From: Chitinophaga pinensis | GTDB taxonomy: Bacteria; Bacteroidota; Bacteroidia; NS11-12g; UBA955 | Direction: 5' to 3' | Assembly (NCBI GenBank): GCA_945871905.1 | Contig: CAMBXL010000005.1 | Span: forward strand, 124,001 to 188,000 | Length of the DNA: 64,000 bases | Shown here: positions 1 through 64,000 of the stretch, one piece after another | How the letters are laid out: the number at the start of each line of letters is the position of its first letter | Position numbering within the stretch: the stretch's first letter is position 1 | The notes under the pieces: generated by a model | Seen by the model: the letters and a program-made list of their open reading frames with translations, nothing else | Databases searched by the model: none | Told to the model about the DNA's origin: nothing | Translations under genes and position numbers: made by a program

Positions 1-1
1 C

Positions 2-2260
2 TTTTCCGACAGCATTACTTTTGTTAACAATGCCTTGCGTTCATTAAAATTTTCAAGCTCAGGCGGATACCATTGTCCTCAATTTAGCACTTGTGATGTG
101 AATGGCGATGGCAAAAAAGACATGGTTCTTTATGACAAATTAGATGGCTCAATTTCCACCTATATAAACAAAGGTGCTTTAGGCGAAGTTAATTATGAAT
201 TGGACAACCGTTATGCCGATTTTTTCCCTAAAATGAGACCTTTTGGTTGGATGTTGTTAAGAGATTATAACAACGATGGTTATGAGGATATTTTTACTAT
301 CGGGGACCAAGGTTACATCGTTTATAAAAACATTTCTTTCACCGTTTCTGGACGACCAGCCTTTGTTTTAATCGATAAAATAAGTTTTAGAAACATGAGT
401 CCTAAGGGTTCTTTTATTGAATTCAACACCCTTTCCACTCCCTCTATTCACTTACCAGGTATTTATGACATCGACAATGATGGCGACTTAGACATAATGA
501 GCTATTCCAATGTTGGGGGCGCTATCTATTTATACAAAAATGCACAAGTTGAAAAAAACCTTCCTCCAGACAGTATGCGTTTTTTCTTAGTTGATTTGTG
601 TCTTGGCTACTTCCTCGACTTTGACTGTAATGGATATATTTTCAATGAATGTAAAGCCAGCTCAAATAGAAACTACGACTTATCTCGACACACTTCAGGT
701 TCTTCTATTACGTTATTTGATGCTGATAATGACGGTGATATTGACATGCTTTTAGGAAATGAAAGTTGTAACCACATGACTTTATTAAAGAACGCAAAAA
801 CCTTCAATTCAAGAGGATACGATTCTTTTTACAATGCCGATACTTTATTTGTCACAGGTAGTAATAGAGCCGCTGTTGCTACTTATCCTTCCGCTTATTT
901 TCTCGACATAGACAATGATGGTAAACGCGATTTAGTTTATGCCCCTAATTCTATCAATTTTCAGTATATTACCAAGGAAACCAATCAGATTAATTGGTTT
1001 AAAAATACAGGCCAAGACTTAAGTCCTACTTGGGCACAACAAGCGCCTTTCTTTACGCCCGATGTTATAGACTTAGGCAATAGAAACAGTTGGGCTTTTG
1101 CAGATTGGGATAAGGATGGTGATTTAGATTGTATTGTTGCAAACAATGGCGACAAACTTAAAACAAGAGACACCGCTGATCGCCTCTATTTATTTGAAAA
1201 TATTGGAACAAACAAAATAGCAAAATTCAAATTAGTAAATCAAGATTTTGGAAATTTCATTTCCCAACGACTCAATAATTTAACCATAGCTATTTCAGAC
1301 ATGGACAATGATGGTAAATTGGACTTGGTATGTGGCAATGATAAAGGTGAAATTTTATTTTACAAAAACAATTCTGCAAACAACAACACTTTAAATCCAA
1401 CCTTTGCGTTTTCGAACAATCAATACACTGGTTTTAACATAGATATTGGCTCATTCAGTTCTCCGGCTATTGCTGATATTGACAAAGACGGTTTGAAAGA
1501 TTTAGTGATTGGCAGATTTGATAGCACATTATCATACTACAGAAACATTGGTTCATTGAGTGAGCCTGATTTTTTAATTTCTACCAATCGTTTTGGTAAC
1601 ATAAAAGCATTTGATTCCATTGGTTTTCAGTATGTTTACGATGACACTTTTGCAATTATAGGACAGTATACAGTTTTTGAAAAAAACACCTATTCTAAAC
1701 CAACTATTGCCGACCTCAACGGAGATGGAATTTTAGAAATAATTGTCGGAAATTCACAAGGCAACTTAAGAATGTACGAAATCAATGGCAAAAACCCGAG
1801 TAGCACTTTCAAACAACTGGATTCTTTTTATTACCGCAAAAGTTTTCAAGGACAAAAAATATTTAAAATTGATATTGGTAGTTTTGTAACCCCATCACTA
1901 GCCGATTTAGATGGCGATTTAGTTCCTGAGCTTATCATAGGAATGAACAGAGGTGGACTTAATTATCTAAAACCAAGCTTCAAAAACAGCGGGAATATTT
2001 CGGTTAACAATCCATTCATTCAAAAAACCATTAACGGATTCCCAAATCCAGCCAATCAAAAAATTGAATTCAATATCAATCCTTTAGAAATAAATAAGCT
2101 CGAAGTTTTTAATTCACTAGGGCAACTTTTAACACCTCCTGTTGACAGGAATGATGAATTCACAGTGATTAATACTGCTGATTTAAATTCAGGTTTTTAT
2201 ATTGTTAAATTCAAAACAGAAGAAATTATTTACACTTCGAAATTCCAAATAATCAGGTAA
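2..2260 (+). CDS. FG-GAP/VCBS-repeat surface protein with T9SS sorting domain, 5' partial
   Basis: The reading frame is open from the window's first complete in-frame codon at position 2, so the N-terminus and any signal peptide lie upstream; the TTG at 35 is internal. About 750 residues are visible. At least ten calcium-loop-like motifs of the form DxDxDGxxD are spread along it, for example DVNGDGKKD, DIDNDGDLD, DADNDGDID, DWDKDGDLD and DLNGDGILE. This spacing is typical of FG-GAP/VCBS repeats, which fold as beta-propeller blades. The last 70 residues contain GFPNPANQKIEF, a VFNSLGQL strand and GFYIVKFKT, the pattern of a type A T9SS C-terminal sorting domain. It is therefore expected to be exported through T9SS and held at or released from the cell surface. 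The ligand or substrate is unknown. The next gene begins after about 100 bp on the same strand with its own promoter. Confidence 0.88.
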   Translation, partial: FSDSITFVNNALRSLKFSSSGGYHCPQFSTCDVNGDGKKDMVLYDKLDGSISTYINKGALGEVNYELDNRYADFFPKMRPFGWMLLRDYNNDGYEDIFTIGDQGYIVYKNISFTVSGRPAFVLIDKISFRNMSPKGSFIEFNTLSTPSIHLPGIYDIDNDGDLDIMSYSNVGGAIYLYKNAQVEKNLPPDSMRFFLVDLCLGYFLDFDCNGYIFNECKASSNRNYDLSRHTSGSSITLFDADNDGDIDMLLGNESCNHMTLLKNAKTFNSRGYDSFYNADTLFVTGSNRAAVATYPSAYFLDIDNDGKRDLVYAPNSINFQYITKETNQINWFKNTGQDLSPTWAQQAPFFTPDVIDLGNRNSWAFADWDKDGDLDCIVANNGDKLKTRDTADRLYLFENIGTNKIAKFKLVNQDFGNFISQRLNNLTIAISDMDNDGKLDLVCGNDKGEILFYKNNSANNNTLNPTFAFSNNQYTGFNIDIGSFSSPAIADIDKDGLKDLVIGRFDSTLSYYRNIGSLSEPDFLISTNRFGNIKAFDSIGFQYVYDDTFAIIGQYTVFEKNTYSKPTIADLNGDGILEIIVGNSQGNLRMYEINGKNPSSTFKQLDSFYYRKSFQGQKIFKIDIGSFVTPSLADLDGDLVPELIIGMNRGGLNYLKPSFKNSGNISVNNPFIQKTINGFPNPANQKIEFNINPLEINKLEVFNSLGQLLTPPVDRNDEFTVINTADLNSGFYIVKFKTEEIIYTSKFQIIR

Positions 2261-2335
2261 TCTCGTGTTGTATTTAACGGCTTTATTCTTGTCTTAAAAA
2301 ATCAACTTAAAACTATAAAATTGAGTTGAAATAGT

Positions 2336-2343
2336 TATTTTTG
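2336..2343 (+). promoter_or_regulatory. Bacteroidota -7 box (TATTTTTG)
   Basis: This is an exact match to the Bacteroidota -7 consensus TAnnTTTG, 21 nt before the ATG at 2365. It overlaps the upstream in-frame TTG at 2341, which argues against that TTG as the translation start. No good -33 TTTG lies at the usual spacing. Confidence 0.55.
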
Positions 2344-2364
2344 CATCACAATTTTAAAAAATCA

Positions 2365-3252
2365 ATGAAAAATATTTCTGTAATAGGATGCGGCACTATG
2401 GGTAATGGCATTGCACACGTGTTTGCAATGAACAATTTTAAAGTACAATTAATAGACATCAATGAAGTTGCTCTTCAAAAAGCAGTGGCAAAAATTGCGT
2501 CTAATTTGGACAGACAAGTGAGCAAACAAATTATTACAGAAGAGCAAAAAGCATCAACACTTGCCAATATTCAAACAAGTACTGACTTGGTTCAAGGTGT
2601 AAGTCAAGCTGACTTAGTTATCGAAGCCGCAACAGAAAATATCAATATTAAATTACAACTATTCAAAGATATTGACACTCATGCACCGGCACATTGTATT
2701 TTATCTTCAAACACTTCCTCTATTAGCTTAACAAAAATTGCTTCTGTTACCAACCGCCCTACTCAAGTTATTGGTATGCACTTTATGAATCCAGTTCCTG
2801 TAATGAAATTGGTAGAAGTTATTAATGGTTACAAAACCTCTAGCGAAGTTACAGAAACCATAATGAATCTAAGCAAAACAATTGGCAAAACACCCACATT
2901 AGTTAATGACTATCCAGGTTTTGTGGCCAATAGAATTTTAATGCCAATGATTAATGAGGCTATTATTACTTTAAACGAGGGAGTCGCTGGAGTTGAAGAA
3001 ATTGATACGGTGATGAAATTGGGTATGGCTCATCCGATGGGACCTTTACAATTGGCCGATTTTATTGGTTTAGATGTTTGCTTGGCTATTTTAAATGTAT
3101 TACACACAGGATTAGGAAATCCTAAGTATGCTGCAAGTCCATTACTTATAAACATGGTAACTGCAGGTGATTTGGGCGTAAAATCTGGAAGAGGTTTTTA
3201 CGACTACGCCAATGGAACCAAAGAATTGGTGGTTGCCCCTAACTTTAAATAG
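2365..3252 (+). CDS. 3-hydroxybutyryl-CoA dehydrogenase
   Basis: This protein of 295 residues belongs to the 3-hydroxyacyl-CoA dehydrogenase family, which oxidises (S)-3-hydroxyacyl-CoA with NAD(P) in fatty-acid or butyrate metabolism. The N-terminal Rossmann motif GCGTMGNGIA lies at residues 8-17. The family signatures SSNTSSISLT, HFMNPVPVMKLVE and DYPGFVANRIL follow, and the C-terminal helical domain includes MGPLQLADFIGLD. Its length matches the stand-alone enzyme of about 285 residues rather than the large FadB/FadJ fusion. I chose ATG 2365 because an upstream TTG at 2341 sits inside the -7 box. miaA follows after 18 bp and is probably cotranscribed. The exact chain-length preference cannot be read from the sequence. 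Confidence 0.93.
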   Translation: MKNISVIGCGTMGNGIAHVFAMNNFKVQLIDINEVALQKAVAKIASNLDRQVSKQIITEEQKASTLANIQTSTDLVQGVSQADLVIEAATENINIKLQLFKDIDTHAPAHCILSSNTSSISLTKIASVTNRPTQVIGMHFMNPVPVMKLVEVINGYKTSSEVTETIMNLSKTIGKTPTLVNDYPGFVANRILMPMINEAIITLNEGVAGVEEIDTVMKLGMAHPMGPLQLADFIGLDVCLAILNVLHTGLGNPKYAASPLLINMVTAGDLGVKSGRGFYDYANGTKELVVAPNFK

Positions 3253-3270
3253 TCTGTAAAAAGTGCCGTG

Positions 3271-4104
3271 ATGCCAAAAAAAATATGGTTAATCATAGGA
3301 CCTACAGCCGCTGGAAAAACTGATTACTCAATTCGTTTAGCCAACAATCTCTATTGCCCTATTTTATCTGCTGATTCGAGGCAAATATACAAGGAACTAA
3401 ATATAGGCGTTGCCAAACCGACATTAGCACAACTTGATGAGGTTAAACACTATTTCATTAACCACGTTTCCATCTTTGACGACTATAATGTTGGCAAATA
3501 TGTGAATGAAGGCAGAACGTTAATAAACGAGTTATTTCATTCATACGACAATATAATTGTATGTGGAGGAACAGGCTTATACATCAACTCGCTTATCAAT
3601 GGAATAGACCTTTTACCGAGCAAAAACGAAGCAATACGCAACGAATTGAATGTATTAATGGAAACAAATGGAATTGAATTTGTGATTGAAAAATACACAG
3701 GTTTATTATCCCCTTCATTAATTGAAAGCAAGAATCCACAAAGAATTATACGCGCCATTGAAATTGGTTTGCAAGAAAAATCATTAGGAGAACCAATAAT
3801 TTCTATAGAACATCCATTTGAAGTTAATATAGACTTAATAGAATTTCCCCGCGAGCAGTTGTATCAAAGAATCAATGCGAGGGTAGACCAAATGATAGAA
3901 GATGGACTTGAGGAAGAAGCACATTCATTATACATACACAAAGATTTAAATGCGTTAAAAACAGTAGGATATTCGGAGTGGTGGCCATATTTTGAAAAAG
4001 AAATTAGCAAAGAAATGGTGATTGAAAAAATAAAACAACACACACGCAACTACGCAAAACGACAAATAACGTGGTTTAAAAACCAAAGTATTATTCAACA
4101 ATAA
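3271..4104 (+). CDS. miaA: tRNA dimethylallyltransferase MiaA
   Basis: MiaA transfers a dimethylallyl group to N6 of A37 in tRNAs that read UNN codons. The P-loop GPTAAGKT is at residues 10-17, followed by LSADSRQIYKELNIGVAKP, CGGTGLYINSLI, and the substrate-binding end KTVGYSEWWPYF with RNYAKRQITWFKN near the C-terminus. At 277 residues it is slightly shorter than the E. coli enzyme but has all the motifs. A GTG at 3268 directly precedes ATG 3271; the ATG is the more likely start. It lies 18 bp after the dehydrogenase gene, and its last 14 bases overlap the convergent lipoprotein gene. Confidence 0.95.
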   Translation: MPKKIWLIIGPTAAGKTDYSIRLANNLYCPILSADSRQIYKELNIGVAKPTLAQLDEVKHYFINHVSIFDDYNVGKYVNEGRTLINELFHSYDNIIVCGGTGLYINSLINGIDLLPSKNEAIRNELNVLMETNGIEFVIEKYTGLLSPSLIESKNPQRIIRAIEIGLQEKSLGEPIISIEHPFEVNIDLIEFPREQLYQRINARVDQMIEDGLEEEAHSLYIHKDLNALKTVGYSEWWPYFEKEISKEMVIEKIKQHTRNYAKRQITWFKNQSIIQQ

Positions 4105-4459
4105 TACCGCTAGCTTCAAAACTTATTTCATTTTCTTCGTCTTTTACAAAGCGACCTTTGGCAATGGCTTTTTTGCCTAAAACATTTTTTGGCAATTTAA
4201 ATTTTTCGAGTGTGTTGATGTAATACTCCTTTCCTTCGTTTTTAAACATAATCCAACAGCCAGAATGTGTACAAACATTATCCACTTTTCCTTTAATTAC
4301 ATAGATAGTATCAACGCCCATTTCGTAAGACTTTAAAGCTGTATTTAACTCAATAGCACCATTGTTTTCGAAAGCTTCACCATACGTTCCTTCTGGTTTA
4401 GAGGATGAGCAAGCAGAAAGAATGAAAAGAGACAGAAGAGTAACAAATAATTTATTCAT
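4091..4459 (-). CDS. DUF4920 lipoprotein
   Basis: This is a 122-residue exported protein. The N-terminus has a short hydrophobic stretch and a lipobox (ILSAC) with the lipidated cysteine at residue 17, so it should be a membrane-anchored lipoprotein. The remainder matches the DUF4920 pattern: a beta-rich domain with VCTHSGCWIMF, a GKKAIAKGRF strand and a final FEASGI strand. The two cysteines around the GCW motif (VCxxxGCW) may bind a metal or form a disulfide. The function of the family is not known. The gene converges on miaA and overlaps its end by 14 nt. A -7 box (TAGCTTTG) lies 17 nt upstream of the ATG. Confidence 0.82.
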   Translation of the reverse strand: MNKLFVTLLSLFILSACSSSKPEGTYGEAFENNGAIELNTALKSYEMGVDTIYVIKGKVDNVCTHSGCWIMFKNEGKEYYINTLEKFKLPKNVLGKKAIAKGRFVKDEENEISFEASGIIVE

Positions 4460-4476
4460 TGTATTTTTTTGAAGAA

Positions 4477-4484
4477 CAAAGCTA
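4477..4484 (-). promoter_or_regulatory. -7 box (TAGCTTTG) of the DUF4920 lipoprotein gene
   Basis: An exact TAnnTTTG on the minus strand, 17 nt upstream of the start at 4459. Confidence 0.45.
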
Positions 4485-4514
4485 ATTGAAATAATTCATA
4501 ATCAAAAAAAATAC

Positions 4515-4522
4515 TATATTTG
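4515..4522 (+). promoter_or_regulatory. -7 box (TATATTTG) of the DUF3467 gene
   Basis: An exact TAnnTTTG lying 11 nt before ATG 4534. With the minus-strand box at 4477-4484 it makes a compact divergent promoter region of about 70 bp. Confidence 0.5.
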
Positions 4523-4533
4523 ACAATACTATT

Positions 4534-4860
4534 ATGAATAAAAAAGAAGAAATCATCGACCAACCTATTGACATAGAATTATCAGAAGAAATTGCAGAAG
4601 GTCAATACAGTAATTTAGCCATTATAACACACAGTCAAGCTGAATTTATTATTGATTTTGTTAGGATTTTACCAGGAATTCCTAAGGGTAAAGTAAAAAG
4701 TAGAATCATTATGACTCCTCAACACGCCAAGCGTCTGTTATTTGCATTGGGTGATAATATGCAAAAATTTGAATCACACTTTGGTGAGGTTGATTTAGAA
4801 GCAGGTGGCGGAAATCAAGGATTCCCTATCAACTTTGGCGGTGTTACAGGTCAGGCTTAA
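4534..4860 (+). CDS. DUF3467 domain-containing protein
   Basis: This is a 108-residue cytoplasmic protein without signal peptide or membrane segment. It shows the DUF3467 pattern: an acidic N-terminus, then YSNLAIITHSQAEFIIDF, an RIIMTPQHAKRLLFAL helix and an amphipathic helix, ending in a short glycine-rich tail. The family is small and widespread in bacteria and archaea, with no assigned biochemical role; some archaeal members sit near regulatory genes. The stop codon overlaps the convergent arginine decarboxylase gene by 4 nt. Confidence 0.8.
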   Translation: MNKKEEIIDQPIDIELSEEIAEGQYSNLAIITHSQAEFIIDFVRILPGIPKGKVKSRIIMTPQHAKRLLFALGDNMQKFESHFGEVDLEAGGGNQGFPINFGGVTGQA

Positions 4861-6251
4861 TACCCTAAAGTTTTAAGCATGCTTTTGTAAGTTTGCTCTT
4901 TTGAGAACAAACGAGTATTGTATTCTCCATTTTCATCAACACTTATAATTATATGCTTTGGAGCAGGAGTTAAACAGTGTTGAATCCCTCCAAATCCGGC
5001 CAAACTTTCTTGATAAGCGCCGCAATGGAAATAACCAATATACAAGTGATCAACTTCATCAAAAACAGGTAAATAGATAGCATTTGAGTGTTGTTCACTG
5101 TTGTAATAATCGTCACTGTCACAAGTGATACCTCCCAATAAAACACGCTCATATGTTTTATCCCAATTGTTTAAAGGAAACATGATGAATTTTTTGTTAA
5201 TAGCCCATGAATCAGGCAAAGTAGTCATAAAACTACTGTCAATCATGTTCCACTTTTCTCTATCGTTTTGAACCTTTTGGTACTCTACTTTGAAAATAGC
5301 ACCACCACTTTCACCAACTGTAAACGATCCAAATTCTGTAAAAATATCAGGTTCAGGAACCCCATTACTTTCACAAACCATCTTCACTTGTGCTACAATC
5401 TCTGAAGCCATATACTCATAGTCGAAATTAAATTTAAGTGAATTTTTGATTGGAAAACCTCCTCCTATATTCAAACTATCTAAGTCGGGACAAATCTTTT
5501 TCAACTCACAATATACACTCAAACATTTGTGCAATTCATTCCAATAGTATGCATCATCTTCTATACCTGTGTTGATAAAGAAGTGAAGCATTTTCAACTT
5601 CATTTTTGGGTTTAACTTTATCTTACTATTGTAAAAAGGGACAATATCCTTGTATCCAATTCCCAAACGTGATGTGTAAAATGGAAACTTAGGTTCTTCC
5701 TCAGCTGCGATTCTTATTCCACAAAAAAAGTTTTCATTGACTGCAGCAGATAACAAGTCTACTTCTCTAATATTATCAATTACTGGAATTACATTCTTAA
5801 ATCCATCATTAATTAACATCGCTATATTGTCAATGTAATTTTGCAACTTAAATCCGTTACATACAATAAATTTCTCTTTATTGAACAAACCCTGTTCATG
5901 CAAAGACTGAATTAAATTGATGTCAAACGCAGAAGATGTCTCTAAATGCACCTCGTTTTTAAGCACTTCCTCTAATACGTGACTGAAATGTGAGCTTTTG
6001 GTACAGTAACAGTAGTGATACTTAGCTTTGTAATCTACCTTCGCCATCGCAACATTGAACCAAGTTCTTGCTTTTTTAATATTGTCTGAAATCTTGGGCA
6101 AGTATGTAAATTTAAGAGGAGTTCCATACTGCTCAACTATATCCATTAAAGGAATGTTGTGGTAAGTCAACTCAGAACCGTCTATTAAACCAAACTCATC
6201 AACTGGAAAATCGAATGTTTGCTCAATCAAATCTATATACTTGTCTTTCAT
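4857..6251 (-). CDS. speA: Arginine decarboxylase (PLP-dependent, Bacteroidota type)
   Basis: This 464-residue enzyme of the alanine-racemase-fold (type III) PLP decarboxylases makes agmatine from arginine, the first step of polyamine synthesis in many Bacteroidota. The lysine expected to bind PLP is K85 in YCTKSSHF. ETSSAFDINL, SRLGIGYKDIVPFY, SLNIGGGFPIKNS, FTEFGSFTVGESGG and the substrate-site region LGGITCDSDDYY follow. It is much shorter than the approximately 650-residue E. coli SpeA. The overall sequence strongly resembles the roughly 465-residue proteins called arginine decarboxylase in Flavobacteriia; substrate specificity is inferred from that. The gene is monocistronic here, with no agmatinase adjacent, and has a -7 box 37 nt upstream of the start. 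Confidence 0.88.
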   Translation of the reverse strand: MKDKYIDLIEQTFDFPVDEFGLIDGSELTYHNIPLMDIVEQYGTPLKFTYLPKISDNIKKARTWFNVAMAKVDYKAKYHYCYCTKSSHFSHVLEEVLKNEVHLETSSAFDINLIQSLHEQGLFNKEKFIVCNGFKLQNYIDNIAMLINDGFKNVIPVIDNIREVDLLSAAVNENFFCGIRIAAEEEPKFPFYTSRLGIGYKDIVPFYNSKIKLNPKMKLKMLHFFINTGIEDDAYYWNELHKCLSVYCELKKICPDLDSLNIGGGFPIKNSLKFNFDYEYMASEIVAQVKMVCESNGVPEPDIFTEFGSFTVGESGGAIFKVEYQKVQNDREKWNMIDSSFMTTLPDSWAINKKFIMFPLNNWDKTYERVLLGGITCDSDDYYNSEQHSNAIYLPVFDEVDHLYIGYFHCGAYQESLAGFGGIQHCLTPAPKHIIISVDENGEYNTRLFSKEQTYKSMLKTLGY

Positions 6252-6288
6252 TTTTGTACTTTAAGTTAGTTACTTTGTATTATTTCTG

Positions 6289-6296
6289 CAAATGTA
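6289..6296 (-). promoter_or_regulatory. -7 box (TACATTTG) of arginine decarboxylase
   Basis: An exact TAnnTTTG on the minus strand, 37 nt before the start codon at 6251, implying a leader of about 30 nt. Confidence 0.45.
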
Positions 6297-6413
6297 ACAA
6301 ACTTAAATGTAATTATTCTAATAATTTTTAGCAAAAAATATCAAAGAAAATCATTAATCCTGACTATGAAAAAGGAGTAAAAAATGAAATTAAAGAGTAG
6401 ATAAAATGACGAA

Positions 6414-7124
6414 TTAATAGAAAAACTCTTCGGATTTCTTTAAATTCTTGAGGTTAAATAGATAAGAAACACCCACCCCAATGTAAGTTCCTTTGTAACC
6501 TAAATTAAACCTTGGTTCGTTTGAATTAGAGTTGTTATAGATGTCTAAAATCGTATATGACTGAAAAGACTGCTTAAAGTAAACACCAAACACAAACAAA
6601 TTATTTATCTTATTTTCTTTAGAAATTTCAAGACCTAAATTGAGCATTGGATAAGATGTATGGGTTACACTTTGTTTTATAACAAATGATCTATCTCTGT
6701 TTTCTAAAACCTTATTCTGTTGAGACAAAATACTAGTATGTGTTAATCCTAAAACACCTCTAATCAAAGAACTTGAATTGGTTTTTAGATTAAAAATGAA
6801 ATTTAATGGCACTTCTAAATGATTAATATTATGCTTTAATAAATCGCCATTTCTATTGGTATCATTATAAACCCTGTAACCTTTGGAAACAAAATTAGCC
6901 CCAGTTGCTATGGTAAAATTTGGTGTTAAGCCATACTGTATTGACAACCCTAAACCAAATCCCGACTTAAATCTAAAATTAAAACTATTGGGCAAGGAAT
7001 CAATTACTGACGTTCTAGAAGATAAAAACATAACAGATGGACCAACCCTGAAACCACTTTGTGCCATTGAAACAGTGCTGATGGTTACTAAAATAATTGA
7101 TAAATAAATGCGTTTTTTTAACAT
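6414..7124 (-). CDS. Outer-membrane beta-barrel protein (PorT/OMP_b-brl_2-like)
   Basis: The protein has 236 residues. A signal peptide (MLKKRIYLSIILV up to a SMAQ cleavage site) is followed by alternating strands with glycine and aromatic residues, such as GFRVGPSVMFL, GFGLGLSIQYG and YIGVGVSYLF, typical of the small eight-stranded outer-membrane barrels common in Bacteroidota. The open frame extends upstream to 7187, but I place the start at ATG 7124 because the signal peptide begins there and a -7 box (TAGATTTG) ends only 5 nt before it. No ligand can be inferred. It is divergent from the LuxC-type reductase gene. Confidence 0.75.
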   Translation of the reverse strand: MLKKRIYLSIILVTISTVSMAQSGFRVGPSVMFLSSRTSVIDSLPNSFNFRFKSGFGLGLSIQYGLTPNFTIATGANFVSKGYRVYNDTNRNGDLLKHNINHLEVPLNFIFNLKTNSSSLIRGVLGLTHTSILSQQNKVLENRDRSFVIKQSVTHTSYPMLNLGLEISKENKINNLFVFGVYFKQSFQSYTILDIYNNSNSNEPRFNLGYKGTYIGVGVSYLFNLKNLKKSEEFFY

Positions 7125-7129
7125 CGTTT

Positions 7130-7137
7130 CAAATCTA
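7130..7137 (-). promoter_or_regulatory. -7 box (TAGATTTG) just before the barrel gene
   Basis: An exact TAnnTTTG that leaves 5 nt before ATG 7124, so the transcript would have almost no 5' leader. It decides the start codon against the longer open frame. Confidence 0.45.
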
Positions 7138-7277
7138 CTATTTTTTTTTGAGCTCAATGATACTTTTTTACACATATAAACAACCAAACATTTTTAAATC
7201 ACAAAGCCATTTTTAAATCACCTCAAATAGAGAAGATTTTAATGTCTTGTTTTAATGTTAGATTACTTATAAATAAC

Positions 7278-7285
7278 TAAATTTG
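7278..7285 (+). promoter_or_regulatory. -7 box (TAAATTTG) of the LuxC-type reductase
   Basis: An exact TAnnTTTG with only 4 nt before the GTG at 7290, predicting a leaderless or nearly leaderless mRNA. Confidence 0.5.
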
Positions 7286-7289
7286 CAAC

Positions 7290-8285
7290 GTGAACAAAAA
7301 CGATATAATCAATGCTTTTTCTGAATTTTCATTGCATCTTTCCCAGACCGATTCTTCAATAATACAACAAGCTCATGCGGAAAACCAATGGTTTACCGAA
7401 ACCTCAATCAACAGCGCACTAGATTCTTGGAAAAATGCATTAAACAAAGATTCTATTGGAAAATGGCTAGAAAACTACTCCTCTGAAGTTTCAAACAAAA
7501 AAATAGGCATTATTATGGCCGGAAATATACCCTTAGTTGGTCTGCATGACTTATTGTGTGTTTTGGCAATGGGTCACACAGCTGTTATCAAACCTTCTAG
7601 TCAAGACCAAGTTTTAATGAAACATGTTGTTAAATGTTTAGGCGAACTAAATCCTTATTTTAAGGAATCAATAATTATATCAGACTCCCTCAAAAATATT
7701 GATGGCCTTATTGCAACGGGAAGCAATAACTCCTCCCGTTATTTTGAATATTATTTCCGAGATATTCCTAAAATTATCAGAAAAAACCGCACCTCTGTCG
7801 CTGTTCTTACTGGCAATGAAACAGATGAAGAGTTAAAAGGACTCGCTCATGACATATATCAATACTTTGGTTTAGGTTGTCGCAATGTAACCCATTTAAT
7901 ACTTCCAAGAAACATTGACTTAAAAAGATTATATGAGTCATACGACCTGTATATTGACATTGTAAATCATCATAAATATTACAACAATTATATGTACCAT
8001 AAGTCTATATTATTAATGAACTTAGACAAACACTACGACAATGGATTCATGCTTTACCAAGAAAAAGAAACCCCTCACGCTCCTATCGCAACTATGAATT
8101 ACCACTATTACGAGTCTATAGATGAAGCAATTTCATATCTTAATTCTCACAATGAATTGTGGCAATGTGTGGTGAGCCATCATCCCGAAATTCCTAATGC
8201 ATTAGGATTTGGGAATGCTCAAAGTCCTGCTTTGTGGGACTATGCAGACAATATTAATGTCTTAGATTTTCTGAAAACCATTTAA
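7290..8285 (+). CDS. LuxC-family acyl-CoA reductase
   Basis: This 331-residue protein belongs to the LuxC acyl-CoA reductase family, which reduces fatty acyl-CoA or acyl-protein to the aldehyde with NADPH and is related to aldehyde dehydrogenases. Seen in the sequence: the nucleotide-binding segment IGIIMAGNIPLVGLHDL, IATGSNNSSRYFEYYF, and GLGCRNVTHLILP with a conserved cysteine that corresponds to the catalytic thiol of the family. It is shorter than Vibrio LuxC (about 480), as is usual for Bacteroidota homologues. There is no luciferase (luxAB) or acyl-transferase nearby, so bioluminescence is not implied; a role in wax, aldehyde or hydrocarbon metabolism is possible. The start is a GTG directly after the -7 box. 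Confidence 0.82.
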   Translation: MNKNDIINAFSEFSLHLSQTDSSIIQQAHAENQWFTETSINSALDSWKNALNKDSIGKWLENYSSEVSNKKIGIIMAGNIPLVGLHDLLCVLAMGHTAVIKPSSQDQVLMKHVVKCLGELNPYFKESIIISDSLKNIDGLIATGSNNSSRYFEYYFRDIPKIIRKNRTSVAVLTGNETDEELKGLAHDIYQYFGLGCRNVTHLILPRNIDLKRLYESYDLYIDIVNHHKYYNNYMYHKSILLMNLDKHYDNGFMLYQEKETPHAPIATMNYHYYESIDEAISYLNSHNELWQCVVSHHPEIPNALGFGNAQSPALWDYADNINVLDFLKTI

Positions 8286-8457
8286 ATTACAGCTTAAATA
8301 ACTTTTTTCTTTTGTTTTTGAATAGTCAAAAACGAATGACAGTGTTTTACATAAACATAAATCATTAATTTACAGTTGTTTATAAAATATTTTTCAGACT
8401 AATGCAACTTTTATAGAATATAGCCGTCTAAACAATAACTAAATCAATACATCTATT

Positions 8458-8544
8458 ATGAAATCCTCAATTTCAATGCTTAAAGCAACTTTAATTTTAA
8501 TGTTTTTAATGTTTGTTCAACTTTTGGTATTAACTCAAATTTAA
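8458..8544 (+). CDS. Candidate 28-residue hydrophobic microprotein
   Basis: The frame ATG 8458 to TAA 8544 encodes MKSSISMLKATLILMFLMFV followed by QLLVLTQI. It is one hydrophobic helix with a single lysine-containing N-terminus, like small membrane-inserted peptides or a toxin-like peptide. It lies alone in a 348-bp gap and is followed after about 50 nt by a strong terminator at 8593-8618, so a short transcript is plausible. A near-consensus -7 box (TATTTTTC, 8388-8395) sits upstream. I do not recognise the family. The alternative is that the region encodes a small RNA and the frame is incidental. Confidence 0.4.
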   Translation: MKSSISMLKATLILMFLMFVQLLVLTQI

Positions 8545-8592
8545 GAACCTACTTAGTCGAGCTTTAAAACTAATGCTCTTAAAACAAAAAAA

Positions 8593-8618
8593 CCAGACTT
8601 TTTAGTCTGGTTTTTTTT
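8593..8618 (+). terminator. Rho-independent terminator, probably bidirectional
   Basis: The stem CCAGACT/AGTCTGG is flanked by A-rich sequence on the left and eight T on the right, which gives U-tracts on both strands. It can end the microprotein/small-RNA transcript on the plus strand and the DUF3276 transcript on the minus strand. Confidence 0.85.
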
Positions 8619-8633
8619 ATGGTGTGTAACGAA

Positions 8634-8936
8634 TTAACCGTTATTGGCCTCAAAATCGTTGTGCCTTGTAAATTCATCAAAATTATACTCGGGTAACAAT
8701 TCATTTTTAACATGTTTAATGGTTTCGTTGAGGGCATCAGAAAACTTATTAAAATCCTCTTTGTACAAGAAAATCTTCGTTTTCACATAGTTCCCATCCT
8801 CAAACTTTTTGGAACTTTCTGTAATTGTTAAATAATAATCATTTGACTTAGTACTTCTTACATCAAAAAAGTACGTTCTCTTTCCTGCTTTAACACGCTT
8901 TGAAAAAATCGTGTTTTGGTCTCTAAAATCTTCCAT
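8634..8936 (-). CDS. PUR-family DNA/RNA-binding protein (DUF3276)
   Basis: This is a 100-residue cytoplasmic protein. The sequence FSKRVKAGKRTYFFDVRST, YYLTITESSKKF and KTKIFLYKEDFNKFSDAL fits the DUF3276/PUR-domain family, whose members (PUR-alpha-like, including Borrelia BpuR) bind single-stranded nucleic acids as dimers. It is almost universal in Bacteroidota and is probably a nucleoid or RNA-binding factor; its own target is unknown. The gene stands alone between a strong terminator and a divergent exported-protein gene. Confidence 0.85.
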   Translation of the reverse strand: MEDFRDQNTIFSKRVKAGKRTYFFDVRSTKSNDYYLTITESSKKFEDGNYVKTKIFLYKEDFNKFSDALNETIKHVKNELLPEYNFDEFTRHNDFEANNG

Positions 8937-9011
8937 CTTTTTTTATTTAAAATATGGGTGCTAATTAACATCTAATTTTTTAAAAATCAAAAAAAATACG
9001 AACTTTGGCAG

Positions 9012-9019
9012 TAAATTTG
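9012..9019 (+). promoter_or_regulatory. -7 box (TAAATTTG)
   Basis: An exact TAnnTTTG, 15 nt before ATG 9035. A second match (TATCTTTG, 9025-9032) lies closer. Both fall inside the open frame that begins at TTG 9005, arguing for ATG 9035. Confidence 0.4.
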
Positions 9020-9034
9020 AAATATATCTTTGTC

Positions 9035-9457
9035 ATGAGAATAATCGCTTTAATTATAATTCTGTGGGGCAGCATACAAATGGGCTATTCTTCAACCACA
9101 GACAGCACTCGCACTGTTATGGTCGGCGATTCCGTATACATTAATCAATGTAAAAACAACACCTATAAACACATTCAATACTACAGAAAAACTAGAATCG
9201 TTGATTTAAATGCTACTTACAACAAAGAAACAGGCGATGATTTTTTTGAATATTTCTTCACTGATGGGGATTTTGATGTTAAAACCCTTCCTTGTGAATT
9301 TGGACTTAAAAAATACAAAATCCTATCGATTAAAATCTTGGTAGACAAAGAAACTGGGTTAGACAGACCCGTGATGTTCCTTGATTTAGGACTTTATACA
9401 GTGGCCTGGATTGAGCTAAACGGCGCTGTAAATGAAATGGAAATTTACTTGCAATAA
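9035..9457 (+). CDS. Hypothetical exported protein
   Basis: The protein has 140 residues with an N-terminal signal peptide (MRIIALIIILWGSIQMGYSS). The mature part is mixed, with two cysteines (INQCKN and TLPCEF) that could form a disulfide, an acidic DDFFEYFFTDGDFD patch, and beta-strand-like C-terminal segments. I do not recognise the family. The longer frame from TTG 9005 would place basic residues before the signal peptide and overlaps the promoter, so ATG 9035 is preferred. It converges on the cytochrome-like lipoprotein gene with 1 bp between the stop codons. Confidence 0.65.
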   Translation: MRIIALIIILWGSIQMGYSSTTDSTRTVMVGDSVYINQCKNNTYKHIQYYRKTRIVDLNATYNKETGDDFFEYFFTDGDFDVKTLPCEFGLKKYKILSIKILVDKETGLDRPVMFLDLGLYTVAWIELNGAVNEMEIYLQ

Positions 9458-9458
9458 A

Positions 9459-9818
9459 TTATTGCTTGTAACCACCTTCTATCCAACAATTAATTACCGA
9501 GATTGTACTGTCTGATAATTTAGCACCTTTTTTAGGCATGTGTGGATACAAACCTTCATGTTTAATTGAACCCATAAAACGTTTTTTCATAGCTTCTTCT
9601 TTCACCATTTCATAGTTTGACAAATCAACACCATAGGCTTTTTTAGTTGCACTGTGGCAAGAACCTGCACAATATTTATTAATGATAGGCGCAATATCTT
9701 TGGTGTAAGTCGCTGAACAATCAGTTTTGCTAATTGTAACTGTTTTTTGGGGCTTACAAGCTTGCACCGAAACAAGAAGGGCACTTATAAAAACAAGGGA
9801 AGTGTAAATTGATTTCAT
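9459..9818 (-). CDS. Cytochrome-c-like lipoprotein with CX3CH motif
   Basis: The protein has 119 residues. The signal ends in a lipobox (SVQAC, cysteine 21), so it is predicted to be lipid-anchored. The domain resembles the short c-type cytochrome modules of Bacteroidota and Planctomycetes: DIAPIINKYCAGSCHS, a middle VDLSNYEMVKE helix, HMPKKGAKLSDS with a candidate axial methionine, and a final INCWIEGGYKQ helix. The haem motif here is C-AGS-CH, with three residues between the cysteines instead of the usual two. This is a known but uncommon variant, so covalent haem attachment is plausible but not certain. A -7 box lies 14 nt upstream. Confidence 0.72.
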   Translation of the reverse strand: MKSIYTSLVFISALLVSVQACKPQKTVTISKTDCSATYTKDIAPIINKYCAGSCHSATKKAYGVDLSNYEMVKEEAMKKRFMGSIKHEGLYPHMPKKGAKLSDSTISVINCWIEGGYKQ

Positions 9819-9832
9819 TGATTAATTAATTA

Positions 9833-9840
9833 CAAATATA
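9833..9840 (-). promoter_or_regulatory. -7 box (TATATTTG) of the cytochrome-like lipoprotein gene
   Basis: An exact TAnnTTTG on the minus strand, 14 nt before the start at 9818. Confidence 0.45.
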
Positions 9841-9862
9841 GGGAAAGAATACTAAAAATCAT

Positions 9863-12325
9863 CTAGGCAACTGTTACTTGGTCAAAGCTAATTGGGTTTT
9901 TCACCTTTTCATTTAACAATGCCAAATCCAATACCTCTAACATGTTTTTTATGTAATGAAATTGAAGACCTTTCAGATAATTCTGTGGAATATCTTCAAC
10001 ATCCTTTTGGTTGTCGTGGCACATTATAATCTCTTTGATTCCTGCACGTTTTGCCGCTAGTATCTTTTCTTTAATTCCTCCTACAGGTAACACACGACCT
10101 CTCAATGTTATTTCACCTGTCATAGCTAAAAATTGTTTTACTTTTCTTTGCGTAAACAAGGAAGCCAATGATGTTAAAATTGTAATCCCCGCACTTGGAC
10201 CATCTTTAGGAATGGCTCCTGCTGGAAAGTGAATGTGGATGTCATATTGATTGAACCTTTCGTTAGGAATTCCTATATAATCGGCATTTGCTTTTAAAAA
10301 TGTTAATGCCGTTGTGGCACTTTCTTTCATTACATCACCCAGTTTCCCTGTCAATGTCAATAAACCTTTTCCTTTAGTTAGTGTACTTTCTACAAACAAA
10401 ATACTACCACCTACAGGACTCCAAGCTAAACCAGTAACAACACCTGCCACTTCATTGTCTTGGTATATTTCTTTGTCTAATTTATCAACCCCTAAAATCC
10501 TTTGAATATCTTCGGCATTTAATGAAGGTTTTAAATCTATTTCCATCGCAATATTCATGGCATTGTGCCTAACAAGCGAAGCTATTTTTTTCTCCAAATT
10601 CCTAACACCACTCTCTCTTGTGTATTCCTCAACAATTAATTCTACAACATCGTTTGACAATTTAAATTGATTGGATTTTAAACCATGTTGAGTTCTTTGT
10701 TTTGGAATTAAATACTTTTGAGCAATTTCAATTTTTTCTTCAACGGTATAACCACTAATTTCAATCACCTCCATTCTATCCAATAACGCAGGTTGAATAG
10801 TATCCAATGAATTGGCCGTTGCTATAAACATCACTTTACTTAAGTCATAATCTATTTCTAAATAATTGTCATGAAAAGTGGTATTTTGTTCAGGATCCAA
10901 TACTTCTAATAAAGCAGAAGATGGGTCTCCTCTAAAATCAGTGCCAACTTTGTCTATTTCATCCAAAACAAAAACTGGATTCCCAGATTTAACCTTTTTA
11001 ATATTTTGAATAATTCGACCGGGCATTGCACCAATATAGGTTTTGCGGTGACCTCTTATTTCAGATTCATCATGCAAACCACCTAAAGAAACCCTAACAT
11101 ACTTTCTACCTATAGCTTTTGCTACACTTTTTCCTAATGATGTTTTACCAACTCCCGGGGGTCCATAAAGACAAATGATTGGACTTTTTAAATCGCCTTT
11201 CAGTTTTAATACTGCTAAATATTCAAGAATACGTTGCTTTACTTTTTCTAAACCATAATGGTCGCTGTCTAAAACTTTCTGAGCTTTTTTAAGATCCAAA
11301 ACATCTTTGGTAAATTCGTTCCAAGGCAAATCAAGCAATGTTTGTGCGTAATTAATACCTACCGAATAATCGGGACTTGCTGGATTGGCACGCAACAACT
11401 TGTCTAATTCTTTATTGAAAGCTTCTTTGGCTTCTTTGGGCCATTTCTTTTTCAAACCACGGTCTCTCAAACTTTGTATTTCACGGTCGGGACTGTCCTG
11501 GCCAAGTTCCTCTTGAATCGCTCTAATTTGTTGTTGAAGGAAATATTCTTTTTGCTGTTTGTCTATATCCACCTTTACCTTATTCTGAATTTGATCCTTG
11601 AGTTTTAACATTTGATTTTCTCTTATCAAGTGTTCAAATACGATGTGAGCTCTTGCTTTCAAGGTATTGGTATTTATTATCAATTGTTTTTCTTGAAGCG
11701 TAATATTAAGATTAGAAGCAATGAAACTTACCAAGAAATTATCACTGTCAATATTCTTAATAGCAAAATTCGCTTCTGTCGGAATATTGGGTGACAAATG
11801 AATGTTTTCTGAGGCAGTATCTTTGATATTTGATATGAGCGCCTTTAACTCTTTGTCTGGTTTTTCATCAACGTAATCCAAACTCGTTACTTTAGCCCTT
11901 AAATAAGGATCTGAACTTATTTCTTCTCCTAGCAAAATTCTTTTTTTACCTTGTATAATTACCGTTGTATTACCATCGGGCATTCTGAGCACTTTTACAA
12001 TTTGTGCCATAGTTCCAATACTATTTAACTGTGAAATAGTTGGTTCTTCCGTATCAGGATCTATTTGCGCAAAAACACCAATAATTTTATCAGACTTATT
12101 TGCATCTTTTATTAGCTTTATAGACTTATCTCTTCCAACTGTAATTGGGAAAACGACACCAGGAAATAAAACAGTGTTTCTAATCGGTAAAATTGGCAGA
12201 CTTTCTGGCACAACTAATTTGTTACTTTCATTTTCCTCTTGTTGAGAAAACAATGGAAACAAATCACTTGTCTCTGAGTCGTCACTATCAATACCCCCGC
12301 CAAAAATCAGTTTATCAAAATTCAT
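9863..12325 (-). CDS. lon: ATP-dependent protease Lon
   Basis: This 820-residue Lon protease degrades misfolded and regulatory proteins in the cytoplasm as a hexamer. The N-terminal substrate-binding LON domain begins with LPILPIRNTVLFPGVVFPI around residue 45. The AAA+ module has Walker A GPPGVGKTS near residue 388 and Walker B PVFVLDEIDKVG. The C-terminal peptidase domain has the catalytic serine S711 in DGPSAGIT and lysine K754 in GGIKEK, the usual 43 residues apart. The length and all motifs are normal. It is transcribed alone, downstream of an RCK-protein gene on the same strand with an 82-bp gap. Confidence 0.97.
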   Translation of the reverse strand: MNFDKLIFGGGIDSDDSETSDLFPLFSQQEENESNKLVVPESLPILPIRNTVLFPGVVFPITVGRDKSIKLIKDANKSDKIIGVFAQIDPDTEEPTISQLNSIGTMAQIVKVLRMPDGNTTVIIQGKKRILLGEEISSDPYLRAKVTSLDYVDEKPDKELKALISNIKDTASENIHLSPNIPTEANFAIKNIDSDNFLVSFIASNLNITLQEKQLIINTNTLKARAHIVFEHLIRENQMLKLKDQIQNKVKVDIDKQQKEYFLQQQIRAIQEELGQDSPDREIQSLRDRGLKKKWPKEAKEAFNKELDKLLRANPASPDYSVGINYAQTLLDLPWNEFTKDVLDLKKAQKVLDSDHYGLEKVKQRILEYLAVLKLKGDLKSPIICLYGPPGVGKTSLGKSVAKAIGRKYVRVSLGGLHDESEIRGHRKTYIGAMPGRIIQNIKKVKSGNPVFVLDEIDKVGTDFRGDPSSALLEVLDPEQNTTFHDNYLEIDYDLSKVMFIATANSLDTIQPALLDRMEVIEISGYTVEEKIEIAQKYLIPKQRTQHGLKSNQFKLSNDVVELIVEEYTRESGVRNLEKKIASLVRHNAMNIAMEIDLKPSLNAEDIQRILGVDKLDKEIYQDNEVAGVVTGLAWSPVGGSILFVESTLTKGKGLLTLTGKLGDVMKESATTALTFLKANADYIGIPNERFNQYDIHIHFPAGAIPKDGPSAGITILTSLASLFTQRKVKQFLAMTGEITLRGRVLPVGGIKEKILAAKRAGIKEIIMCHDNQKDVEDIPQNYLKGLQFHYIKNMLEVLDLALLNEKVKNPISFDQVTVA

Positions 12326-12407
12326 ATCTTTACTTTAATTTACAATAGATGTGCCATACCGAATAGTATGACAAAATGAATGTTTTTAATGTGAACAAAT
12401 AGTTAAT

Positions 12408-13103
12408 CTATTTATTCATTTCAATAAAACGCTCTATATCGATTTCTTTTCCCATTATGATAATTTCATCATTATCATAAATCATTGTTGTGGGCAATAC
12501 AACGCCCAACAAATGTCTTTCTTTTTCAATGTGACCTTTTTTGTCCATCTCGAACAATCTTTTAACCGTAATTAAAGTTAAATTGTATTTGGTCTCGAAA
12601 TCAATATCTTTAATGGTTTTATTCAATACCCCTTCAGGTGCGATAATCTCTGCTATTTCATAACCATCAGGTAGCTGCAAAAAAGTTTTAACACTCGGGT
12701 GAATCAATCTTTCTGCAACCAATATACCAACTTCCTCCTCAGGAGATAACGTTTCCTTGATACCTAGTTTTTCTAAAATCATTTTTTGATGCGCAGAACC
12801 AGACCTTGCTATGATTCTCTTTATCTTTAATTCTAATAAATTAACAACCGTAAGAACTAAAGCTTCAAAATTTTCACCAATGGCAACCACAACTGCATCC
12901 ATTTCATCAATTTTGAAACTTCTTAATGCCCTAATATCGGTGGCATCCATCGTTATAGCCATTGCCACATCTTCTTTTAAAGATTCTACTTTGTCCTCAT
13001 TATCGTCTATGGCAACTACTTCTGCCCCTCTTCTCGCCAATTGTCTTGCAATTTTTCCGCCAAATCGACCCAATCCAATGACCGCAAACTTTGATTTTAT
13101 CAT
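12408..13103 (-). CDS. RCK/KtrA-like potassium channel regulatory subunit
   Basis: The protein has 231 residues with an RCK-N Rossmann domain (FAVIGLGRFGGKIARQLARRG, then VVAIDDNEDKV) and an RCK-C domain from about residue 140 (EIAEIIAPEGVLNKTI to IIIMGKEIDIERF). These cytoplasmic octamers bind nucleotides and c-di-AMP and gate KtrB/TrkH-type potassium transporters. No transporter gene is adjacent, so the partner must be elsewhere. A -7 box (TAATTTTG) lies 15 nt upstream. Confidence 0.88.
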   Translation of the reverse strand: MIKSKFAVIGLGRFGGKIARQLARRGAEVVAIDDNEDKVESLKEDVAMAITMDATDIRALRSFKIDEMDAVVVAIGENFEALVLTVVNLLELKIKRIIARSGSAHQKMILEKLGIKETLSPEEEVGILVAERLIHPSVKTFLQLPDGYEIAEIIAPEGVLNKTIKDIDFETKYNLTLITVKRLFEMDKKGHIEKERHLLGVVLPTTMIYDNDEIIIMGKEIDIERFIEMNK

Positions 13104-13118
13104 TTTAATTTATTAAAG

Positions 13119-13126
13119 CAAAATTA
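13119..13126 (-). promoter_or_regulatory. -7 box (TAATTTTG) of the RCK gene
   Basis: An exact TAnnTTTG on the minus strand, 15 nt before the start at 13103. Confidence 0.45.
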
Positions 13127-13205
13127 ATCCCTTTGTTTCAAACTTCCATAAAAAATTAGATAAATTATGAAATTGATTTTATTTAGATTATAATTGCTTA
13201 AAACT

Positions 13206-14024
13206 ATGTTAAAAACATTACTATTTTGTAGTATTTTAATCTCAGTAACCAATGTGTATTCACTTGGATATTATCCCCCAATTGGCGCCTATTCTCAAGC
13301 TGTTGGTGGCATAGGTCTTTTTAACAACAATGCCTTTAGCGCCCATCACAACACCTCGCTTATTCCTAATTGTAAAAAACCTCAATTTGGATTATCTCTC
13401 CAAAATAAATTTGCTATTCAATCTTTTAATCAGTCCGCTCTCTGTGTTACTATCCCTTATAAAAAATCGGGTTACGGATTTAAATATTTCTCCAATAGCT
13501 ATGGCGTATTAAACGACCAAATCATTGGTCTTCAATTTGCCCAAAAAGTTCACCCCTTACTTTCCATAGGCTTAAGCTTTAATCACCACCGATTTGCTAT
13601 TCAAAATTATGGCAGCTCGCAATCACAAACTATGGAATTCAGCTTGACGAGTCAACTCAGTGAATTTATCCAAACCGCTTTCGTTGTTTCTAACCCATTT
13701 TCAAGCAAAATCAATCCAATGAATGAGGAAAGACTCAGTAAAACCATCCGTTTTGGGCTCAAATACAAGCTCAATAAAAAAGTGAACCTTTTGAGCGAAC
13801 TCGAAAAAAATGCCAACTTCAATCCCAACTTCAAAATTGGGGCCGACTACCAATCGCACCCTCACTTACAATGGCGTGTAGGTATTTCTACACTTCAACC
13901 AAGCTTTAACTTCGGCTTGGGATACCTCTACAAAAAATGCCAATTTGAATTTGCTTCAAGTATTCACCAAACTTTAGGAATTAGTAACACGCTTAGTTTT
14001 ATATTCGAATTTGGCAATAAATAA
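13206..14024 (+). CDS. Outer-membrane protein, PorV/PorQ-like
   Basis: The protein has 272 residues with a signal peptide (MLKTLLFCSILISVTNVYS) followed by GYYPPIGAYSQAVGGIGLFNNNAFSAHHN. This resembles the start of PorV/PorQ-type FadL-like barrels, in which an early segment lists non-empty sites after the AVGG motif. The rest is alternating beta strands (YGFKYFSNSYG, LQFAQKV, LSIGLSFNHH and so on) ending with SFIFEFGNK. It is shorter than PorV (about 390). The open frame from TTG 13194 is longer, but the signal peptide fits ATG 13206. Its stop overlaps the start of the next gene by 14 nt, so the two are translationally linked. Confidence 0.68.
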   Translation: MLKTLLFCSILISVTNVYSLGYYPPIGAYSQAVGGIGLFNNNAFSAHHNTSLIPNCKKPQFGLSLQNKFAIQSFNQSALCVTIPYKKSGYGFKYFSNSYGVLNDQIIGLQFAQKVHPLLSIGLSFNHHRFAIQNYGSSQSQTMEFSLTSQLSEFIQTAFVVSNPFSSKINPMNEERLSKTIRFGLKYKLNKKVNLLSELEKNANFNPNFKIGADYQSHPHLQWRVGISTLQPSFNFGLGYLYKKCQFEFASSIHQTLGISNTLSFIFEFGNK

Positions 14025-16026
14025 ATTTATTCTCATAAGCACTTTACTATTCTTCTTACCCTCAACTGTTTTGGGTCAAGACTTAAACAATCGTGCCCTG
14101 CTCATCATAGAAGCTATGATAGAAAACAGTGAAACTAGCGACGACTTAAATGACCTGTATGAACAAGTTCAATTTTATATCAAACATCCTATTAATATAA
14201 ACACCTCTGACCTTGATGAATTGTATAAAATTCCATGTATTTCACCACTCAAAATACAATCAATTTCAGAACATCGAACTCTTTATGGTGCTGTAAAAAA
14301 CAAGTATGAATTGCAAACAATTGAGGGATTTACAGTCACTGACATAGATTTCCTTAGTTTGTTTGTTATTTTTGAACCCTTAATACCTTCGTTGAAATCT
14401 GTTTTCAAACCTGAGTCACCCTCACATACCATTAGCGTTCAAACTTATAGAACGCTTCAAAAAAGCGAAGGTTATATACATCCCAATTCAAACCCTAACA
14501 AATACCAAGGAAGTCCCAATAGACTTGTTCTGAGAGTCAATTCACGCATAAACTCAAAAATATCTTTTGGGATTAATAGCGAAAAAGATGCTGGTGAACT
14601 CCTAAAAAATGGATTTGTAAGCACCTATTTTCAAGCTCAAAATATTGGTAAATTGAAACATTTTGTATTAGGCGATTATCAAGCCCATTTTGGTCAAGGA
14701 TTGACTTTTGGCACTGGACTCGCTTTTGGCAAATCAAACAATATTACCAGTTCATTGAGGGTTCAAAATGGCTTTAGGGTTTCACGCTCTTTCAATGAAA
14801 ATCTCTTATTGAGAGGAGCCGCCGCAAGGTTTTCATTGAGTAAAAAAACCGAAGTAAACCTCTTTTCTTCGAATCAAAAGATTGATGCTAGAATCTCTGA
14901 CCAACAAACATTTGAAAGTTTTATAGTGACAGGCTTGTATAGAAATCCTAATGAATTATCCAACAAAAACTCTCTAAAAGCAAGCATTTATGGATTAAAC
15001 ATAAACACCCAAATTAAATCAAGCAAAATAGGATTTACTGCGGTTCACTCTTCATTCAACAAACCGCCTTCAAACTCTGAATTGAGACCTTATGAGCTCC
15101 TTTCATACAATCATGGCAAAAGCATTAACATAGGAGTCGATTACAAAACCAGCATCAAAAATGGAATAGCCTTTGGTGAATTCTCCACAAACCACAAGTC
15201 TGGGAAAATTTCAAGCGTCAATGGCATTGTATTAGCTCTGGATAAAAAAATGAATCTCAGCGCCTTGTATAGACATTACCAAGAAAATCACGCTTCTTTA
15301 CACACCAATGCTTTTGGCGAAAACAGCAGAAACAGTAACGAAAAAGGACTTTTTTTAGGTCTAGAACTTACCCCACAAAAAAACCATAGCATTAACGCTT
15401 ATGCCGATTATTATCAATTTGATTGGTTGAAATACCAAACAAGTGCCCCCTCACATGGAAGAGACTATATGGTTGAATACCACTTTACAAAAAGAAAAAA
15501 ATACCAATATTCAATTCGTTTAAAACAAGAGAATCAACAGAAAAACCAAAACGACAACTCCCCTATTTCTCGAATAGTAATGCACAAAAGGCAATCCATT
15601 CGTTTTCACTTAGAGTCCATTTTATCTGATAAAATCACCCTCAGAAACCGAGTAGAACAAGTGTGGTATAACATAGAAAACCAAGCACCACAAAAGGGGC
15701 TTATCATTTATCAAGACCTTAGATGTCAGTTCAACAATCGCATCAATATTACCGCGAGATACCAATATTTCAACACCTCCGACTTTAACAGTCGCATTTA
15801 TGTTTTCGAAAACGACTTACCATACACATACAATGTTTTGGCATTTCAAAACAGCGGAACACGTGTTTATCTATTGACTAAAATTAAACTTAATTCATAC
15901 TCACAAATATGGTTTAAATTTGCCCAAACATATTACGATGATAAAACGTTAATTGGTTCGGGAAATGATCAAATTAATAGTAACAAAATCAATCAATTTA
16001 ATATCCAACTAACATGTCAATTATAA
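14011..16026 (+). CDS. Exported helix-hairpin-helix protein with C-terminal beta-barrel
   Basis: The protein has 671 residues. The apparent start is TTG 14011, within the end of the previous gene; no ATG precedes the signal peptide (INKFILISTLLFFLPSTVLGQ), so the TTG is accepted. Residues 50-110 hold tandem helix-hairpin-helix motifs of the ComEA type (PININTSDLDELYKIPCISP, then YELQTIEGFTVTDIDFL), which normally bind DNA. From about residue 150 on the protein is beta-rich with many short strands (GQGLTFGTGLAFGKS, ISFGINSEKDAG), ending in FNIQLTCQL, consistent with an outer-membrane barrel. This arrangement recurs in Bacteroidota without assigned function. pdxJ begins 13 nt before its end. 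Confidence 0.78.
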   Translation: MAINKFILISTLLFFLPSTVLGQDLNNRALLIIEAMIENSETSDDLNDLYEQVQFYIKHPININTSDLDELYKIPCISPLKIQSISEHRTLYGAVKNKYELQTIEGFTVTDIDFLSLFVIFEPLIPSLKSVFKPESPSHTISVQTYRTLQKSEGYIHPNSNPNKYQGSPNRLVLRVNSRINSKISFGINSEKDAGELLKNGFVSTYFQAQNIGKLKHFVLGDYQAHFGQGLTFGTGLAFGKSNNITSSLRVQNGFRVSRSFNENLLLRGAAARFSLSKKTEVNLFSSNQKIDARISDQQTFESFIVTGLYRNPNELSNKNSLKASIYGLNINTQIKSSKIGFTAVHSSFNKPPSNSELRPYELLSYNHGKSINIGVDYKTSIKNGIAFGEFSTNHKSGKISSVNGIVLALDKKMNLSALYRHYQENHASLHTNAFGENSRNSNEKGLFLGLELTPQKNHSINAYADYYQFDWLKYQTSAPSHGRDYMVEYHFTKRKKYQYSIRLKQENQQKNQNDNSPISRIVMHKRQSIRFHLESILSDKITLRNRVEQVWYNIENQAPQKGLIIYQDLRCQFNNRINITARYQYFNTSDFNSRIYVFENDLPYTYNVLAFQNSGTRVYLLTKIKLNSYSQIWFKFAQTYYDDKTLIGSGNDQINSNKINQFNIQLTCQL

Positions 16027-16751
16027 ATCAGACAAAACTAAGTGTCAATATCAATAAACTTGCTACAATTCGCAATGCGCGTGGTGGCAACAATCCTAAT
16101 TTATTGTATTTCGCCAAAAGAATTGAAGATTTGGGAGCGCATAGCATCACCATTCATCCCCGTCCCGATGAGAGACATATTAGATTTTCGGATGTTTATG
16201 ACTTAAAAAAAACTGTAAAAACTGAGTTTAATATCGAAGGTTACCCAAGCGATTCATTTATCGAAATGGTTCTTGATGTTAAACCAGAACAAGTTACTTT
16301 GGTACCCGACCCTCCTCATGTATTAACAAGTAACAATGGATGGGACACTATTACACACCTCGACTTTCTTAAGTCTGTGATTGCAAAATTCAAAGCAGTC
16401 AACATTAGAACCAGTATTTTTTTGAATCCTGACCCCTCTTTTATTGAAAGTGCACATGCCACAGGGACCGATAGAATTGAGTTATATACCGAAGCATACG
16501 CCAATCAGTATTCCCAAGACCCAAAAGCGGCAATAGCGCCTTATATTCAAACAGCAGAAGCTGCTAACAAACTAGGATTAGGCATTAATGCAGGTCATGA
16601 TTTGGACTTAAATAACTTGAATTATTTTGCCCAAAATATTCCTGGACTACTTGAAGTAAGTATTGGGCATGCATTGATTTGTGATGCCCTTGAATATGGC
16701 ATCGACAATACTGTAAAAATGTATCTTAATCAGTTGAAAGTTTCGAAATAA
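16014..16751 (+). CDS. pdxJ: Pyridoxine 5'-phosphate synthase PdxJ
   Basis: PdxJ is 245 residues and condenses 1-deoxyxylulose 5-phosphate with 3-amino-2-oxopropyl phosphate to form pyridoxine 5'-phosphate, the closing step of the DXP-dependent vitamin B6 route. Family motifs are LSVNINKLATIRNARGG, ITIHPRPDERHI, NIEGYPSD, VTLVPDPPHVLTSNNGWD and GLGINAGHDLDLNNL. The catalytic Glu and His residues lie in these conserved stretches. The length is standard. Its start codon overlaps the end of the preceding barrel gene by 13 nt, probably a chance operon link rather than shared function. Confidence 0.96.
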   Translation: MSIINQTKLSVNINKLATIRNARGGNNPNLLYFAKRIEDLGAHSITIHPRPDERHIRFSDVYDLKKTVKTEFNIEGYPSDSFIEMVLDVKPEQVTLVPDPPHVLTSNNGWDTITHLDFLKSVIAKFKAVNIRTSIFLNPDPSFIESAHATGTDRIELYTEAYANQYSQDPKAAIAPYIQTAEAANKLGLGINAGHDLDLNNLNYFAQNIPGLLEVSIGHALICDALEYGIDNTVKMYLNQLKVSK

Positions 16752-16764
16752 TAGTTTTTGAATC

Positions 16765-16799
16765 AATAGTTAATAAATGTTTTTTAATTATTAACTATT
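16765..16799. terminator. AT-rich inverted repeat between convergent genes
   Basis: AATAGTTAATAA (16765-16776) pairs perfectly with TTATTAACTATT (16788-16799) around a T-rich loop. It lies between pdxJ and the convergent amidase gene, whose last codons it overlaps. It could act as a two-way terminator although the stem has almost no GC. Confidence 0.4.
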
Positions 16800-18014
16800 A
16801 ATCATCAACTTCTCACAAACAATAGTTCCATTTTTTAAATGAAATATTACCATGTAAAAACCGCTATTTAGTTTATTATGCTCTTTTGCATCAATCGTTC
16901 TTCCATTTGAATCCACTACTGTTATTTCAGCAATCTCATCGGCATATTCTGGATTGATTTTTAACGCCCCTGAACTTGGATTGCATAACAAATATCTTTG
17001 GGTTTGAACCCAAATCGACTTTGTGTTAACGGATGGCAAACAACTTACATAATGACTGTAAACAACATTTCTTAACGTTGCCAACCTATTATACACTTGT
17101 GTTCCCGGACATTCTGTGGCACATCCTTGGCGATGCCCTGCAATTGCATCTAACAAATCTCCTTGAGAATTAGGATGATTAAATTTCCCTAAAGGAGATA
17201 AGGTATCTTTTACCATTTTCCAAGTCAGCAAATGCTCTAAAGCAGACATCATGGCGTTACTTGGTGTAACCGAGGTGTAATCTCCAATGAGACAAACACC
17301 CATTGTTCCTGTATTTTTGGCGCAAAAATGTGCCCCTAAAACTTGGTCTTGACTTATTTCTTGCTTTTCGGGGTCACGGCCAGCATAAATTCTACCATCT
17401 GCTGCTATTAAATAGTTGTATCCAATATCATCCCACCCATTCACTTGGGTATGTTGAACATAATACGACCTCACCAATTGTGTGAAATCTGACTGACCAT
17501 TTCCTCCTGCTGAGTGATGAACAATACAATGTTTAGTTGGGGTTGAAACCCTACCAGGAATGGGTGCATCTAATCCCTGTCTCCACTCCGACTGCTTAAT
17601 AATAGTAGAAGGCTCGTTGCATAAACTTCTTTTTATAAAAGGCTTTGGCAAAGCATTCCCCAACGACTCTACATATTGAAAAATTAAAACCAATTCAATA
17701 TTTTTAGTTGTGAGAATAGAAAAATAACGCTGTTTTTCAAACAACAACAAATTGCATTGCACCCTCTCCACATGCTCATCTTGCTGTGGGTACAAGGTAT
17801 CAAAACCACCATGAGTATTTCCAACAACAACCTGAATGCCCGACCAATCTATCTCACTTTCCGACTGTATTGTTAATCCATTATAGTCCTTATCAAATCC
17901 CATCAAAAAATCTGAATAAGGAGGTAAAATCACCGTATCTCTATGTATATAATAACCTTGTGCATTTGCACTTAAGGATATTATAATGGACCATATAACG
18001 GCATAATTCCTCAC
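16791..18014 (-). CDS. Secreted N-acetylmuramoyl-L-alanine amidase with T9SS sorting domain
   Basis: The protein has 407 residues. A GTG start is followed by a signal peptide (MRNYAVIWSIIISLSANAQ). Residues 160-310 form an amidase_2/PGRP domain: CIVHHSAGGN with the first zinc histidine, YNYLIAADGRIYAGRDPE, GAHFCAKNTGTMGVCLIGDY, and a C-terminal HRQGCATECPGTQVY with further zinc-site residues. The enzyme cleaves the amide bond between MurNAc and L-Ala in peptidoglycan. The C-terminal 70 residues (IDAKEHNKLNSGFYMVIFHL) look like a T9SS type A sorting domain, so it acts outside the cell, perhaps against other bacteria. The GTG shares its G with the TAG stop of the FMN reductase gene. Confidence 0.88.
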   Translation of the reverse strand: MRNYAVIWSIIISLSANAQGYYIHRDTVILPPYSDFLMGFDKDYNGLTIQSESEIDWSGIQVVVGNTHGGFDTLYPQQDEHVERVQCNLLLFEKQRYFSILTTKNIELVLIFQYVESLGNALPKPFIKRSLCNEPSTIIKQSEWRQGLDAPIPGRVSTPTKHCIVHHSAGGNGQSDFTQLVRSYYVQHTQVNGWDDIGYNYLIAADGRIYAGRDPEKQEISQDQVLGAHFCAKNTGTMGVCLIGDYTSVTPSNAMMSALEHLLTWKMVKDTLSPLGKFNHPNSQGDLLDAIAGHRQGCATECPGTQVYNRLATLRNVVYSHYVSCLPSVNTKSIWVQTQRYLLCNPSSGALKINPEYADEIAEITVVDSNGRTIDAKEHNKLNSGFYMVIFHLKNGTIVCEKLMINS

Positions 18015-18589
18015 TAATGCCAGCGTTCTGTAATTTTTAAATTGTAGTCAACAAAGGTCAGTAAGCCTTTATTGTACTCTTCGTTACCTAACGAAAGTCC
18101 ACTTTCATCTAACGCTTTGTCAGTAAACTGCGATTCGAACATTTTGGCACTTACAAAACTTTCGAAATTAAACACGTTTAATACTTTATTGATGGTATTT
18201 GACAACTGAACGGCCGGCATTCTTCCGCCTCTTCCTGAAGAAGTTCCGCAAGTTGCAAACACTTTATTTTCCCATATTGCTTTGTATTTGGGAGCACCAA
18301 ATACATGGATAAACTGTAGTAATTCTGCACTAGGCATCCAATTGTACTCAGGTGTTAACACAAAAACAAGATTCGAAGACGACATTGAATCTATCACTAA
18401 CTGTTGCCAAGGGCTCAATTGATTGACATCAACAGGAGTTTGGTTATAATTAGGAACATCATAGTCGTGAAAATCTATTATTTCACAATTTGTTTCAGGA
18501 TTGAGTTGAAGTAATTGTTCTTTGATTGCTTTCGCTACTCTTAGCGTATTGCTATTTTTTCGGGGAGACCCACTTAAAATTGTTACCAT
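18014..18589 (-). CDS. NADPH-dependent FMN reductase family protein
   Basis: This is a 191-residue flavodoxin-like protein. The flavin phosphate loop SGSPRKNSNTLRVAKAI is at residues 6-22; FVLTPEYNWMPSAELLQFIH carries the PEYN motif of the NAD(P)H:FMN/quinone reductase family (ArsH, WrbA-distant, YieF-like), and CGTSSGRGGRMPAVQL follows. It should reduce free FMN or quinones in the cytoplasm. The start overlaps meaB by 7 nt and the stop overlaps the amidase start, so the run from aldehyde dehydrogenase to amidase is probably one transcript. Confidence 0.88.
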   Translation of the reverse strand: MVTILSGSPRKNSNTLRVAKAIKEQLLQLNPETNCEIIDFHDYDVPNYNQTPVDVNQLSPWQQLVIDSMSSSNLVFVLTPEYNWMPSAELLQFIHVFGAPKYKAIWENKVFATCGTSSGRGGRMPAVQLSNTINKVLNVFNFESFVSAKMFESQFTDKALDESGLSLGNEEYNKGLLTFVDYNLKITERWH

Positions 18590-19497
18590 TTATTTTTATA
18601 ATACTTATCAATAAATTGATACAAATTAAAATCACTTTTGTTTGATTCTTCAATCAATTGTTGATTAAGTTTGTATTTATCTATATCTTTCATTCTTTCA
18701 TTTAGGATTAAATGAAATGCTTTATCTGTCATGAGCTGCCATTTTCTCTCGCTTACCAAATTCAGTGCATGGTGCTGACTTAAGGCTTGCCACAACTCAT
18801 CTATTCCATTATTGGTTGTTGCTATTGTTTTCAAAACAGGAATGTTCCAAACCGATTTGGGATGTTGATGGACCAAGGCGTTTAAATTTTTAATAAAAAC
18901 ATCAGCCCCATCGCGGTCGGCTTTGTTCACTACAAACAAATCAGCTATTTCCATCAATCCACTTTTAAGCGTTTGTACTTCATCTCCTGCTTCGGGCACC
19001 AAAACCACCACGGTAGAATCTGCCAAACCCGCAATTTCGACTTCACTTTGACCAACACCAACCGTTTCAACAAAAATGACATCAAAATCAGCACTTTTCA
19101 TCACATCGGTCATCTCGTATATTTTGGCCGAAACGCCGCCCAAACTGCCACGTGTGGCGATGGAACGAATAAACACATTGGGATGATTAAAATGCTCGGA
19201 CATTCTTATTCTATCACCTAACAAAGAACCAAAATTAAAAGGAGAAGTTGGGTCAACTGCTAATATTCCAATTTTTAAATCCAATTTCACCAAGTGTGAA
19301 ATTAAGGCATTGACAATACTGCTTTTTCCTGCACCGGGAGGACCAGTAATACCTATCAAAGGTATTTTAGAACTGATCTTTATAGATTTTAAATACTGAA
19401 TGCCATCGGGCAAATTATTTTCTACCAAAGACAACATCCTCGCCAACTTCCTTGGTTCACGAATAGACAAATGGGTATGTTGGGTATGCATTTCCAA
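18583..19497 (-). CDS. meaB: Methylmalonyl-CoA mutase-associated GTPase MeaB
   Basis: MeaB is a 304-residue G3E-family GTPase that protects and reactivates B12-dependent methylmalonyl-CoA mutase. Walker A is GITGPPGAGKSS, with a downstream LAVDPTSPFNFGSLLGDRIRM, a FVETVGVGQSEVEIA switch and the specificity motif NKAD. The normal partner genes (mutA/mutB) are not in this window. It lies 3 bp after the aldehyde dehydrogenase gene. The same fold serves the related ArgK name; the guanine motif and overall length fit MeaB. Confidence 0.93.
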   Translation of the reverse strand: MEMHTQHTHLSIREPRKLARMLSLVENNLPDGIQYLKSIKISSKIPLIGITGPPGAGKSSIVNALISHLVKLDLKIGILAVDPTSPFNFGSLLGDRIRMSEHFNHPNVFIRSIATRGSLGGVSAKIYEMTDVMKSADFDVIFVETVGVGQSEVEIAGLADSTVVVLVPEAGDEVQTLKSGLMEIADLFVVNKADRDGADVFIKNLNALVHQHPKSVWNIPVLKTIATTNNGIDELWQALSQHHALNLVSERKWQLMTDKAFHLILNERMKDIDKYKLNQQLIEESNKSDFNLYQFIDKYYKNKW

Positions 19498-19500
19498 AAT

Positions 19501-20940
19501 CTATAGTTTAATGCACACGTTTTTGGGTTCTGTAAAAAATTTCATCGCTTCCCAACCGCCTTCTCTGCCTACTCCACTGTTTTTAACTCCCCCAAACGGC
19601 GTACGCAAATCGCGCAACAACCAACAGTTAATCCAAACAATGCCACTTTGAATTTGGGCAGCTAAATTGTGCGCTCTAGTAATGTCTTGTGTCCAAATAA
19701 TAGACGCCAATCCGTATTCTGTGCAATTTGCCATTTGCAATGCTTCCTCTTCGCTATCAAACGGAGTAATGGTAACAACAGGTCCAAAAATCTCTTCAGT
19801 ATTGGTTCTACAATCGTACGCAAGATTCTCAATGACTGTTGGCGCTATGTACCAACCATTTGCTAAATCGCCTTCCAAATGTATGGCTTCGCCTCCTGTT
19901 AAAATATTCCCACCTTCCTCTTTGGCTAACTGAAGGTAAGACAATACTTTGTCGTAATGCAACTGACTGACAATAGCCCCTACTTTGGTATCTTTATCCA
20001 AAGGATTACCAACTTTTAATTGCTTTACTTCTTGAATTAAAGCTTCTTTAAATTTATCGTATATTGAACGTTCAATTAATATTCTAGAACCACATAAACA
20101 GATTTCACCTTGATTCAAAAAAGAAGATTGAACCGTAGTTTTTACCGCTTTTTCAAAATCACAATCCGCAAAAACAATAGATGGATTTTTACCGCCCAAT
20201 TCTAAACTTAATTTTTTGAACATTGGCGCAGCAATTGAGGCAATGTGTTTACCTGTGGAAGTTCCTCCGGTAAATGAAACTGCCTTAATGTGAGGATGGC
20301 TAACCAATGTACTCCCTACTTTAGGGCCGATTCCATGTATTATATTCAAAACACCTTTTGGCAAACCAGCCTCTTGACAAATTTTACTGAGCATAAAGGC
20401 GGTCATGGGTGTAATTTCACTTGGTTTTGCGACCACACAATTTCCGGCGGCTAATGCTGGCGCTATTTTCCATGAAAACAAATACAAAGGCAAATTCCAA
20501 GGACTGATACAAGCAACCACACCAATAGGTTGACGTAGTGTGTAATTAACAGCATGTCCTTCCATGTGATGACTTTCAGAGGAAAACTGCATGGCTGCTG
20601 TTGCAAAAAATCTAAAATTTTGGGCAGAACGAATCATTTCATTTTTGGCCAACCAATGTGGTTTGCCTTGGTCGATACTTTCCGCTTTGGCTAACTCATC
20701 GTTATTTAAATCGATTAACTCTGCAATTCTATTAAGAATTATAAATCGATCTTCATTGCTGGTATTTTTCCAAGCAAAAAAAGCACTTTTAGCTGCTTGA
20801 TATGCATCCTCAACATCCTTTTCATCACTGTCAGGAATTAAACTGTAAACCTTACCTGTGGCGGGATTATAGTTGTCCATAAACTGTTGTGAATGGGCAT
20901 TCACTAATTCTCCGTTAATATAATTTAAAAGATGTTGCAT
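19501..20940 (-). CDS. Aldehyde dehydrogenase (ALDH8/muconic semialdehyde dehydrogenase-like)
   Basis: This 479-residue NAD(P)-dependent aldehyde dehydrogenase carries VACISPWNLPLYLFSWKIA, the catalytic glutamate in LELGGKNPSIVF, the catalytic cysteine in NQGEICLCGSRI, and EEIFGPVVTITPF. The GEICLC context is that of ALDH8/2-aminomuconic or 2-hydroxymuconic semialdehyde dehydrogenases, which act in tryptophan (kynurenine) and aromatic meta-cleavage pathways. No other genes of those pathways are beside it, so the substrate remains open. It heads a minus-strand run with meaB, an FMN reductase and an amidase. A -7 box (TAGCTTTG) lies 17 nt upstream. Confidence 0.9.
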   Translation of the reverse strand: MQHLLNYINGELVNAHSQQFMDNYNPATGKVYSLIPDSDEKDVEDAYQAAKSAFFAWKNTSNEDRFIILNRIAELIDLNNDELAKAESIDQGKPHWLAKNEMIRSAQNFRFFATAAMQFSSESHHMEGHAVNYTLRQPIGVVACISPWNLPLYLFSWKIAPALAAGNCVVAKPSEITPMTAFMLSKICQEAGLPKGVLNIIHGIGPKVGSTLVSHPHIKAVSFTGGTSTGKHIASIAAPMFKKLSLELGGKNPSIVFADCDFEKAVKTTVQSSFLNQGEICLCGSRILIERSIYDKFKEALIQEVKQLKVGNPLDKDTKVGAIVSQLHYDKVLSYLQLAKEEGGNILTGGEAIHLEGDLANGWYIAPTVIENLAYDCRTNTEEIFGPVVTITPFDSEEEALQMANCTEYGLASIIWTQDITRAHNLAAQIQSGIVWINCWLLRDLRTPFGGVKNSGVGREGGWEAMKFFTEPKNVCIKL

Positions 20941-20957
20941 GACTAAAAAACGATAGG

Positions 20958-20965
20958 CAAAGCTA
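20958..20965 (-). promoter_or_regulatory. -7 box (TAGCTTTG) of the aldehyde dehydrogenase run
   Basis: An exact TAnnTTTG on the minus strand, 17 nt before the start at 20940. Confidence 0.45.
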
Positions 20966-21081
20966 CACTATTTTTGATAAACTCTATTAAAATTGGTCGC
21001 TTTTTTCACAAGATCAATCTTTAAAAAAATCAAAAATCATGAGTTTTAATAAAAAAACAATTAGATTGCCACTTTGTCAAT

Positions 21082-21408
21082 ATGAATCTAGAAACTGCAA
21101 CCTTATTTAAAAAAATAATTAGGCAAATCTTAAGGATTACTATTTTCTCTAATGGCCTTATTGGATTAGCTCTTCTCTTTATTTCTTTTGCTCCTGTCAT
21201 TGGCTACTTTTACCTTATATCCGCTGTGACTACTATCTTTATTATTGCTCCATTGTCTTTTGTATTACTCATTTATTCTATTTACAAAACAAGACGAAAA
21301 GAAAGCTGGTTTAATCCTATCAAAAAAGAGGTTTTCCTTTTACTGTGGGCTCTGGTTTCTTTGGTTTTTTATTATACCTGTCTTTATATTGGCACTGAAA
21401 TAATATAG
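21082..21408 (+). CDS. Small integral membrane protein, unknown function
   Basis: The protein has 108 residues with three hydrophobic segments (about 22-42, 45-66 and 85-105) separated by a basic loop KTRRKESWFNPIKKE. There is no signal peptide. The family is not recognised. The pentapeptide-repeat gene follows 23 bp later on the same strand, so the two may be cotranscribed. Confidence 0.65.
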   Translation: MNLETATLFKKIIRQILRITIFSNGLIGLALLFISFAPVIGYFYLISAVTTIFIIAPLSFVLLIYSIYKTRRKESWFNPIKKEVFLLLWALVSLVFYYTCLYIGTEII

Positions 21409-21431
21409 TTTACTCGTCTTTTACAACTAAA

Positions 21432-21995
21432 ATGGAATTATATATTGACCAAACATACCATTTAGATTCTTTGCCCTCAGTTCAAGCAGCAGAATTTGAA
21501 AACTGCCATTTTCAATTAATTGATTTTAGCAACTATTCCCTTAACAATTATCGTTTTTTCGACTGTCAATTTAGCCATTGTAATATTAGTTTAGTCCAAC
21601 TTGTAAACTCAAGTTTTAGAAACATAGAGTTCAATGAATGTAAACTTCTTGGATTAAGATTTGAACAATGTCAGGAGTTTGGCACTTCCATGATTTTCAA
21701 AAAATGCATTCTCAATCACTCCTCTTTTTACAAAATAAAAGCCAAAAATACTGTGTTTAATGAATGTTCTATGGTTGAAGTAGATTTCACTTCAGCCGAT
21801 TTAACAGGCTCAATATTTGATAATTGCGACTTAAGTAACGCTCAGTTTGACCAAACAAATTTAGAAAAATCTGATTTTACAAATGCCTTAAATTTCAACA
21901 TCAACCCTACAACTAATAAAGTGAGGAAAGCTAAATTCACAAGAGACAATTTAATAGGATTGGTACAAAACTTAGGAATAATTATTACTCCTTAA
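21432..21995 (+). CDS. Pentapeptide-repeat protein
   Basis: This is a 187-residue cytoplasmic protein built of five-residue repeats of the A(D/N)LxF kind, clearest in VDFTSADLTGSIFDNCDLSN and AQFDQTNLEKSDFTNAL, with looser versions earlier (FRNIEFNECKLLGLRF). Such proteins fold as right-handed quadrilateral beta-helices; some (Qnr, MfpA) mimic DNA and bind gyrase, others have no known partner. The repeats here are partly degenerate and include cysteines at the i positions. A Qnr-like role cannot be claimed from sequence. It ends 11 bp inside the convergent TerC gene. Confidence 0.82.
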   Translation: MELYIDQTYHLDSLPSVQAAEFENCHFQLIDFSNYSLNNYRFFDCQFSHCNISLVQLVNSSFRNIEFNECKLLGLRFEQCQEFGTSMIFKKCILNHSSFYKIKAKNTVFNECSMVEVDFTSADLTGSIFDNCDLSNAQFDQTNLEKSDFTNALNFNINPTTNKVRKAKFTRDNLIGLVQNLGIIITP

Positions 21996-22695
21996 TTGTA
22001 CTTTCTTTAGATTTTGGAGTTGTTTTCAATTGAATAACATTCACTAAAAACGAGAAGAACATCGCAAAATAAACATACCCTTTTGGTACATGCACATCCA
22101 ATCCTTCTGCGATAAGCGTTAAACCAATCATTAACAAAAACGACAATGCCAATACTTTAAACGAAGGGTGCTTAGAAATGAAATCACTAATAGGTTTAGA
22201 AGCAAAAAACATGATAATTACAGACACAACAACCGCTGCGTACATAATCCATAATTCTTTTACCAATCCAACGGCTGTAATGATAGAATCGATAGAAAAA
22301 ACCATATCGAGCAACAAAATTTGTATCAACAAATCGCGAAATACCGCTGGTTTACCGTCATTTTTTGATTCATCGTCATGTTCTGTTTTATGGTATATTT
22401 CAACCGTACTTTTGTAAAACAAGAAAGTCCCTCCTACTAATAAAATAATGTCTTTTCCTGAAATTTGATTTTCAAGTACCGTGAACAAGGGTTTGTCGAG
22501 TTTCATAATCCAAGCGACTAATGCTAACAAAGCTAATCTCAAGAACATGGCAAGAAAAATACCTAACTGCCTTAATTTAGCACGTTTCTCTTCGGGCAAT
22601 TTGTCTGCCAAAATAGAAATAAAAATGATGTTATCAATCCCTAAGATTACTTCTAGTGAGATTAATGTGATAAGTGGAACGATAATTTCTATCAT
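21985..22695 (-). CDS. TerC-family integral membrane protein
   Basis: The protein has 236 residues and about seven transmembrane helices. Two conserved acidic motifs of the TerC family are present: LEVILGIDNIIFISIL in helix 1 and LLDMVFSIDSIITAVGL in the second half. These asparagine and aspartate residues lie within the membrane and are thought to handle metal ions; members include tellurite-resistance TerC and manganese exporters (Alx/MeeF-type). No ter genes are nearby, so manganese or other metal handling is more likely than tellurite resistance. Confidence 0.88.
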   Translation of the reverse strand: MIEIIVPLITLISLEVILGIDNIIFISILADKLPEEKRAKLRQLGIFLAMFLRLALLALVAWIMKLDKPLFTVLENQISGKDIILLVGGTFLFYKSTVEIYHKTEHDDESKNDGKPAVFRDLLIQILLLDMVFSIDSIITAVGLVKELWIMYAAVVVSVIIMFFASKPISDFISKHPSFKVLALSFLLMIGLTLIAEGLDVHVPKGYVYFAMFFSFLVNVIQLKTTPKSKESTIKE

Positions 22696-22710
22696 AAATA
22701 TAAGTGGTTT

Positions 22711-24396
22711 TTAATTGATATATAATAAGGCTAATTTGATATCCCCATAACTCCATTTGTTTTTGAAATGGCTATACAAAGGGGCTAATTGTATTTTTTG
22801 TTTATTGATTTGTCCTTTTTGAGCCAGCAAATCTACGGCTTCTTTTATTTCTGACAACATAAATAGGTCTGGACGGTAGCGTTCCAAAGAAATTTCGGGT
22901 TGTGTTTCTCTCAGTTTTACTAAATGTCCTATGATAGAATCCACACTAAGTCCACGTTCTTCAGCTATTTGTTGGAGGTTGAGCCCTTGTTCTATCAATT
23001 CAGCGGTTATTTGATAGGTTGTTTTTTTGGATTGTTTAAATTTCTCTTTGGCCTTTATTTTCTTTAACTCGTTCAAGTCGGAAATACCTCCACAACGGTC
23101 GATAAAAGGAACAAAATGCTTTTCGAGTTCTTCCAAATTGGTGTTATCATCTAACATTCCTGACAATTCACGAAATCTTGCATCTGCCCTTAATGCCAAC
23201 TCATCCACCATTATTGCAGTTTCATTAAACCCTAAAAGCACCAAACTTTCTAGTGTTTTCAATCTACTTAAAGCTACATAGCCTTGTCCTTTTTCAAAGG
23301 TTTTTCTTAAGTCAATCTCAGCTGCATCCAAGGTCATTCCTTGACTTTTATGAACCGTAATGGCCCATGCCAAGCGCAAAGGCACTTGATTAAACAGTGC
23401 TAAAGTTTTTCCTTTTTCATCTTCAATTTTCCATTCCTCAGGTTCCGCTTCTATTACTTCTCCTGATCTAACTTTAACCAAAGGGAATCCATTGTCACTA
23501 TATCCTGTAACTTCTCCCAAAGTGCCGTTCATGTAGTTCTTGTCATAATTATTTTTAATAAACATCACTTTTGAACCAATTTTCAGTTTAAGTTCTTCAT
23601 CTGTAAGAACCGATTTTTTGAGCATTTCCACCAAATTATCAGAACCTTTGCTAGTCGCTGTAAACAATTTAGTTTCACTGAATAATGCCGCTAATTGCGA
23701 CCTATTCTCTTTGTCAACATCAAAATTATGGGTATATAATTTAGTAGGAAATAAAGAAGCACTTTTGTTTATTAAGGCTTGATTGAGCAAGTCGATACTA
23801 TCGTCAGAAACAAAACCTGACCTAATTTCGTTCAGAATTTCATTCAACTGATTGTCAGATTGTCTAAATTGTTCTGTTAAGTAACAAGATTGAAATTGCG
23901 TTTCTTTCCATGCTTCCGACATAAAAGCGAATTTTTCTTTATTGGGTTCAGCATCAGAACCCACAGGGGGCAACTGAAAAAAATCACCTGCCAATATTAC
24001 TTGAATGCCACCAAATGGCAACTCGTTAGATTTAAAAAACTTCAATACTTTGTTGACCAAATCCAACTGTCGCTTGTGTAACATTGATATTTCATCAATA
24101 ATTAACACTTTAACAGCTTCCATTTTGTCTCTTAAATATTTGCGGTTACTTAAACTCATCAAATCGGCTTCATTTAAGTAATCTTTAACCCCAATGCCAG
24201 ACCATGCATGAATCGTCATTCCGTTCATGTGAGTCGCGGCAATTCCTGTAGATGCCGTAATGGCAACAGGCACTTTATGTTCTTTTAAATACTGAATGTA
24301 TTGATTAAGTACATAGGTTTTTCCTGCCCCTGCAGAACCTGTTAAAAAAACGTTTTTCCCTGATTTTAAAACAGCTAGAGCTTTTGTTTGATTCAA
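22711..24396 (-). CDS. Pif1-like DNA helicase with C-terminal HTH region
   Basis: This is a 561-residue superfamily 1B helicase. Walker A is LTGSAGAGKTYVLN at residues 17-30, Walker B is VLIIDEISMLHK, followed by ILAGDFFQLPPVG, a C-terminal UvrD-like part with AWAITVHKSQGMTLD and motif VI GYVALSRLKTLESL. The last 120 residues contain a predicted helix-turn-helix stretch (ITAELIEQGLNLQQIAEERG), seen in the helicase C-terminal HTH family of Bacteroidota. It probably unwinds DNA 5'-3' during repair or replication-fork passage. It stands alone, 15 bp before the TerC gene on the same strand. Confidence 0.92.
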   Translation of the reverse strand: MNQTKALAVLKSGKNVFLTGSAGAGKTYVLNQYIQYLKEHKVPVAITASTGIAATHMNGMTIHAWSGIGVKDYLNEADLMSLSNRKYLRDKMEAVKVLIIDEISMLHKRQLDLVNKVLKFFKSNELPFGGIQVILAGDFFQLPPVGSDAEPNKEKFAFMSEAWKETQFQSCYLTEQFRQSDNQLNEILNEIRSGFVSDDSIDLLNQALINKSASLFPTKLYTHNFDVDKENRSQLAALFSETKLFTATSKGSDNLVEMLKKSVLTDEELKLKIGSKVMFIKNNYDKNYMNGTLGEVTGYSDNGFPLVKVRSGEVIEAEPEEWKIEDEKGKTLALFNQVPLRLAWAITVHKSQGMTLDAAEIDLRKTFEKGQGYVALSRLKTLESLVLLGFNETAIMVDELALRADARFRELSGMLDDNTNLEELEKHFVPFIDRCGGISDLNELKKIKAKEKFKQSKKTTYQITAELIEQGLNLQQIAEERGLSVDSIIGHLVKLRETQPEISLERYRPDLFMLSEIKEAVDLLAQKGQINKQKIQLAPLYSHFKNKWSYGDIKLALLYIN

Positions 24397-24419
24397 AGTG
24401 TGTTTAGTTTATAAATCTT

Positions 24420-26276
24420 TTAATGTTGCACCGACAACTTATGTGTTACTATGCCATTTTGAGTTTTTAAAATGGCATAGTAATATCCATTTTCCAATTC
24501 TGCTACATTGATATTGATTAAATTAGTGTTTGATAATTCTTCAAATAGTATTTGACCTTTTAAATTGAAAATTGCAATAGAGTTTATAGTTTCATTGCTT
24601 ATTATGGTTACATTATCAGAACTAGGATTTGGATAAATACGTGTAAAAATCGGCTTATTGATTGCATTCACATTCGAAGGCGCTACTGTTACAATATTGG
24701 CTTTTTGCACAGAATGTGTGCCTTGAATATTGGTTGCAGACAAAGCGATAGTGTACTGACCATCTGCTGTAAATTTCACTTTAGGGAATTGTGAAGAAGA
24801 GTCGGAACCATTCATCCATTGGTAAGTTGCAGGGGTAATGACCCATTTCCATGAAGTTGGACCATTTGATGATAAATCTATTAAATCAATGGTTTCATTT
24901 AATGCGGGTGAGGACTTACTTACAGAGAAGTTAGCCACAGGGATAGCGGTAACAGAACTGATTGCTAAATAATTATTTTTAGTTAATGAGTCAGAACCTG
25001 AACTATTTGAAACTAATAATTTTACAGTATATGTTCCAGTTTGTCCAAATGAGATATAGACAATACTGTCATTTAATGTTGAGTTATTGAGTAAAGTGTA
25101 AGTTGAAGATGGGGTTATAGACCATTTAAAACCAGTTGGGATATTGGTTGATGTGCTTGACAAAATGATAGTTTGTCCTCGAGTTGCACTGGTTGTAGAG
25201 GCTGTAAAATTTGCAATAGGTTTTAAATTTGGGCTCACGGTTCTAACAACATTATTACCCATATCCACCACATAAATTAGATTTTGTTTAGGATGATAAA
25301 CAATAGAAGAAATATCTTCGAATCGGGCAGCAGTTCCGGCGTCGTTGATGTAACCATTAACATTGGCATTGCCCACATAAAGGCTCAAAACACTACTTTC
25401 AAACTTTTTAATACAAAGGGCTTCAGCGATAAAGTAGGCATTCCCAACTTTACATATATCCTTAGGACCAAACAAACCCGAAGTAATAAAATCAGTAACA
25501 TCATTGGTTGATAAATTGATTTTTCGGATGGCACTGTTACCGTAATCTGCAACTAAAAGTGAGTTTCCGTCTAAAAAAACGGCGTATGGTGCAGAAAATC
25601 TTGCATTTGTTCCATTGCCATTAGTCTTTCCTGATACGCCTGCTTTACCGGCAATGGTTGTAACTGTATTTCCAACAATTTTACGGATGCAATGGTTGTT
25701 TCTGTCAGCCACATAAATATCGCCATTACTTGCCACAGCAACATCTGCGGGACCCGAAAAACGTGCGGTATTGGTGGCGCCATCGGCATGGTTTGCCCCA
25801 GAAAAATAACGAACACCAGCGATAGTATTAACTTGTTGTTGGGTTGACACATTAATGAATTTTTCAACCTTTCTGATTTGATTGTTTTCCAAATCGGCAA
25901 CGATTAATTCATTAGTTGATGGATTGACAGCCAAACCCGCAGGACGGGCAAAGCGGGCAACACTTCCAGCAAAATCTTTACTATCAGCAGCACCAGCAGA
26001 AGTGGGGTCTAAACTATAACCCGCAGCCAAATAAGCAGTATTGCCATTTAGCCAAAAAATATTATGTTCATTGGACACATATACCCTTCCGGTCGTATCA
26101 ACAGTAATACCCATAGGAGCTGAAAAATAGACCGAATCTTTGAGGTTGTTTCGGTAACCGGTATAATTACCACTTCCTTTGTAATGTATTCCAGAATGTG
26201 TACTTACAGTTTGTGCATTAGTTTCTTTTACATTGACTAAAAACAGCAATGTTAAACAGATAAAAAAAATTCTCAT
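24420..26276 (-). CDS. Secreted NHL-repeat/PKD protein with T9SS sorting domain
   Basis: The protein has 618 residues. A signal peptide (MRIFFICLTLLFLVNVKETNAQ) is followed by five or six NHL-type beta-propeller repeats (ITVDTTGRVYVSNEHN, LAVNPSTNELIVADLENNQI, VAVASNGDIYVADRNNHCI, LVADYGNSAIRKI) to about residue 345. Two PKD-like domains come next (ANFTASTTSATRGQTIILSS and ANFSVSKSSPALNETIDLID), and the C-terminal 75 residues (TRIYPNPSSDNVTII, IAIFNLKGQILFEE, GYYYAILKTQNG) form a type A T9SS sorting domain. It is predicted to be surface-exposed, probably in adhesion or substrate binding. Its start codon abuts the purC stop. Confidence 0.88.
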   Translation of the reverse strand: MRIFFICLTLLFLVNVKETNAQTVSTHSGIHYKGSGNYTGYRNNLKDSVYFSAPMGITVDTTGRVYVSNEHNIFWLNGNTAYLAAGYSLDPTSAGAADSKDFAGSVARFARPAGLAVNPSTNELIVADLENNQIRKVEKFINVSTQQQVNTIAGVRYFSGANHADGATNTARFSGPADVAVASNGDIYVADRNNHCIRKIVGNTVTTIAGKAGVSGKTNGNGTNARFSAPYAVFLDGNSLLVADYGNSAIRKINLSTNDVTDFITSGLFGPKDICKVGNAYFIAEALCIKKFESSVLSLYVGNANVNGYINDAGTAARFEDISSIVYHPKQNLIYVVDMGNNVVRTVSPNLKPIANFTASTTSATRGQTIILSSTSTNIPTGFKWSITPSSTYTLLNNSTLNDSIVYISFGQTGTYTVKLLVSNSSGSDSLTKNNYLAISSVTAIPVANFSVSKSSPALNETIDLIDLSSNGPTSWKWVITPATYQWMNGSDSSSQFPKVKFTADGQYTIALSATNIQGTHSVQKANIVTVAPSNVNAINKPIFTRIYPNPSSDNVTIISNETINSIAIFNLKGQILFEELSNTNLININVAELENGYYYAILKTQNGIVTHKLSVQH

Positions 26277-27253
26277 TAATTTTGTAAAGATGAAATAGCG
26301 TTATTTATATTCTCCTCGATAGTATCTAAAACTTTTTTATAATCACGTTCAACGAAGGTCCTACCCGTCATTGCCTCAAATAACTCTGTGTATCGCTCTG
26401 TAACGCTATTCACAAACTCATCTGTCATGTCAGGCACCACTTGACCCTCCAAACCCTGAAAACCATTTTCCATCAACCATTCTCTTACAAATTCTTTTGA
26501 AAGTTGTTTTTGAGGTTTTCCAGCCTTCTGTAAAGAATCGTATGAATCTGAATAAAAGAAACGACTGGAATCAGGTGTATGCACTTCGTCTATTAACATA
26601 ACTGATTTATCGTGCAATCCGAATTCATATTTAGTATCCACTAAAATTAATCCACGTTCTGCCGCCATTGCAACACCTCTTTCGTATAATTTCAAAGAGA
26701 TTTTGTAAATGGTTTCAATATTTTTCTTAGAAGTAATTTTCTTATCGATAATATCCTCTAAACTGATATCCTCATCGTGTCCTTCAGAATTTTTAGTAGC
26801 AGGAGTGATAATTGGTTCAGGGAATTTGTCATTTTCTTTTAATCCATCGGGCATTCTAACGCCGCATATGATACGTTCTCCTGTTTTGTAAATACGCCAA
26901 GCGTGTCCGCACAAATAGCCACGAACCACAATTTCAATTGGAATGGTTTCGCATTTAATCCCTATAGTTACATTTGGGTCGGGCGTAGCTATTTTCCAAT
27001 TAGGAACGATGTCTGTAGTGGCATCCAAAAAATAAGCTGCTAATTGAGTCAAAACTTCCCCTTTGTGAGGAATTGCGCGTGGTAAAACATGATCAAATGC
27101 TGATATTCTATCGCATGCTACCATTACTAGATGATCGTTATCTATTGAATAGACGTCTCTTACTTTCCCTCTGTAAAAACTCGTTTGGTTCTTAAGAAAG
27201 AAATTTGTTGCCATTAATCCTTTTTCCATTTTAGCTGATGATGAATTTAACAT
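26276..27253 (-). CDS. purC: Phosphoribosylaminoimidazole-succinocarboxamide synthase
   Basis: PurC (SAICAR synthetase) is 325 residues, at the longer end for the family, and joins aspartate to CAIR in purine synthesis. Motifs are FYRGKVRDVYSID, MVACDRISAFDHVLPRAIPHKG, IEIVVRGYLCGHAW, LILVDTKYEFG and MLIDEVHTPDSSRF. Several starts are possible (27253, 27229 or 27214). The -7 box (TATTTTTG) at 27265-27272 ends 11 nt before 27253, which supports the first ATG. The gene is not in a pur operon. Confidence 0.95.
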   Translation of the reverse strand: MLNSSSAKMEKGLMATNFFLKNQTSFYRGKVRDVYSIDNDHLVMVACDRISAFDHVLPRAIPHKGEVLTQLAAYFLDATTDIVPNWKIATPDPNVTIGIKCETIPIEIVVRGYLCGHAWRIYKTGERIICGVRMPDGLKENDKFPEPIITPATKNSEGHDEDISLEDIIDKKITSKKNIETIYKISLKLYERGVAMAAERGLILVDTKYEFGLHDKSVMLIDEVHTPDSSRFFYSDSYDSLQKAGKPQKQLSKEFVREWLMENGFQGLEGQVVPDMTDEFVNSVTERYTELFEAMTGRTFVERDYKKVLDTIEENINNAISSLQN

Positions 27254-27264
27254 TGATTTAAAGA

Positions 27265-27272
27265 CAAAAATA
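27265..27272 (-). promoter_or_regulatory. -7 box (TATTTTTG) of purC
   Basis: An exact TAnnTTTG on the minus strand, 11 nt before the ATG at 27253. Confidence 0.45.
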
Positions 27273-27397
27273 ATATTAGTGAGATTATTATTTAAATTTT
27301 TTTATAAACATCCCTTTTATTTTTAAGACACTACATAAAAAATGAAACCCGCAGTGAATTGGCTTTCACTCTATTGTTATCCTATTTTAAATAACCC

Positions 27398-28351
27398 TTA
27401 ATTTTGTTCGTAGGCCATAATAATTTCTTTAACCAAGCGATGCCTTACAACATCTTCAACGGTTAACAAAACCATACTAATCCCTTTAATTTTGGCAAGT
27501 ATTTTGGTTGCCTTTAGTAAGCCTGAAGTTTGTTTGGCTGGCAAATCCACCTGACTCATATCGCCTGTAATAATAACTTTGGCAGACGGACCCATTCTGG
27601 TTAGAAACATTTTAATTTGAGAATCTGTGGTGTTTTGAGCCTCGTCTAAAATAACAAAACAATTATCTAGGGTTCGCCCTCTCATAAATGCCAAGGGAGC
27701 CACTTCAATGGTTCTATTTTCCAAATATTGCTTTAATTTTTCAGCTGGAATCATATCATCCAAAGCATCGTACAATGGCCTTAAATAAGGGTCGATCTTT
27801 TCTTTTAAATCCCCAGGCAGAAAACCTAAACTTTCTCCTGCTTCAACTGCGGGACGAGTCAAAATAATTCTTTTTATTTCTTTATTTTTAAGTGCTTTAA
27901 CGGCTACTGCAACTGCTGTATAAGTTTTACCTGTTCCGGCGGGACCAAGGGCAAATACAATGTCATTTTTATCAATTTCATGTACTAACTTAATTTGGTT
28001 AGCTGTTCTTGCTTTAATTGGTTTGCCATTTACGCCATGTAAAATAGTATGCGCATCATTTGCAAAAGTGTGATTACTATTTCCGGATTCGCCCGCCTCT
28101 TGGTTGCCCAAAATTTCATTCAATACCGATTCAGAAAGGCCTTTTCCGCGTTCAATATATTGAATTAAAACCTCTATTTTAGCAACAAAATCATCAACTT
28201 CTTGCGCTTCACCTATGGTTTTTATTTCATTTCCACGGGCAATAATCTTTAATTTAGGAAAAATTAATTTAATTTTGTTGAGGGTGGTGTTGTTGACCCC
28301 GTGGAGTTCTTGCGGGTCAAAATTTTCGATTAAAACTATTTTTTCAGCCAA
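27398..28351 (-). CDS. PhoH-like ATPase
   Basis: The protein has 317 residues. An N-terminal KH-like/YbeZ-type region of about 110 residues ([20 protein letters not shown], then [16 protein letters not shown]) precedes a superfamily 1 ATPase core: Walker [20 protein letters not shown] and Walker [14 protein letters not shown], with RTANQIKLV before. PhoH/YbeZ proteins work with the endoribonuclease YbeY in rRNA processing and RNA quality control in other bacteria; YbeY is not adjacent here. Members are sometimes phosphate-starvation-induced in E. coli. The gene is monocistronic. Confidence 0.92.
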
Positions 28352-28389
28352 TGTTTATATACTTTTTTTTAATTTGATTAAATACTGAA

Positions 28390-28397
28390 TATTTTTG
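28390..28397 (+). promoter_or_regulatory. -7 box (TATTTTTG)
   Basis: An exact TAnnTTTG. It covers the TTG at 28395, which is the first possible start of the following frame, so translation must begin further downstream. Confidence 0.5.
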
Positions 28398-28415
28398 CAC
28401 ACGAATATAAACACA

Positions 28416-29147
28416 TTGAGTCTAATTTTTATCATATCGGATTACCAAACTAACACGTATCAATTGGGCTTACTCAAGCAAAATTTATATGCGGTATCTT
28501 ACGAGACTCAAATTATTGACTTCTACCACAATATACGATTAAACAATATAAATGAAGCTGCTTTTATCATAAAACAACTAAAATACAATGATAATCAACC
28601 TATTATCGTATTAGCCAAAGTTGGAGCAGCGCAAACCTATATTGTTTATCAACATTTATTAAACTATTTCATTGTTCCAAACAATGGTTTACTCTCTCTC
28701 ATTTTTCCTTCTGTGAATAAAGAGAATTTAAGAGTCGTAGAGACTGATTCCATCGACAAGGCTTATCTGGCGATAAAAGACAATAATTTTGACTCCCTTA
28801 ACAGAGCTTCTCAATTTGTTCAATACTTACCAAAACAGCTGTTTGAAAGAGGCGATTATCTCATCTCGGAATGTATACACATTGACATGCATGGTAACTG
28901 CTATTTCAACTTGGACAAAGAGACTTTCTCACGATTTGTTGGCTATAATTCATACAATATCAAAGTCCAGCATTACAACAACAATCTTAAAAGTTTGATA
29001 TACAATAATATTCAGGAAATACCCGAAGGTGAGGCTGGTGTGTGTTTTATAGAATCGGGTTATATCAAATTAGTTGTAAACATGGGAAATGCACAAAAAC
29101 TCTTCAGAATTAAAGAAAACACACAACTTATTATTGAAAAAATATGA
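28416..29147 (+). CDS. SAM hydroxide adenosyltransferase (DUF62) family protein
   Basis: The protein is about 243 residues. It resembles the duf62/SAM hydroxide adenosyltransferases, which hydrolyse S-adenosylmethionine to adenosine and methionine and are related to the fluorinases. The sequence LIFIISDYQTNTYQLGLLKQ has the N-terminal SDYGxxxxYVGxxK-like signature, and the C-terminal barrel begins at about residue 150 (GDYLISECIHIDMHGNCYFN). It is slightly short for the family (typically 250-280) and the motif is divergent, so the enzymatic role is tentative. The first TTG is inside the -7 box; I take TTG 28416 as start. Its last 4 nt overlap the next gene (ATGA). Confidence 0.7.
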   Translation: MSLIFIISDYQTNTYQLGLLKQNLYAVSYETQIIDFYHNIRLNNINEAAFIIKQLKYNDNQPIIVLAKVGAAQTYIVYQHLLNYFIVPNNGLLSLIFPSVNKENLRVVETDSIDKAYLAIKDNNFDSLNRASQFVQYLPKQLFERGDYLISECIHIDMHGNCYFNLDKETFSRFVGYNSYNIKVQHYNNNLKSLIYNNIQEIPEGEAGVCFIESGYIKLVVNMGNAQKLFRIKENTQLIIEKI

Positions 29148-29461
29148 TTATTAGAATCGTTAAAATGACATTTATCCCTCAACAAGTGGAGGCTTTCATG
29201 ACTTTGTTTGATGATGTCAAACATAAAATCCTGAATATGCCTGGATGCCAACATTTGGAACTCTGGAAAGACATTAGTTCGGATCATGTTTTATACACCT
29301 ACAGCATTTGGAATTCGGTTGTAGATTTAAACCATTACAGAAATTCTGACTTGTTTATTAAGACTTGGAAAGACACTAAAATAAAATTTAGCGAAAAGGC
29401 ACAGGCTTGGTCTGTTGAAAAACTATTCCAATCTTCTCACAATATTTCATCCATCAAGTAG
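29144..29461 (+). CDS. Antibiotic biosynthesis monooxygenase (ABM) domain protein
   Basis: This 105-residue small dimeric alpha+beta-barrel protein has IIRIVKMTFIPQQVEAFMTL at the start, a GCQHLELWKDISSDHVLYTY strand pair and a final helix. The ABM fold includes quinol monooxygenases (YgiN), haem-degrading IsdG proteins and many of unknown substrate; catalytic residues cannot be assigned. It overlaps the SAM hydroxide adenosyltransferase-like gene by ATGA and is cotranscribed with it. Confidence 0.8.
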   Translation: MIIRIVKMTFIPQQVEAFMTLFDDVKHKILNMPGCQHLELWKDISSDHVLYTYSIWNSVVDLNHYRNSDLFIKTWKDTKIKFSEKAQAWSVEKLFQSSHNISSIK

Positions 29462-29473
29462 TTTTAATATCGA

Positions 29474-31750
29474 ATGAATCGTTTAATTTTTATTTTCTTT
29501 TTACTTTTAAGTACCAACAGTTTCGGTCAGTGGAAAAACTACCAAAAAGCAAACCAACTTTACTCCAATAAAAAATGGGCTGCTAGCAACAAATTACTAG
29601 ATAAATGCATCGTTCATCCTGAAACTAAAAACAACATGAATGTGCTTTTATTGAAATCAAAAGTTTTGTATGAAATTAGTTTTGATAAAAAACTGAAAGA
29701 AAAGTTTCCAAAAGCAATTAAAGAAGCCATCAAGTATGCCGAAAAAGCCTATGAATCTGCCCCAAACCAATCTAAAGCAGATTTTAAAAAATCCAATTAC
29801 CAGTATTTTAAGCAATTAACTGCCGAAAACAACAAAGATGCCTTAGAGGCCTTTCATACCAAGCGTTATGGAAAAGCATTGCCTTTATTTAAAAGTAACT
29901 TAAATTTAGTCTTAGACACTCAATCTTTGGTTTATGCGGGAATTTGTTTGTGGGAAATAGGACAAAAAACTGAAAGCATCCAATATTTTAAAACATCTGC
30001 AGAATACATTTACAACAGTGTAATGGATAGCACTAGCAAGTATGTAGGTTTTTCTAAAGAACCATTCCGTAGATTAGGTGATTATTACATTCAACGCAAA
30101 CACTTTGATACGGCTTACATTTATGTTAAAAAAGGGCGTGATTTAAATCCAAGTGACGCGGTTCTAACAGAAATGACTTATTTGCTTACAAAGTATAGAT
30201 TGGATAAAATACTACCAAGCATTGATTATTTGTATGCCGTTCAGGATGGATTGAAAGATTTTCCAACAGATTCCTTTTTAAATCACAAAGAAAATGCCAT
30301 ATATATCTACCTATTTAATGGCATGGCAAAAGCCAATGAACAAAATCAATTTGATTCTTTGCTAAGCCATTTTTGCAAATCGAAAGAAAATAAAAAAAAC
30401 AACTCAAAAATTGCACTCATTCAAAGGTTTGACATTTTTGCTGGCAAAGACAAAAAGAGTATCGTGAATCAAATGTTTCAATACTTCGGGGAAATCTATT
30501 TGTACGAGGCTTGTTATGCTACATTTAACAGTGTTTTATTCAACAAAACCAGTGATAATATTTCACATCCTTTGCTGCTAAATCCTCAAAAACCATTATT
30601 TGCTGAAATGATTTTCAGAAGGCAATTGGAACTCGACCCCAAAAACACATTGGCCAAGGCAGGGTTAACTAAATACACTCAACTATACAATTCTAAAGCA
30701 CTCTCCTATTATGACTTAGACCCCATGATCAAGTTGAATGTAGATTGTGCAAAAGAGAATCCCAAAGACCTCAATTACAAATCTAAACTTAAAGAAATTC
30801 GTTTAAGATTGATAGATGAAGCATCAGATTCAGGCGACTTTAGATTGGCAAGAAGAGTATGGCAAGAGACCTCTTCATTCCATCCTGAAACAAAACTAAT
30901 TTTGGAAAAAAGTTGGGAGAAGTTAGTTATCAATGACTTTAAATTCAACTATTTTGGCACAAGAATAAATAACAAGGGTAAAAAAGAAAACAATGTTGAA
31001 GAGTTTAATTGGAATGGTTCAGTAGATTCTTGCAGGGCAGGCATAATGAGCAATAAGTTGGTTAATTTAGTAGAAAGAAGAATCAATTATTTCAGAAGAA
31101 ATGCAGGTTTATCGGAAGAGGTAAGACTGACCCTTCAAGACAACTTATATTGCGAAATATCGGCAATGATGTGCGAAGCAAACAAAACTATGAGTCATGA
31201 GCCAAACGATGGATGGCGTTGCTATATTCCTGCTGGAGCTCAAGTGTTAAAGGATGCTTTACTGATTAAGGAAGGCAATCCCGCCATTGCAATTACGGCA
31301 GCCATGGGGCACAACCACCCAAGTATCGGAAACAGACGATGGTTATTATATCCTAAAGCGATGTACATGGGACTTGGTAGTTCCAAATCATACACCGTTA
31401 TCAAAGCGATAGACCAAGCGAGAGAATTAGATTCTTTGAAATACAAAAAACAATACATTGTGTGGCCTCCTGAGACTATTGCACCTAAAATGTTAGCCTT
31501 CAAAAAATGGAGTTTCTCTATTCAACAAAACTTGAGTGATGCAACAGTTACGATGAAAACAAATACAGGCGAATCTATCACTGTAATTCAAGAAAAGCCT
31601 GAAAATGGTTATGGCATTAATACATTGGTATGGGAACCGAAATTGAACGAAATTCAATGGAACAATGAAACCATTTTTAACATCACAATTCAGTTAAAAA
31701 ACGGCAAAAATTATTCTTACAAAACCCGTTTGCTTGACATTCAACCGTAA
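29474..31750 (+). CDS. Exported TPR protein with C-terminal CAP (SCP/PR1) domain
   Basis: The protein has 758 residues with a signal peptide (MNRLIFIFFLLLSTNSFG). Residues 20-480 contain TPR-like helix pairs (NQLYSNKKWAASNKLLDKC, KAIKYAEKAYESAPNQSK, FDTAYIYVKKGRDLNPSDA). From about residue 530 a CAP/SCP domain begins: LVNLVERRINYFRRNAGL, EISAMMCEANKTMSHEPNDG (the HE-type motif of CAP proteins) and IGNRRWLLYPKAMYMGLGSS. CAP domains are found in secreted proteins of many functions, including membrane or sterol binding and suspected protease roles. It begins 12 bp after the ABM gene. The substrate is unknown. Confidence 0.8.
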   Translation: MNRLIFIFFLLLSTNSFGQWKNYQKANQLYSNKKWAASNKLLDKCIVHPETKNNMNVLLLKSKVLYEISFDKKLKEKFPKAIKEAIKYAEKAYESAPNQSKADFKKSNYQYFKQLTAENNKDALEAFHTKRYGKALPLFKSNLNLVLDTQSLVYAGICLWEIGQKTESIQYFKTSAEYIYNSVMDSTSKYVGFSKEPFRRLGDYYIQRKHFDTAYIYVKKGRDLNPSDAVLTEMTYLLTKYRLDKILPSIDYLYAVQDGLKDFPTDSFLNHKENAIYIYLFNGMAKANEQNQFDSLLSHFCKSKENKKNNSKIALIQRFDIFAGKDKKSIVNQMFQYFGEIYLYEACYATFNSVLFNKTSDNISHPLLLNPQKPLFAEMIFRRQLELDPKNTLAKAGLTKYTQLYNSKALSYYDLDPMIKLNVDCAKENPKDLNYKSKLKEIRLRLIDEASDSGDFRLARRVWQETSSFHPETKLILEKSWEKLVINDFKFNYFGTRINNKGKKENNVEEFNWNGSVDSCRAGIMSNKLVNLVERRINYFRRNAGLSEEVRLTLQDNLYCEISAMMCEANKTMSHEPNDGWRCYIPAGAQVLKDALLIKEGNPAIAITAAMGHNHPSIGNRRWLLYPKAMYMGLGSSKSYTVIKAIDQARELDSLKYKKQYIVWPPETIAPKMLAFKKWSFSIQQNLSDATVTMKTNTGESITVIQEKPENGYGINTLVWEPKLNEIQWNNETIFNITIQLKNGKNYSYKTRLLDIQP

Positions 31751-31963
31751 CATCTATTTTGCGCTAAAGTTGTTAATTTTCACTTTCCACTCTTCATGAA
31801 CCCAATAAAGGTACTTAATTAACTGTATTTTTTATAAAAAATAGTACAAATATGTTATTTTCTATAATGAAAATTGATTGACAAAAAGTTAAAAACTATA
31901 TTTAAATAGCATGGGTTTGACATAAATTGCAGTTGTAAAAAACAACTCATTTAACCTAAAAAA
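31751..31963. other. Intergenic, nothing recognised
   Basis: This gap between the TPR-CAP gene and the DUF3050 gene is AT-rich. A small hairpin (AGTTGT-n5-ACAACT) occurs about 30 nt before ATG 31964, but there is no consensus -7 box or Rho-independent terminator. Confidence 0.4.
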
Positions 31964-32746
31964 ATGCATCCAAATATTGATAAAATTAACGAGACTATTG
32001 TACCCTTAAAATCGGCAATCATAAACCATCCCGTTTACGAAAAAATCAAAGACATTGAAGATTTAAAAATCTTTATGAAATACCATGTATTTGCTGTTTG
32101 GGATTTTATGTCTTTATTAAAATCATTGCAAATAAACTTGACTTGTACTTCTACCCCTTGGTTTCCTAAAGGCGAGGCAAACACCCGTTTCTTAATCAAT
32201 GAAATTGTGGTTGGGGAAGAGTCTGACGTGGACCCAGATGGTGGCCGAATTAGCCATTTTGAATTGTACTTAAAAGCCATGAAACAATGTGGTAGTAGCA
32301 CCGAAGCGATTGAATTATTTATCGCCAATCTTAAAGAAACCCATTCGCTTGAAAAAGCTTATCAAACTTCAGAAACGCCTGCAGAAGTTCAACAATTCGT
32401 GAATTATACTTTTGAAATTATTAATAGCAACAAAGCTTATTTGCAAGCCGCTGTATTTACATTTGGTAGAGAAGATTTAATTCCTTCTATGTTTATTAGT
32501 TTGTTGAATGAAATGCAAAATCCGGAACCAGAACGCACCAATTTATTCAAATATTACCTAGAAAGACACATTGAAATTGATGGGGACCACCACAGCCATT
32601 TGGCATTAGAAATGACCGCTGAGTTGTGTGAAACCAATCATCAATATTGGGAAGAAGCTGAAATTGCTATCATCAATTCATTGAAAGCCAGATTAGAATT
32701 ATGGAATGGCGCACACAATGAAATCACATTGCGCCAAGCTCAATAG
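31964..32746 (+). CDS. DUF3050 protein, haem-oxygenase-like fold
   Basis: This 260-residue cytoplasmic protein is mostly helical. It fits DUF3050: FMKYHVFAVWDFMSLLKSLQ, a conserved EIVVGEESDVD, then EINSNKAYL-like helices and RHIEIDGDHHSHLALEM. The repeated His/Glu residues (KYHVFAVWD, HFELY, EIDGDHH) recall the metal or haem ligands of the haem-oxygenase-like diiron superfamily (including the CADD, TenA and UndA groups). Whether it binds iron is inference. It is transcribed alone with no consensus promoter. Confidence 0.78.
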   Translation: MHPNIDKINETIVPLKSAIINHPVYEKIKDIEDLKIFMKYHVFAVWDFMSLLKSLQINLTCTSTPWFPKGEANTRFLINEIVVGEESDVDPDGGRISHFELYLKAMKQCGSSTEAIELFIANLKETHSLEKAYQTSETPAEVQQFVNYTFEIINSNKAYLQAAVFTFGREDLIPSMFISLLNEMQNPEPERTNLFKYYLERHIEIDGDHHSHLALEMTAELCETNHQYWEEAEIAIINSLKARLELWNGAHNEITLRQAQ

Positions 32747-32748
32747 TT

Positions 32749-32940
32749 CTATTTTTTAATTTGTCGGGTTTTAGCCCTTAATATACTGTCAAACTTAAGT
32801 TCATCAACTTCTGTCTTGGGAGCTATAATTTTGATTCTAGGCTGATTGTGTATAAACTTAAAATACATAAACAACGCTGACCCCACAAATAGGACAGCAA
32901 ACAAAAAAAGAATTAATAACTTGTGAGTTTTACTATTCAT
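32749..32940 (-). CDS. Small single-pass membrane protein
   Basis: The protein has 63 residues (MNSKTHKLLILFLFAVLFVG, then SALFMYFKF) with one transmembrane helix near the N-terminus and a basic C-terminal tail ending in RAKTRQIKK. The upstream TTG at 32949 would add three residues; ATG 32940 is preferred. It lies directly after the M1 peptidase gene on the same strand, so it may accompany it. I do not recognise the family. Confidence 0.55.
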   Translation of the reverse strand: MNSKTHKLLILFLFAVLFVGSALFMYFKFIHNQPRIKIIAPKTEVDELKFDSILRAKTRQIKK

Positions 32941-32949
32941 GCTATTCAA

Positions 32950-35900
32950 CTAAAAACTTCTACCTATTCCAACAACCCATCTACTTTGGAAATAACCTTT
33001 GTCACCGTATGGAGGCGTGTTTAAAAAGAAAGGCGCATCTAGTCTTATGCTCAGTGGAGCTATTAAATTGCGTTTTCCCCATCTGCTTATTGTTAATACT
33101 GACCCAACACCGGCATTCATTCTCAAAGGCGTAAATAACCCCTCGTCAGTATCATCAGATTGACCTAAAATTCCAGCATCAGCAAATAGATATAAATCCA
33201 TTTTCAACCAATTTCTGGTTAATTTTGGTTTGAATTTAATTAATCTATCAAAATCTAGTTCGGCACTCGCACTCATTCCAAAATCGCCTTGATATAAATA
33301 CGTTTGACTACTTGAAAGACTAACTACAGGAGCTAAGTACCCAGAATATCCTCTCAAATTCAATCCACCACCCATGTGAAAATGATTGGTAGTAGAACCA
33401 AAGCCTAACCACTGTTCAGGGATAAAACCACGGGAGCGGGTAAATTTACTCTCCAACATCTCTTCCATATTAGCACCTGCCATATTAATTAAGACTTCTT
33501 CAGGAATACTATTACCAACTATTGTTTGGAAAAAGTAGCGTGTTCTTAAATCAAATTTACCTAATTTATTATTATTAATAACCTCTAATTTAAAGCTACC
33601 AAATCCGTAATCTCTTGTCAGTGCAGAACCTCTTAATCCTGAACGGATAATTCCATTGCCATTTTTGTACTTATACCTCCCTATATAATCTATATTAAGC
33701 GTTGAGTTGCTTTTATTTTCGCGCTCTATTCCATTAGCATAAGGTCTGTAAATAGAACGCCCTTCTAACATTCCAATTGATTTATAATGAAAAATAAATT
33801 GATTGTTTCCAAATGATTTTTCAAAACCTAAATCATCGTAAAACAAACCATCCAAAAAACGAGTATCCCAAAAAATATAGGCATGTTTACCCACCAAATG
33901 TTTGTAAAGTAAACGGTATGAAAAAGGGTCGCGTTGGGTATTTAAATCATACTTGCGTTCGGCACCAAGTCCGGTGTTATACCAAACTGAGAAATCCAAT
34001 ACATGTTTCACTTTGGCATAATCAAAATGTGTATTGAATCCCACTTTCATTCCATCTACAGCATTAAACCAAACATCGGGTCTATAAGTAAATGTTCTGT
34101 GATTAAAACCTGAATAGGCTGCAACACCATTGTTAAAAGAAGTTTGAACCGGCAACTTGTAGGCTTTTTTCTTCATCACATTGTCCATTCTATAAATATC
34201 AGCCAATCTTTGTGTAGTATCAATTTGAATAGAAACAAGATCATGGTCTAAATAAATAGTGTCAAAATAATCTTGATTTAACAATCCCCAACCTTTCCAT
34301 GTTTTTAAAACAGACTGACCTTCGTTTTTTGCAAAGTAAGTATTAGGGATTAAATATTGGTATTGTTTCCCTTTTTTGTCTGTTACAGTTATGTCAAGCG
34401 GCATTTGCATTTCACCAGCACGCTGAAAGTGAATTTGGTATGCAGTTTTGTTAGGATTATTTGTTTTTATTTTTTTATAATTTGTGATTTTATAATCTAT
34501 CTTTTTGGTTGTTTCCATCCATTGGTCAAAAAACCAATTCAGGTCTACTTTCGTGTATTCAATAATGGCCGTTCTGAAATCTTCGGGATATGGATGCGCA
34601 AATTTCCATTTGTTAAAATAATGTTTCATGGCCTTCAAGAACAATTCATCACCAAGCACATACTCAAGATTGTACAACATGGTTGCCGTTTTATAATAAA
34701 CATGTCTGTAACCACCACCATGTCCAACAGCAGAACTGAAATCATCACTGTGGGTATTTAACATAGCATCGTTGTTATTAACAGCATCGTTTAGATAACC
34801 ATTATAAACAGAACCTTCGTCATATCGACTTGCTTTAATTGGTAATTTATTAAACCTTTTGATACTCCAAGAAGTTAGAAATTGGGTAAACCCTTCGTCA
34901 AGCATAGCGCGGTAAGTCTCATTGTTCCCTATCATTCCAAAAAACCAATTGTGTCCCACTTCATGGGCAATTACATATTGGTGGCCTGGCCAATTGCCTC
35001 CATTCAGCGTAATCATTGGATACTCCATACCATCTCTGGCATCTGCTGCCACAATTTTAGGATAGCCATACATCCCAAAGTCAGTGCTGTAAATTTCGAC
35101 TACTTTAGCAACAAAATCAGAGGTTGGTCTCCAATAAGGCGCATTGGCTTCTTGTGCTAAAGCGATACATTTAATTCCGTTCCAAATAGTTTCTCCAATT
35201 CTATAAGTTGGATCGGCGGTAAAGGCGAAATCATGCACATTTTCAGCGTGGTATCTCCAAGTTTTTGTTCCATTTTTGGGCACAACAAATTTGTAATTTG
35301 TAGGAATTATTTGTGGTTTTCCGTCATCAGGAAAAATTACCTTTGAGTAGTTGTTAATATCTAACGCTTTTTTGAGGTCATCAGGCAAAACCTCTTTTTC
35401 ATTTTGCAAGGCCCCTGTAGCCTCAACAATATAATTAGAGGGGAAGGTCAATTGCACATCATAAACACCAAAATCGCCATAAAATTCTTTGCCTAAGTGT
35501 TGGTCTGTTTCCCAGCCAAATTTACTATCATAAACACAAATTCTTGGATACCAATGCACCCCATCAAAGTGTTTATTTTGGGCATCAGTGTCAAAAGTTT
35601 TGAATCTTCTTCTCATTGAACCATTGTCCCAATAGGTGCGAAATTTAATATCAAAAACGGCCGAAGTGTTAGACTGAATTTCTTCGTTTAAATACACAAT
35701 TAAAATTGTGTTGTCGAGTTTGTATTTAACCGCTTTGCCGTTCACTGTAATGGCATCTAAAAGAGTACCCATTTTAAGAATTTCATTTGGGCCAAAGGTT
35801 GTTTCCTCATGGTTTACCTCATTGAGTGCGTGGGCATAACTTCCGGGTTGAAAGGCATTTTGGTATAAATGAAAGTATGCTACTTTAAGATTATCAGGAC

Positions 35901-36114
35901 TATTGTTATAATATACCAGACGTTCTTCACCTTTTATTTCATTTTTCTCATCATTGATAACGGCATTAATAGTGTAATGCACATCTTGCTGCCAATAGGC
36001 TACATGAGGTTTACGGTTTTTCCAGTAATGACTGTAAGTAAAAGGATTAGGTTCATTTTGGGCAGATGCCACAAAAAACAAATAGAGAAAAGAAGATAAA
36101 AGAATAAATCTCAT
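32950..36114 (-). CDS. M1-family metallopeptidase with C-terminal outer-membrane region
   Basis: The protein has 1054 residues. A signal peptide (MRFILLSSFLYLFFVASA) precedes an M1 aminopeptidase: the beta domain, the exopeptidase-site variant DGMEYPMITLNGGNWPG, and the zinc motif H384-E385-V-G-H388 followed 19 residues later by E407 (DEGFTQFL), an exact HExxHx18E. After the peptidase, from roughly residue 640, the sequence changes to beta-rich strands (VWFNAVDGMKVGFNTHFDYA, SGLRGSALTRDYGFGSFKLE, LGGGLNLRGYS-like segments) and ends in WVVGIGRSF, with the C-terminal phenylalanine typical of outer-membrane barrels. A protease tethered to its own barrel is inferred. A small membrane protein gene follows. 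Confidence 0.85.
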   Translation of the reverse strand: MRFILLSSFLYLFFVASAQNEPNPFTYSHYWKNRKPHVAYWQQDVHYTINAVINDEKNEIKGEERLVYYNNSPDNLKVAYFHLYQNAFQPGSYAHALNEVNHEETTFGPNEILKMGTLLDAITVNGKAVKYKLDNTILIVYLNEEIQSNTSAVFDIKFRTYWDNGSMRRRFKTFDTDAQNKHFDGVHWYPRICVYDSKFGWETDQHLGKEFYGDFGVYDVQLTFPSNYIVEATGALQNEKEVLPDDLKKALDINNYSKVIFPDDGKPQIIPTNYKFVVPKNGTKTWRYHAENVHDFAFTADPTYRIGETIWNGIKCIALAQEANAPYWRPTSDFVAKVVEIYSTDFGMYGYPKIVAADARDGMEYPMITLNGGNWPGHQYVIAHEVGHNWFFGMIGNNETYRAMLDEGFTQFLTSWSIKRFNKLPIKASRYDEGSVYNGYLNDAVNNNDAMLNTHSDDFSSAVGHGGGYRHVYYKTATMLYNLEYVLGDELFLKAMKHYFNKWKFAHPYPEDFRTAIIEYTKVDLNWFFDQWMETTKKIDYKITNYKKIKTNNPNKTAYQIHFQRAGEMQMPLDITVTDKKGKQYQYLIPNTYFAKNEGQSVLKTWKGWGLLNQDYFDTIYLDHDLVSIQIDTTQRLADIYRMDNVMKKKAYKLPVQTSFNNGVAAYSGFNHRTFTYRPDVWFNAVDGMKVGFNTHFDYAKVKHVLDFSVWYNTGLGAERKYDLNTQRDPFSYRLLYKHLVGKHAYIFWDTRFLDGLFYDDLGFEKSFGNNQFIFHYKSIGMLEGRSIYRPYANGIERENKSNSTLNIDYIGRYKYKNGNGIIRSGLRGSALTRDYGFGSFKLEVINNNKLGKFDLRTRYFFQTIVGNSIPEEVLINMAGANMEEMLESKFTRSRGFIPEQWLGFGSTTNHFHMGGGLNLRGYSGYLAPVVSLSSSQTYLYQGDFGMSASAELDFDRLIKFKPKLTRNWLKMDLYLFADAGILGQSDDTDEGLFTPLRMNAGVGSVLTISRWGKRNLIAPLSIRLDAPFFLNTPPYGDKGYFQSRWVVGIGRSF

Positions 36115-36161
36115 AAAATGATTTTAATATAAAGGAGCGAAAATAAGAAAAAAAGATAACT

Positions 36162-36818
36162 TTATGACAAAGCTAACAGACGGTGCAATTCCAACTTGGT
36201 ATTTTCATTCAAAAACAGACCGCAATATTCTGCTGTTGTGGTATGACTGCTGTCATCTTTGATACCACGACTTGCAACACACAAGTGTTTGGCATTAATA
36301 ATAACTGCTACATTTTCTGTTCCCAATATTCTTTTGAGTTCAGTGGCTATTTGCATAGTCATTCTTTCTTGCACTTGAGGTCTTTTGGCGAAATATTCAA
36401 CAATACGGTTAAGCTTAGACAAACCAATTACTTTTCCGTTTGGAATATAGGCAACGTGAGCTTTACCAAAGAAGGGAACAAAATGGTGTTCACAGTTGGT
36501 ATAAAAGTTAATATCCTTTTCAACCAACATTTCGGTGTACTTAAACTTATTTTTAAAATGAGAGGCAACAGGTTTGTTTTCAGGATTTAGTCCCCAAAAC
36601 ATTTCTTTAACATACATTTTAGCCACACGTTTAGGCGTACCTTTTAGGCTATCATCAGACATATCTAATCCCAAGGTTTCCATAATTTTGTGGAAGTGAC
36701 CTTCGATTATTTCTATTTTTTCGTCATCAGAAAGATGAAATGCATTTGCTACGATTGGGGTGTCCACATTGAATAATTCGTGGTCATCTCCGATTTGATC
36801 AATATATTTATTTTCCAT
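36162..36818 (-). CDS. folE: GTP cyclohydrolase I
   Basis: FolE is 218 residues and converts GTP to 7,8-dihydroneopterin triphosphate, the entry to folate and tetrahydropterin synthesis. The zinc-binding and active-site residues are in NFYTNCEHHFVPFFGKAHVA (Cys-Glu-His-His), GKVIGLSKLNRIVEYFAKRP, QVQERMT and HLCVASRGIKD (second zinc cysteine). The gene overlaps the pterin synthase gene by 11 nt, indicating coupled expression. This pair diverges from an ECF sigma factor gene; LitR/CarH-type light regulons of other bacteria include folE beside photolyase, which makes a photoprotective role plausible here. Confidence 0.96.
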   Translation of the reverse strand: MENKYIDQIGDDHELFNVDTPIVANAFHLSDDEKIEIIEGHFHKIMETLGLDMSDDSLKGTPKRVAKMYVKEMFWGLNPENKPVASHFKNKFKYTEMLVEKDINFYTNCEHHFVPFFGKAHVAYIPNGKVIGLSKLNRIVEYFAKRPQVQERMTMQIATELKRILGTENVAVIINAKHLCVASRGIKDDSSHTTTAEYCGLFLNENTKLELHRLLALS

Positions 36819-37218
36819 TAAATTCTACATAATTACGTTCCGTCTCATACAATCTTACTCCTATTTCCAAATGATCAGGTAAACGATTTTTTACCAAATT
36901 ATAGATTACAATCACTATGTTTTCTGCGGTAGGGTTTAAATCTTTAAATTCAGGGCAATCAAGATTTAGATTGCGGTGGTCGAAACGGTTTTCGATTTCT
37001 TCTTTAAGAATGTCTTTTAGCAATTTGGTATCAATAACAAATCCAGTGATTGGATCTACTTCGCCAGATACTTTAAGTTCTATTTCATAATTATGACCAT
37101 GAAAATTTGGATTATTACAAAGTCCGAAAACAGATAAATTCTGTTCATCCGACCAAGTGGGTTGATGCAGGCGATGTGCCGCATTAAAGTGAGCTTTTCT
37201 AAATACAGAAACTTTCAT
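36808..37218 (-). CDS. 6-pyruvoyl-tetrahydropterin synthase / 6-carboxytetrahydropterin synthase family protein
   Basis: The protein has 136 residues. The zinc histidines are in FNAAHRLHQ and FHGHNY, and the catalytic cysteine is in CNNPNFHGHNY. That signature matches animal PTPS (CNNPNGHGHNY) more closely than E. coli QueD (CGRLHGHS). A C-terminal LYETERNYVEF carries the pterin-binding glutamate. PTPS makes 6-pyruvoyl tetrahydropterin, QueD makes 6-carboxytetrahydropterin for queuosine; the close coupling with folE, and the absence of other queuosine genes nearby, favours a tetrahydropterin product, but this is inference. It begins 459 bp from the divergent sigma-factor gene. Confidence 0.88.
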   Translation of the reverse strand: MKVSVFRKAHFNAAHRLHQPTWSDEQNLSVFGLCNNPNFHGHNYEIELKVSGEVDPITGFVIDTKLLKDILKEEIENRFDHRNLNLDCPEFKDLNPTAENIVIVIYNLVKNRLPDHLEIGVRLYETERNYVEFNGK

Positions 37219-37677
37219 GATATGTTATATAAACTGATAAGAGTTGAAATTGTTTGATACTTCAAAAATAATCCATTTGACTGAGAATCAAAAAAATGAA
37301 TTGTAACAGAGAAAAAAACTTTAACAAAATCCCAATCCTATCAATTTTGTTTATCTTTTAATAAACAAAATAAATTGAAACATACGCTGATATTCAACAA
37401 TTTGTGTTAATTAAACTTATTTTCAACACTTTATAAAAAGCACTATGTTTAAGCAAAAAAATACTGTTTAAGAAAAGTAAAACAAAATAAAATGCTATTA
37501 TTCAGTTGATTACAACAATTTTTGATGCAACAAAAATAGCAAAAAAACAATTAATATGCTGATTTTTAACAAAATATATTATGTTTAAGTAAAAAAAGTA
37601 AATAATTAAACAAAAAAAGATGCAATTCAGTTTCAACACACTACTTTTGTATCATCAAATTTTTATAAATAAAAACC
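37219..37677. promoter_or_regulatory. 459-bp divergent regulatory region with TGTTTAAG repeats
   Basis: This AT-rich region separates the pterin genes from the ECF sigma gene and holds no plausible frame. TGTTTAAG occurs three times: 37446-37453, 37465-37472 (19 bp apart, start to start) and 37582-37589. The last is paired with TTAAACA at 37606-37612, giving TGTTTAA-n17-TTAAACA if the G is counted in the spacer, an operator-like palindrome 30-60 bp before the -7 box. It is a candidate site for the MerR/B12 regulator encoded 4 kb away or for the ECF sigma itself. Confidence 0.5.
37642..37649 (+). promoter_or_regulatory. -7 box (TACTTTTG) of the ECF sigma gene
   Basis: An exact TAnnTTTG lying 28 nt before ATG 37678. 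The -33 position expected at N19 reads GATG (37619-37622), not TTTG, so this promoter may need an activator or relief from repression. Confidence 0.5.
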
Positions 37678-38223
37678 ATGTTACATCCAATCGCGATTCC
37701 TTTTGAATCTATGGTGCAAAAGGAAATTTCATCTCTTAGATCATTAGCTATGCAACTTACAAGAAACATTGAAGATGCAAATGATTTAGTCCAAGACACT
37801 GTCTTAAAAGCATTAAGATACCAAGACAAGTTTACAGAAGGCACTAACTTTAAAGGTTGGTTGTTTACTATTATGAAAAACAGTTTCATTAATAACTACC
37901 GTCGTATGGTTAAAAGAAACACTTTCTTAGATGCAACAGACAACACCTACTTCTTGGACATCCCAACTCACAAAACAGAAAACCAAGGAGAATTGAATTT
38001 CATTAGAAAGGACTTAGAGGTTGCTATTAAAGCGCTTCCTACCGATTTGAAAGTTACCTTTATGTTAAACATTGAAGGTTTTAAATACCATGAAATCGCT
38101 GACGAGTTAAATATTCCAATCGGAACTGTGAAAACTCGTATATTTGTAGCTAAAAGAATTTTGCGTAAAAAACTTAGTGTTTATGGCGCAGCTTTTGGAT
38201 ACAATAAATCGATTAATGAATAA
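37678..38223 (+). CDS. ECF RNA polymerase sigma factor
   Basis: The protein has 181 residues. Sigma region 2 covers residues 15-75 (EISSLRSLAMQLTRNIEDAN, DLVQDTVLKALRYQDKF, GWLFTIMKNSFINNYRR) and region 4 residues 120-170 (ALPTDLKVTFMLNIEGFKYH, EIADELNIPIGTVKTRIF). No anti-sigma gene follows; instead the stop overlaps the lycopene cyclase start (ATGAATAA), so the two proteins are made from one transcript in coupled fashion. Bacteroidota carotenoid clusters often contain an ECF factor of this type beside a MerR regulator. It probably directs stress or light-induced genes, perhaps including its own operon. Confidence 0.92.
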   Translation: MLHPIAIPFESMVQKEISSLRSLAMQLTRNIEDANDLVQDTVLKALRYQDKFTEGTNFKGWLFTIMKNSFINNYRRMVKRNTFLDATDNTYFLDIPTHKTENQGELNFIRKDLEVAIKALPTDLKVTFMLNIEGFKYHEIADELNIPIGTVKTRIFVAKRILRKKLSVYGAAFGYNKSINE

Positions 38224-38926
38224 TTTATATTTATGGTTAAACATAGGGACTGTATTATTCCCTGTTCTACTTTCGTTCGATAAAAAGGTTGCTTTTTACA
38301 AGAACTACAAGTATTTATTTCCGGCAGCATTAATTACAGGTACTTTCTTTTTGATATGGGACCAATGGTTTACTGACATGAACGTTTGGGGATTTAATTC
38401 CATCCATCTCGTTGGTTATTTTATTGGCGATATCCCCATTGAAGAAGTCATGTTTTTTGTTACCGTTCCCTATGCTTGCCTTTTTATCTACGAGTGTTTA
38501 ATCGCCTACATTGGCAGAAGTGAAGTTTTTGAAAAATTATACCGTTGGTTTACTTTGCTTGCTTTTGGCATTACAGTGTCAATGCTGTATTGGTTCAATG
38601 ATAGACTGTATACTGGAATTACTTGCCTTATTTTAAGTTTTATGCTTGGAACGCATCTTGTTATTATCAAAAGACGCTACATGAGTTGGTTTTTCTTTGC
38701 TTTCGCAATTTCCATAATCCCTATGTTTATCGTCAATGGAATATTAACGTCTAAACCCGTTGTTGTTTACAACAATTTGGAAACGATGAATATTAGAATA
38801 GGGACCATTCCCGTAGAAGATTTTTTCTACAACATGACCCTATTGCTTATGAACATTGGATTGTACGAATGGTTTAAGCGTCTTGACCTTCGAAACCAGT
38901 TACGCCACCGGAAACAATCATCTTAA
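38216..38926 (+). CDS. Lycopene cyclase, CrtYcd type
   Basis: The protein is about 236 residues with six or seven transmembrane helices. Two copies of the CrtYc/CrtYd catalytic motif occur: GDIPIEEVMFFVTVPY (PxEE) in the first half and GTIPVEDFFYNMTLLLMNIG (PxED) in the second, which matches a fused heterodimeric-type lycopene cyclase that forms beta-rings on lycopene. The frame is open from 38177 inside the sigma gene, but ATG 38216 is the first start that fits the membrane topology and overlaps the sigma stop by 8 nt. Phytoene synthase and desaturase genes are not in this window. Its last 53 nt overlap the convergent DUF502 gene. Confidence 0.88.
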   Translation: MNNLYLWLNIGTVLFPVLLSFDKKVAFYKNYKYLFPAALITGTFFLIWDQWFTDMNVWGFNSIHLVGYFIGDIPIEEVMFFVTVPYACLFIYECLIAYIGRSEVFEKLYRWFTLLAFGITVSMLYWFNDRLYTGITCLILSFMLGTHLVIIKRRYMSWFFFAFAISIIPMFIVNGILTSKPVVVYNNLETMNIRIGTIPVEDFFYNMTLLLMNIGLYEWFKRLDLRNQLRHRKQSS

Positions 38927-39470
38927 ACACCATCGTTGGATTGGCATCAAGCGGTTTTATCTTTTTATTGTCTACCAAATACAAGTCACCCATAAAACCA
39001 TAAGATTTAGGAAAATATACGCCAGAATAACCTTCCATGTTAATTTTTGTTAAATCTTTAATAGTAACAAAACCTATTTTATAAATCCCTTCCCCATTCA
39101 TTTCTACCATAACAGGTTTGGAGAATTTCTTTTTTTCTCCCACAAAGGCCCCCACTATATCTTTAACCGAGGAATATAGAAACTTAACACCGGGTGTTCT
39201 TTCGAGCCACTCATCAAACCAACTAATAAATGGTTGCAATATGACACTTGAACCAATCATCCCAATCAACAAAATTGTACCGAAGACAATAACCACGCCA
39301 AGTCCGGGGACATGGTCTCTACCTAGCAAACCATCAATGGTATTAAACAGCCATATGATACCTGCAAGGGTAGCTGCAAGTGGTATTCCTATCAACAAGC
39401 CTCGCAAAAAATAATTTACAATTCGAGTTGCTAATCGCTTTCTTCTGTATTCGTTTTTAAATTTGTTCAT
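38874..39470 (-). CDS. DUF502 membrane protein
   Basis: The protein has 198 residues with two N-terminal transmembrane helices (FLRGLLIGIPLAATLAGIIW and VVIVFGTILLIGMIGSSVIL) and a soluble domain with TPGVKFLYSSVKDIVGAF, GFVTIKDLT and GVYFPKSYGFMGDLYLVDN. These are the DUF502 family features; function is unknown although plant members (LCV/COV) affect vascular development. It overlaps the end of purD by 14 nt and converges on the lycopene cyclase gene with a 53-bp overlap. Confidence 0.85.
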   Translation of the reverse strand: MNKFKNEYRRKRLATRIVNYFLRGLLIGIPLAATLAGIIWLFNTIDGLLGRDHVPGLGVVIVFGTILLIGMIGSSVILQPFISWFDEWLERTPGVKFLYSSVKDIVGAFVGEKKKFSKPVMVEMNGEGIYKIGFVTIKDLTKINMEGYSGVYFPKSYGFMGDLYLVDNKKIKPLDANPTMVFKMIVSGGVTGFEGQDA

Positions 39471-40746
39471 TGTATTTTCTTAAATCGTCTCCAATGTCTT
39501 TTCTATAATATTTGTTTTGATAGTCAATTATTTCTGCGGCTTTCATTGATTTTGTTATAGCCTCTTGCATTGTTAAGGCTGTAGATGTTAATGCCAACAC
39601 CCTTCCACCATTGGTGAGCACGTTATCACCCTCTTGTTTAGTGCCAGCATGATACACCATAGAATCAGTTACTTTGTCTAAGTTTTTAATTTCAAAACCT
39701 TTTTCAAAAACTTCAGGATATCCGCCCGAAACCATAAAGACTGTGGCTGCCACTTCTTCACTGACTTGCAATTCAACTGTATTTAACGCTTGATTAGAAA
39801 CTGACAACAACAATTCTAAGAAATCATTATGCAAGCGGTGAATTACCACTTCGGTTTCAGGATCCCCCATTCGGCAATTGTATTCTATCACTTTAGGCTC
39901 ACCACCCACATTCATTAAACCAATAAAAACGAATCCTCGGTAGTCGATATTTTCACTTTTAAACCCTTCAATTGTTGGAATAATAACCTGTTTTTCAACT
40001 TTCTCCATAAAAGCTTTATTGGCAAAAGGAACAGGAGAAACAGCACCCATTCCACCTGTATTCAAACCTTTATCTCCCTCACCTATTCTTTTATAATCTT
40101 TGGCTTCGGGTAATATTTTGTATGAATGCCCATCGGTTAACACAAAACTGCTTAATTCGATACCATCCAAGAACTCTTCGATAACTACTTTATTTCCAGC
40201 ATCGCCAAATTTACCACCCAAAATATCCTTTAAAGCACTGATTGCCTTTTCAATATCAAATTCAATCAATACCCCTTTACCAGCAGCCAAACCATCCGCT
40301 TTTAAAACATAGGGCGAAGACATCGTTCTTAAAAAAGCGATACCTTCTTCCATATTTTGATTCGTAACGGTTAGATAGGCAGCAGTAGGAATTTGATACT
40401 TTTTCATAAATGCTTTAGAAAAATCCTTACTTCCTTCGATAATAGCTCCGTTTTTATAGGGACCAACGATGTGAATGTGATTGATTTGACTGTCATTTTT
40501 CACAAAATCCACAATGCCAGCCACTAGGGGATCTTCATTTCCAGGCAGAATTAAATCGATTTGTTTGTCCAAACAGAAGGTTTTAATGGCTTCAAAATCG
40601 AGTGGAGACAATGCTACATTAGTTGCGCATAAGCCAGTTCCTGCATTTCCTGGAGCTACATACAGGTTTTTACACTTTTCACTTTGACTAATTTTGGATG
40701 CAAAGACATGTTCTCTACCACCACTGCCTAAAATTAAAACATTCAT
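39457..40746 (-). CDS. purD: Phosphoribosylamine--glycine ligase
   Basis: PurD (GARS) is 429 residues and joins glycine to phosphoribosylamine in purine synthesis through an ATP-grasp mechanism. Motifs are NVLILGSGGREHVFASKISQ, NEDPLVAGIVDF, YVLKADGLAAGKGVLI, GGMGAVSPVPF and IEYNCRMGDPETEVV. The length is standard. A -7 box (TATTTTTG) ends 4 nt before the ATG, so the mRNA may be leaderless. The DUF502 gene follows with a 14-bp overlap. Confidence 0.96.
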   Translation of the reverse strand: MNVLILGSGGREHVFASKISQSEKCKNLYVAPGNAGTGLCATNVALSPLDFEAIKTFCLDKQIDLILPGNEDPLVAGIVDFVKNDSQINHIHIVGPYKNGAIIEGSKDFSKAFMKKYQIPTAAYLTVTNQNMEEGIAFLRTMSSPYVLKADGLAAGKGVLIEFDIEKAISALKDILGGKFGDAGNKVVIEEFLDGIELSSFVLTDGHSYKILPEAKDYKRIGEGDKGLNTGGMGAVSPVPFANKAFMEKVEKQVIIPTIEGFKSENIDYRGFVFIGLMNVGGEPKVIEYNCRMGDPETEVVIHRLHNDFLELLLSVSNQALNTVELQVSEEVAATVFMVSGGYPEVFEKGFEIKNLDKVTDSMVYHAGTKQEGDNVLTNGGRVLALTSTALTMQEAITKSMKAAEIIDYQNKYYRKDIGDDLRKYNEQI

Positions 40747-40750
40747 GTTG

Positions 40751-40758
40751 CAAAAATA
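40751..40758 (-). promoter_or_regulatory. -7 box (TATTTTTG) of purD
   Basis: An exact TAnnTTTG on the minus strand, 4 nt before the ATG at 40746. Confidence 0.45.
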
Positions 40759-40812
40759 AAGACTTTAAATGGGCAATCACAGACAATGAATTAACAAATT
40801 ATAAAAAAAAAT

Positions 40813-40843
40813 TTTGTTACAAATATTATAATCAATACTTTTG
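40813..40843 (+). promoter_or_regulatory. Bacteroidota promoter of tRNA-Leu
   Basis: TTTG (40813-40816), 19 nt spacer, TACTTTTG (40836-40843): a complete consensus promoter ending 25 nt before the tRNA. Confidence 0.8.
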
Positions 40844-40868
40844 CACTCCTTTAAAAAAGGAAACCGAT

Positions 40869-40952
40869 GCCCAGGTGGCGGAATTGGTAGACGCGCTGGT
40901 CTCAAACACCTGTGGGTTCACCCCCGTACCGGTTCGACTCCGGTCCTGGGCA
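40869..40952 (+). tRNA. tRNA-Leu (CAA anticodon)
   Basis: This is an 84-nt class II tRNA with acceptor stem GCCCAGG/CCTGGGC, discriminator A, a D arm containing GGCGGAATTGGTAGACGC, the loop CTCAAAC with anticodon CAA at 34-36, a long variable arm (GGG-TTCA-CCC stem) and a T arm with GGTTCGACTCC. It reads UUG. CCA is not encoded. The anticodon stem has one T-T mismatch (28/42). A consensus promoter precedes it and a strong terminator follows. Confidence 0.95.
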
Positions 40953-40956
40953 CAAA

Positions 40957-40990
40957 CAGAAAAAGCCTCGATTTATCGAGGCTTTTTCTG
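40957..40990 (+). terminator. Rho-independent terminator after tRNA-Leu
   Basis: A perfect 15-bp inverted repeat (CAGAAAAAGCCTCGA, loop TTTA) ending in a T-run; the A/T flanks allow it to work in both directions, including for the convergent MerR gene. Confidence 0.9.
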
Positions 40991-41006
40991 TTTACTTATC
41001 CTTACA

Positions 41007-41966
41007 CTACTTTTTGGATGAAAAGTTTTGAATCGTTTTTTTGTATTTTAAATTGTCTTTCAACTGGTCTAAGAAATCAAATAAGGCCATTGGACTGTTT
41101 AAAACATTTACATTCTCAGGTATTTTAAGGTCTTTCCTGTTGATAATTTGATTGCCCGAAAGTAGTATTTCTGTGTCTTTCCAATGTTTCCCTAAATTAT
41201 TTATAAACGTTTGGATACTTACATTGCTGTTTAATGCCGTTATTATACTGAATATAAAATCGGGCTTGCGCATGTCAAAGATTGTGTACAAATCCTCGAA
41301 AGGGGTTTGTGTTCCCAAGTATATAACCTCGTGCCCTCTGGAACGCAACACATAATTGGCAAACATGATACTGATGTCGTGATTTTCTCCGGTGGGCACA
41401 AAAACCAAAAACTTTCTTGATTCACTCGTAACACTGTAATTCAAATTATCAATGGCAACATGCAACCTTTGTCTGATCAAGTTAGAAATAAAATGTTCGT
41501 GCGCAGGGTGAATGGAACCCGATAGCCACAACAAACCAATTTGATCCATAAACGGAAACACCACCTGAATCATGGTTTCCTCAATACCCATTTTCAGGAT
41601 ATTGATAGACAATATTTTATTAAATTCCTTTTCATCAAAGGTCATCATCGTGCTTATCAACGACTGTATTTGACCGTCATACTTAGAAACACTTTCCGAT
41701 AATTGTTGACATTTGTCATAAATCTCCTCCAAGGACATTTCTGCAATTTTCGAAATTTTAAAACCATTGTTGTTCAATATGGACACATTTAGAATCAATC
41801 TTAATTGGTCTTCATCGTAATAACGAATTCCGGTGTCAGTTCTATGTGGTTCAATAAGCTTATACCTTTGTTCCCAAATACGGATGGTATGCGCTTTGAT
41901 TCCTGTTATGTTCTCTAAATCCTTAATAAAGAGTTTATTTCTAAATTCACTTTTTCCTTTTTTCAC
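41007..41966 (-). CDS. MerR-family regulator with B12-binding domain (CarH/LitR-like)
   Basis: The protein has 319 residues with a GTG start. The N-terminal MerR HTH is at residues 10-80 (IKDLENITGIKAHTIRIWEQ, then RYKLIEPHRTDTGIRYYDED). A helical B12-binding linker follows, with GLLWLSGSIHPAHEHFISN giving a W-x(n)-EH motif, and the Rossmann B12-binding domain starts at FLVFVPTGENHDISIMFANY with the ExH histidine ligand (ENH), then LRSRGHEVIYLGTQTP. CarH-type proteins repress in the dark with adenosylcobalamin and release DNA on illumination. Key residues for cobalamin are kept, so light control is plausible. It is divergent, by 42 bp, from a TIGR01777 gene and a photolyase. Confidence 0.88.
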   Translation of the reverse strand: MKKGKSEFRNKLFIKDLENITGIKAHTIRIWEQRYKLIEPHRTDTGIRYYDEDQLRLILNVSILNNNGFKISKIAEMSLEEIYDKCQQLSESVSKYDGQIQSLISTMMTFDEKEFNKILSINILKMGIEETMIQVVFPFMDQIGLLWLSGSIHPAHEHFISNLIRQRLHVAIDNLNYSVTSESRKFLVFVPTGENHDISIMFANYVLRSRGHEVIYLGTQTPFEDLYTIFDMRKPDFIFSIITALNSNVSIQTFINNLGKHWKDTEILLSGNQIINRKDLKIPENVNVLNSPMALFDFLDQLKDNLKYKKTIQNFSSKK

Positions 41967-42008
41967 GATGTATAAAACTTATTATTATTCTTTGTGTTAA
42001 TATTGTAA
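41967..42008. promoter_or_regulatory. Compact divergent promoter between MerR/B12 and TIGR01777 genes
   Basis: Only 42 bp separate GTG 41966 from ATG 42009. The stretch includes TATAAAACTTATTATTATTC and GTGTTAATATTG, with no TAnnTTTG match on either strand. Any operator of the CarH-like regulator must be here or within the coding ends. Confidence 0.4.
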
Positions 42009-42920
42009 ATGTCTAAAATCCTAATTTGCGGTGGTACTGGATTAATTGGTTCGAAATTAATTCAAAAACTTAAACAAAAAAATCATGAAATTGTTTTACT
42101 CACAACTCAAAAAAGTAAAACCAATGAAAAGGACATCTATTATTGGAATCCCAATGAATCATTCATTGACAGTCAAGCATTCAATGGCGTAAACTGTATT
42201 ATTAATTTTTCCGGTCAAGGTATTTTTGAAAAAAACTTTACCGATTCAAGAAAAAAAGAACTTGAAGAAAGTAGAACCAAGGCGATATTGTGCCTGTATG
42301 ACTATATTAAAACTCACAATATTAAAATTGAGCAATTTATTACTGCCTCTGCAACGGGTTACTATCCCAATATTTGTTCAGACAAATTAGTTGAAACATC
42401 TACAAAAGGCAATGGTTTTATTTCAGATTTGGTTCAAAAGTGGGAACAAAGCACCTTGCCTTTTCAATCTCTTAATATTCCCGTAACTATAATAAGAATA
42501 GGCATTGTATTAAGTACTAAAGGTGGCTTTTTAAAACAATTGAGTACGCCTATCTCCTATTACGCCGGTGCAATTCCGGGTGATGGCAAACAAACCATTA
42601 GTTGGATTCACATTGACGATTTGTGTGAGCTATTTATATGGACTATGGAACAAAAACTGTCGGGAACTTTCAACGGCACAGCGCCGATTCCTGAGAGTAT
42701 TACAAGTATTACCAAAGGAGTCGCCAAACTTTTAAACCGCCCACTGCTTGCCCCCAATATTCCTGTGTTTATGCTCAAGTTGATTTTCGGGAAAGAGAGA
42801 CACTTGTTACTCTTAAGTTCTCAAAAGGTGTCTTCAGAAAAAATTGTTGGCACTGGATTTCAATTTCAATTTCCTCAATTAACGACCGCATTACAAAATT
42901 TATATGAAAAAGAAAGTTAA
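42009..42920 (+). CDS. TIGR01777-family NAD-dependent epimerase-like oxidoreductase
   Basis: The protein has 303 residues of the SDR superfamily: ILICGGTGLIGSKLIQKLKQ at the start, FNGVNCIINFSGQGIFEKNF, ITASATGYYPN (modified active-site YxxxK region), RIGIVLSTKGGFLKQLSTP, and a C-terminal DUF1731-type part PLLAPNIPVFMLKLIFGKER. Homologues (E. coli YfcH, plant SULA) have no firm activity. In many bacteria the family lies next to photolyase or carotenoid genes, as here. It overlaps the photolyase gene by 17 nt and is probably cotranscribed. Confidence 0.88.
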   Translation: MSKILICGGTGLIGSKLIQKLKQKNHEIVLLTTQKSKTNEKDIYYWNPNESFIDSQAFNGVNCIINFSGQGIFEKNFTDSRKKELEESRTKAILCLYDYIKTHNIKIEQFITASATGYYPNICSDKLVETSTKGNGFISDLVQKWEQSTLPFQSLNIPVTIIRIGIVLSTKGGFLKQLSTPISYYAGAIPGDGKQTISWIHIDDLCELFIWTMEQKLSGTFNGTAPIPESITSITKGVAKLLNRPLLAPNIPVFMLKLIFGKERHLLLLSSQKVSSEKIVGTGFQFQFPQLTTALQNLYEKES

Positions 42921-44226
42921 TTTGGTTTGGTTCAGGCGCGATTTAAGATTTAATGACCAACATGCTTTGTATGAGGCTTTAAAAAATCACGACAATGTTA
43001 TTCCTGTTTTTATTTTTGACACGCAAATTTTAGACAAGTTAGAAAAACCCAATGACCTTCGTGTTCAATTCATACACCAAGAAATTACTGAACTAAAAAA
43101 GCAATTAACCGCACTAGGGAGTGACTTTGTGGTGGAATATGGCGACACTATTTCTGTTTGGAAAAAATGGATTCAAGAATTTGACATTGAAAATGTGTAT
43201 TGCAATCGCGATTACGAACCTTACGCCATCAAAAGAGACAAACAAATTCATGAGTTATTACTTCAAAATAATATCGATTTTCACACATTCAAAGACCAAT
43301 GTATTTTTGAATATGATGAAGTATTGAAAGACGATGGAAAGCCCTACACCGTTTATACTCCTTATTCCAAAAAGTGGAAAATGGCATTTGGCAGTTCCCC
43401 AATTCAAAACTACCCAAGTGAAACATTACAACAACATTTTGCAACAATAAGCCCTACCCCACTTATTCCGTTAGAATCCATGGGTTTTAAAGCTCAAAAC
43501 TTTAATTATCCTGCTAAAACGAGCAAAGTAACTACGCTACAGAACTACGAAAAAAACCGCGATATTCCATCCATAGAAGGCACTTCAAAACTGAGTTTAC
43601 ACTTTAGATTTGGGACCATTTCTATCAGAGAAAAAGCATACAAAGCCAAAACCATCAGTGAAAAATGGTTAAACGAGTTGATATGGAGAGATTTTTACAT
43701 GCAGATATTGTCTCACTTTCAACATGTAGAGCAATCGGCATTCAAAAAAGAGTACAATGCGATAGAATGGATCAACAATGAGAAAGATTTTGAAGCTTGG
43801 TGCCAAGGGAAAACTGGCTATCCAATTGTTGATGCAGGCATGCGAGAACTGAATTCAACGGGATTAATGCACAACAGAGTAAGGATGATAGTTGCCAGTT
43901 TTTTATGTAAACATCTGTTAATTGATTGGCGTTGGGGCGAAACCTATTTTGCCAAAAAACTACTTGACTTTGAGATGTCTAGCAACAATGGTGGTTGGCA
44001 ATGGGCGGCAGGTTCGGGCGTAGATGCAGCGCCCTATTTCAGAATATTTAATCCAGAATTACAAACAGCCAAATTTGACTCACTTCATTTGTACATCAAA
44101 AAATGGGTTCCTGAATTTGGCAGCAATAAATACCCACAACCTATTGTAGAACACACTTACGCTAGAAACCGTTGTTTAGAAACCTACAAAAGAGCATTAA
44201 AACCCCAAGAAACAATCAAATCATAG
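42904..44226 (+). CDS. Class I cryptochrome/DNA photolyase
   Basis: The protein has 440 residues. The N-terminal alpha/beta domain begins LVWFRRDLRFNDQHALYEAL, and the FAD-binding helical domain has LSLHFRFGTISIREKAY, LIWRDFYMQIL, GMRELNSTGLMHNRVRMIVA and SNNGGWQWAAGSGVDAAPYF with RIFNP. The NNGGWQW and DAAPYFRIFNP segments are typical of class I CPD photolyases (Phr), which repair UV dimers with blue light using reduced FAD. The antenna (folate or deazaflavin) cannot be read from the motifs. Linked to a CarH-like gene and downstream of folE by 6 kb, it likely belongs to the same light-response regulon. Confidence 0.93.
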   Translation: MKKKVNLVWFRRDLRFNDQHALYEALKNHDNVIPVFIFDTQILDKLEKPNDLRVQFIHQEITELKKQLTALGSDFVVEYGDTISVWKKWIQEFDIENVYCNRDYEPYAIKRDKQIHELLLQNNIDFHTFKDQCIFEYDEVLKDDGKPYTVYTPYSKKWKMAFGSSPIQNYPSETLQQHFATISPTPLIPLESMGFKAQNFNYPAKTSKVTTLQNYEKNRDIPSIEGTSKLSLHFRFGTISIREKAYKAKTISEKWLNELIWRDFYMQILSHFQHVEQSAFKKEYNAIEWINNEKDFEAWCQGKTGYPIVDAGMRELNSTGLMHNRVRMIVASFLCKHLLIDWRWGETYFAKKLLDFEMSSNNGGWQWAAGSGVDAAPYFRIFNPELQTAKFDSLHLYIKKWVPEFGSNKYPQPIVEHTYARNRCLETYKRALKPQETIKS

Positions 44227-44245
44227 AGAGTCACAAACATACTAC

Positions 44246-44276
44246 TATGAAATTTTACGAATAAACATTAAATTTG
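44246..44276 (+). promoter_or_regulatory. Promoter of the PaaE-like reductase
   Basis: TATG (44246-44249, three of four to TTTG), 19 nt, TAAATTTG (44269-44276), ending 14 nt before ATG 44291. Confidence 0.55.
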
Positions 44277-44290
44277 CATCACTTTACATT

Positions 44291-45382
44291 ATGTCATCCC
44301 CTAAATTCCATTCTTTAGAAATAAAAGAAATAAAAAAAGAAACAAACGATTCAGTTTCAATATCATTAAGAGTCCCTGAAAACTTAAAACCAGACTATCA
44401 ATACATTCAAGGTCAATATATTACCTTAAGAGCACCTATTAATGGTGAGGAAATAAGAAGATCTTATTCTATTTGCAGCAGTCCTTTGGATGGAGAATTA
44501 AGAGTGGGTATAAAAGAAGTACCGGGAGGTAAATTCTCAACTTACGCGAATCGCGAATTAAAAGCGGGACAATCCATTTATGTAATGACTCCGATGGGAA
44601 ATTTCTACACAGATTTAAATCCAGCACAATCAAAAATTTATGTTGGCTTTGCGGCAGGTAGTGGGATTACACCAATTTTAAGTATCATCAAAACAACATT
44701 AGCAACCGAACTTAACAGTAAGTTTACACTAATATACGGCAACAAGAGTACAGGTTCTATTATGTTTTTGGAAGACATTGAAGCTTTGAAAAACAAGTAT
44801 CCTGAGAGAATCACTATTTTTCATATTTTAAGCAGAGAAGCTGTAGATGTACCTTTTTTAAATGGCAGAATAGATGCAGACAAATGTGGTGAATTTTGCA
44901 ATAAACAATTAATCAACGTACAACAAACGGATGAATACTTTCTTTGTGGACCAGAATCCATGATTTTATCTGTAAAAAACGACTTAATAAACAAAGGGGT
45001 TGATTCTAAAAAAATTCATTTCGAATTATTTACATCATCTTCATCCAATACAAGTGCTTCGGCAGCTAAAACCCAAACAAGCGCAACTAGCAGCGAAAAT
45101 ACTTCAAAAGTATCTGTAAAAATAGATGGCATTACATACCAACTTGATTTGGCATACGATGGAGAAACCATCTTAGATGCGGCATTAAAAACTGGCGCAG
45201 ATTTACCATTTGCTTGCAAAGGCGGTGTTTGTTGCACTTGCAGGGCTAAAGTAACAAAAGGAACAGTTGAAATGGATTTAAACTTCTCATTAGAAGATGA
45301 TGAAGTTGAAAAAGGGTATATTTTAACCTGCCAATCGCACCCAACAAGTGAAGAAGTTTTTGTAGATTTCGATCTAAAATAA
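44291..45382 (+). CDS. Ferredoxin-NADP reductase with C-terminal 2Fe-2S domain (PaaE-like)
   Basis: The protein has 363 residues. An FAD-binding domain (RRSYSICSSPLDGELRVGIK, motif RxYS) is followed by an NAD(P)-binding domain (GFAAGSGITPILSIIKTTL, CGPESMI) and, after a Ser/Ala-rich linker around residues 250-275, a plant-type ferredoxin domain whose cysteines are in FACKGGVCCTCRAKV and ILTCQSH (C-x4-C-x2-C...C). This is the layout of PaaE, the reductase of phenylacetyl-CoA epoxidase, but no paaABC genes are here, so it probably serves another oxygenase or desaturase. Confidence 0.9.
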   Translation: MSSPKFHSLEIKEIKKETNDSVSISLRVPENLKPDYQYIQGQYITLRAPINGEEIRRSYSICSSPLDGELRVGIKEVPGGKFSTYANRELKAGQSIYVMTPMGNFYTDLNPAQSKIYVGFAAGSGITPILSIIKTTLATELNSKFTLIYGNKSTGSIMFLEDIEALKNKYPERITIFHILSREAVDVPFLNGRIDADKCGEFCNKQLINVQQTDEYFLCGPESMILSVKNDLINKGVDSKKIHFELFTSSSSNTSASAAKTQTSATSSENTSKVSVKIDGITYQLDLAYDGETILDAALKTGADLPFACKGGVCCTCRAKVTKGTVEMDLNFSLEDDEVEKGYILTCQSHPTSEEVFVDFDLK

Positions 45383-45452
45383 TTTCATCTCTAATCATTT
45401 AAAAATCAGCAACCTTGATTTTTAAAAATTTTTACTTTTATTTGCATACAAA

Positions 45453-47018
45453 ATGCCCTCTACTAGTTATCGTAAAAAAATATTAAATCAAATTTTCAAT
45501 ACTGGAAAAAGATTGGCTTCACCGTTCAGTCTGAACCAAAAAAATGCTTTAAAACAGCAAACGAAAACGCTTAAAAAACTTTTAACGAAAGCAGCAGAGA
45601 CGGAATATGGAAAGACCTACCAATTTACTGAAATTATAGAGGCTAAATTCACATTAAGAAAATACCAACAAAACGTCCCAATTACGGAATATAAAACCAT
45701 ACACCATTGGTGGCAAAGAGCTTATAATGGCGAAGAAAATATTACTTGGCCTGGTAAAATCGAATATTTTGCACTTAGTTCGGGCACATCAGAGGGGGCT
45801 AGTAAATACATTCCTGTTTCTGAGGACATGATTAAAAGTATTACCAAAGCTGGATTAAGGCAAATGGTTAGTTTAATAAAAACCGATATTCCCAAAGATT
45901 ACTTAGCCAAAGACTATTTAATGATGAGTGGGAGTACCAGTTTATATTACAACAATGAAGGAAAAACTTATGCAGGCGATTTAAGTGGCATTACTTCGAG
46001 TAATGTGCCAGGTTGGTTTGAGAGATTCTCTAAGCCCTCTCACGACATTAGAAGTGAAAAAAGCTGGGAAAACAAAATCAATAGAATAGTGGAAGAAGCC
46101 CCTGAATGGGATGTTGTAGGAATAGCAGGTGTTCCAGCTTGGATTCAAATATTATTTGAAAAAATAATTGCCAAATACAACTTAAAAACGATTCACGACA
46201 TTTGGCCAAATTTCAGTTTTTATGTATGGGGAGGCGTTGCGATAAACCCATATAAAAAAAGTTTAAATACCTTATTTGAAAAACCGATAATGTACTTTGA
46301 AACTTACCTAGCTTCGGAGGGATTTGTAGCTTTTCAAGCAAGAAAAGAAGCAGAGGGAATGCGTTTGAATTTCAGAAATGGTATGTTTTTCGAGTTCGTA
46401 CCATTCAATGAGCACAATTTCGATGAAAGTGGTAATATCAAACCCAATGCTATTGCTTTGAATATAGGTCAAGTTGAACTGAATCAAAATTATGCCATCC
46501 TATTAACGACATGTTCAGGCGCTTGGCGCTACTTAATTGGAGACACCATTAAATTTGTCAATCTAGATTTATGTGAAATTAAAATTACAGGTAGAACCAA
46601 ACATTATTTAAGTTTATGTGGCGAACATTTAAGTGTAGAAAACATGAACCAAGCCATTGCGGAGTTGAGCGATTATTTGTCAACGGCAATGAATGAATAC
46701 AGCGTAAAAGGTTTTACTGAAAACAACATGCATGGCCACCGTTGGTTTATTGCATGCGATAAAAAAGACATTTCAACAGAAACTATAGAGGCTAAGTTAG
46801 ATGAGTTTTTAATCAACTGCAATGACGATTATGCCACAGAAAGAAAACACGCTTTAAAATATTTAAAAATTAATCTATTGCCTTCAGAAGAGTTCATTAA
46901 TTGGATGCAAGAGCAAGGTAAATTTGGTTCACAAAACAAATTTCCAAGAGTATTGAGTGAAGAGAAGTATGAAGAGTGGGTTTCTTTTTTAAAGAAAAAA
47001 GGATATAAAATCCATTAG
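45453..47018 (+). CDS. GH3-family acyl-adenylate-forming protein
   Basis: The protein has 521 residues of the GH3 superfamily: SSGTSEGASKYIPVS is the first ATP motif, YVWGGVAINPYKKSL and MYFETYLASEGFVAFQ the second, and RTKHYLSLCGEHLSVENMNQ the third with the hinge. GH3 proteins conjugate carboxylic acids to amino acids through an adenylate. They are best known from plant hormone control, but bacterial homologues are common in Bacteroidota and of unknown substrate. It is transcribed alone; a weak -7-like TTTATTTG lies upstream. Confidence 0.88.
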   Translation: MPSTSYRKKILNQIFNTGKRLASPFSLNQKNALKQQTKTLKKLLTKAAETEYGKTYQFTEIIEAKFTLRKYQQNVPITEYKTIHHWWQRAYNGEENITWPGKIEYFALSSGTSEGASKYIPVSEDMIKSITKAGLRQMVSLIKTDIPKDYLAKDYLMMSGSTSLYYNNEGKTYAGDLSGITSSNVPGWFERFSKPSHDIRSEKSWENKINRIVEEAPEWDVVGIAGVPAWIQILFEKIIAKYNLKTIHDIWPNFSFYVWGGVAINPYKKSLNTLFEKPIMYFETYLASEGFVAFQARKEAEGMRLNFRNGMFFEFVPFNEHNFDESGNIKPNAIALNIGQVELNQNYAILLTTCSGAWRYLIGDTIKFVNLDLCEIKITGRTKHYLSLCGEHLSVENMNQAIAELSDYLSTAMNEYSVKGFTENNMHGHRWFIACDKKDISTETIEAKLDEFLINCNDDYATERKHALKYLKINLLPSEEFINWMQEQGKFGSQNKFPRVLSEEKYEEWVSFLKKKGYKIH

Positions 47019-47021
47019 TGT

Positions 47022-47216
47022 TTATTTACTTTCCTCTCCACAAGCCTCACCGGGCATTTTTCCGCACAAACCACAGGCCTGACCATCTTTATTAAGTAAT
47101 GGCGTTTGCGATGCACAAGTACCACGCATAGTACCATCTTTTACCAGCAGTACTCTAACCGCTATTCCTGCTACGCATAAAAGCAAAACCCCTAATACCA
47201 TGAAATATTGTACCAT
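47022..47216 (-). CDS. Small cysteine-rich membrane protein, NqrM-like (DUF539)
   Basis: The protein has 64 residues: an N-terminal transmembrane helix (YFMVLGVLLLCVAGIAVRVL) and a soluble tail with cysteines arranged as GTCASQ, QACGLCGKMPGEACG. This resembles NqrM (DUF539), which helps insert iron into Na+-translocating NADH:quinone reductase, where GxC and CxxC-type cysteines are required. The match is short. A -7 box (TAACTTTG) ends 7 nt before the start, giving a leaderless-like transcript. Confidence 0.6.
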   Translation of the reverse strand: MVQYFMVLGVLLLCVAGIAVRVLLVKDGTMRGTCASQTPLLNKDGQACGLCGKMPGEACGEESK

Positions 47217-47223
47217 AATGGTG

Positions 47224-47231
47224 CAAAGTTA
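47224..47231 (-). promoter_or_regulatory. -7 box (TAACTTTG)
   Basis: An exact TAnnTTTG on the minus strand, 7 nt before the start at 47216 of the NqrM-like gene. Confidence 0.45.
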
Positions 47232-47280
47232 ATTCAAAAATCAAATATTATTATGGATTAGTCGACAAACCTAAAAAAAG

Positions 47281-47310
47281 AAATAAAAAAAGGAGTGAAA
47301 ATTCACTCCT
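47281..47310 (-). terminator. Terminator after the DUF4197 gene
   Basis: AGGAGTGAA/TTCACTCCT forms a 9-bp stem at 47291-47310, followed on the minus strand by TTTTTTTATTT. It lies 24 bp downstream of the DUF4197 stop codon. Confidence 0.85.
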
Positions 47311-47334
47311 TCAATCATTTAAAACTATTATTAA

Positions 47335-48045
47335 TTATTTTTTATTAGCATCGGCATAAGCAAATGCTTTTTTCATCAACTCAGTAGTTCTTTGCATTGG
47401 ATTTTCTCTAATATTATTTTCTTCTTCCTCTACTTTATTGAACAATGTAGACAAAGCTTTTTCAGTAACATGAGATTTTAAATCAGGATTCATTTTTTGC
47501 ACCAATGGAATTTTGTTGTAAGTATTTACTAAATCAGACCAATTGCGGGTAACACCAACTTGGTCGAGCGCTGATTGCACTTTAGGAGAAAAAGAAGCGA
47601 CTAAAGCAGAGGTTGTTGTTTCCTTTAAATATCTAGTTGCAGCACCTTTACCACCTGTTAAAATACCCATGGCATCATTAAAACTCATTTTGGTAATGGC
47701 ATCCACAAAAATTGGTTTTGCGGTACCTACTGCATCTTCTGCGCCTTCATTAAGTTTTGATATTACTTGATTAACTTGCGCTTGCATACCAATACTTGAT
47801 AATTTGTTGGCAATAGTTTGCGCTTCAGAAGGTAATAATATTTTGATTAATTGGTTATTTCCAAAAGCACCACGCATTGCTAACACATCCGCACCTTTTG
47901 AAAAACCTTGTTTAAGTGCATCTTTTAATCCACCGGCAGCCTCTTCGGTAGTTGGAATGGTTAAAACCTCTTTTACAACTGTGTGTAAAACATCACAAGA
48001 AGCAAAACCTAAACATAAAACAATTGAATAAATGATTTTTTTCAT
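47335..48045 (-). CDS. DUF4197 lipoprotein
   Basis: The protein has 236 residues. The signal has a lipobox-like GFASC (cysteine 17), so it should be lipid-anchored. The rest is the helical DUF4197 domain: GGLKDALKQGFSKGADVLA, IKILLPSEAQTIANKLSSIG, VDAITKMSFNDAMGILTGG and ATRYLKETTTSALVASFSP. Function unknown. The frame is open to 48090, but ATG 48045 gives the proper signal. A -7 box (TATCTTTG) at 48076-48083 lies 30 nt upstream. A good terminator follows. Confidence 0.85.
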   Translation of the reverse strand: MKKIIYSIVLCLGFASCDVLHTVVKEVLTIPTTEEAAGGLKDALKQGFSKGADVLAMRGAFGNNQLIKILLPSEAQTIANKLSSIGMQAQVNQVISKLNEGAEDAVGTAKPIFVDAITKMSFNDAMGILTGGKGAATRYLKETTTSALVASFSPKVQSALDQVGVTRNWSDLVNTYNKIPLVQKMNPDLKSHVTEKALSTLFNKVEEEENNIRENPMQRTTELMKKAFAYADANKK

Positions 48046-48075
48046 AGTTGAAATATACTTTTTTTTTATTATTTG

Positions 48076-48083
48076 CAAAGATA
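48076..48083 (-). promoter_or_regulatory. -7 box (TATCTTTG) of the DUF4197 gene
   Basis: An exact TAnnTTTG on the minus strand, 30 nt before the ATG at 48045 and just after the end of the MarR gene. Confidence 0.45.
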
Positions 48084-48092
48084 GTACCAAGA

Positions 48093-48548
48093 TTACATAG
48101 TTGCACGAATGCCATCTAAAGTATCTGTTAATTTTTCCAATTCTTCCGATTCTAGCGCTTCCAATTTTTTGTGAAACTTCATAAATGAAGGGTGTATCTC
48201 ATCAATAATAGTTAATCCACTTTTTGAAATACTTAAGTGTATTTCCCTTTTATTTTTAGGATTATTCTGCCTTTGTATCAATCCTTTTGTAATCAATTTA
48301 TCACATAAACGTGTTACATCAGGATTTTTATCTAACATAACCGCTTTGAGTTCACCGCAAGTTGCAAAACCACCTTTTCGTCCTCTTAAAATCCGCAAAA
48401 CATTGTATTGTGGCAAAGAAAGGTCTTTCTCTTTTAAGTAATCTTTAAATCGGTCTTCAATATAATTTGCTGTATATAATATATTTATAATAGCTTTTTC
48501 ATGAATAGAGTTAAATTTTGACTGCTTTATAGCTTCTTCTATTTTCAT
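48093..48548 (-). CDS. MarR-family transcriptional regulator
   Basis: The protein has 151 residues of the winged-helix MarR fold: YLKEKDLSLPQYNVLRILRG, CGELKAVMLDKNPDVTRLCD with the recognition helix, then KLITKGLIQRQNNPKNKREI with the wing (KREIHLSISKSG). These dimers usually repress nearby genes and respond to small phenolic or oxidising ligands. It lies 5 bp after the AlkD gene, so the two are cotranscribed; its target is unknown. Confidence 0.88.
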   Translation of the reverse strand: MKIEEAIKQSKFNSIHEKAIINILYTANYIEDRFKDYLKEKDLSLPQYNVLRILRGRKGGFATCGELKAVMLDKNPDVTRLCDKLITKGLIQRQNNPKNKREIHLSISKSGLTIIDEIHPSFMKFHKKLEALESEELEKLTDTLDGIRATM

Positions 48549-48553
48549 TTATT

Positions 48554-49246
48554 TTAAAATGTTAGTGTTTTATTTTTTAAATGCTTCAGAGCTTCCCTTT
48601 TACTCAAAGGCTTAAGTTCTGTGTTATCAATAATATCGAAAACTATATCAGCGCGGTGTTTCCCTAATTGACGCAGCGACCATCCTATCGCTTTTTGGGT
48701 AAAAAATTCGTTAGAATGAGCATATTGTTGTATCAAAGATGCCAATAACTTGTGGTCTGTTTGTTGTTTATATCCCAATTGAAAAATAAGACAAGTTCTG
48801 TTCAACCAAATATTTTCGGAATGTCGCCAAGTGTTAATTTTAGTTTGAATCTGTTGAGGATATTTTAAAAAGTAATACCCTACACATTGAGAAGCCAATA
48901 AATCGACCGTATCCCACCAACTTTTTTGAACAATACAATTTTCGATAAGTTCAACTGTTTTTTCATCCCATATTTTTTTATATTTGGTTAAAACAAATAC
49001 AGCAGTGTACTGCCATTCCCTTTCAATTCCCTGAAAACACAATTCAACAAAAGAGTTTAAATCATCTATAGATTCCCCTTTAAAACCGATCAATGCTTTT
49101 TGGGTTATATCAACCCTTATAGGCGAAGGTATTCCATAAAATTGAAACAACTTACGCATGTATTGAGACATTCCCTCCGCTATCACGGGGTCTCGGTTTT
49201 GCTCGAATTCAGATTGAAGAACTTGGTATAGGTGATGGGCCTTCAT
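48554..49246 (-). CDS. DNA alkylation repair protein (AlkD-like)
   Basis: The protein has 230 residues built of HEAT-like helical repeats. The active-site region KSWWDTVDLLAS has the Trp and Asp residues of AlkD glycosylases, which remove N3- and N7-alkylated bases without flipping them. Other family segments are QYTAVFVLTKYKKIW and FFTQKAIGWSLRQLGKHRAD. The open frame begins at TTG 49258; ATG 49246 is preferred. A -7 box (TAATTTTG) at 49273-49280 lies 26 nt upstream. A MarR gene follows. Confidence 0.9.
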   Translation of the reverse strand: MKAHHLYQVLQSEFEQNRDPVIAEGMSQYMRKLFQFYGIPSPIRVDITQKALIGFKGESIDDLNSFVELCFQGIEREWQYTAVFVLTKYKKIWDEKTVELIENCIVQKSWWDTVDLLASQCVGYYFLKYPQQIQTKINTWRHSENIWLNRTCLIFQLGYKQQTDHKLLASLIQQYAHSNEFFTQKAIGWSLRQLGKHRADIVFDIIDNTELKPLSKREALKHLKNKTLTF

Positions 49247-49329
49247 TTTCGGTTGCAAGTTATTGAAAATTGCAAAATTAATTCTATTTATTATTTAGAA
49301 ATACTCTAAATTGCAAACCATTTTTGGAC

Positions 49330-49560
49330 ATGAAAGCAAATGATTTAATAGACGGACAAAAAGCTGTGATTACAAACGTATCTTCAGGGAAATTCCAAAC
49401 CAAGTTGATAGAAATGGGATGTTTTGTTGGCAGTGAAATAACCCGATTATACCAGTCACCCTTAGGTGACCCTATTGCGTTTGACATTGGAGGATATATT
49501 TTAGGATTGAGAAAAGAAGAAGCAGATTATATTCAAGTGGAAGCCTCTAATGGAAACTAA
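49330..49560 (+). CDS. feoA: Ferrous iron transport protein FeoA
   Basis: FeoA is a 76-residue cytoplasmic SH3-like protein required for FeoB activity. The sequence ANDLIDGQKAVITNVSSG, LIEMGCFVGSEITRLY and GDPIAFDIGGYILGLRKEEA has the usual FeoA pattern. A TTG at 49324 would add two residues; ATG 49330 is preferred. feoB starts 11 nt inside its end. There is no feoC. Confidence 0.92.
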   Translation: MKANDLIDGQKAVITNVSSGKFQTKLIEMGCFVGSEITRLYQSPLGDPIAFDIGGYILGLRKEEADYIQVEASNGN

Positions 49561-51550
49561 TACGCAAAAAAATATAGCATTAATTGGTAATCCCAATTGT
49601 GGAAAATCAACTTTATTTAATTTATTAACGGGCTTAAATCAAAAAATCAGCAATCTACCCGGCACTACTATTGACAAAAAAAAGGGAGTTTTTTATATAG
49701 AAGATACCAAAATTTCTGTAACCGACCTTCCAGGCACTTATAGTATCTATCCCAATGGTGAAGATGAAAGAATTGCCATCAATCACATCTTAGACCAAAT
49801 CAACAATTCTGTAGATTTGATAGTGTATGTTGCTGATGCTAGTAATTTACAAAGAAACCTTCTATTGTTTACACAATTAGCAGATTTACAAAAACCTATC
49901 ATCATTGCACTAAACATGATGGATGTTGCCCATGAAAAAGGGTTAACGATAAATATCCCTTTGTTATCTCAGGAACTTGGTGTTTTAATAGCTCCCATTA
50001 ATTCAAGAAATAAGGAAGGGATAGACCATTTAAAGTCATTCATACTTAAAACAGAGGCTTCATTTCAAACAACTTATTTTAATCAGATTAACAAAGACAA
50101 ATCATTAACAAATTTTTCCAATACAGTTAGTGATAGAGTTGTAAAAAGTCTTGAAAACAATCAAGAAGCTATTGATACGATAAGTAAAGAAACCGAAGAA
50201 CGTTATCAAATTATTCGAAATACTATTACTAAAACGGTAAGAAAAAGTTTAATTAACATTACCAACAAGACCAAACAAATAGATAAATTTTTACTCCATC
50301 CTTTTTATGGTTTTGTTGCTTTTTTTGCGACCCTGTTTGTTATTTTCCAATTTATTTTCAAGTTTGCAGAATATCCCATGAATTGGATTGAACAGTTTTT
50401 TTCATGGTTTGCAGGGTTGGTTCACTCTTGGATTCCTGAGGGTTATATTAATTCGCTTATTACAGAGGGTATTATCCCGGGGATTAGCGGCGTGGTTGTG
50501 TTTTTACCCCAAATTATTTTCTTGTTTTTATTCCTCTCTATCTTGGAAGAAAGTGGCTACATGACGCGAGTTAGTTTTATCAACGACCGATTGATGCGCA
50601 AATTTGGATTAAACGGCAAATCAATCGTTCCATTAATTGGAGGTATGGCATGTGCTATTCCTTCCATTATGGCGACTAGGAACATTGAAAACAAAAAAGA
50701 CCGCATTATTACTATCCTAGTAACGCCATTGATGGGTTGTTCAGCCCGTTTGCCAGTTTATACATTATTGGTTAGTTTATTAATCAAAAATGACAATAAC
50801 TTTATTGATATAAGGGGATTGATTTTACTAAGTTTATATTTGGTTGGCTTTATTGCCGTATTACTCTTTTCTACCATTTTCAAATATTTGCTTCGACAAA
50901 AAGAAAAAAGTTTTTTTATACTTGAAATGCCCGACTATCGCATCCCTAGTCTAAGAAATGTAGGATTAACAATTAAAGACAAGACCTATGATTTTGTGTT
51001 TAATGCTGGTAAAATCATTTTGATTGTAAGTATTGTATTGTGGTTTTTGGCCAGTTTTGGCCCAAAAGACAATTTTGCTAAAATTGAGCAAAAGTATCAG
51101 ACTTATGAATTATCCGACAAAGAGACCTTAATAAAAAGCGAAAAACTAGAAGCCAGTTATGCAGGCATTATGGGCAAATCAATTGAACCAATTATAAAAC
51201 CATTGGGATATGATTGGAAAATAGGAATTGCCTTAATTACAAGTTTTGCGGCGAGAGAGATTTTTGTTGGCACTATTGCAACTATATACAGCATCAAAGA
51301 CGCTGAGGATGAAAAAACCATTAGTCAGACATTGTCAGAACAAACAAGAGTTGGCAGCGACACAAAAGTGTATAACATAGCAACGATTGTGTCATTACTA
51401 TTGTTTTATGCCTTTGCAATGCAGTGTATGAGTACATTGGCTATTACATACCGAGAAACCAAGTCGATTAAATGGCCGGTTATTCAGTTTTTTTACATGA
51501 CAGGATTTGCTTATTTAATGAGTTTTGTGGCTTATCAACTTTTGAGTTAA
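49550..51550 (+). CDS. feoB: Ferrous iron transporter FeoB
   Basis: FeoB has 666 residues. The N-terminal G protein has G1 GNPNCGKSTLF, G3 DLPGTYSIYP, and G4 NMMD; the membrane domain follows from about residue 240 with gate motifs GIIPGISGVVVFLPQI, GESGYMTR-like EESGYMTRVSFINDRLM and GCSARLPVYTLL, and a C-terminal part with ITSFAAREIFVGTIATIY. It imports Fe2+ across the inner membrane. The length is at the short end of the family, as usual in Bacteroidota. It overlaps feoA by 11 nt. Confidence 0.96.
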   Translation: METNTQKNIALIGNPNCGKSTLFNLLTGLNQKISNLPGTTIDKKKGVFYIEDTKISVTDLPGTYSIYPNGEDERIAINHILDQINNSVDLIVYVADASNLQRNLLLFTQLADLQKPIIIALNMMDVAHEKGLTINIPLLSQELGVLIAPINSRNKEGIDHLKSFILKTEASFQTTYFNQINKDKSLTNFSNTVSDRVVKSLENNQEAIDTISKETEERYQIIRNTITKTVRKSLINITNKTKQIDKFLLHPFYGFVAFFATLFVIFQFIFKFAEYPMNWIEQFFSWFAGLVHSWIPEGYINSLITEGIIPGISGVVVFLPQIIFLFLFLSILEESGYMTRVSFINDRLMRKFGLNGKSIVPLIGGMACAIPSIMATRNIENKKDRIITILVTPLMGCSARLPVYTLLVSLLIKNDNNFIDIRGLILLSLYLVGFIAVLLFSTIFKYLLRQKEKSFFILEMPDYRIPSLRNVGLTIKDKTYDFVFNAGKIILIVSIVLWFLASFGPKDNFAKIEQKYQTYELSDKETLIKSEKLEASYAGIMGKSIEPIIKPLGYDWKIGIALITSFAAREIFVGTIATIYSIKDAEDEKTISQTLSEQTRVGSDTKVYNIATIVSLLLFYAFAMQCMSTLAITYRETKSIKWPVIQFFYMTGFAYLMSFVAYQLLS

Positions 51551-51600
51551 ACGAGGGATTTAGGGGCATTTAAAAAAAATGAAAAAAAACGAAAATATTA

Positions 51601-51631
51601 TTTGCATAATTAAAAACAAATACTATTTTTG
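51601..51631 (+). promoter_or_regulatory. Bacteroidota promoter of tRNA-Val
   Basis: TTTG (51601-51604), 19 nt spacer, TATTTTTG (51624-51631): a complete consensus promoter ending 20 nt before the tRNA. Confidence 0.8.
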
Positions 51632-51651
51632 CAGTCCTTAAAAAACACTAA

Positions 51652-51726
51652 GGGGGCTTAGCTCAGCTGGTTTAGAGCATCTGCCTTACAAGCAGAGGGT
51701 CACTGGTTCGAATCCAGTAGCCCCCA
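51652..51726 (+). tRNA. tRNA-Val (TAC anticodon)
   Basis: A 75-nt tRNA: acceptor GGGGGCT/AGCCCCC with discriminator A, D arm TAGCTCAGCTGGTTTAGAGC, anticodon stem TCTGC/GCAGA with loop CTTACAA (anticodon TAC), and T arm CTGGTTCGAATCCAG. It reads GUA/GUN valine codons. CCA is not encoded. It is followed by a terminator and a gene-poor stretch with repeats. Confidence 0.97.
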
Positions 51727-51732
51727 CAACTT

Positions 51733-51759
51733 AAAAACCTCCAAATTGGAGGTTTTTTT
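51733..51759 (+). terminator. Terminator after tRNA-Val
   Basis: AAAAACCTCC-aaatt-GGAGGTTTTTTT, a short GC stem with a T-run, 7 nt past the tRNA end. Confidence 0.85.
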
Positions 51760-51788
51760 ATGCCTAATATCCATTTAATCAGCCGCTT

Positions 51789-51986
51789 TCACTTACAAAT
51801 CAAGTTCATGTCTTCCACTGGACAACTGCTATTCAGTTTCCCCAATTTGGTGGATTTTGACACGAAAAAGTGCAAAAAAGTTGACTTACCGTGCAAATAA
51901 CGAGCACAAGATTTTAGAACAACATCATAGCTTTCATTGTACTGTTTTGTCGCTTTTAAAATCGAGAAGAATCCAGCAACCCTCAT
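51789..51986 (-). pseudogene. Possible small or remnant ORF next to tRNA-Val
   Basis: A 65-residue frame from ATG 51986 (a TTG at 51998 would add four residues). It is rich in Lys, Ser and Phe (GKSTFLHFFVSKSTKLGKL) and matches no family I know. Its position just past a tRNA gene, where integrases often insert, makes a decayed gene possible. There is no clear promoter. Confidence 0.25.
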
Positions 51987-52148
51987 ACTAAAAATCAAAT
52001 GGTTATGTTGTTATATCAATGTAACCCTTTTTTCATTTGCACAAAAATTGCACAAAAAAGAATCTAATTAACTTTTTTAAACAAAAAATCCAATCCTTTA
52101 AAAGCTCCTCCCATTCATCGCTCGCACCCAAAGTTTTACTCCCCCCCT

Positions 52149-52187
52149 GCTGTCATGTCGACGAAGGAGAAATCTTTTCTTGACAGC
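52149..52187. repeat. Palindromic intergenic element, GCTGTCA...TGACAGC
   Basis: GCTGTCA (52149-52155) and TGACAGC (52181-52187) enclose a 25-bp core containing TCGACGAAGGAGAAATCT. Sequences like GTCATTTCGACGAAGGAGAAATCT are, from memory, dispersed intergenic palindromes in several Bacteroidota; I infer this is a degenerate copy. Confidence 0.5.
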
Positions 52188-52339
52188 TTTATTGTCGTTG
52201 TTGGTTTCGGCTTAATTAAATTCAATAATATTCGGTTTTACGACAAAATATTCATTAACATCTTGTCTTCTACTTTCTTTTTTCATTGCAAAAAAGAAAG
52301 ACCACGAAGTAGCAGCGAAGCTACCCAAAGAAAAAGCTA

Positions 52340-52395
52340 GTGCCACTATAAGGCTTTTATTTACAGAGCTAAATAAAAACCTCATTGAATGGCAC
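52340..52395. repeat. Imperfect long inverted repeat
   Basis: Left arm GTGCCA...AGGcTTTTATTTA (52340-52363) and right arm TAAATAAAAaCCT...TGGCAC (52370-52395) pair with a 6-nt loop and one asymmetrical region. It could be a small mobile element remnant (MITE or REP-like) or a hairpin RNA. Confidence 0.55.
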
Positions 52396-52498
52396 GTTTG
52401 GAAACCTAAGAAAGATTTTGGATTTGTAGTTTTGGATTTTTGTCGTGGTGATATTCACAAACCTTAGTTAACTATTAATAGCAAAACAAGCTTCTGTG

Positions 52499-52576
52499 CG
52501 GCTGAGTTCCGAGGCATCATAACAGACAATAAGTCCCGCTTTATTGTGGAATTCCATTTTTGTGGATAGGCAGCCG
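52499..52576. repeat. Nested inverted repeats
   Basis: Outer arms CGGCTG (52499-52504) and CAGCCG (52571-52576) enclose a perfect inner pair ACAATAA (52526-52532)/TTATTGT (52541-52547). The structure is moderate and may be coincidental. Confidence 0.35.
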
Positions 52577-52662
52577 AGATTTCAGCCAAAAAAGGAATTA
52601 ATTATTGGGTGATTATTTATGGTAATATTCTAATAATACAATTACTCTAATATTGCTAACTC

Positions 52663-53418
52663 ATGAACACAAAGCATATTCATAATTTATTGTATATTTT
52701 TTGTTTACTAATCGTTTTTATAAGCTGTAAAACAAATTCAAATAAAATTATAACATACCAAAATTATAACATAACCAAGGTTGCACCCGATTCTATACTA
52801 TATTATTCAATAGATAGTTTTAGACAAATTTTAAATTCAAAAATGAATACGATAGTAGGTTATTTAGATTCATCATTAGATAAAGGGAAACCGGAAAGCA
52901 AACTAGGTAATTATGCAGCCAATGCATGTTTATGGCAATATTCAAATTCAATATCCTATGACACTAATTGCTTTGTAATGCTTAACAATGGCAGCCTTAG
53001 GGCCACATTGCCAATGGGAGAGGTTTTAACACGCCATTTATATGAATTAATGCCCTTTGAAAACAAATTGGTTGCCCTTTTACTTAAAGGTAAAACAGTC
53101 ATTCAACTATTTAATTATATAGCGAATAAAGGAGGTAATCCTGTTGCAAACTTAAATTTATCAATTTCAAAAAACGGAAAATGGAATGATGCTAAAATTA
53201 ATGGTAAGTTTTTTGATTCAACACAAAATTATTATTTAGTAACAAGTGATTATTTAGCTAATGGTGGTGACAATTGTTCATTTTTAAGTAATGCTATAAA
53301 TAGAATTGACCTTGATATAAAGGTAAGAGATGCATTGATTTTTTACTTAAATAAAAAAAGTTCAAAAACATTCCCTTTAAAAATTCAATTGGAAAACAGA
53401 ATTCGAGTTTATGAATAA
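52663..53418 (+). CDS. 5'-nucleotidase C-terminal-domain lipoprotein
   Basis: The protein has 251 residues with a lipoprotein signal (IVFISC, cysteine 22). The body is the UshA/5'-nucleotidase C-terminal domain that binds the nucleoside: SKLGNYAANACLWQY, MLNNGSLRATLPMGEV, ELMPFENKLVALLLKG and VTSDYLANGGDNCSFL. In classic UshA this domain is fused to the metallophosphatase half; here the two halves are neighbouring genes, this one 8 nt overlapping the next. It should be anchored on the cell envelope and shape substrate choice. Confidence 0.88.
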   Translation: MNTKHIHNLLYIFCLLIVFISCKTNSNKIITYQNYNITKVAPDSILYYSIDSFRQILNSKMNTIVGYLDSSLDKGKPESKLGNYAANACLWQYSNSISYDTNCFVMLNNGSLRATLPMGEVLTRHLYELMPFENKLVALLLKGKTVIQLFNYIANKGGNPVANLNLSISKNGKWNDAKINGKFFDSTQNYYLVTSDYLANGGDNCSFLSNAINRIDLDIKVRDALIFYLNKKSSKTFPLKIQLENRIRVYE

Positions 53419-54280
53419 ACGAAGATATTTTTTAAAACAGGGATTAATTTTAGCTGGTTTCTTTATTTTAAATCCAATAAAGATAAAAGCCGCAATTACT
53501 AAAAAAACTAAAATTACTATTTTGCATACCAACGATATACATAGTCATATTGATGCTTTTGATTCAAATGATCCAAATTTCCCAAATCAAGGCGGACTTT
53601 TAAATGTATATGCTAAAATACTAGAGATAAGAAACAAAGAAGCTAATGTATTACTTTTTGATTGTGGAGATGTATTTCAAGGCACACCTTACTTCAACTT
53701 ATTTGGTGGTGTAGTTGAATTTAACACTATGAGTAAAATGGGATACAATGCAGGTACAATTGGCAATCATGATTTTGATAACGGCTATCTTAATTATAAA
53801 AACACAATAGAAAAACACAGTAATTTTCCTATACTTAATGCAAACTACATCATATCAGAAAATCATCAATCAGCTATGATTTTACCTTATAAAATTTTTG
53901 AAATTGAAAATAAAAAAATAGGTGTATTTGGTATAGGCATTGAACTAAAGTCCTTATTAGATGCCGAAAATTTTAAGGATATCGTTATTCTTAATCCTAT
54001 TGAATGTGCCAATAAAACAGCTAAAATACTAAAAAAAGAAAACTGTAATTTCATAATCTGTTTATCCCACTTAGGGTTTCAATACATGGACCAAGAAAAT
54101 AAACCAAGTGATATCCAATTGGCAAAACATTCAAATCATATAGATATGATTTTAGGAGGCCATACCCACACTTTCTTAAATGAACCTGTAGTTGTAAAAA
54201 ATTTAAAAAACGAAGATGTAGCAATTAATCAAGCTGGATGGGCAGGCTTGAAATTAGGAAGGGTTGATATTGAGATTTAG
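53411..54280 (+). CDS. 5'-nucleotidase metallophosphatase half with Tat signal
   Basis: The protein has 289 residues. The N-terminus RRYFLKQGLILAGFFILNP fits a twin-arginine signal (RRxFLK). The metallophosphatase motifs follow in order: TILHTNDIHSHI (DxH), FDCGDVFQGTPYF (GD), GTIGNHDFDNG (GNHD), a histidine in ICLSHLGFQY, and DMILGGHTHTFL (GHTH). It hydrolyses nucleotides or other phosphate esters outside the cytoplasm with a dimetal centre, which the Tat route (folded, metal-loaded export) suits. It lacks its own substrate domain, supplied by the previous gene. Confidence 0.9.
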   Translation: MNKRRYFLKQGLILAGFFILNPIKIKAAITKKTKITILHTNDIHSHIDAFDSNDPNFPNQGGLLNVYAKILEIRNKEANVLLFDCGDVFQGTPYFNLFGGVVEFNTMSKMGYNAGTIGNHDFDNGYLNYKNTIEKHSNFPILNANYIISENHQSAMILPYKIFEIENKKIGVFGIGIELKSLLDAENFKDIVILNPIECANKTAKILKKENCNFIICLSHLGFQYMDQENKPSDIQLAKHSNHIDMILGGHTHTFLNEPVVVKNLKNEDVAINQAGWAGLKLGRVDIEI

Positions 54281-56485
54281 TTATCTTAAAAGTTTTATTA
54301 CACCATTAAAAAGATATTTCTTTTCAGAAATACCCACACAATTGACCAAATAAAAGTATGTGCCATCTTGGCAATTATTTCCTTGATATGTACCATCCCA
54401 TTTTCCATTCAAATCATTCGTTTTATATATTAACTCACCCCACCTGTTATAAATATATAAATTAATTGACGACAATTGATTGTTCTGAACAAAAAAGAAA
54501 TCATTAATACTATCATTATTGGGAGAAAATGCATTAGGAATAACTATTTGTTCTTCTCCATAAACAATAACATTTAATTCAGTAGTATCCATACATCCTG
54601 TTGTTGTATCTTCTACTATATGTTTTATGAAATAATTGCCAGCTATGCCGGGTTTGTATCTTATCTCATTTGAGAATGAACTGAAATTAAAAGCATTCCA
54701 TTGGTGTTTTAAATCAATATCTTGAATACTTTTGCATGTAAATACTTCAGTAATAGGTAAGTTATTTGAAGGGTTGATTGTGAAATCTGCCTTGGGTTTA
54801 TCTTTAACTACAATTATTTTTATTATTTTAGCAGTACACCTTCCTTTAATAACTTGGTAAGTTATAGGGAAACTGCCTATTGCTTTAGGTATAAAATAAT
54901 TGCCTGTAATATTTAAACCACTAAATGTTCCCAAATAATTATCTTTTATTAAATCAATAGAATTACTTCCTAAACAAACAATTGTGTCGGAAATAATCGG
55001 TGTTAAAGTATTAAATTTAAAAATTTTGATTAAAATACTATCTATCGCATTTGAACAATTATCTTTTGAAACAGCCCATATTTTCACTTCAGTCTCTGTT
55101 TTAGAAGGCATGTAATTCATAGATATGCCATTGGGTGAGGATAGAGTGCCTGTTCCGTTGTGTTTGAATGCAATTTTTATAGAATTAGTAAGTGTGTTTA
55201 TCGATAAAGTTTCGCCTTCGCACAACAAAGTATCATTACTTAATCTAATAAAGCTACTATCTTTAGGTTTTAAAACATAAAGAGTATCCTTTTGATTATT
55301 GCCGCAAAAATCTTTAATAGAAGCAATAATTTGAACGAGATTAGTATCTAAATGACTGAAATTGTATGCTTTAATAGTATCATTAATATCTAAAAAATTA
55401 CCAAAACCATTATTTTGCCATGTTAAACCAGAAACAAAATTTGTTTTAATATAAACTTTCTTTGTACAGAATTGAGAATCTAATTTGATTTTCAATTCAC
55501 CAGATTGGCTAACATATAATACAATGGAATCAACCAAAGCAGTACTACAACCGCCCCAAGCAAACAACTTAATAACATACTTTTTTAATTTTTTATTCGG
55601 CACAAAACTAGGCTTTCTAGAAAAAGAATCTGATAACTTTCCATGAGCAGATCGCCAAACAAAACATCGTTCATTTTTTAATTTTGCCTCTAAAAAAGCA
55701 GTGTCATTTGAACATAATGTATCTTTTCCTAAATTAATAGCTTTAGCTGATACTTTAATAAATGGAGCGTTACAACCATTATTTAAATAAGAGGGACTTC
55801 CATTATCCGCAAAAAAAACCAAGCCGCCATCTTGTGATCCAACTGAACCAGATAACGTTTTTAATAAACCTCTATCATAAGTAACAGTATCGCTACAAAT
55901 ACCTGAAATAGATAAAATATTTGTTCTATTGCCTCCGCTAGAAGAATAATTTGCAAAATGTCCACTGGTATTGCCATTGCATTGAAAAATAGCATATGCA
56001 GTATCTTCTATATTTGTAAAACTATTACTACCAACAGCAAAGTTTGTTGATGTAAAAAAGAAAACATTCGCATTGGCTGGAATTTCCCCATTTTGGGGTT
56101 GCTTTAAAAACCCACAAGATACAATGGTTCTATTAATTCTAGCAACTATAGTATCTGTTGTTGTATTTTTACAAATACCTAAAAAAGAATTATTACTCCA
56201 TTTAACTGATATATCAGTTGTTCTTATTTTATTCTTACCTACCTTAAATGTTAAAATTTCATTTTCTCCTTCTGGTGTTCCACAAGCATCTACCAATATT
56301 GACGTTAATTCTACACATTTATTGATAGTAGTTTGTGTTTGTCCATTTGATTTACATGGTTGAGCATAGCTTTGTTGTAAGAGAAGTTTACTAAGAAATA
56401 TAAATAAAAAAAGCACTTTACAACCTAATTTGCAATAGGTGTAACTAGAATAAAAATTTGGGTTAGAAAAAATAGAGGAATACAT
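54281..56485 (-). CDS. Large surface protein with T9SS type B (gliding-associated) C-terminal domain
   Basis: The protein has 734 residues with an N-terminal hydrophobic signal (VLFLFIFLSKLLLQQSYAQP). Residues 60-250 form a domain with ELTSILVDACGTPEGENEIL and ANANVFFFTSTNFAVGSNSF that resembles lamin-tail-like modules of extracellular proteins. Middle Ig/SprB-like repeats (LGKDTLCSNDTAFLEAKL, SNDTLLCEGETLSINTL) follow. The last 85 residues (VIPNAFSPNNDSINDFFFVQ, then NLYIYNRWGELIYKTNDLNG, WDGTYQGN) are the CHU_C type B T9SS domain. It is expected at the cell surface. It faces the nucleotidase genes tail to tail with 0 bp between stops. Confidence 0.88.
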   Translation of the reverse strand: MYSSIFSNPNFYSSYTYCKLGCKVLFLFIFLSKLLLQQSYAQPCKSNGQTQTTINKCVELTSILVDACGTPEGENEILTFKVGKNKIRTTDISVKWSNNSFLGICKNTTTDTIVARINRTIVSCGFLKQPQNGEIPANANVFFFTSTNFAVGSNSFTNIEDTAYAIFQCNGNTSGHFANYSSSGGNRTNILSISGICSDTVTYDRGLLKTLSGSVGSQDGGLVFFADNGSPSYLNNGCNAPFIKVSAKAINLGKDTLCSNDTAFLEAKLKNERCFVWRSAHGKLSDSFSRKPSFVPNKKLKKYVIKLFAWGGCSTALVDSIVLYVSQSGELKIKLDSQFCTKKVYIKTNFVSGLTWQNNGFGNFLDINDTIKAYNFSHLDTNLVQIIASIKDFCGNNQKDTLYVLKPKDSSFIRLSNDTLLCEGETLSINTLTNSIKIAFKHNGTGTLSSPNGISMNYMPSKTETEVKIWAVSKDNCSNAIDSILIKIFKFNTLTPIISDTIVCLGSNSIDLIKDNYLGTFSGLNITGNYFIPKAIGSFPITYQVIKGRCTAKIIKIIVVKDKPKADFTINPSNNLPITEVFTCKSIQDIDLKHQWNAFNFSSFSNEIRYKPGIAGNYFIKHIVEDTTTGCMDTTELNVIVYGEEQIVIPNAFSPNNDSINDFFFVQNNQLSSINLYIYNRWGELIYKTNDLNGKWDGTYQGNNCQDGTYFYLVNCVGISEKKYLFNGVIKLLR

Positions 56486-56860
56486 TATTTGTTTTAAATA
56501 ATTTAATTTGCAATTTTACATTTTACATGTTTCTATAGTTAATGGGAAAAGTTTAAATTATTCCTATTAAATTATTAAATTTAATACTCAAATATATTAT
56601 TTCTTTGATTAACTTATCTGTTTACATTTATATTTATTAATGTAATTAAATTGATAGAAATAGACACTTAAACTGTTCATTAATTGATTTTTAACTATTT
56701 TATTATGTTTTAAGTAAAATAATTTATATTTTCTTTTTTTAAATTATAACCTTAACATCAAATTTATATACTATTAATTTAATAATGACTTAATTGTAAT
56801 ACTTATGAAGTCATTAAGTCATGTTCTTCAATTAATTTTGTAGCTAAAATTCAAAAAAAA
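56486..56860. promoter_or_regulatory. 375-bp AT-rich divergent region with inverted repeat
   Basis: This very AT-rich region holds no plausible frame. It carries TAATGACTT (56784-56792) and its inverted copy AAGTCATTA (56809-56817), a 9-bp pair around 16 nt, just before the -7 box at 56833-56840. A TTTTAAG run at 56708 resembles the motif near 37446 but is not identical. Confidence 0.45.
56833..56840 (+). promoter_or_regulatory. -7 box (TAATTTTG) of the phytase-like esterase gene
   Basis: An exact TAnnTTTG, 20 nt before ATG 56861; an inverted repeat lies immediately upstream. Confidence 0.5.
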
Positions 56861-59584
56861 ATGTTTAAAATCTTTTCAAAAACAATTTTTACTTTAAGTA
56901 TTTATCTTATTAGTAATTCTTCATTTTCACAAAGCCCTGGGCTTATTATTTCAGAGTTTTTCGCCAATCCATTAGGAACTGATTCGTGCAAAGAATATGT
57001 TGAGTTAATTGCAACTAGAAATATCAACTTTGCTTCAACACCTTACACAGTAATTTTATCAAACAATGGAGCTGCTACTTCTAAAGGCTGGGTAAATGGA
57101 GCTGCCCTAACGTATGCTTTTAGCATTACAACTGGTTCAGTAAGTAAAGGAGATGTTGTATACGTAGGAGGAAGTTGTATGGCAGCAACAGGTGTTAAAT
57201 TAAGAACAATTAACACCAAATTTGTTAATGGTGATGGTGGCATTGGTGCATATAATGTGAATGGTGTAATGGGCAATGGAGGTTCTAATGCAGATGGAAT
57301 AGCTGTTTTCAATCAGTTAGTTTCAACAATAGATAGTAGTACTATACCTGTGGATGCTATTTTTTATGGAACTGGTATTGGTACTGCAGTTTTTTCTGGT
57401 GGAACAAAAGGCATGACTTTGCCTAATAATGACAAGTATTCTGGAGGGGTCTTATCAAGTTCAAGTTATTTTGCTCCCGATGCTGTTAGTGATTCACTCA
57501 TTACTGCATCTGGAGAATATAATACAACTTCAAATACATGGACGACTGCAAGAACTTGGATTTCAAAAAAAGCAGTTTCATATGGTTCTAGTTTAGTAAA
57601 ATTAACTGGCGCATCGGCTCCTTTAGCTTCAAAATACACTTGGAAAACACCTAACTCCCTTGGAAAATTTCAAGGAGTTGATATTTCAAATGGTGGTTTT
57701 TCTGGCTTACATTACGATAGAAAAAATCAAATATTTTATATCGTTACAGATAGAGGACCTAATTTAGATGCTGAAAATAACAGACATGCCATAAAAATTG
57801 GAGGTATTGGAAATGGTGCAAAACTATTTGCTGTACCTACATTTAATCCTCAAATTATAGGATTCAAAGCTGATGGGGATTCATTAAGAAGATTAAATAC
57901 TATAACACTTAAAAAACCAAATGGAACTGCTACAAGTGGATTAACAAACCCAAAAAATGCAGGAGGAACCAATGAAATAGCACTAATTGACACTGCAGGG
58001 AATTTAGCTGCTAATGATATCTGGGGAATAGATTCAGAGGGTTTAATAGAAGGTAATGATAGCGATTATTGGTTTTGTGAAGAATATGGTGTAAGCGTAT
58101 GGCACACTGACAAAAACGGAAAAGTAATTAACAGATATGCTCCATTTACTGCCGGTGGAAACGGTCAAACACAAGATATTGCAATTGATTCTATTTTCAA
58201 ATATCGAAATCCAAACAAAGGATTTGAGGGCATTGCATTCACTCCCAACAATAAAGTATATGCTTTTATTCAAAATCCAGTTTTATTTCCTGCAAATGAT
58301 GTCAATCTAAAAAAGAATTCACAATTGCACCGTTTTATTGAAATAGACCCTAAAACAAACACGACTAAAATGTTTGGTTATGAACATGATAAAGTGCCAA
58401 GTTCAGGTGCTTTAAGTTCAATTAAAAATGATAAACGATATATCGGCGATGCTGTAGCAGTAAATGATAAACAAATATTGGTATTAGAGCATGGCAAAAG
58501 TGCAACAGAAAGTTATGGTAAAGTTTATCTGGTAGATATTAGTTCTGCAAGTGAATTAAGTAAAACATCGATGGCATATGCAGGTGGAACCAAATCTTTT
58601 GAACAATTATTAGATTCAACAACAGCTGCGGCAAATGGAGTAACTTGCATCAAAAAAACGTTACTAATCGATTTAATAGCTTCAGGATACGACCCAACTA
58701 TTGAGAAAAAAGAAGGACTCACTATTATCAATGATAGTACAATTGCTATTGCCAACGACAATGATTTTGGCATTGTATCTAATGCAACTAACGGAGTTGC
58801 TTCATTATCTGGTGTTAAAAGCTTTATTTCTATGTTTAAAATACCTAATAATATTAAACTAAAATTATGTGATAATGTACAAATATTTGCAAAAAATCAA
58901 ACCATTTGTGCCAATGATTCAGTTATACTTACATCCACTGCTGCTAGTAATTTAACAAACAAATGGTACAAAGACAATTTATTATTGAGTGGTAAAACAA
59001 ATACTTCTTTATCAGCAAAAGCAAGTGGTGTTTATGAACTAAGAAGTACCAACGCAAATGGATGTGTTGCGGTTTCAAATACCAAAACTATTATTGTAAA
59101 TGCATTGCCAACATCACCAATAATTTCTCAAGTAAAAGATAGCTTAATTGCAAGTGTTAATGCGACTTCATACGAATGGTTTTTAAATGGTTCAAAAATC
59201 AATAATTCAACAACTAGAAAAATTAAAATATCCCAAAGTGGAATTTACAGTGTTATTATTACTGATTTAAATGGATGTAAAGCCCAATCTGCTAATTTCA
59301 ATGCTACACAAACGGATGTAAATACAATAAAAAATAATAAAACAATCAGTATTTATCCTAATCCATTTAATCAACATATTAATGTAAAATTAGAAAATTT
59401 AAATTCAATTATCACACATATTAGAATTTTAAATGTAATAGGTGTTGAAATAATTTCAAGCAATAAAATTGTAATGAAAAACAATGAAGCTATGATCCCT
59501 ACAGCTCAATTAAAGAAAGGACTTTATTTAATTGAAGTAAAAACCAACAACGGTACATTTACTCAAAAAATAATTAATAATTAA
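56861..59584 (+). CDS. Lamin-tail/phytase-like esterase with T9SS sorting domain
   Basis: The protein has 907 residues. A signal peptide (FKIFSKTIFTLSIYLISNSS) is followed by a lamin-tail domain (GLIISEFFANPLGTDSCKEY, VELIATRNIN) to about residue 230. The middle part has the esterase-like phytase domain pattern (FQGVDISNGGFSGLHYDRKN, YIVTDRGPNLDAENNRH, GFEGIAFTPNNKVYAFIQNP) to about 670, then an Ig-like module with paired cysteines (NQTICANDSVILTSTAASN) and a C-terminal type A T9SS domain (ISIYPNPFNQHINVKLENL). It probably cleaves organic phosphate esters outside the cell, consistent with its neighbours, although phytase activity is not proven by sequence. A long terminator hairpin follows. 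Confidence 0.85.
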   Translation: MFKIFSKTIFTLSIYLISNSSFSQSPGLIISEFFANPLGTDSCKEYVELIATRNINFASTPYTVILSNNGAATSKGWVNGAALTYAFSITTGSVSKGDVVYVGGSCMAATGVKLRTINTKFVNGDGGIGAYNVNGVMGNGGSNADGIAVFNQLVSTIDSSTIPVDAIFYGTGIGTAVFSGGTKGMTLPNNDKYSGGVLSSSSYFAPDAVSDSLITASGEYNTTSNTWTTARTWISKKAVSYGSSLVKLTGASAPLASKYTWKTPNSLGKFQGVDISNGGFSGLHYDRKNQIFYIVTDRGPNLDAENNRHAIKIGGIGNGAKLFAVPTFNPQIIGFKADGDSLRRLNTITLKKPNGTATSGLTNPKNAGGTNEIALIDTAGNLAANDIWGIDSEGLIEGNDSDYWFCEEYGVSVWHTDKNGKVINRYAPFTAGGNGQTQDIAIDSIFKYRNPNKGFEGIAFTPNNKVYAFIQNPVLFPANDVNLKKNSQLHRFIEIDPKTNTTKMFGYEHDKVPSSGALSSIKNDKRYIGDAVAVNDKQILVLEHGKSATESYGKVYLVDISSASELSKTSMAYAGGTKSFEQLLDSTTAAANGVTCIKKTLLIDLIASGYDPTIEKKEGLTIINDSTIAIANDNDFGIVSNATNGVASLSGVKSFISMFKIPNNIKLKLCDNVQIFAKNQTICANDSVILTSTAASNLTNKWYKDNLLLSGKTNTSLSAKASGVYELRSTNANGCVAVSNTKTIIVNALPTSPIISQVKDSLIASVNATSYEWFLNGSKINNSTTRKIKISQSGIYSVIITDLNGCKAQSANFNATQTDVNTIKNNKTISIYPNPFNQHINVKLENLNSIITHIRILNVIGVEIISSNKIVMKNNEAMIPTAQLKKGLYLIEVKTNNGTFTQKIINN

Positions 59585-59596
59585 TTTAACTTTTTT

Positions 59597-59643
59597 CCCA
59601 TAAAAAAAGTCTTGGTTATAATAACCAAGGCTTTTTTTATGGG
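59597..59643 (+). terminator. Strong bidirectional terminator hairpin
   Basis: CCCATAAAAAAAG(t)CTTGGTTAT pairs with ATAACCAAG(g)CTTTTTTTATGGG, a 23-bp stem with one G-T pair and a tight loop. The U-rich right half makes it a good terminator for the esterase gene. Confidence 0.85.
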
Positions 59644-59839
59644 AAATTTTAATACCCTTTTTTTCTTTAGATTAAATCTTTAAAATTAAATTATTAGAGG
59701 TTAAAAAAATTCCTTTTTTTGTTTTTAGAAATAATTTATTGATAATTATAATTATCGAACACTTTTTAAGACATTGATGATTGCGTTATTTAAAACAATA
59801 GCTCTTGGATAAAATAAAAATATTAGAATTAATTCTATT

Positions 59840-60877
59840 TTACTCTATCTCTTTTAGTAAAATTATATAAGTAGGAAAGTGATCGCTATATCCACCATTA
59901 TAATTATCAAAATCAAACGTGCGAAATGGATATCCTTTAAAGCGTCCGGTAGTATTAATCATGTATGGTTTACTATAAATAGTTGCTTGTTTAAAGACAT
60001 ATCCTTTGTCAGATTTAACAAACCCATAAGATAAAATCAATTGGTCGAACAAACTCCATACATCTTGATAAGCCAATGTGCCTAAGCCTTTTTTATAGTA
60101 ATTTAACCATGGATTTAACATTTGCTGCTGTGTTTTTAATTTATCAGGATTTGAAACTGCATTGACAATTTTTGAACAACTTGGATTGGTTGGATTATCG
60201 TTCAAATCGCCCATTATAATACATTTGGCATTGGCATTTATATTAACTAAAGAATCTATATAATGTTTACATATTCTAGAACCTTCGTTTCTAAAAGGTG
60301 CTGTTAATTCTTCACCTCCCCCTCTTGAAGGCCAATGGTTAACAAACAATTGAACAGTATCTCCGTCCAACAAGCCGGTTACCCACAAAATATCTCTTGT
60401 GGGTCTGTCGCCACCTAAATGAAAAGTACTCAAAGTTATAGGTTTTGATGCTAATAGTTTAAAGTATTTTGGATTGTAAAGCAAGGCAACATCTACCCCT
60501 CTTTCATCTGGACTATCATAATGAACGACTTTGTAATTTCTGTTTTTTAATTTTTCAGTTTTACACAAGTCTTCTAAAACATTTCGATTTTCAATTTCAG
60601 CAACACCCAAAATAGCTGCACCATCAGGTGTAACCTCAGTTGCAATTTCTGAAATAACAGTAGATAGTTTTTGAAGTTTATCTAAGTAAACAGAAGACGA
60701 ATATTTTTTTTTACCATTTGGTGTAAATTCATCATCATTTTTAAATGGGTCTTCAATGGTGTCATAAAGGTTTTCTAAATTATAAAATGCAATGGTTGCA
60801 ATCTTATATTTTTTCGATTGAGCGTTTGAAAACTGAATACTAAAAAGAAAAATTAATGATAAAAATAGATATTTCAT
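59840..60877 (-). CDS. Exported endonuclease/exonuclease/phosphatase family protein
   Basis: The protein has 345 residues with a signal peptide (MKYLFLSLIFLFSIQFSNAQ). The EEP fold is clear: TIAFYNLENLYDTIEDPF, LGVAEIENRNVL with the metal-binding glutamate, VNHWPSRGGGEE, IIMGDLNDNPTNPS (catalytic Asp, Asn), and YSDHFPTYIIL (final His). Such secreted enzymes cut extracellular DNA or RNA or release phosphate from phospholipids and phosphodiesters. It is divergent, by 169 bp, from the TonB-dependent receptor gene and lies in the scavenging locus. Confidence 0.93.
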   Translation of the reverse strand: MKYLFLSLIFLFSIQFSNAQSKKYKIATIAFYNLENLYDTIEDPFKNDDEFTPNGKKKYSSSVYLDKLQKLSTVISEIATEVTPDGAAILGVAEIENRNVLEDLCKTEKLKNRNYKVVHYDSPDERGVDVALLYNPKYFKLLASKPITLSTFHLGGDRPTRDILWVTGLLDGDTVQLFVNHWPSRGGGEELTAPFRNEGSRICKHYIDSLVNINANAKCIIMGDLNDNPTNPSCSKIVNAVSNPDKLKTQQQMLNPWLNYYKKGLGTLAYQDVWSLFDQLILSYGFVKSDKGYVFKQATIYSKPYMINTTGRFKGYPFRTFDFDNYNGGYSDHFPTYIILLKEIE

Positions 60878-61026
60878 TATATGGTTAATAGCTTTCGAAA
60901 TTATTTATATTTTTAGAGTTATTATGAATTTATTCTTAAATTTAATAAAAAAATAATATTATCATTTTATAGTATTATTTAACAATTGAATAACTTTCTA
61001 GGCAAATTCAATTTATTGAAATTTAA

Positions 61027-61034
61027 TAATTTTG
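61027..61034 (+). promoter_or_regulatory. -7 box (TAATTTTG) of the TonB-receptor operon
   Basis: An exact TAnnTTTG, 12 nt before ATG 61047. Confidence 0.45.
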
Positions 61035-61046
61035 TGAATTATAATT

Positions 61047-63635
61047 ATGTACAAGACAATTAAAAAAATTGTTTCACTTTTGATACTTTTATTTATTAGT
61101 AATCAAACTTTTTCTCAAATAATCAAAGATTCATTATCCAAAGAACCTATAATAAATGATGATGAAGGTAAAGAACAAGATCAAATACCAACCATCTCAA
61201 TTGATGAAAATGATAATTTCACAACTGCTACTCCTCAAAGTATCTCATCGGTTCTAAATGGCTCAAGAGATGCATTTTTATCTGCGGCTTCTTTCAATTT
61301 TAGTGTAGCACGTTTTCGAATTAGAGGATACGAACAAAAAAACTTTTCAACCTATATGAATGGTGTACCAATGGAAAATTTAGAAAATGGATTTTCTACA
61401 TGGGGCTTGTGGAGTGGTTTAAATGATATGACTCGGAGTAAAGAGGGTACTCTAGGAATTAAAAACACAAACTTTGGTTTTGGAGAATTAGGAGGTGCAA
61501 CAAATATAGATTCTAGAGCATCTAAACAAAGAAAACAATTGAGCTTAAGTTATGCAACATCAAACAGAACATATAACAACCGCATAATATTAAGCTATGG
61601 AAGTGGTTTTAATAAAAAAGGTTGGGCTTATGCCTTATCAATTGGAAGTAGATGGGCAGAAAAAGCATATATACCAGGGACGGATTACCAATCATTCTCT
61701 TATTTTGGCGCTATTGAAAAAAAAATCAAAGGTTCACATTCTTTGGCTTTAACAGCATTTGGTGCACCCACTAGAAATGGGAGATCAACACCATCTGTCC
61801 AAGAAACATTTGATATTACAGGCAGCAAATATTACAACCCTAATTGGGGCTATCAAGCTGGAAAAATACGAAACGCTAGTGAAGGGTATACCAATCAACC
61901 GGTTGTAATATTAACACATGATTTTAACGTAAATAAAACCTCTAATTTAATCACTGCTGTAAGTTTTTCTTCTGGGTATAGAAATATAACAGGACTTAAT
62001 TGGTATAATGCACCAGACCCACGTCCAATCTATTACCGATATTTACCCTCCTATTTCTATGCAGAAAAAGACACCATTCAAGGAAAAAACATAGAAAACT
62101 TGTACAGAAATAACCCAGAATTACTTCAAGTTCAATGGGATAATATGATAGATGCTAACAGAAGTCAAAATAATACTACCATTCAAAATGCTAATGGTAT
62201 TTCAGGCAATACCGTTACAGGCAAACGTGCAGTTTATATTGTAGAAAACAGAATCCAAAAAAACACTAATTTTAATTTTAACTCAACTTATAATAAAACC
62301 TTTAATGACATTACAAATGTTAGTACTGGCTTAACTATCCAAAAGCAAAAGTCTAGTTTTTACAAAGAATTAGTAGATTTATTGGGGGGCGATTATTTTT
62401 TAGATATTAACCAATTTGCTGAAAGAGATTTTAGAGATAGTACTTCGTCTGTTCAAAATGATTTGAATAACCCCAACCGAATTATTAAAGAAGGAGATAG
62501 ATTTGGCTACAATTATGACATATACTTCAATAAAAATTCATTTTGGGGACAGCTGTCTCACAAATTTGCAAGATTTGATATTTTTTTAGCAGGAGAAATA
62601 TCAAATACCAAATTTTGGAGAGATGGTAAATACAAAGTAGGTTTGTTTGCTAACAATTCTCTAGGGAAATCAGAAATTAATAACTTTTTAAATTATGCAT
62701 TAAAAGGAGGGGTAACTTATAAATTGAATGGTAGAAATTACTTTTTCATCAATGGATTTAATGCAACTAAAGCACCTAATTATTTCGATGTATTCATGTC
62801 CTTAAGAACTCGAAACGACCAAATTATAAATCCTCCAAGTGAAAAAATAAGTTCAATTGAAGGTGGTTATATTTATAACTCACCTTTATTAAAACTAAGG
62901 AATAACTATTACTACACGACTTTCAGAAATGGTATTCACAACAACTTATATTTTGATGATGTTTATGCCGCATTTGGAAATTTATCTGTTAGTAATATCA
63001 ACAAAATACATTATGGAACAGAGCTATCTTTGGAAGGAAAACTATATAAAGGATTAAGTTTTACATCTGTTGCTGCAATAGGTAGAAATTATTTCTCTAC
63101 CAGACAAACTTCAACATTTACTGTAGATAACACAGCAAAAATATTTCCTAGTGAATTGGTTTATGTAAAAAATTATAGAGTGGGTGGAACTCCAGAACAA
63201 GCTTATAATGTTGGTTTTAATTACAGAAGTAAAAAGTTTTGGTGGATGAACTTAAATATTAATAATTTTAGAAATGCATGGGAAAATATAAGTCCAGCAA
63301 GAAGAACTTCTGCAGCCATAGATTTGGTGCAAGAAGGAAGTGCACAATGGAATGAAATTATAGATCAGAAAAAGCTATACTCTTCTCAGTATACTGTCGA
63401 TTTTTCTGCAGGTTATAGCATTAAATTAAATAAAGTATTTATGAAACTTAAAAACAATCATTTTTTAGTTATAAATGCAAATGTTAGCAATTTATTAGAC
63501 AATCAAAATTTAAAAACAACAGGTTACGAACAACTTAGATTTGATATTACAAACCACGATCCTAATAAGTTTCCATCACGTTACAACTATGCTTTTGGTC
63601 GCAATTATTTCTTAAGTATTACATACAGATTTTAA
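61047..63635 (+). CDS. TonB-dependent receptor
   Basis: The protein has 862 residues. A signal peptide (MYKTIKKIVSLLILLFISNQ) and a short acidic linker precede the plug domain (SISSVLNGSRDAFLSAASFN, RIRGYEQKNFSTYMNGVP, ENGFSTWGLWSGLNDM), which is followed by a barrel ending in AFGRNYFLSITYRF, with the C-terminal Phe of an outer-membrane protein. The N-terminal carboxypeptidase-like domain common in Bacteroidota is absent. It should import a TonB-driven ligand; the DUF5689 lipoprotein gene 22 bp downstream and the exported EEP enzyme beside it suggest nucleic-acid or phosphate-ester breakdown products. Confidence 0.92.
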   Translation: MYKTIKKIVSLLILLFISNQTFSQIIKDSLSKEPIINDDEGKEQDQIPTISIDENDNFTTATPQSISSVLNGSRDAFLSAASFNFSVARFRIRGYEQKNFSTYMNGVPMENLENGFSTWGLWSGLNDMTRSKEGTLGIKNTNFGFGELGGATNIDSRASKQRKQLSLSYATSNRTYNNRIILSYGSGFNKKGWAYALSIGSRWAEKAYIPGTDYQSFSYFGAIEKKIKGSHSLALTAFGAPTRNGRSTPSVQETFDITGSKYYNPNWGYQAGKIRNASEGYTNQPVVILTHDFNVNKTSNLITAVSFSSGYRNITGLNWYNAPDPRPIYYRYLPSYFYAEKDTIQGKNIENLYRNNPELLQVQWDNMIDANRSQNNTTIQNANGISGNTVTGKRAVYIVENRIQKNTNFNFNSTYNKTFNDITNVSTGLTIQKQKSSFYKELVDLLGGDYFLDINQFAERDFRDSTSSVQNDLNNPNRIIKEGDRFGYNYDIYFNKNSFWGQLSHKFARFDIFLAGEISNTKFWRDGKYKVGLFANNSLGKSEINNFLNYALKGGVTYKLNGRNYFFINGFNATKAPNYFDVFMSLRTRNDQIINPPSEKISSIEGGYIYNSPLLKLRNNYYYTTFRNGIHNNLYFDDVYAAFGNLSVSNINKIHYGTELSLEGKLYKGLSFTSVAAIGRNYFSTRQTSTFTVDNTAKIFPSELVYVKNYRVGGTPEQAYNVGFNYRSKKFWWMNLNINNFRNAWENISPARRTSAAIDLVQEGSAQWNEIIDQKKLYSSQYTVDFSAGYSIKLNKVFMKLKNNHFLVINANVSNLLDNQNLKTTGYEQLRFDITNHDPNKFPSRYNYAFGRNYFLSITYRF

Positions 63636-63657
63636 ACAAAAAATAAAATTAATAAAA

Positions 63658-64000
63658 ATGATAAAAATTTCAAAAAAACTAGGACTGATACTTTTAAGTA
63701 TTTTACTACTTGTTAATGCTTGTAAAAAAAAGGAATTTGACAAACCCGAACCTTTGGCTGATCCAAATTTAAAAGTAACAGCTACTATTGCAGAATTAAA
63801 AGCACTTTTCACGGCAGGTGCACCAGTTTTAATTACTCAAAATATGGTAATTGCAGCTACTGTAGTGGCAGATGATAAAAGCGGAAATATTTACAAACAA
63901 ATTATTGTGGACGATGGCACTGCAGGAATCTCTATTGCCATTGACAGAAGTAATTTGTATGCCGATTTCCCTGTGGGTCGAAAAGTATATATCAAATGTA
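63658..64000 (+). CDS. DUF5689 lipoprotein, 3' partial
   Basis: The frame runs from ATG 63658 to the window edge (114 residues seen). The lipobox LLVNACKKK places the lipidated cysteine at residue 22, so it is an envelope lipoprotein. The following sequence (VTATIAELKALFTAGAPVLI, then IAATVVADDKSGNIYKQIIV, DDGTAGISIAIDRSNLYADF, PVGRKVYIK) is the OB-fold-like DUF5689 domain, common after TonB-dependent receptors and near exported nucleases in Bacteroidota. It starts 22 nt after the receptor gene and is surely cotranscribed. Confidence 0.85.
   Translation, partial: MIKISKKLGLILLSILLLVNACKKKEFDKPEPLADPNLKVTATIAELKALFTAGAPVLITQNMVIAATVVADDKSGNIYKQIIVDDGTAGISIAIDRSNLYADFPVGRKVYIKC

Follow-up and report, generated by a model that had tools for sequence, protein, structure and literature searches.

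What is the function of the enzymes and surface proteins encoded around a TonB-dependent receptor at one end of a 64 000-nucleotide stretch of Bacteroidota DNA? This stretch, called the window below, corresponds to bases 124001–188000 of contig 5 in a genome of 2.5 Mb and 31 contigs (G000). A preliminary description proposed these genes as a candidate locus, analogous to a polysaccharide utilization locus (PUL), devoted to organic phosphate or DNA and continuing past the window edge. The answer bears on how Bacteroidota move DNA across the outer membrane.

Gene content of the window

The features of the region are the following.

52663–53418, plus strand: lipoprotein with the C-terminal domain of a 5'-nucleotidase (5_nucleotid_C, PF02872, 8.9e-16); family-specific neighbour
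53411–54280, plus strand: metallophosphatase domain of a 5'-nucleotidase (Metallophos, PF00149, 1.9e-13, UshA-like); family-specific neighbour
54281–56485, minus strand: CHU_C surface protein, 734 aa (PF13585, 6.8e-20; type B T9SS tail); bystander
56861–59584, plus strand: T9SS protein, 907 aa (Phytase-like, PF13449, 9.2e-41; type A T9SS tail); bystander
59840–60877, minus strand: exported EEP enzyme, 345 aa (Exo_endo_phos_3, PF19580, 1.8e-113); core
60878–61046, no strand: divergent intergenic region of 169 bp between the EEP and receptor genes
61047–63635, plus strand: TonB-dependent receptor, 862 aa, predicted barrel fold; core
63658 to window-equivalent position 65004, plus strand: DUF5689 lipoprotein, 448 aa (PF18942, 4.8e-63); core

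All the open reading frames named in the preliminary description are present, at or near the positions it gave. Its exported EEP enzyme, TonB-dependent receptor and DUF5689 lipoprotein are confirmed by PF19580, the predicted barrel and PF18942, respectively, and the two-part 5'-nucleotidase is real, its domains residing on two genes that overlap by 8 bp. The product of the second of these genes starts with a twin-arginine-like signal (MNKRRYFLKQG).

The lamin-tail domains attributed to both surface proteins were dropped, as the N termini of the two proteins have no Pfam match even at E 10; of the proposed lamin-tail/phytase-like esterase, only the phytase-like part holds. One stretch, 'LIISEFFANPLGTDSCKEYVELI', resembles a lamin-tail domain by eye despite the negative Pfam result. 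The claim that each gene can act on phosphate esters is likewise unconfirmed: no domain of this kind is seen in the CHU_C protein, whose only Pfam domain is CHU_C.

The DUF5689 gene starts 22 bp after the receptor gene and ends about 1 kb past the window edge; the lipobox '...LLLVNAC' is seen in the sequence of its product. A TAnnTTTG (−7-like) box is located 20 bp before the receptor gene, a match to the consensus alone, which is no evidence of function. The expected continuation past the edge is thus real for the DUF5689 gene. The 8.5 kb from the edge to the end of the contig contain the remainder of this gene and two convergent genes for surface proteins, and no phosphodiesterase, phosphatase, alkaline phosphatase or SusD. 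The surface proteins (L004:2662-9397) have 879 and 1368 aa and weak T9SS tails, with fibronectin-like repeats in one of them; open reading frames of similar size adjoin the core genes in genome G016.

Conservation of a three-gene core

In about 44 of the 296 Bacteroidota genomes sampled, a receptor profile matches relatives over their full length; it also detects a weaker, separate group of paralogues. With a query from family f5, which includes Amniculibacterium and is taken here as Weeksellaceae, the receptor is found in 154 of the 158 genomes of this family. The window belongs to another order of the same class as f5 and f6, the latter taken as Flavobacteriaceae. Gene neighbourhoods were compared around 54 sampled orthologues (about 20 kb each) and 80 named ones (up to 15 kb each); the two sets overlap in part, and the named set consists of the best 80 loci, R. 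anatipestifer not being among them.

The DUF5689 gene lies directly downstream of the receptor gene in all 80 named loci and in 52 of the 54 sampled loci. The EEP gene is upstream of the receptor gene and divergent from it, completing the order seen in the window, in 71 of the 80 named and 41 of the 54 sampled loci; two more carry it on the same strand. None of four paralogous receptors has an EEP or DUF5689 neighbour. The paralogous receptors of L076, L077, L078 and L079 form a separate clade, also present in distant Bacteroidota families. In the receptor tree, orthologues and paralogues are separated at 100/100, and the EEP tree agrees with it for the clade of the window. Among 30 relatives of the window genome, the closest EEP orthologues occur exactly in the three genomes that have a receptor orthologue, the others having more distant EEP relatives only.

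The linkage is far beyond chance for three genes only: EEP, receptor and DUF5689. The genes of the preliminary description are not borne out as a single unit. The EEP gene is not indispensable to the receptor/lipoprotein pair, since a Flavobacterium clade (L144, L150, L153 and L158, including F. hydatis and F. limi) has kept the pair and lacks the upstream EEP gene. The receptor has been reported as confined to Flavobacteriaceae (PMC8459023). The pair occurs beyond this family, and in most carriers its divergent neighbour encodes an exported EEP enzyme.

Orthology with transformation genes

Riemerella anatipestifer is a bacterium of ducks. A transposon screen and clean deletions in its strain ATCC 11845 revealed that RA0C_RS04915, a receptor-type outer-membrane protein, and RA0C_RS04920, a DUF5689/DUF5017 protein, are indispensable for natural transformation: clean deletion of either brings transformation below detection, whereas most other envelope hits merely reduce it (PMC8459023). 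The screen gave no role to the divergent neighbour of the pair (PMC8459023).

Comparison with this locus was made through G374, a single contig of 2,164,087 bases that is tied to R. anatipestifer by gene order. It carries recA, dinB, sdhB, sdhA, sdhC, comEC, a small gene, a carboxylase gene, EEP, receptor and DUF5689, an order that matches RA0C_RS04870–04920. When tags are counted by five along G374 from recA (04870), comEC falls on 04895, the receptor on 04915 and DUF5689 on 04920, as in PMC8459023; by the same counting, the EEP gene would correspond to RA0C_RS04910. The comF and dprA genes of G374 are at the places expected for RS05105 and RS05130. In an R. anatipestifer-like genome, a gene that by eye looks like the CRISPR gene cas1 follows the DUF5689 gene by less than 2 kb (L081:17819-18718).

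Each of the three core proteins of the window aligns in full length with its counterpart in G374: the receptor with 30 per cent identity (856 columns, E 1.7e-116), the lipoprotein with 30 per cent identity (E 8e-53) and the EEP enzyme with E 4e-88. The two receptors fall into one 100/100 clade, with the paralogues outside. On these alignments, this tree and the gene order of G374, the window receptor and lipoprotein are orthologues of RA0C_RS04915 and RA0C_RS04920.

The tonBA and tonBB mutants of R. anatipestifer are also impaired in transformation, although the tonBB effect may act through iron (PMC8383284). Transformation in this species needs phosphate, the removal of which lowers it, and is not induced by lack of phosphate (PMC8383284); in R. 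columbina, it rises about two-fold on phosphate removal (PMC7965970). Attempts to transform Flavobacterium johnsoniae in the laboratory did not succeed under the conditions used (PMC7965970), though the receptor and lipoprotein are present in other species of the genus.

The window genome encodes ComEC, DprA, ComF-like, HHH and DUF1343 proteins, the ComF match being below the NCBI cut-off here as in G374. These genes were rejected as a discriminating signal: comEC, dprA, comF, HHH and DUF1343 genes are general, and those of them that were checked are also found in members of the genus that lack the receptor, so their presence is no proof of competence.

Properties of the core proteins

The receptor has a sub-threshold match to the Pfam Plug domain (E 0.017). 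Its AlphaFold2 model (mean pLDDT 65.7, the plug region being low or poorly modelled) is a TonB-dependent barrel, for which the best Foldseek match is Fiu (E 4e-23); the folds closest to it are those of receptors for siderophores and cofactors. An N-terminal carboxypeptidase-regulatory-like domain, present in 14 of 17 compared receptors, is absent from that of the window.

The EEP enzyme matches PF19580 with 379 bits (cut-off 27). Its motifs N, E, NHW, GDxND and SDH are invariant in the 12 sequences aligned, and the catalytic motifs are intact. Its activity could be that of a nuclease or of a phosphatase.

For the window lipoprotein, DUF5689 matches are the only ones in Pfam, and none is of the SusD type. 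The orthologue from Chryseobacterium gambrini was modelled in its place, because the window copy is cut by the edge. Fold searches with this model covered the C-terminal jelly roll (residues 297–463), which resembles the cleaved-adhesin domains of gingipains (VIA-align Z 14.0, rmsd 2.7, 146 residues) and, more generally, carbohydrate- or protein-binding jelly rolls. Such a predicted shape does not by itself indicate DNA. The strand pattern and the analogy with ExeM raised the possibility of an OB fold for the DUF5689 domain; when the PDB was searched with a profile of this domain alone, nothing useful was returned. In alignment A3 (L097-L176), the C-terminal modules of DUF5689 lipoproteins vary: many have a DUF5017-like jelly roll, three of 35 a lamin-tail domain, and the longer ones apparently a second DUF5689.

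Neighbours of the core

The split 5'-nucleotidase is found near the core in all three core-bearing genomes of the window's family (G000, G016 and G018), at most 7 kb away and in constant relative orientation, with different intervening genes. No such neighbour was found outside the family among the loci compared, the test being weaker for the named loci, which were read only 6 kb upstream. Seven of the 30 relatives (G017, G019, G021, G023, G024, G025 and G029) have the metallophosphatase half but not the receptor. The pair may have been retained through long-standing proximity or through a genuine link, and we treat it as a local extension.

Between the 5'-nucleotidase pair and the core, the window has the CHU_C and phytase-like genes and G018 a gene for a T9SS-secreted endonuclease I. 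Endonuclease I genes are located near the core in three further loci; the total of four in 134 may, on a rough estimate, be mere chance. Those directly beside the core include L010:11709-13142, which has a T9SS tail, and L159:7744-8796, whose start is some 10 bp downstream of the DUF5689 gene.

The CHU_C protein is not found near the core outside the family, with the exception of one weak relative in L069. In the sister species G016, the orthologue of the phytase-like gene (L009:12873-13922) has kept the N terminus and the T9SS tail and lacks the phytase-like domain. The CHU_C and phytase-like genes are bystanders, not conserved partners of the core.

A model of DNA uptake and its alternatives

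We consider that EEP, receptor and DUF5689 lipoprotein probably constitute a TonB-energized DNA-uptake module, here outside Flavobacteriales. The lipoprotein, held by its anchor in the outer membrane and probably exposed to the outside, would capture extracellular double-stranded DNA, which the receptor would carry across that membrane with energy from TonB. The EEP gene would be expressed in the opposite direction from a promoter region common to both, and its exported product would act on the DNA by introducing nicks, generating ends or trimming it. The ComEC, ComF, DprA and RecA-type proteins encoded in the genome could then bring one strand inside for recombination. In the window's family, the split 5'-nucleotidase could remove the phosphate from nucleotides that are released, and the locus would then feed the cell as well.

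The proposal starts from the observed gene content, orthology and conserved linkage. Mutant phenotypes in R. anatipestifer and cellular location suggest DNA passage for the receptor and DNA binding for the lipoprotein, and linkage and intact catalytic motifs suggest the role of the EEP enzyme. That DNA uptake operates in the organism of the window we infer by analogy; with only 30 per cent identity to the genes tested in R. anatipestifer, the substrate could have changed.

A nutritional use of DNA would involve the same proteins. The EEP enzyme, with endonuclease I in relatives, would cut DNA outside the cell or in the periplasm, the receptor and lipoprotein would import oligonucleotides, and the 5'-nucleotidase would free phosphate and nucleosides, transformation being a by-product or absent. 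We judge this combination rather unlikely, although the constant proximity of the 5'-nucleotidase pair in the family, the endonuclease I of G018 and of three other loci, and two secreted Flavobacterium endonuclease I proteins that belong to the phosphate-starvation response (PMC8115612) all point towards it. Against it, the 5'-nucleotidase is missing from the loci outside the family and persists without the receptor in relatives, the endonuclease I count may be due to chance, and R. anatipestifer requires the pair for transformation, which phosphate removal lowers (PMC8459023, PMC8383284). Since the 5'-nucleotidase stands beside the core in the family and endonuclease I does so in G018, nutritional use of DNA is possible locally. 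A literature search found no publication combining extracellular DNA, TonB and phosphate starvation in Bacteroidetes.

The nucleic-acid half of the PUL-like claim is thus partly upheld by the orthology of the receptor and lipoprotein with transformation genes. The half concerning phosphate esters or phytate is not supported, the phytase-like, CHU_C and 5'-nucleotidase genes being absent from the loci of almost all relatives. A general organic-phosphate or phytate utilization locus, for which the phytase-like domain and the metallophosphatase near a TonB receptor would argue, is very improbable. The core is conserved without these three kinds of genes, the phytase-like domain is absent even from the copy in the sister species, and the documented Flavobacterium phosphate-utilization loci differ in make-up (PMC8115612). 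As core function it was rejected: neither the phytase-like nor the CHU_C gene is a conserved partner, and the next 8.5 kb contain nothing related to phosphate, nor any SusD, phosphodiesterase or alkaline phosphatase. We also hold it improbable, to a lesser degree, that the receptor and lipoprotein import another ligand, such as a peptide or cofactor, and that the R. anatipestifer mutants fail to transform for an indirect reason, for instance a change in signalling or in the state of the envelope. The siderophore- and cofactor-receptor folds, the carbohydrate- or protein-binding type of jelly roll and the influence of phosphate, peptone and iron, each of which affects transformation (PMC8383284), would fit such a ligand; the complete loss of transformation in both clean deletions, compared with the mere reduction in most other envelope hits (PMC8459023), and the near-constant divergent neighbour of a nuclease family speak against it.

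DNA uptake by the core thus remains our preferred reading. A more general form of it, put forward tentatively and with more doubt than confidence, is that EEP, receptor and DUF5689 make up a dedicated, pilus-free, TonB-energized importer of double-stranded DNA across several Bacteroidota families and orders, with the EEP enzyme as entry nuclease, some families having added a 5'-nucleotidase and a secreted endonuclease for combined gene exchange and nucleotide feeding. The EEP gene is a ready third candidate beside the receptor/lipoprotein pair of PMC8459023. Should DNA indeed enter by way of a TonB-dependent receptor, Gram-negative bacteria would have a second route of DNA uptake, with consequences for the spread of genes within Bacteroidota.

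Comparison with known systems

The PusCD phosphate-utilization loci of Flavobacterium resemble the window as PUL-like clusters of a TonB-dependent transporter, a lipoprotein and hydrolases (PMC8115612). PusD belongs to the SusD family, whereas the window lipoprotein is of the DUF5689 type; no SusD-family lipoprotein stands beside the receptor, and the DUF5689 gene is followed by the convergent surface proteins. The enzymes of the PusCD loci are phosphatases, phosphodiesterases and a phytase (PMC8115612). Of the hydrolases near the window receptor, the EEP enzyme, which could be a phosphatase as well as a nuclease, is conserved, and the 5'-nucleotidase is near the core in three family members only. 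PusCD loci are induced by phosphate depletion, and the main text describing them makes no mention of PF19580 or DUF5689 (PMC8115612). F. johnsoniae also has a TonB receptor, Fjoh_3841, that is phosphate-inducible, stands as an orphan and carries pf13620 (PMC8115612).

Like the EEP enzyme of the window, the ExeM/Xds nucleases of Shewanella and Vibrio are exported members of the EEP superfamily (PMC6085458, PMC6746945). In the ExeM type, a single chain unites LTD, an OB-type region and EEP. The window enzyme is a stand-alone protein of PF19580 alone, and its candidate binding protein is a separate lipoprotein, in which an OB fold is a conjecture. Type IV pilus uptake in Vibrio and Neisseria brings double-stranded DNA over the outer membrane to ComEC-type transporters, as is proposed for the window; it relies on a pilus and a secretin, and the window would use a TonB-dependent receptor and a lipoprotein instead.

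The closest counterpart is RA0C_RS04915/RA0C_RS04920 of R. anatipestifer ATCC 11845, with the same succession of receptor and DUF5689 genes and, by tag counting, the same divergent EEP gene (RS04910) upstream. The window differs from it by an identity of 30 per cent, a receptor without the N-terminal carboxypeptidase-regulatory-like domain, comEC on another contig, the split 5'-nucleotidase nearby and a host outside Flavobacteriales. Judged by its sequences, the locus is orthologous to one already known for transformation and extends its range to a new lineage; the EEP partner is near-constant, and the 5'-nucleotidase is specific to the family.
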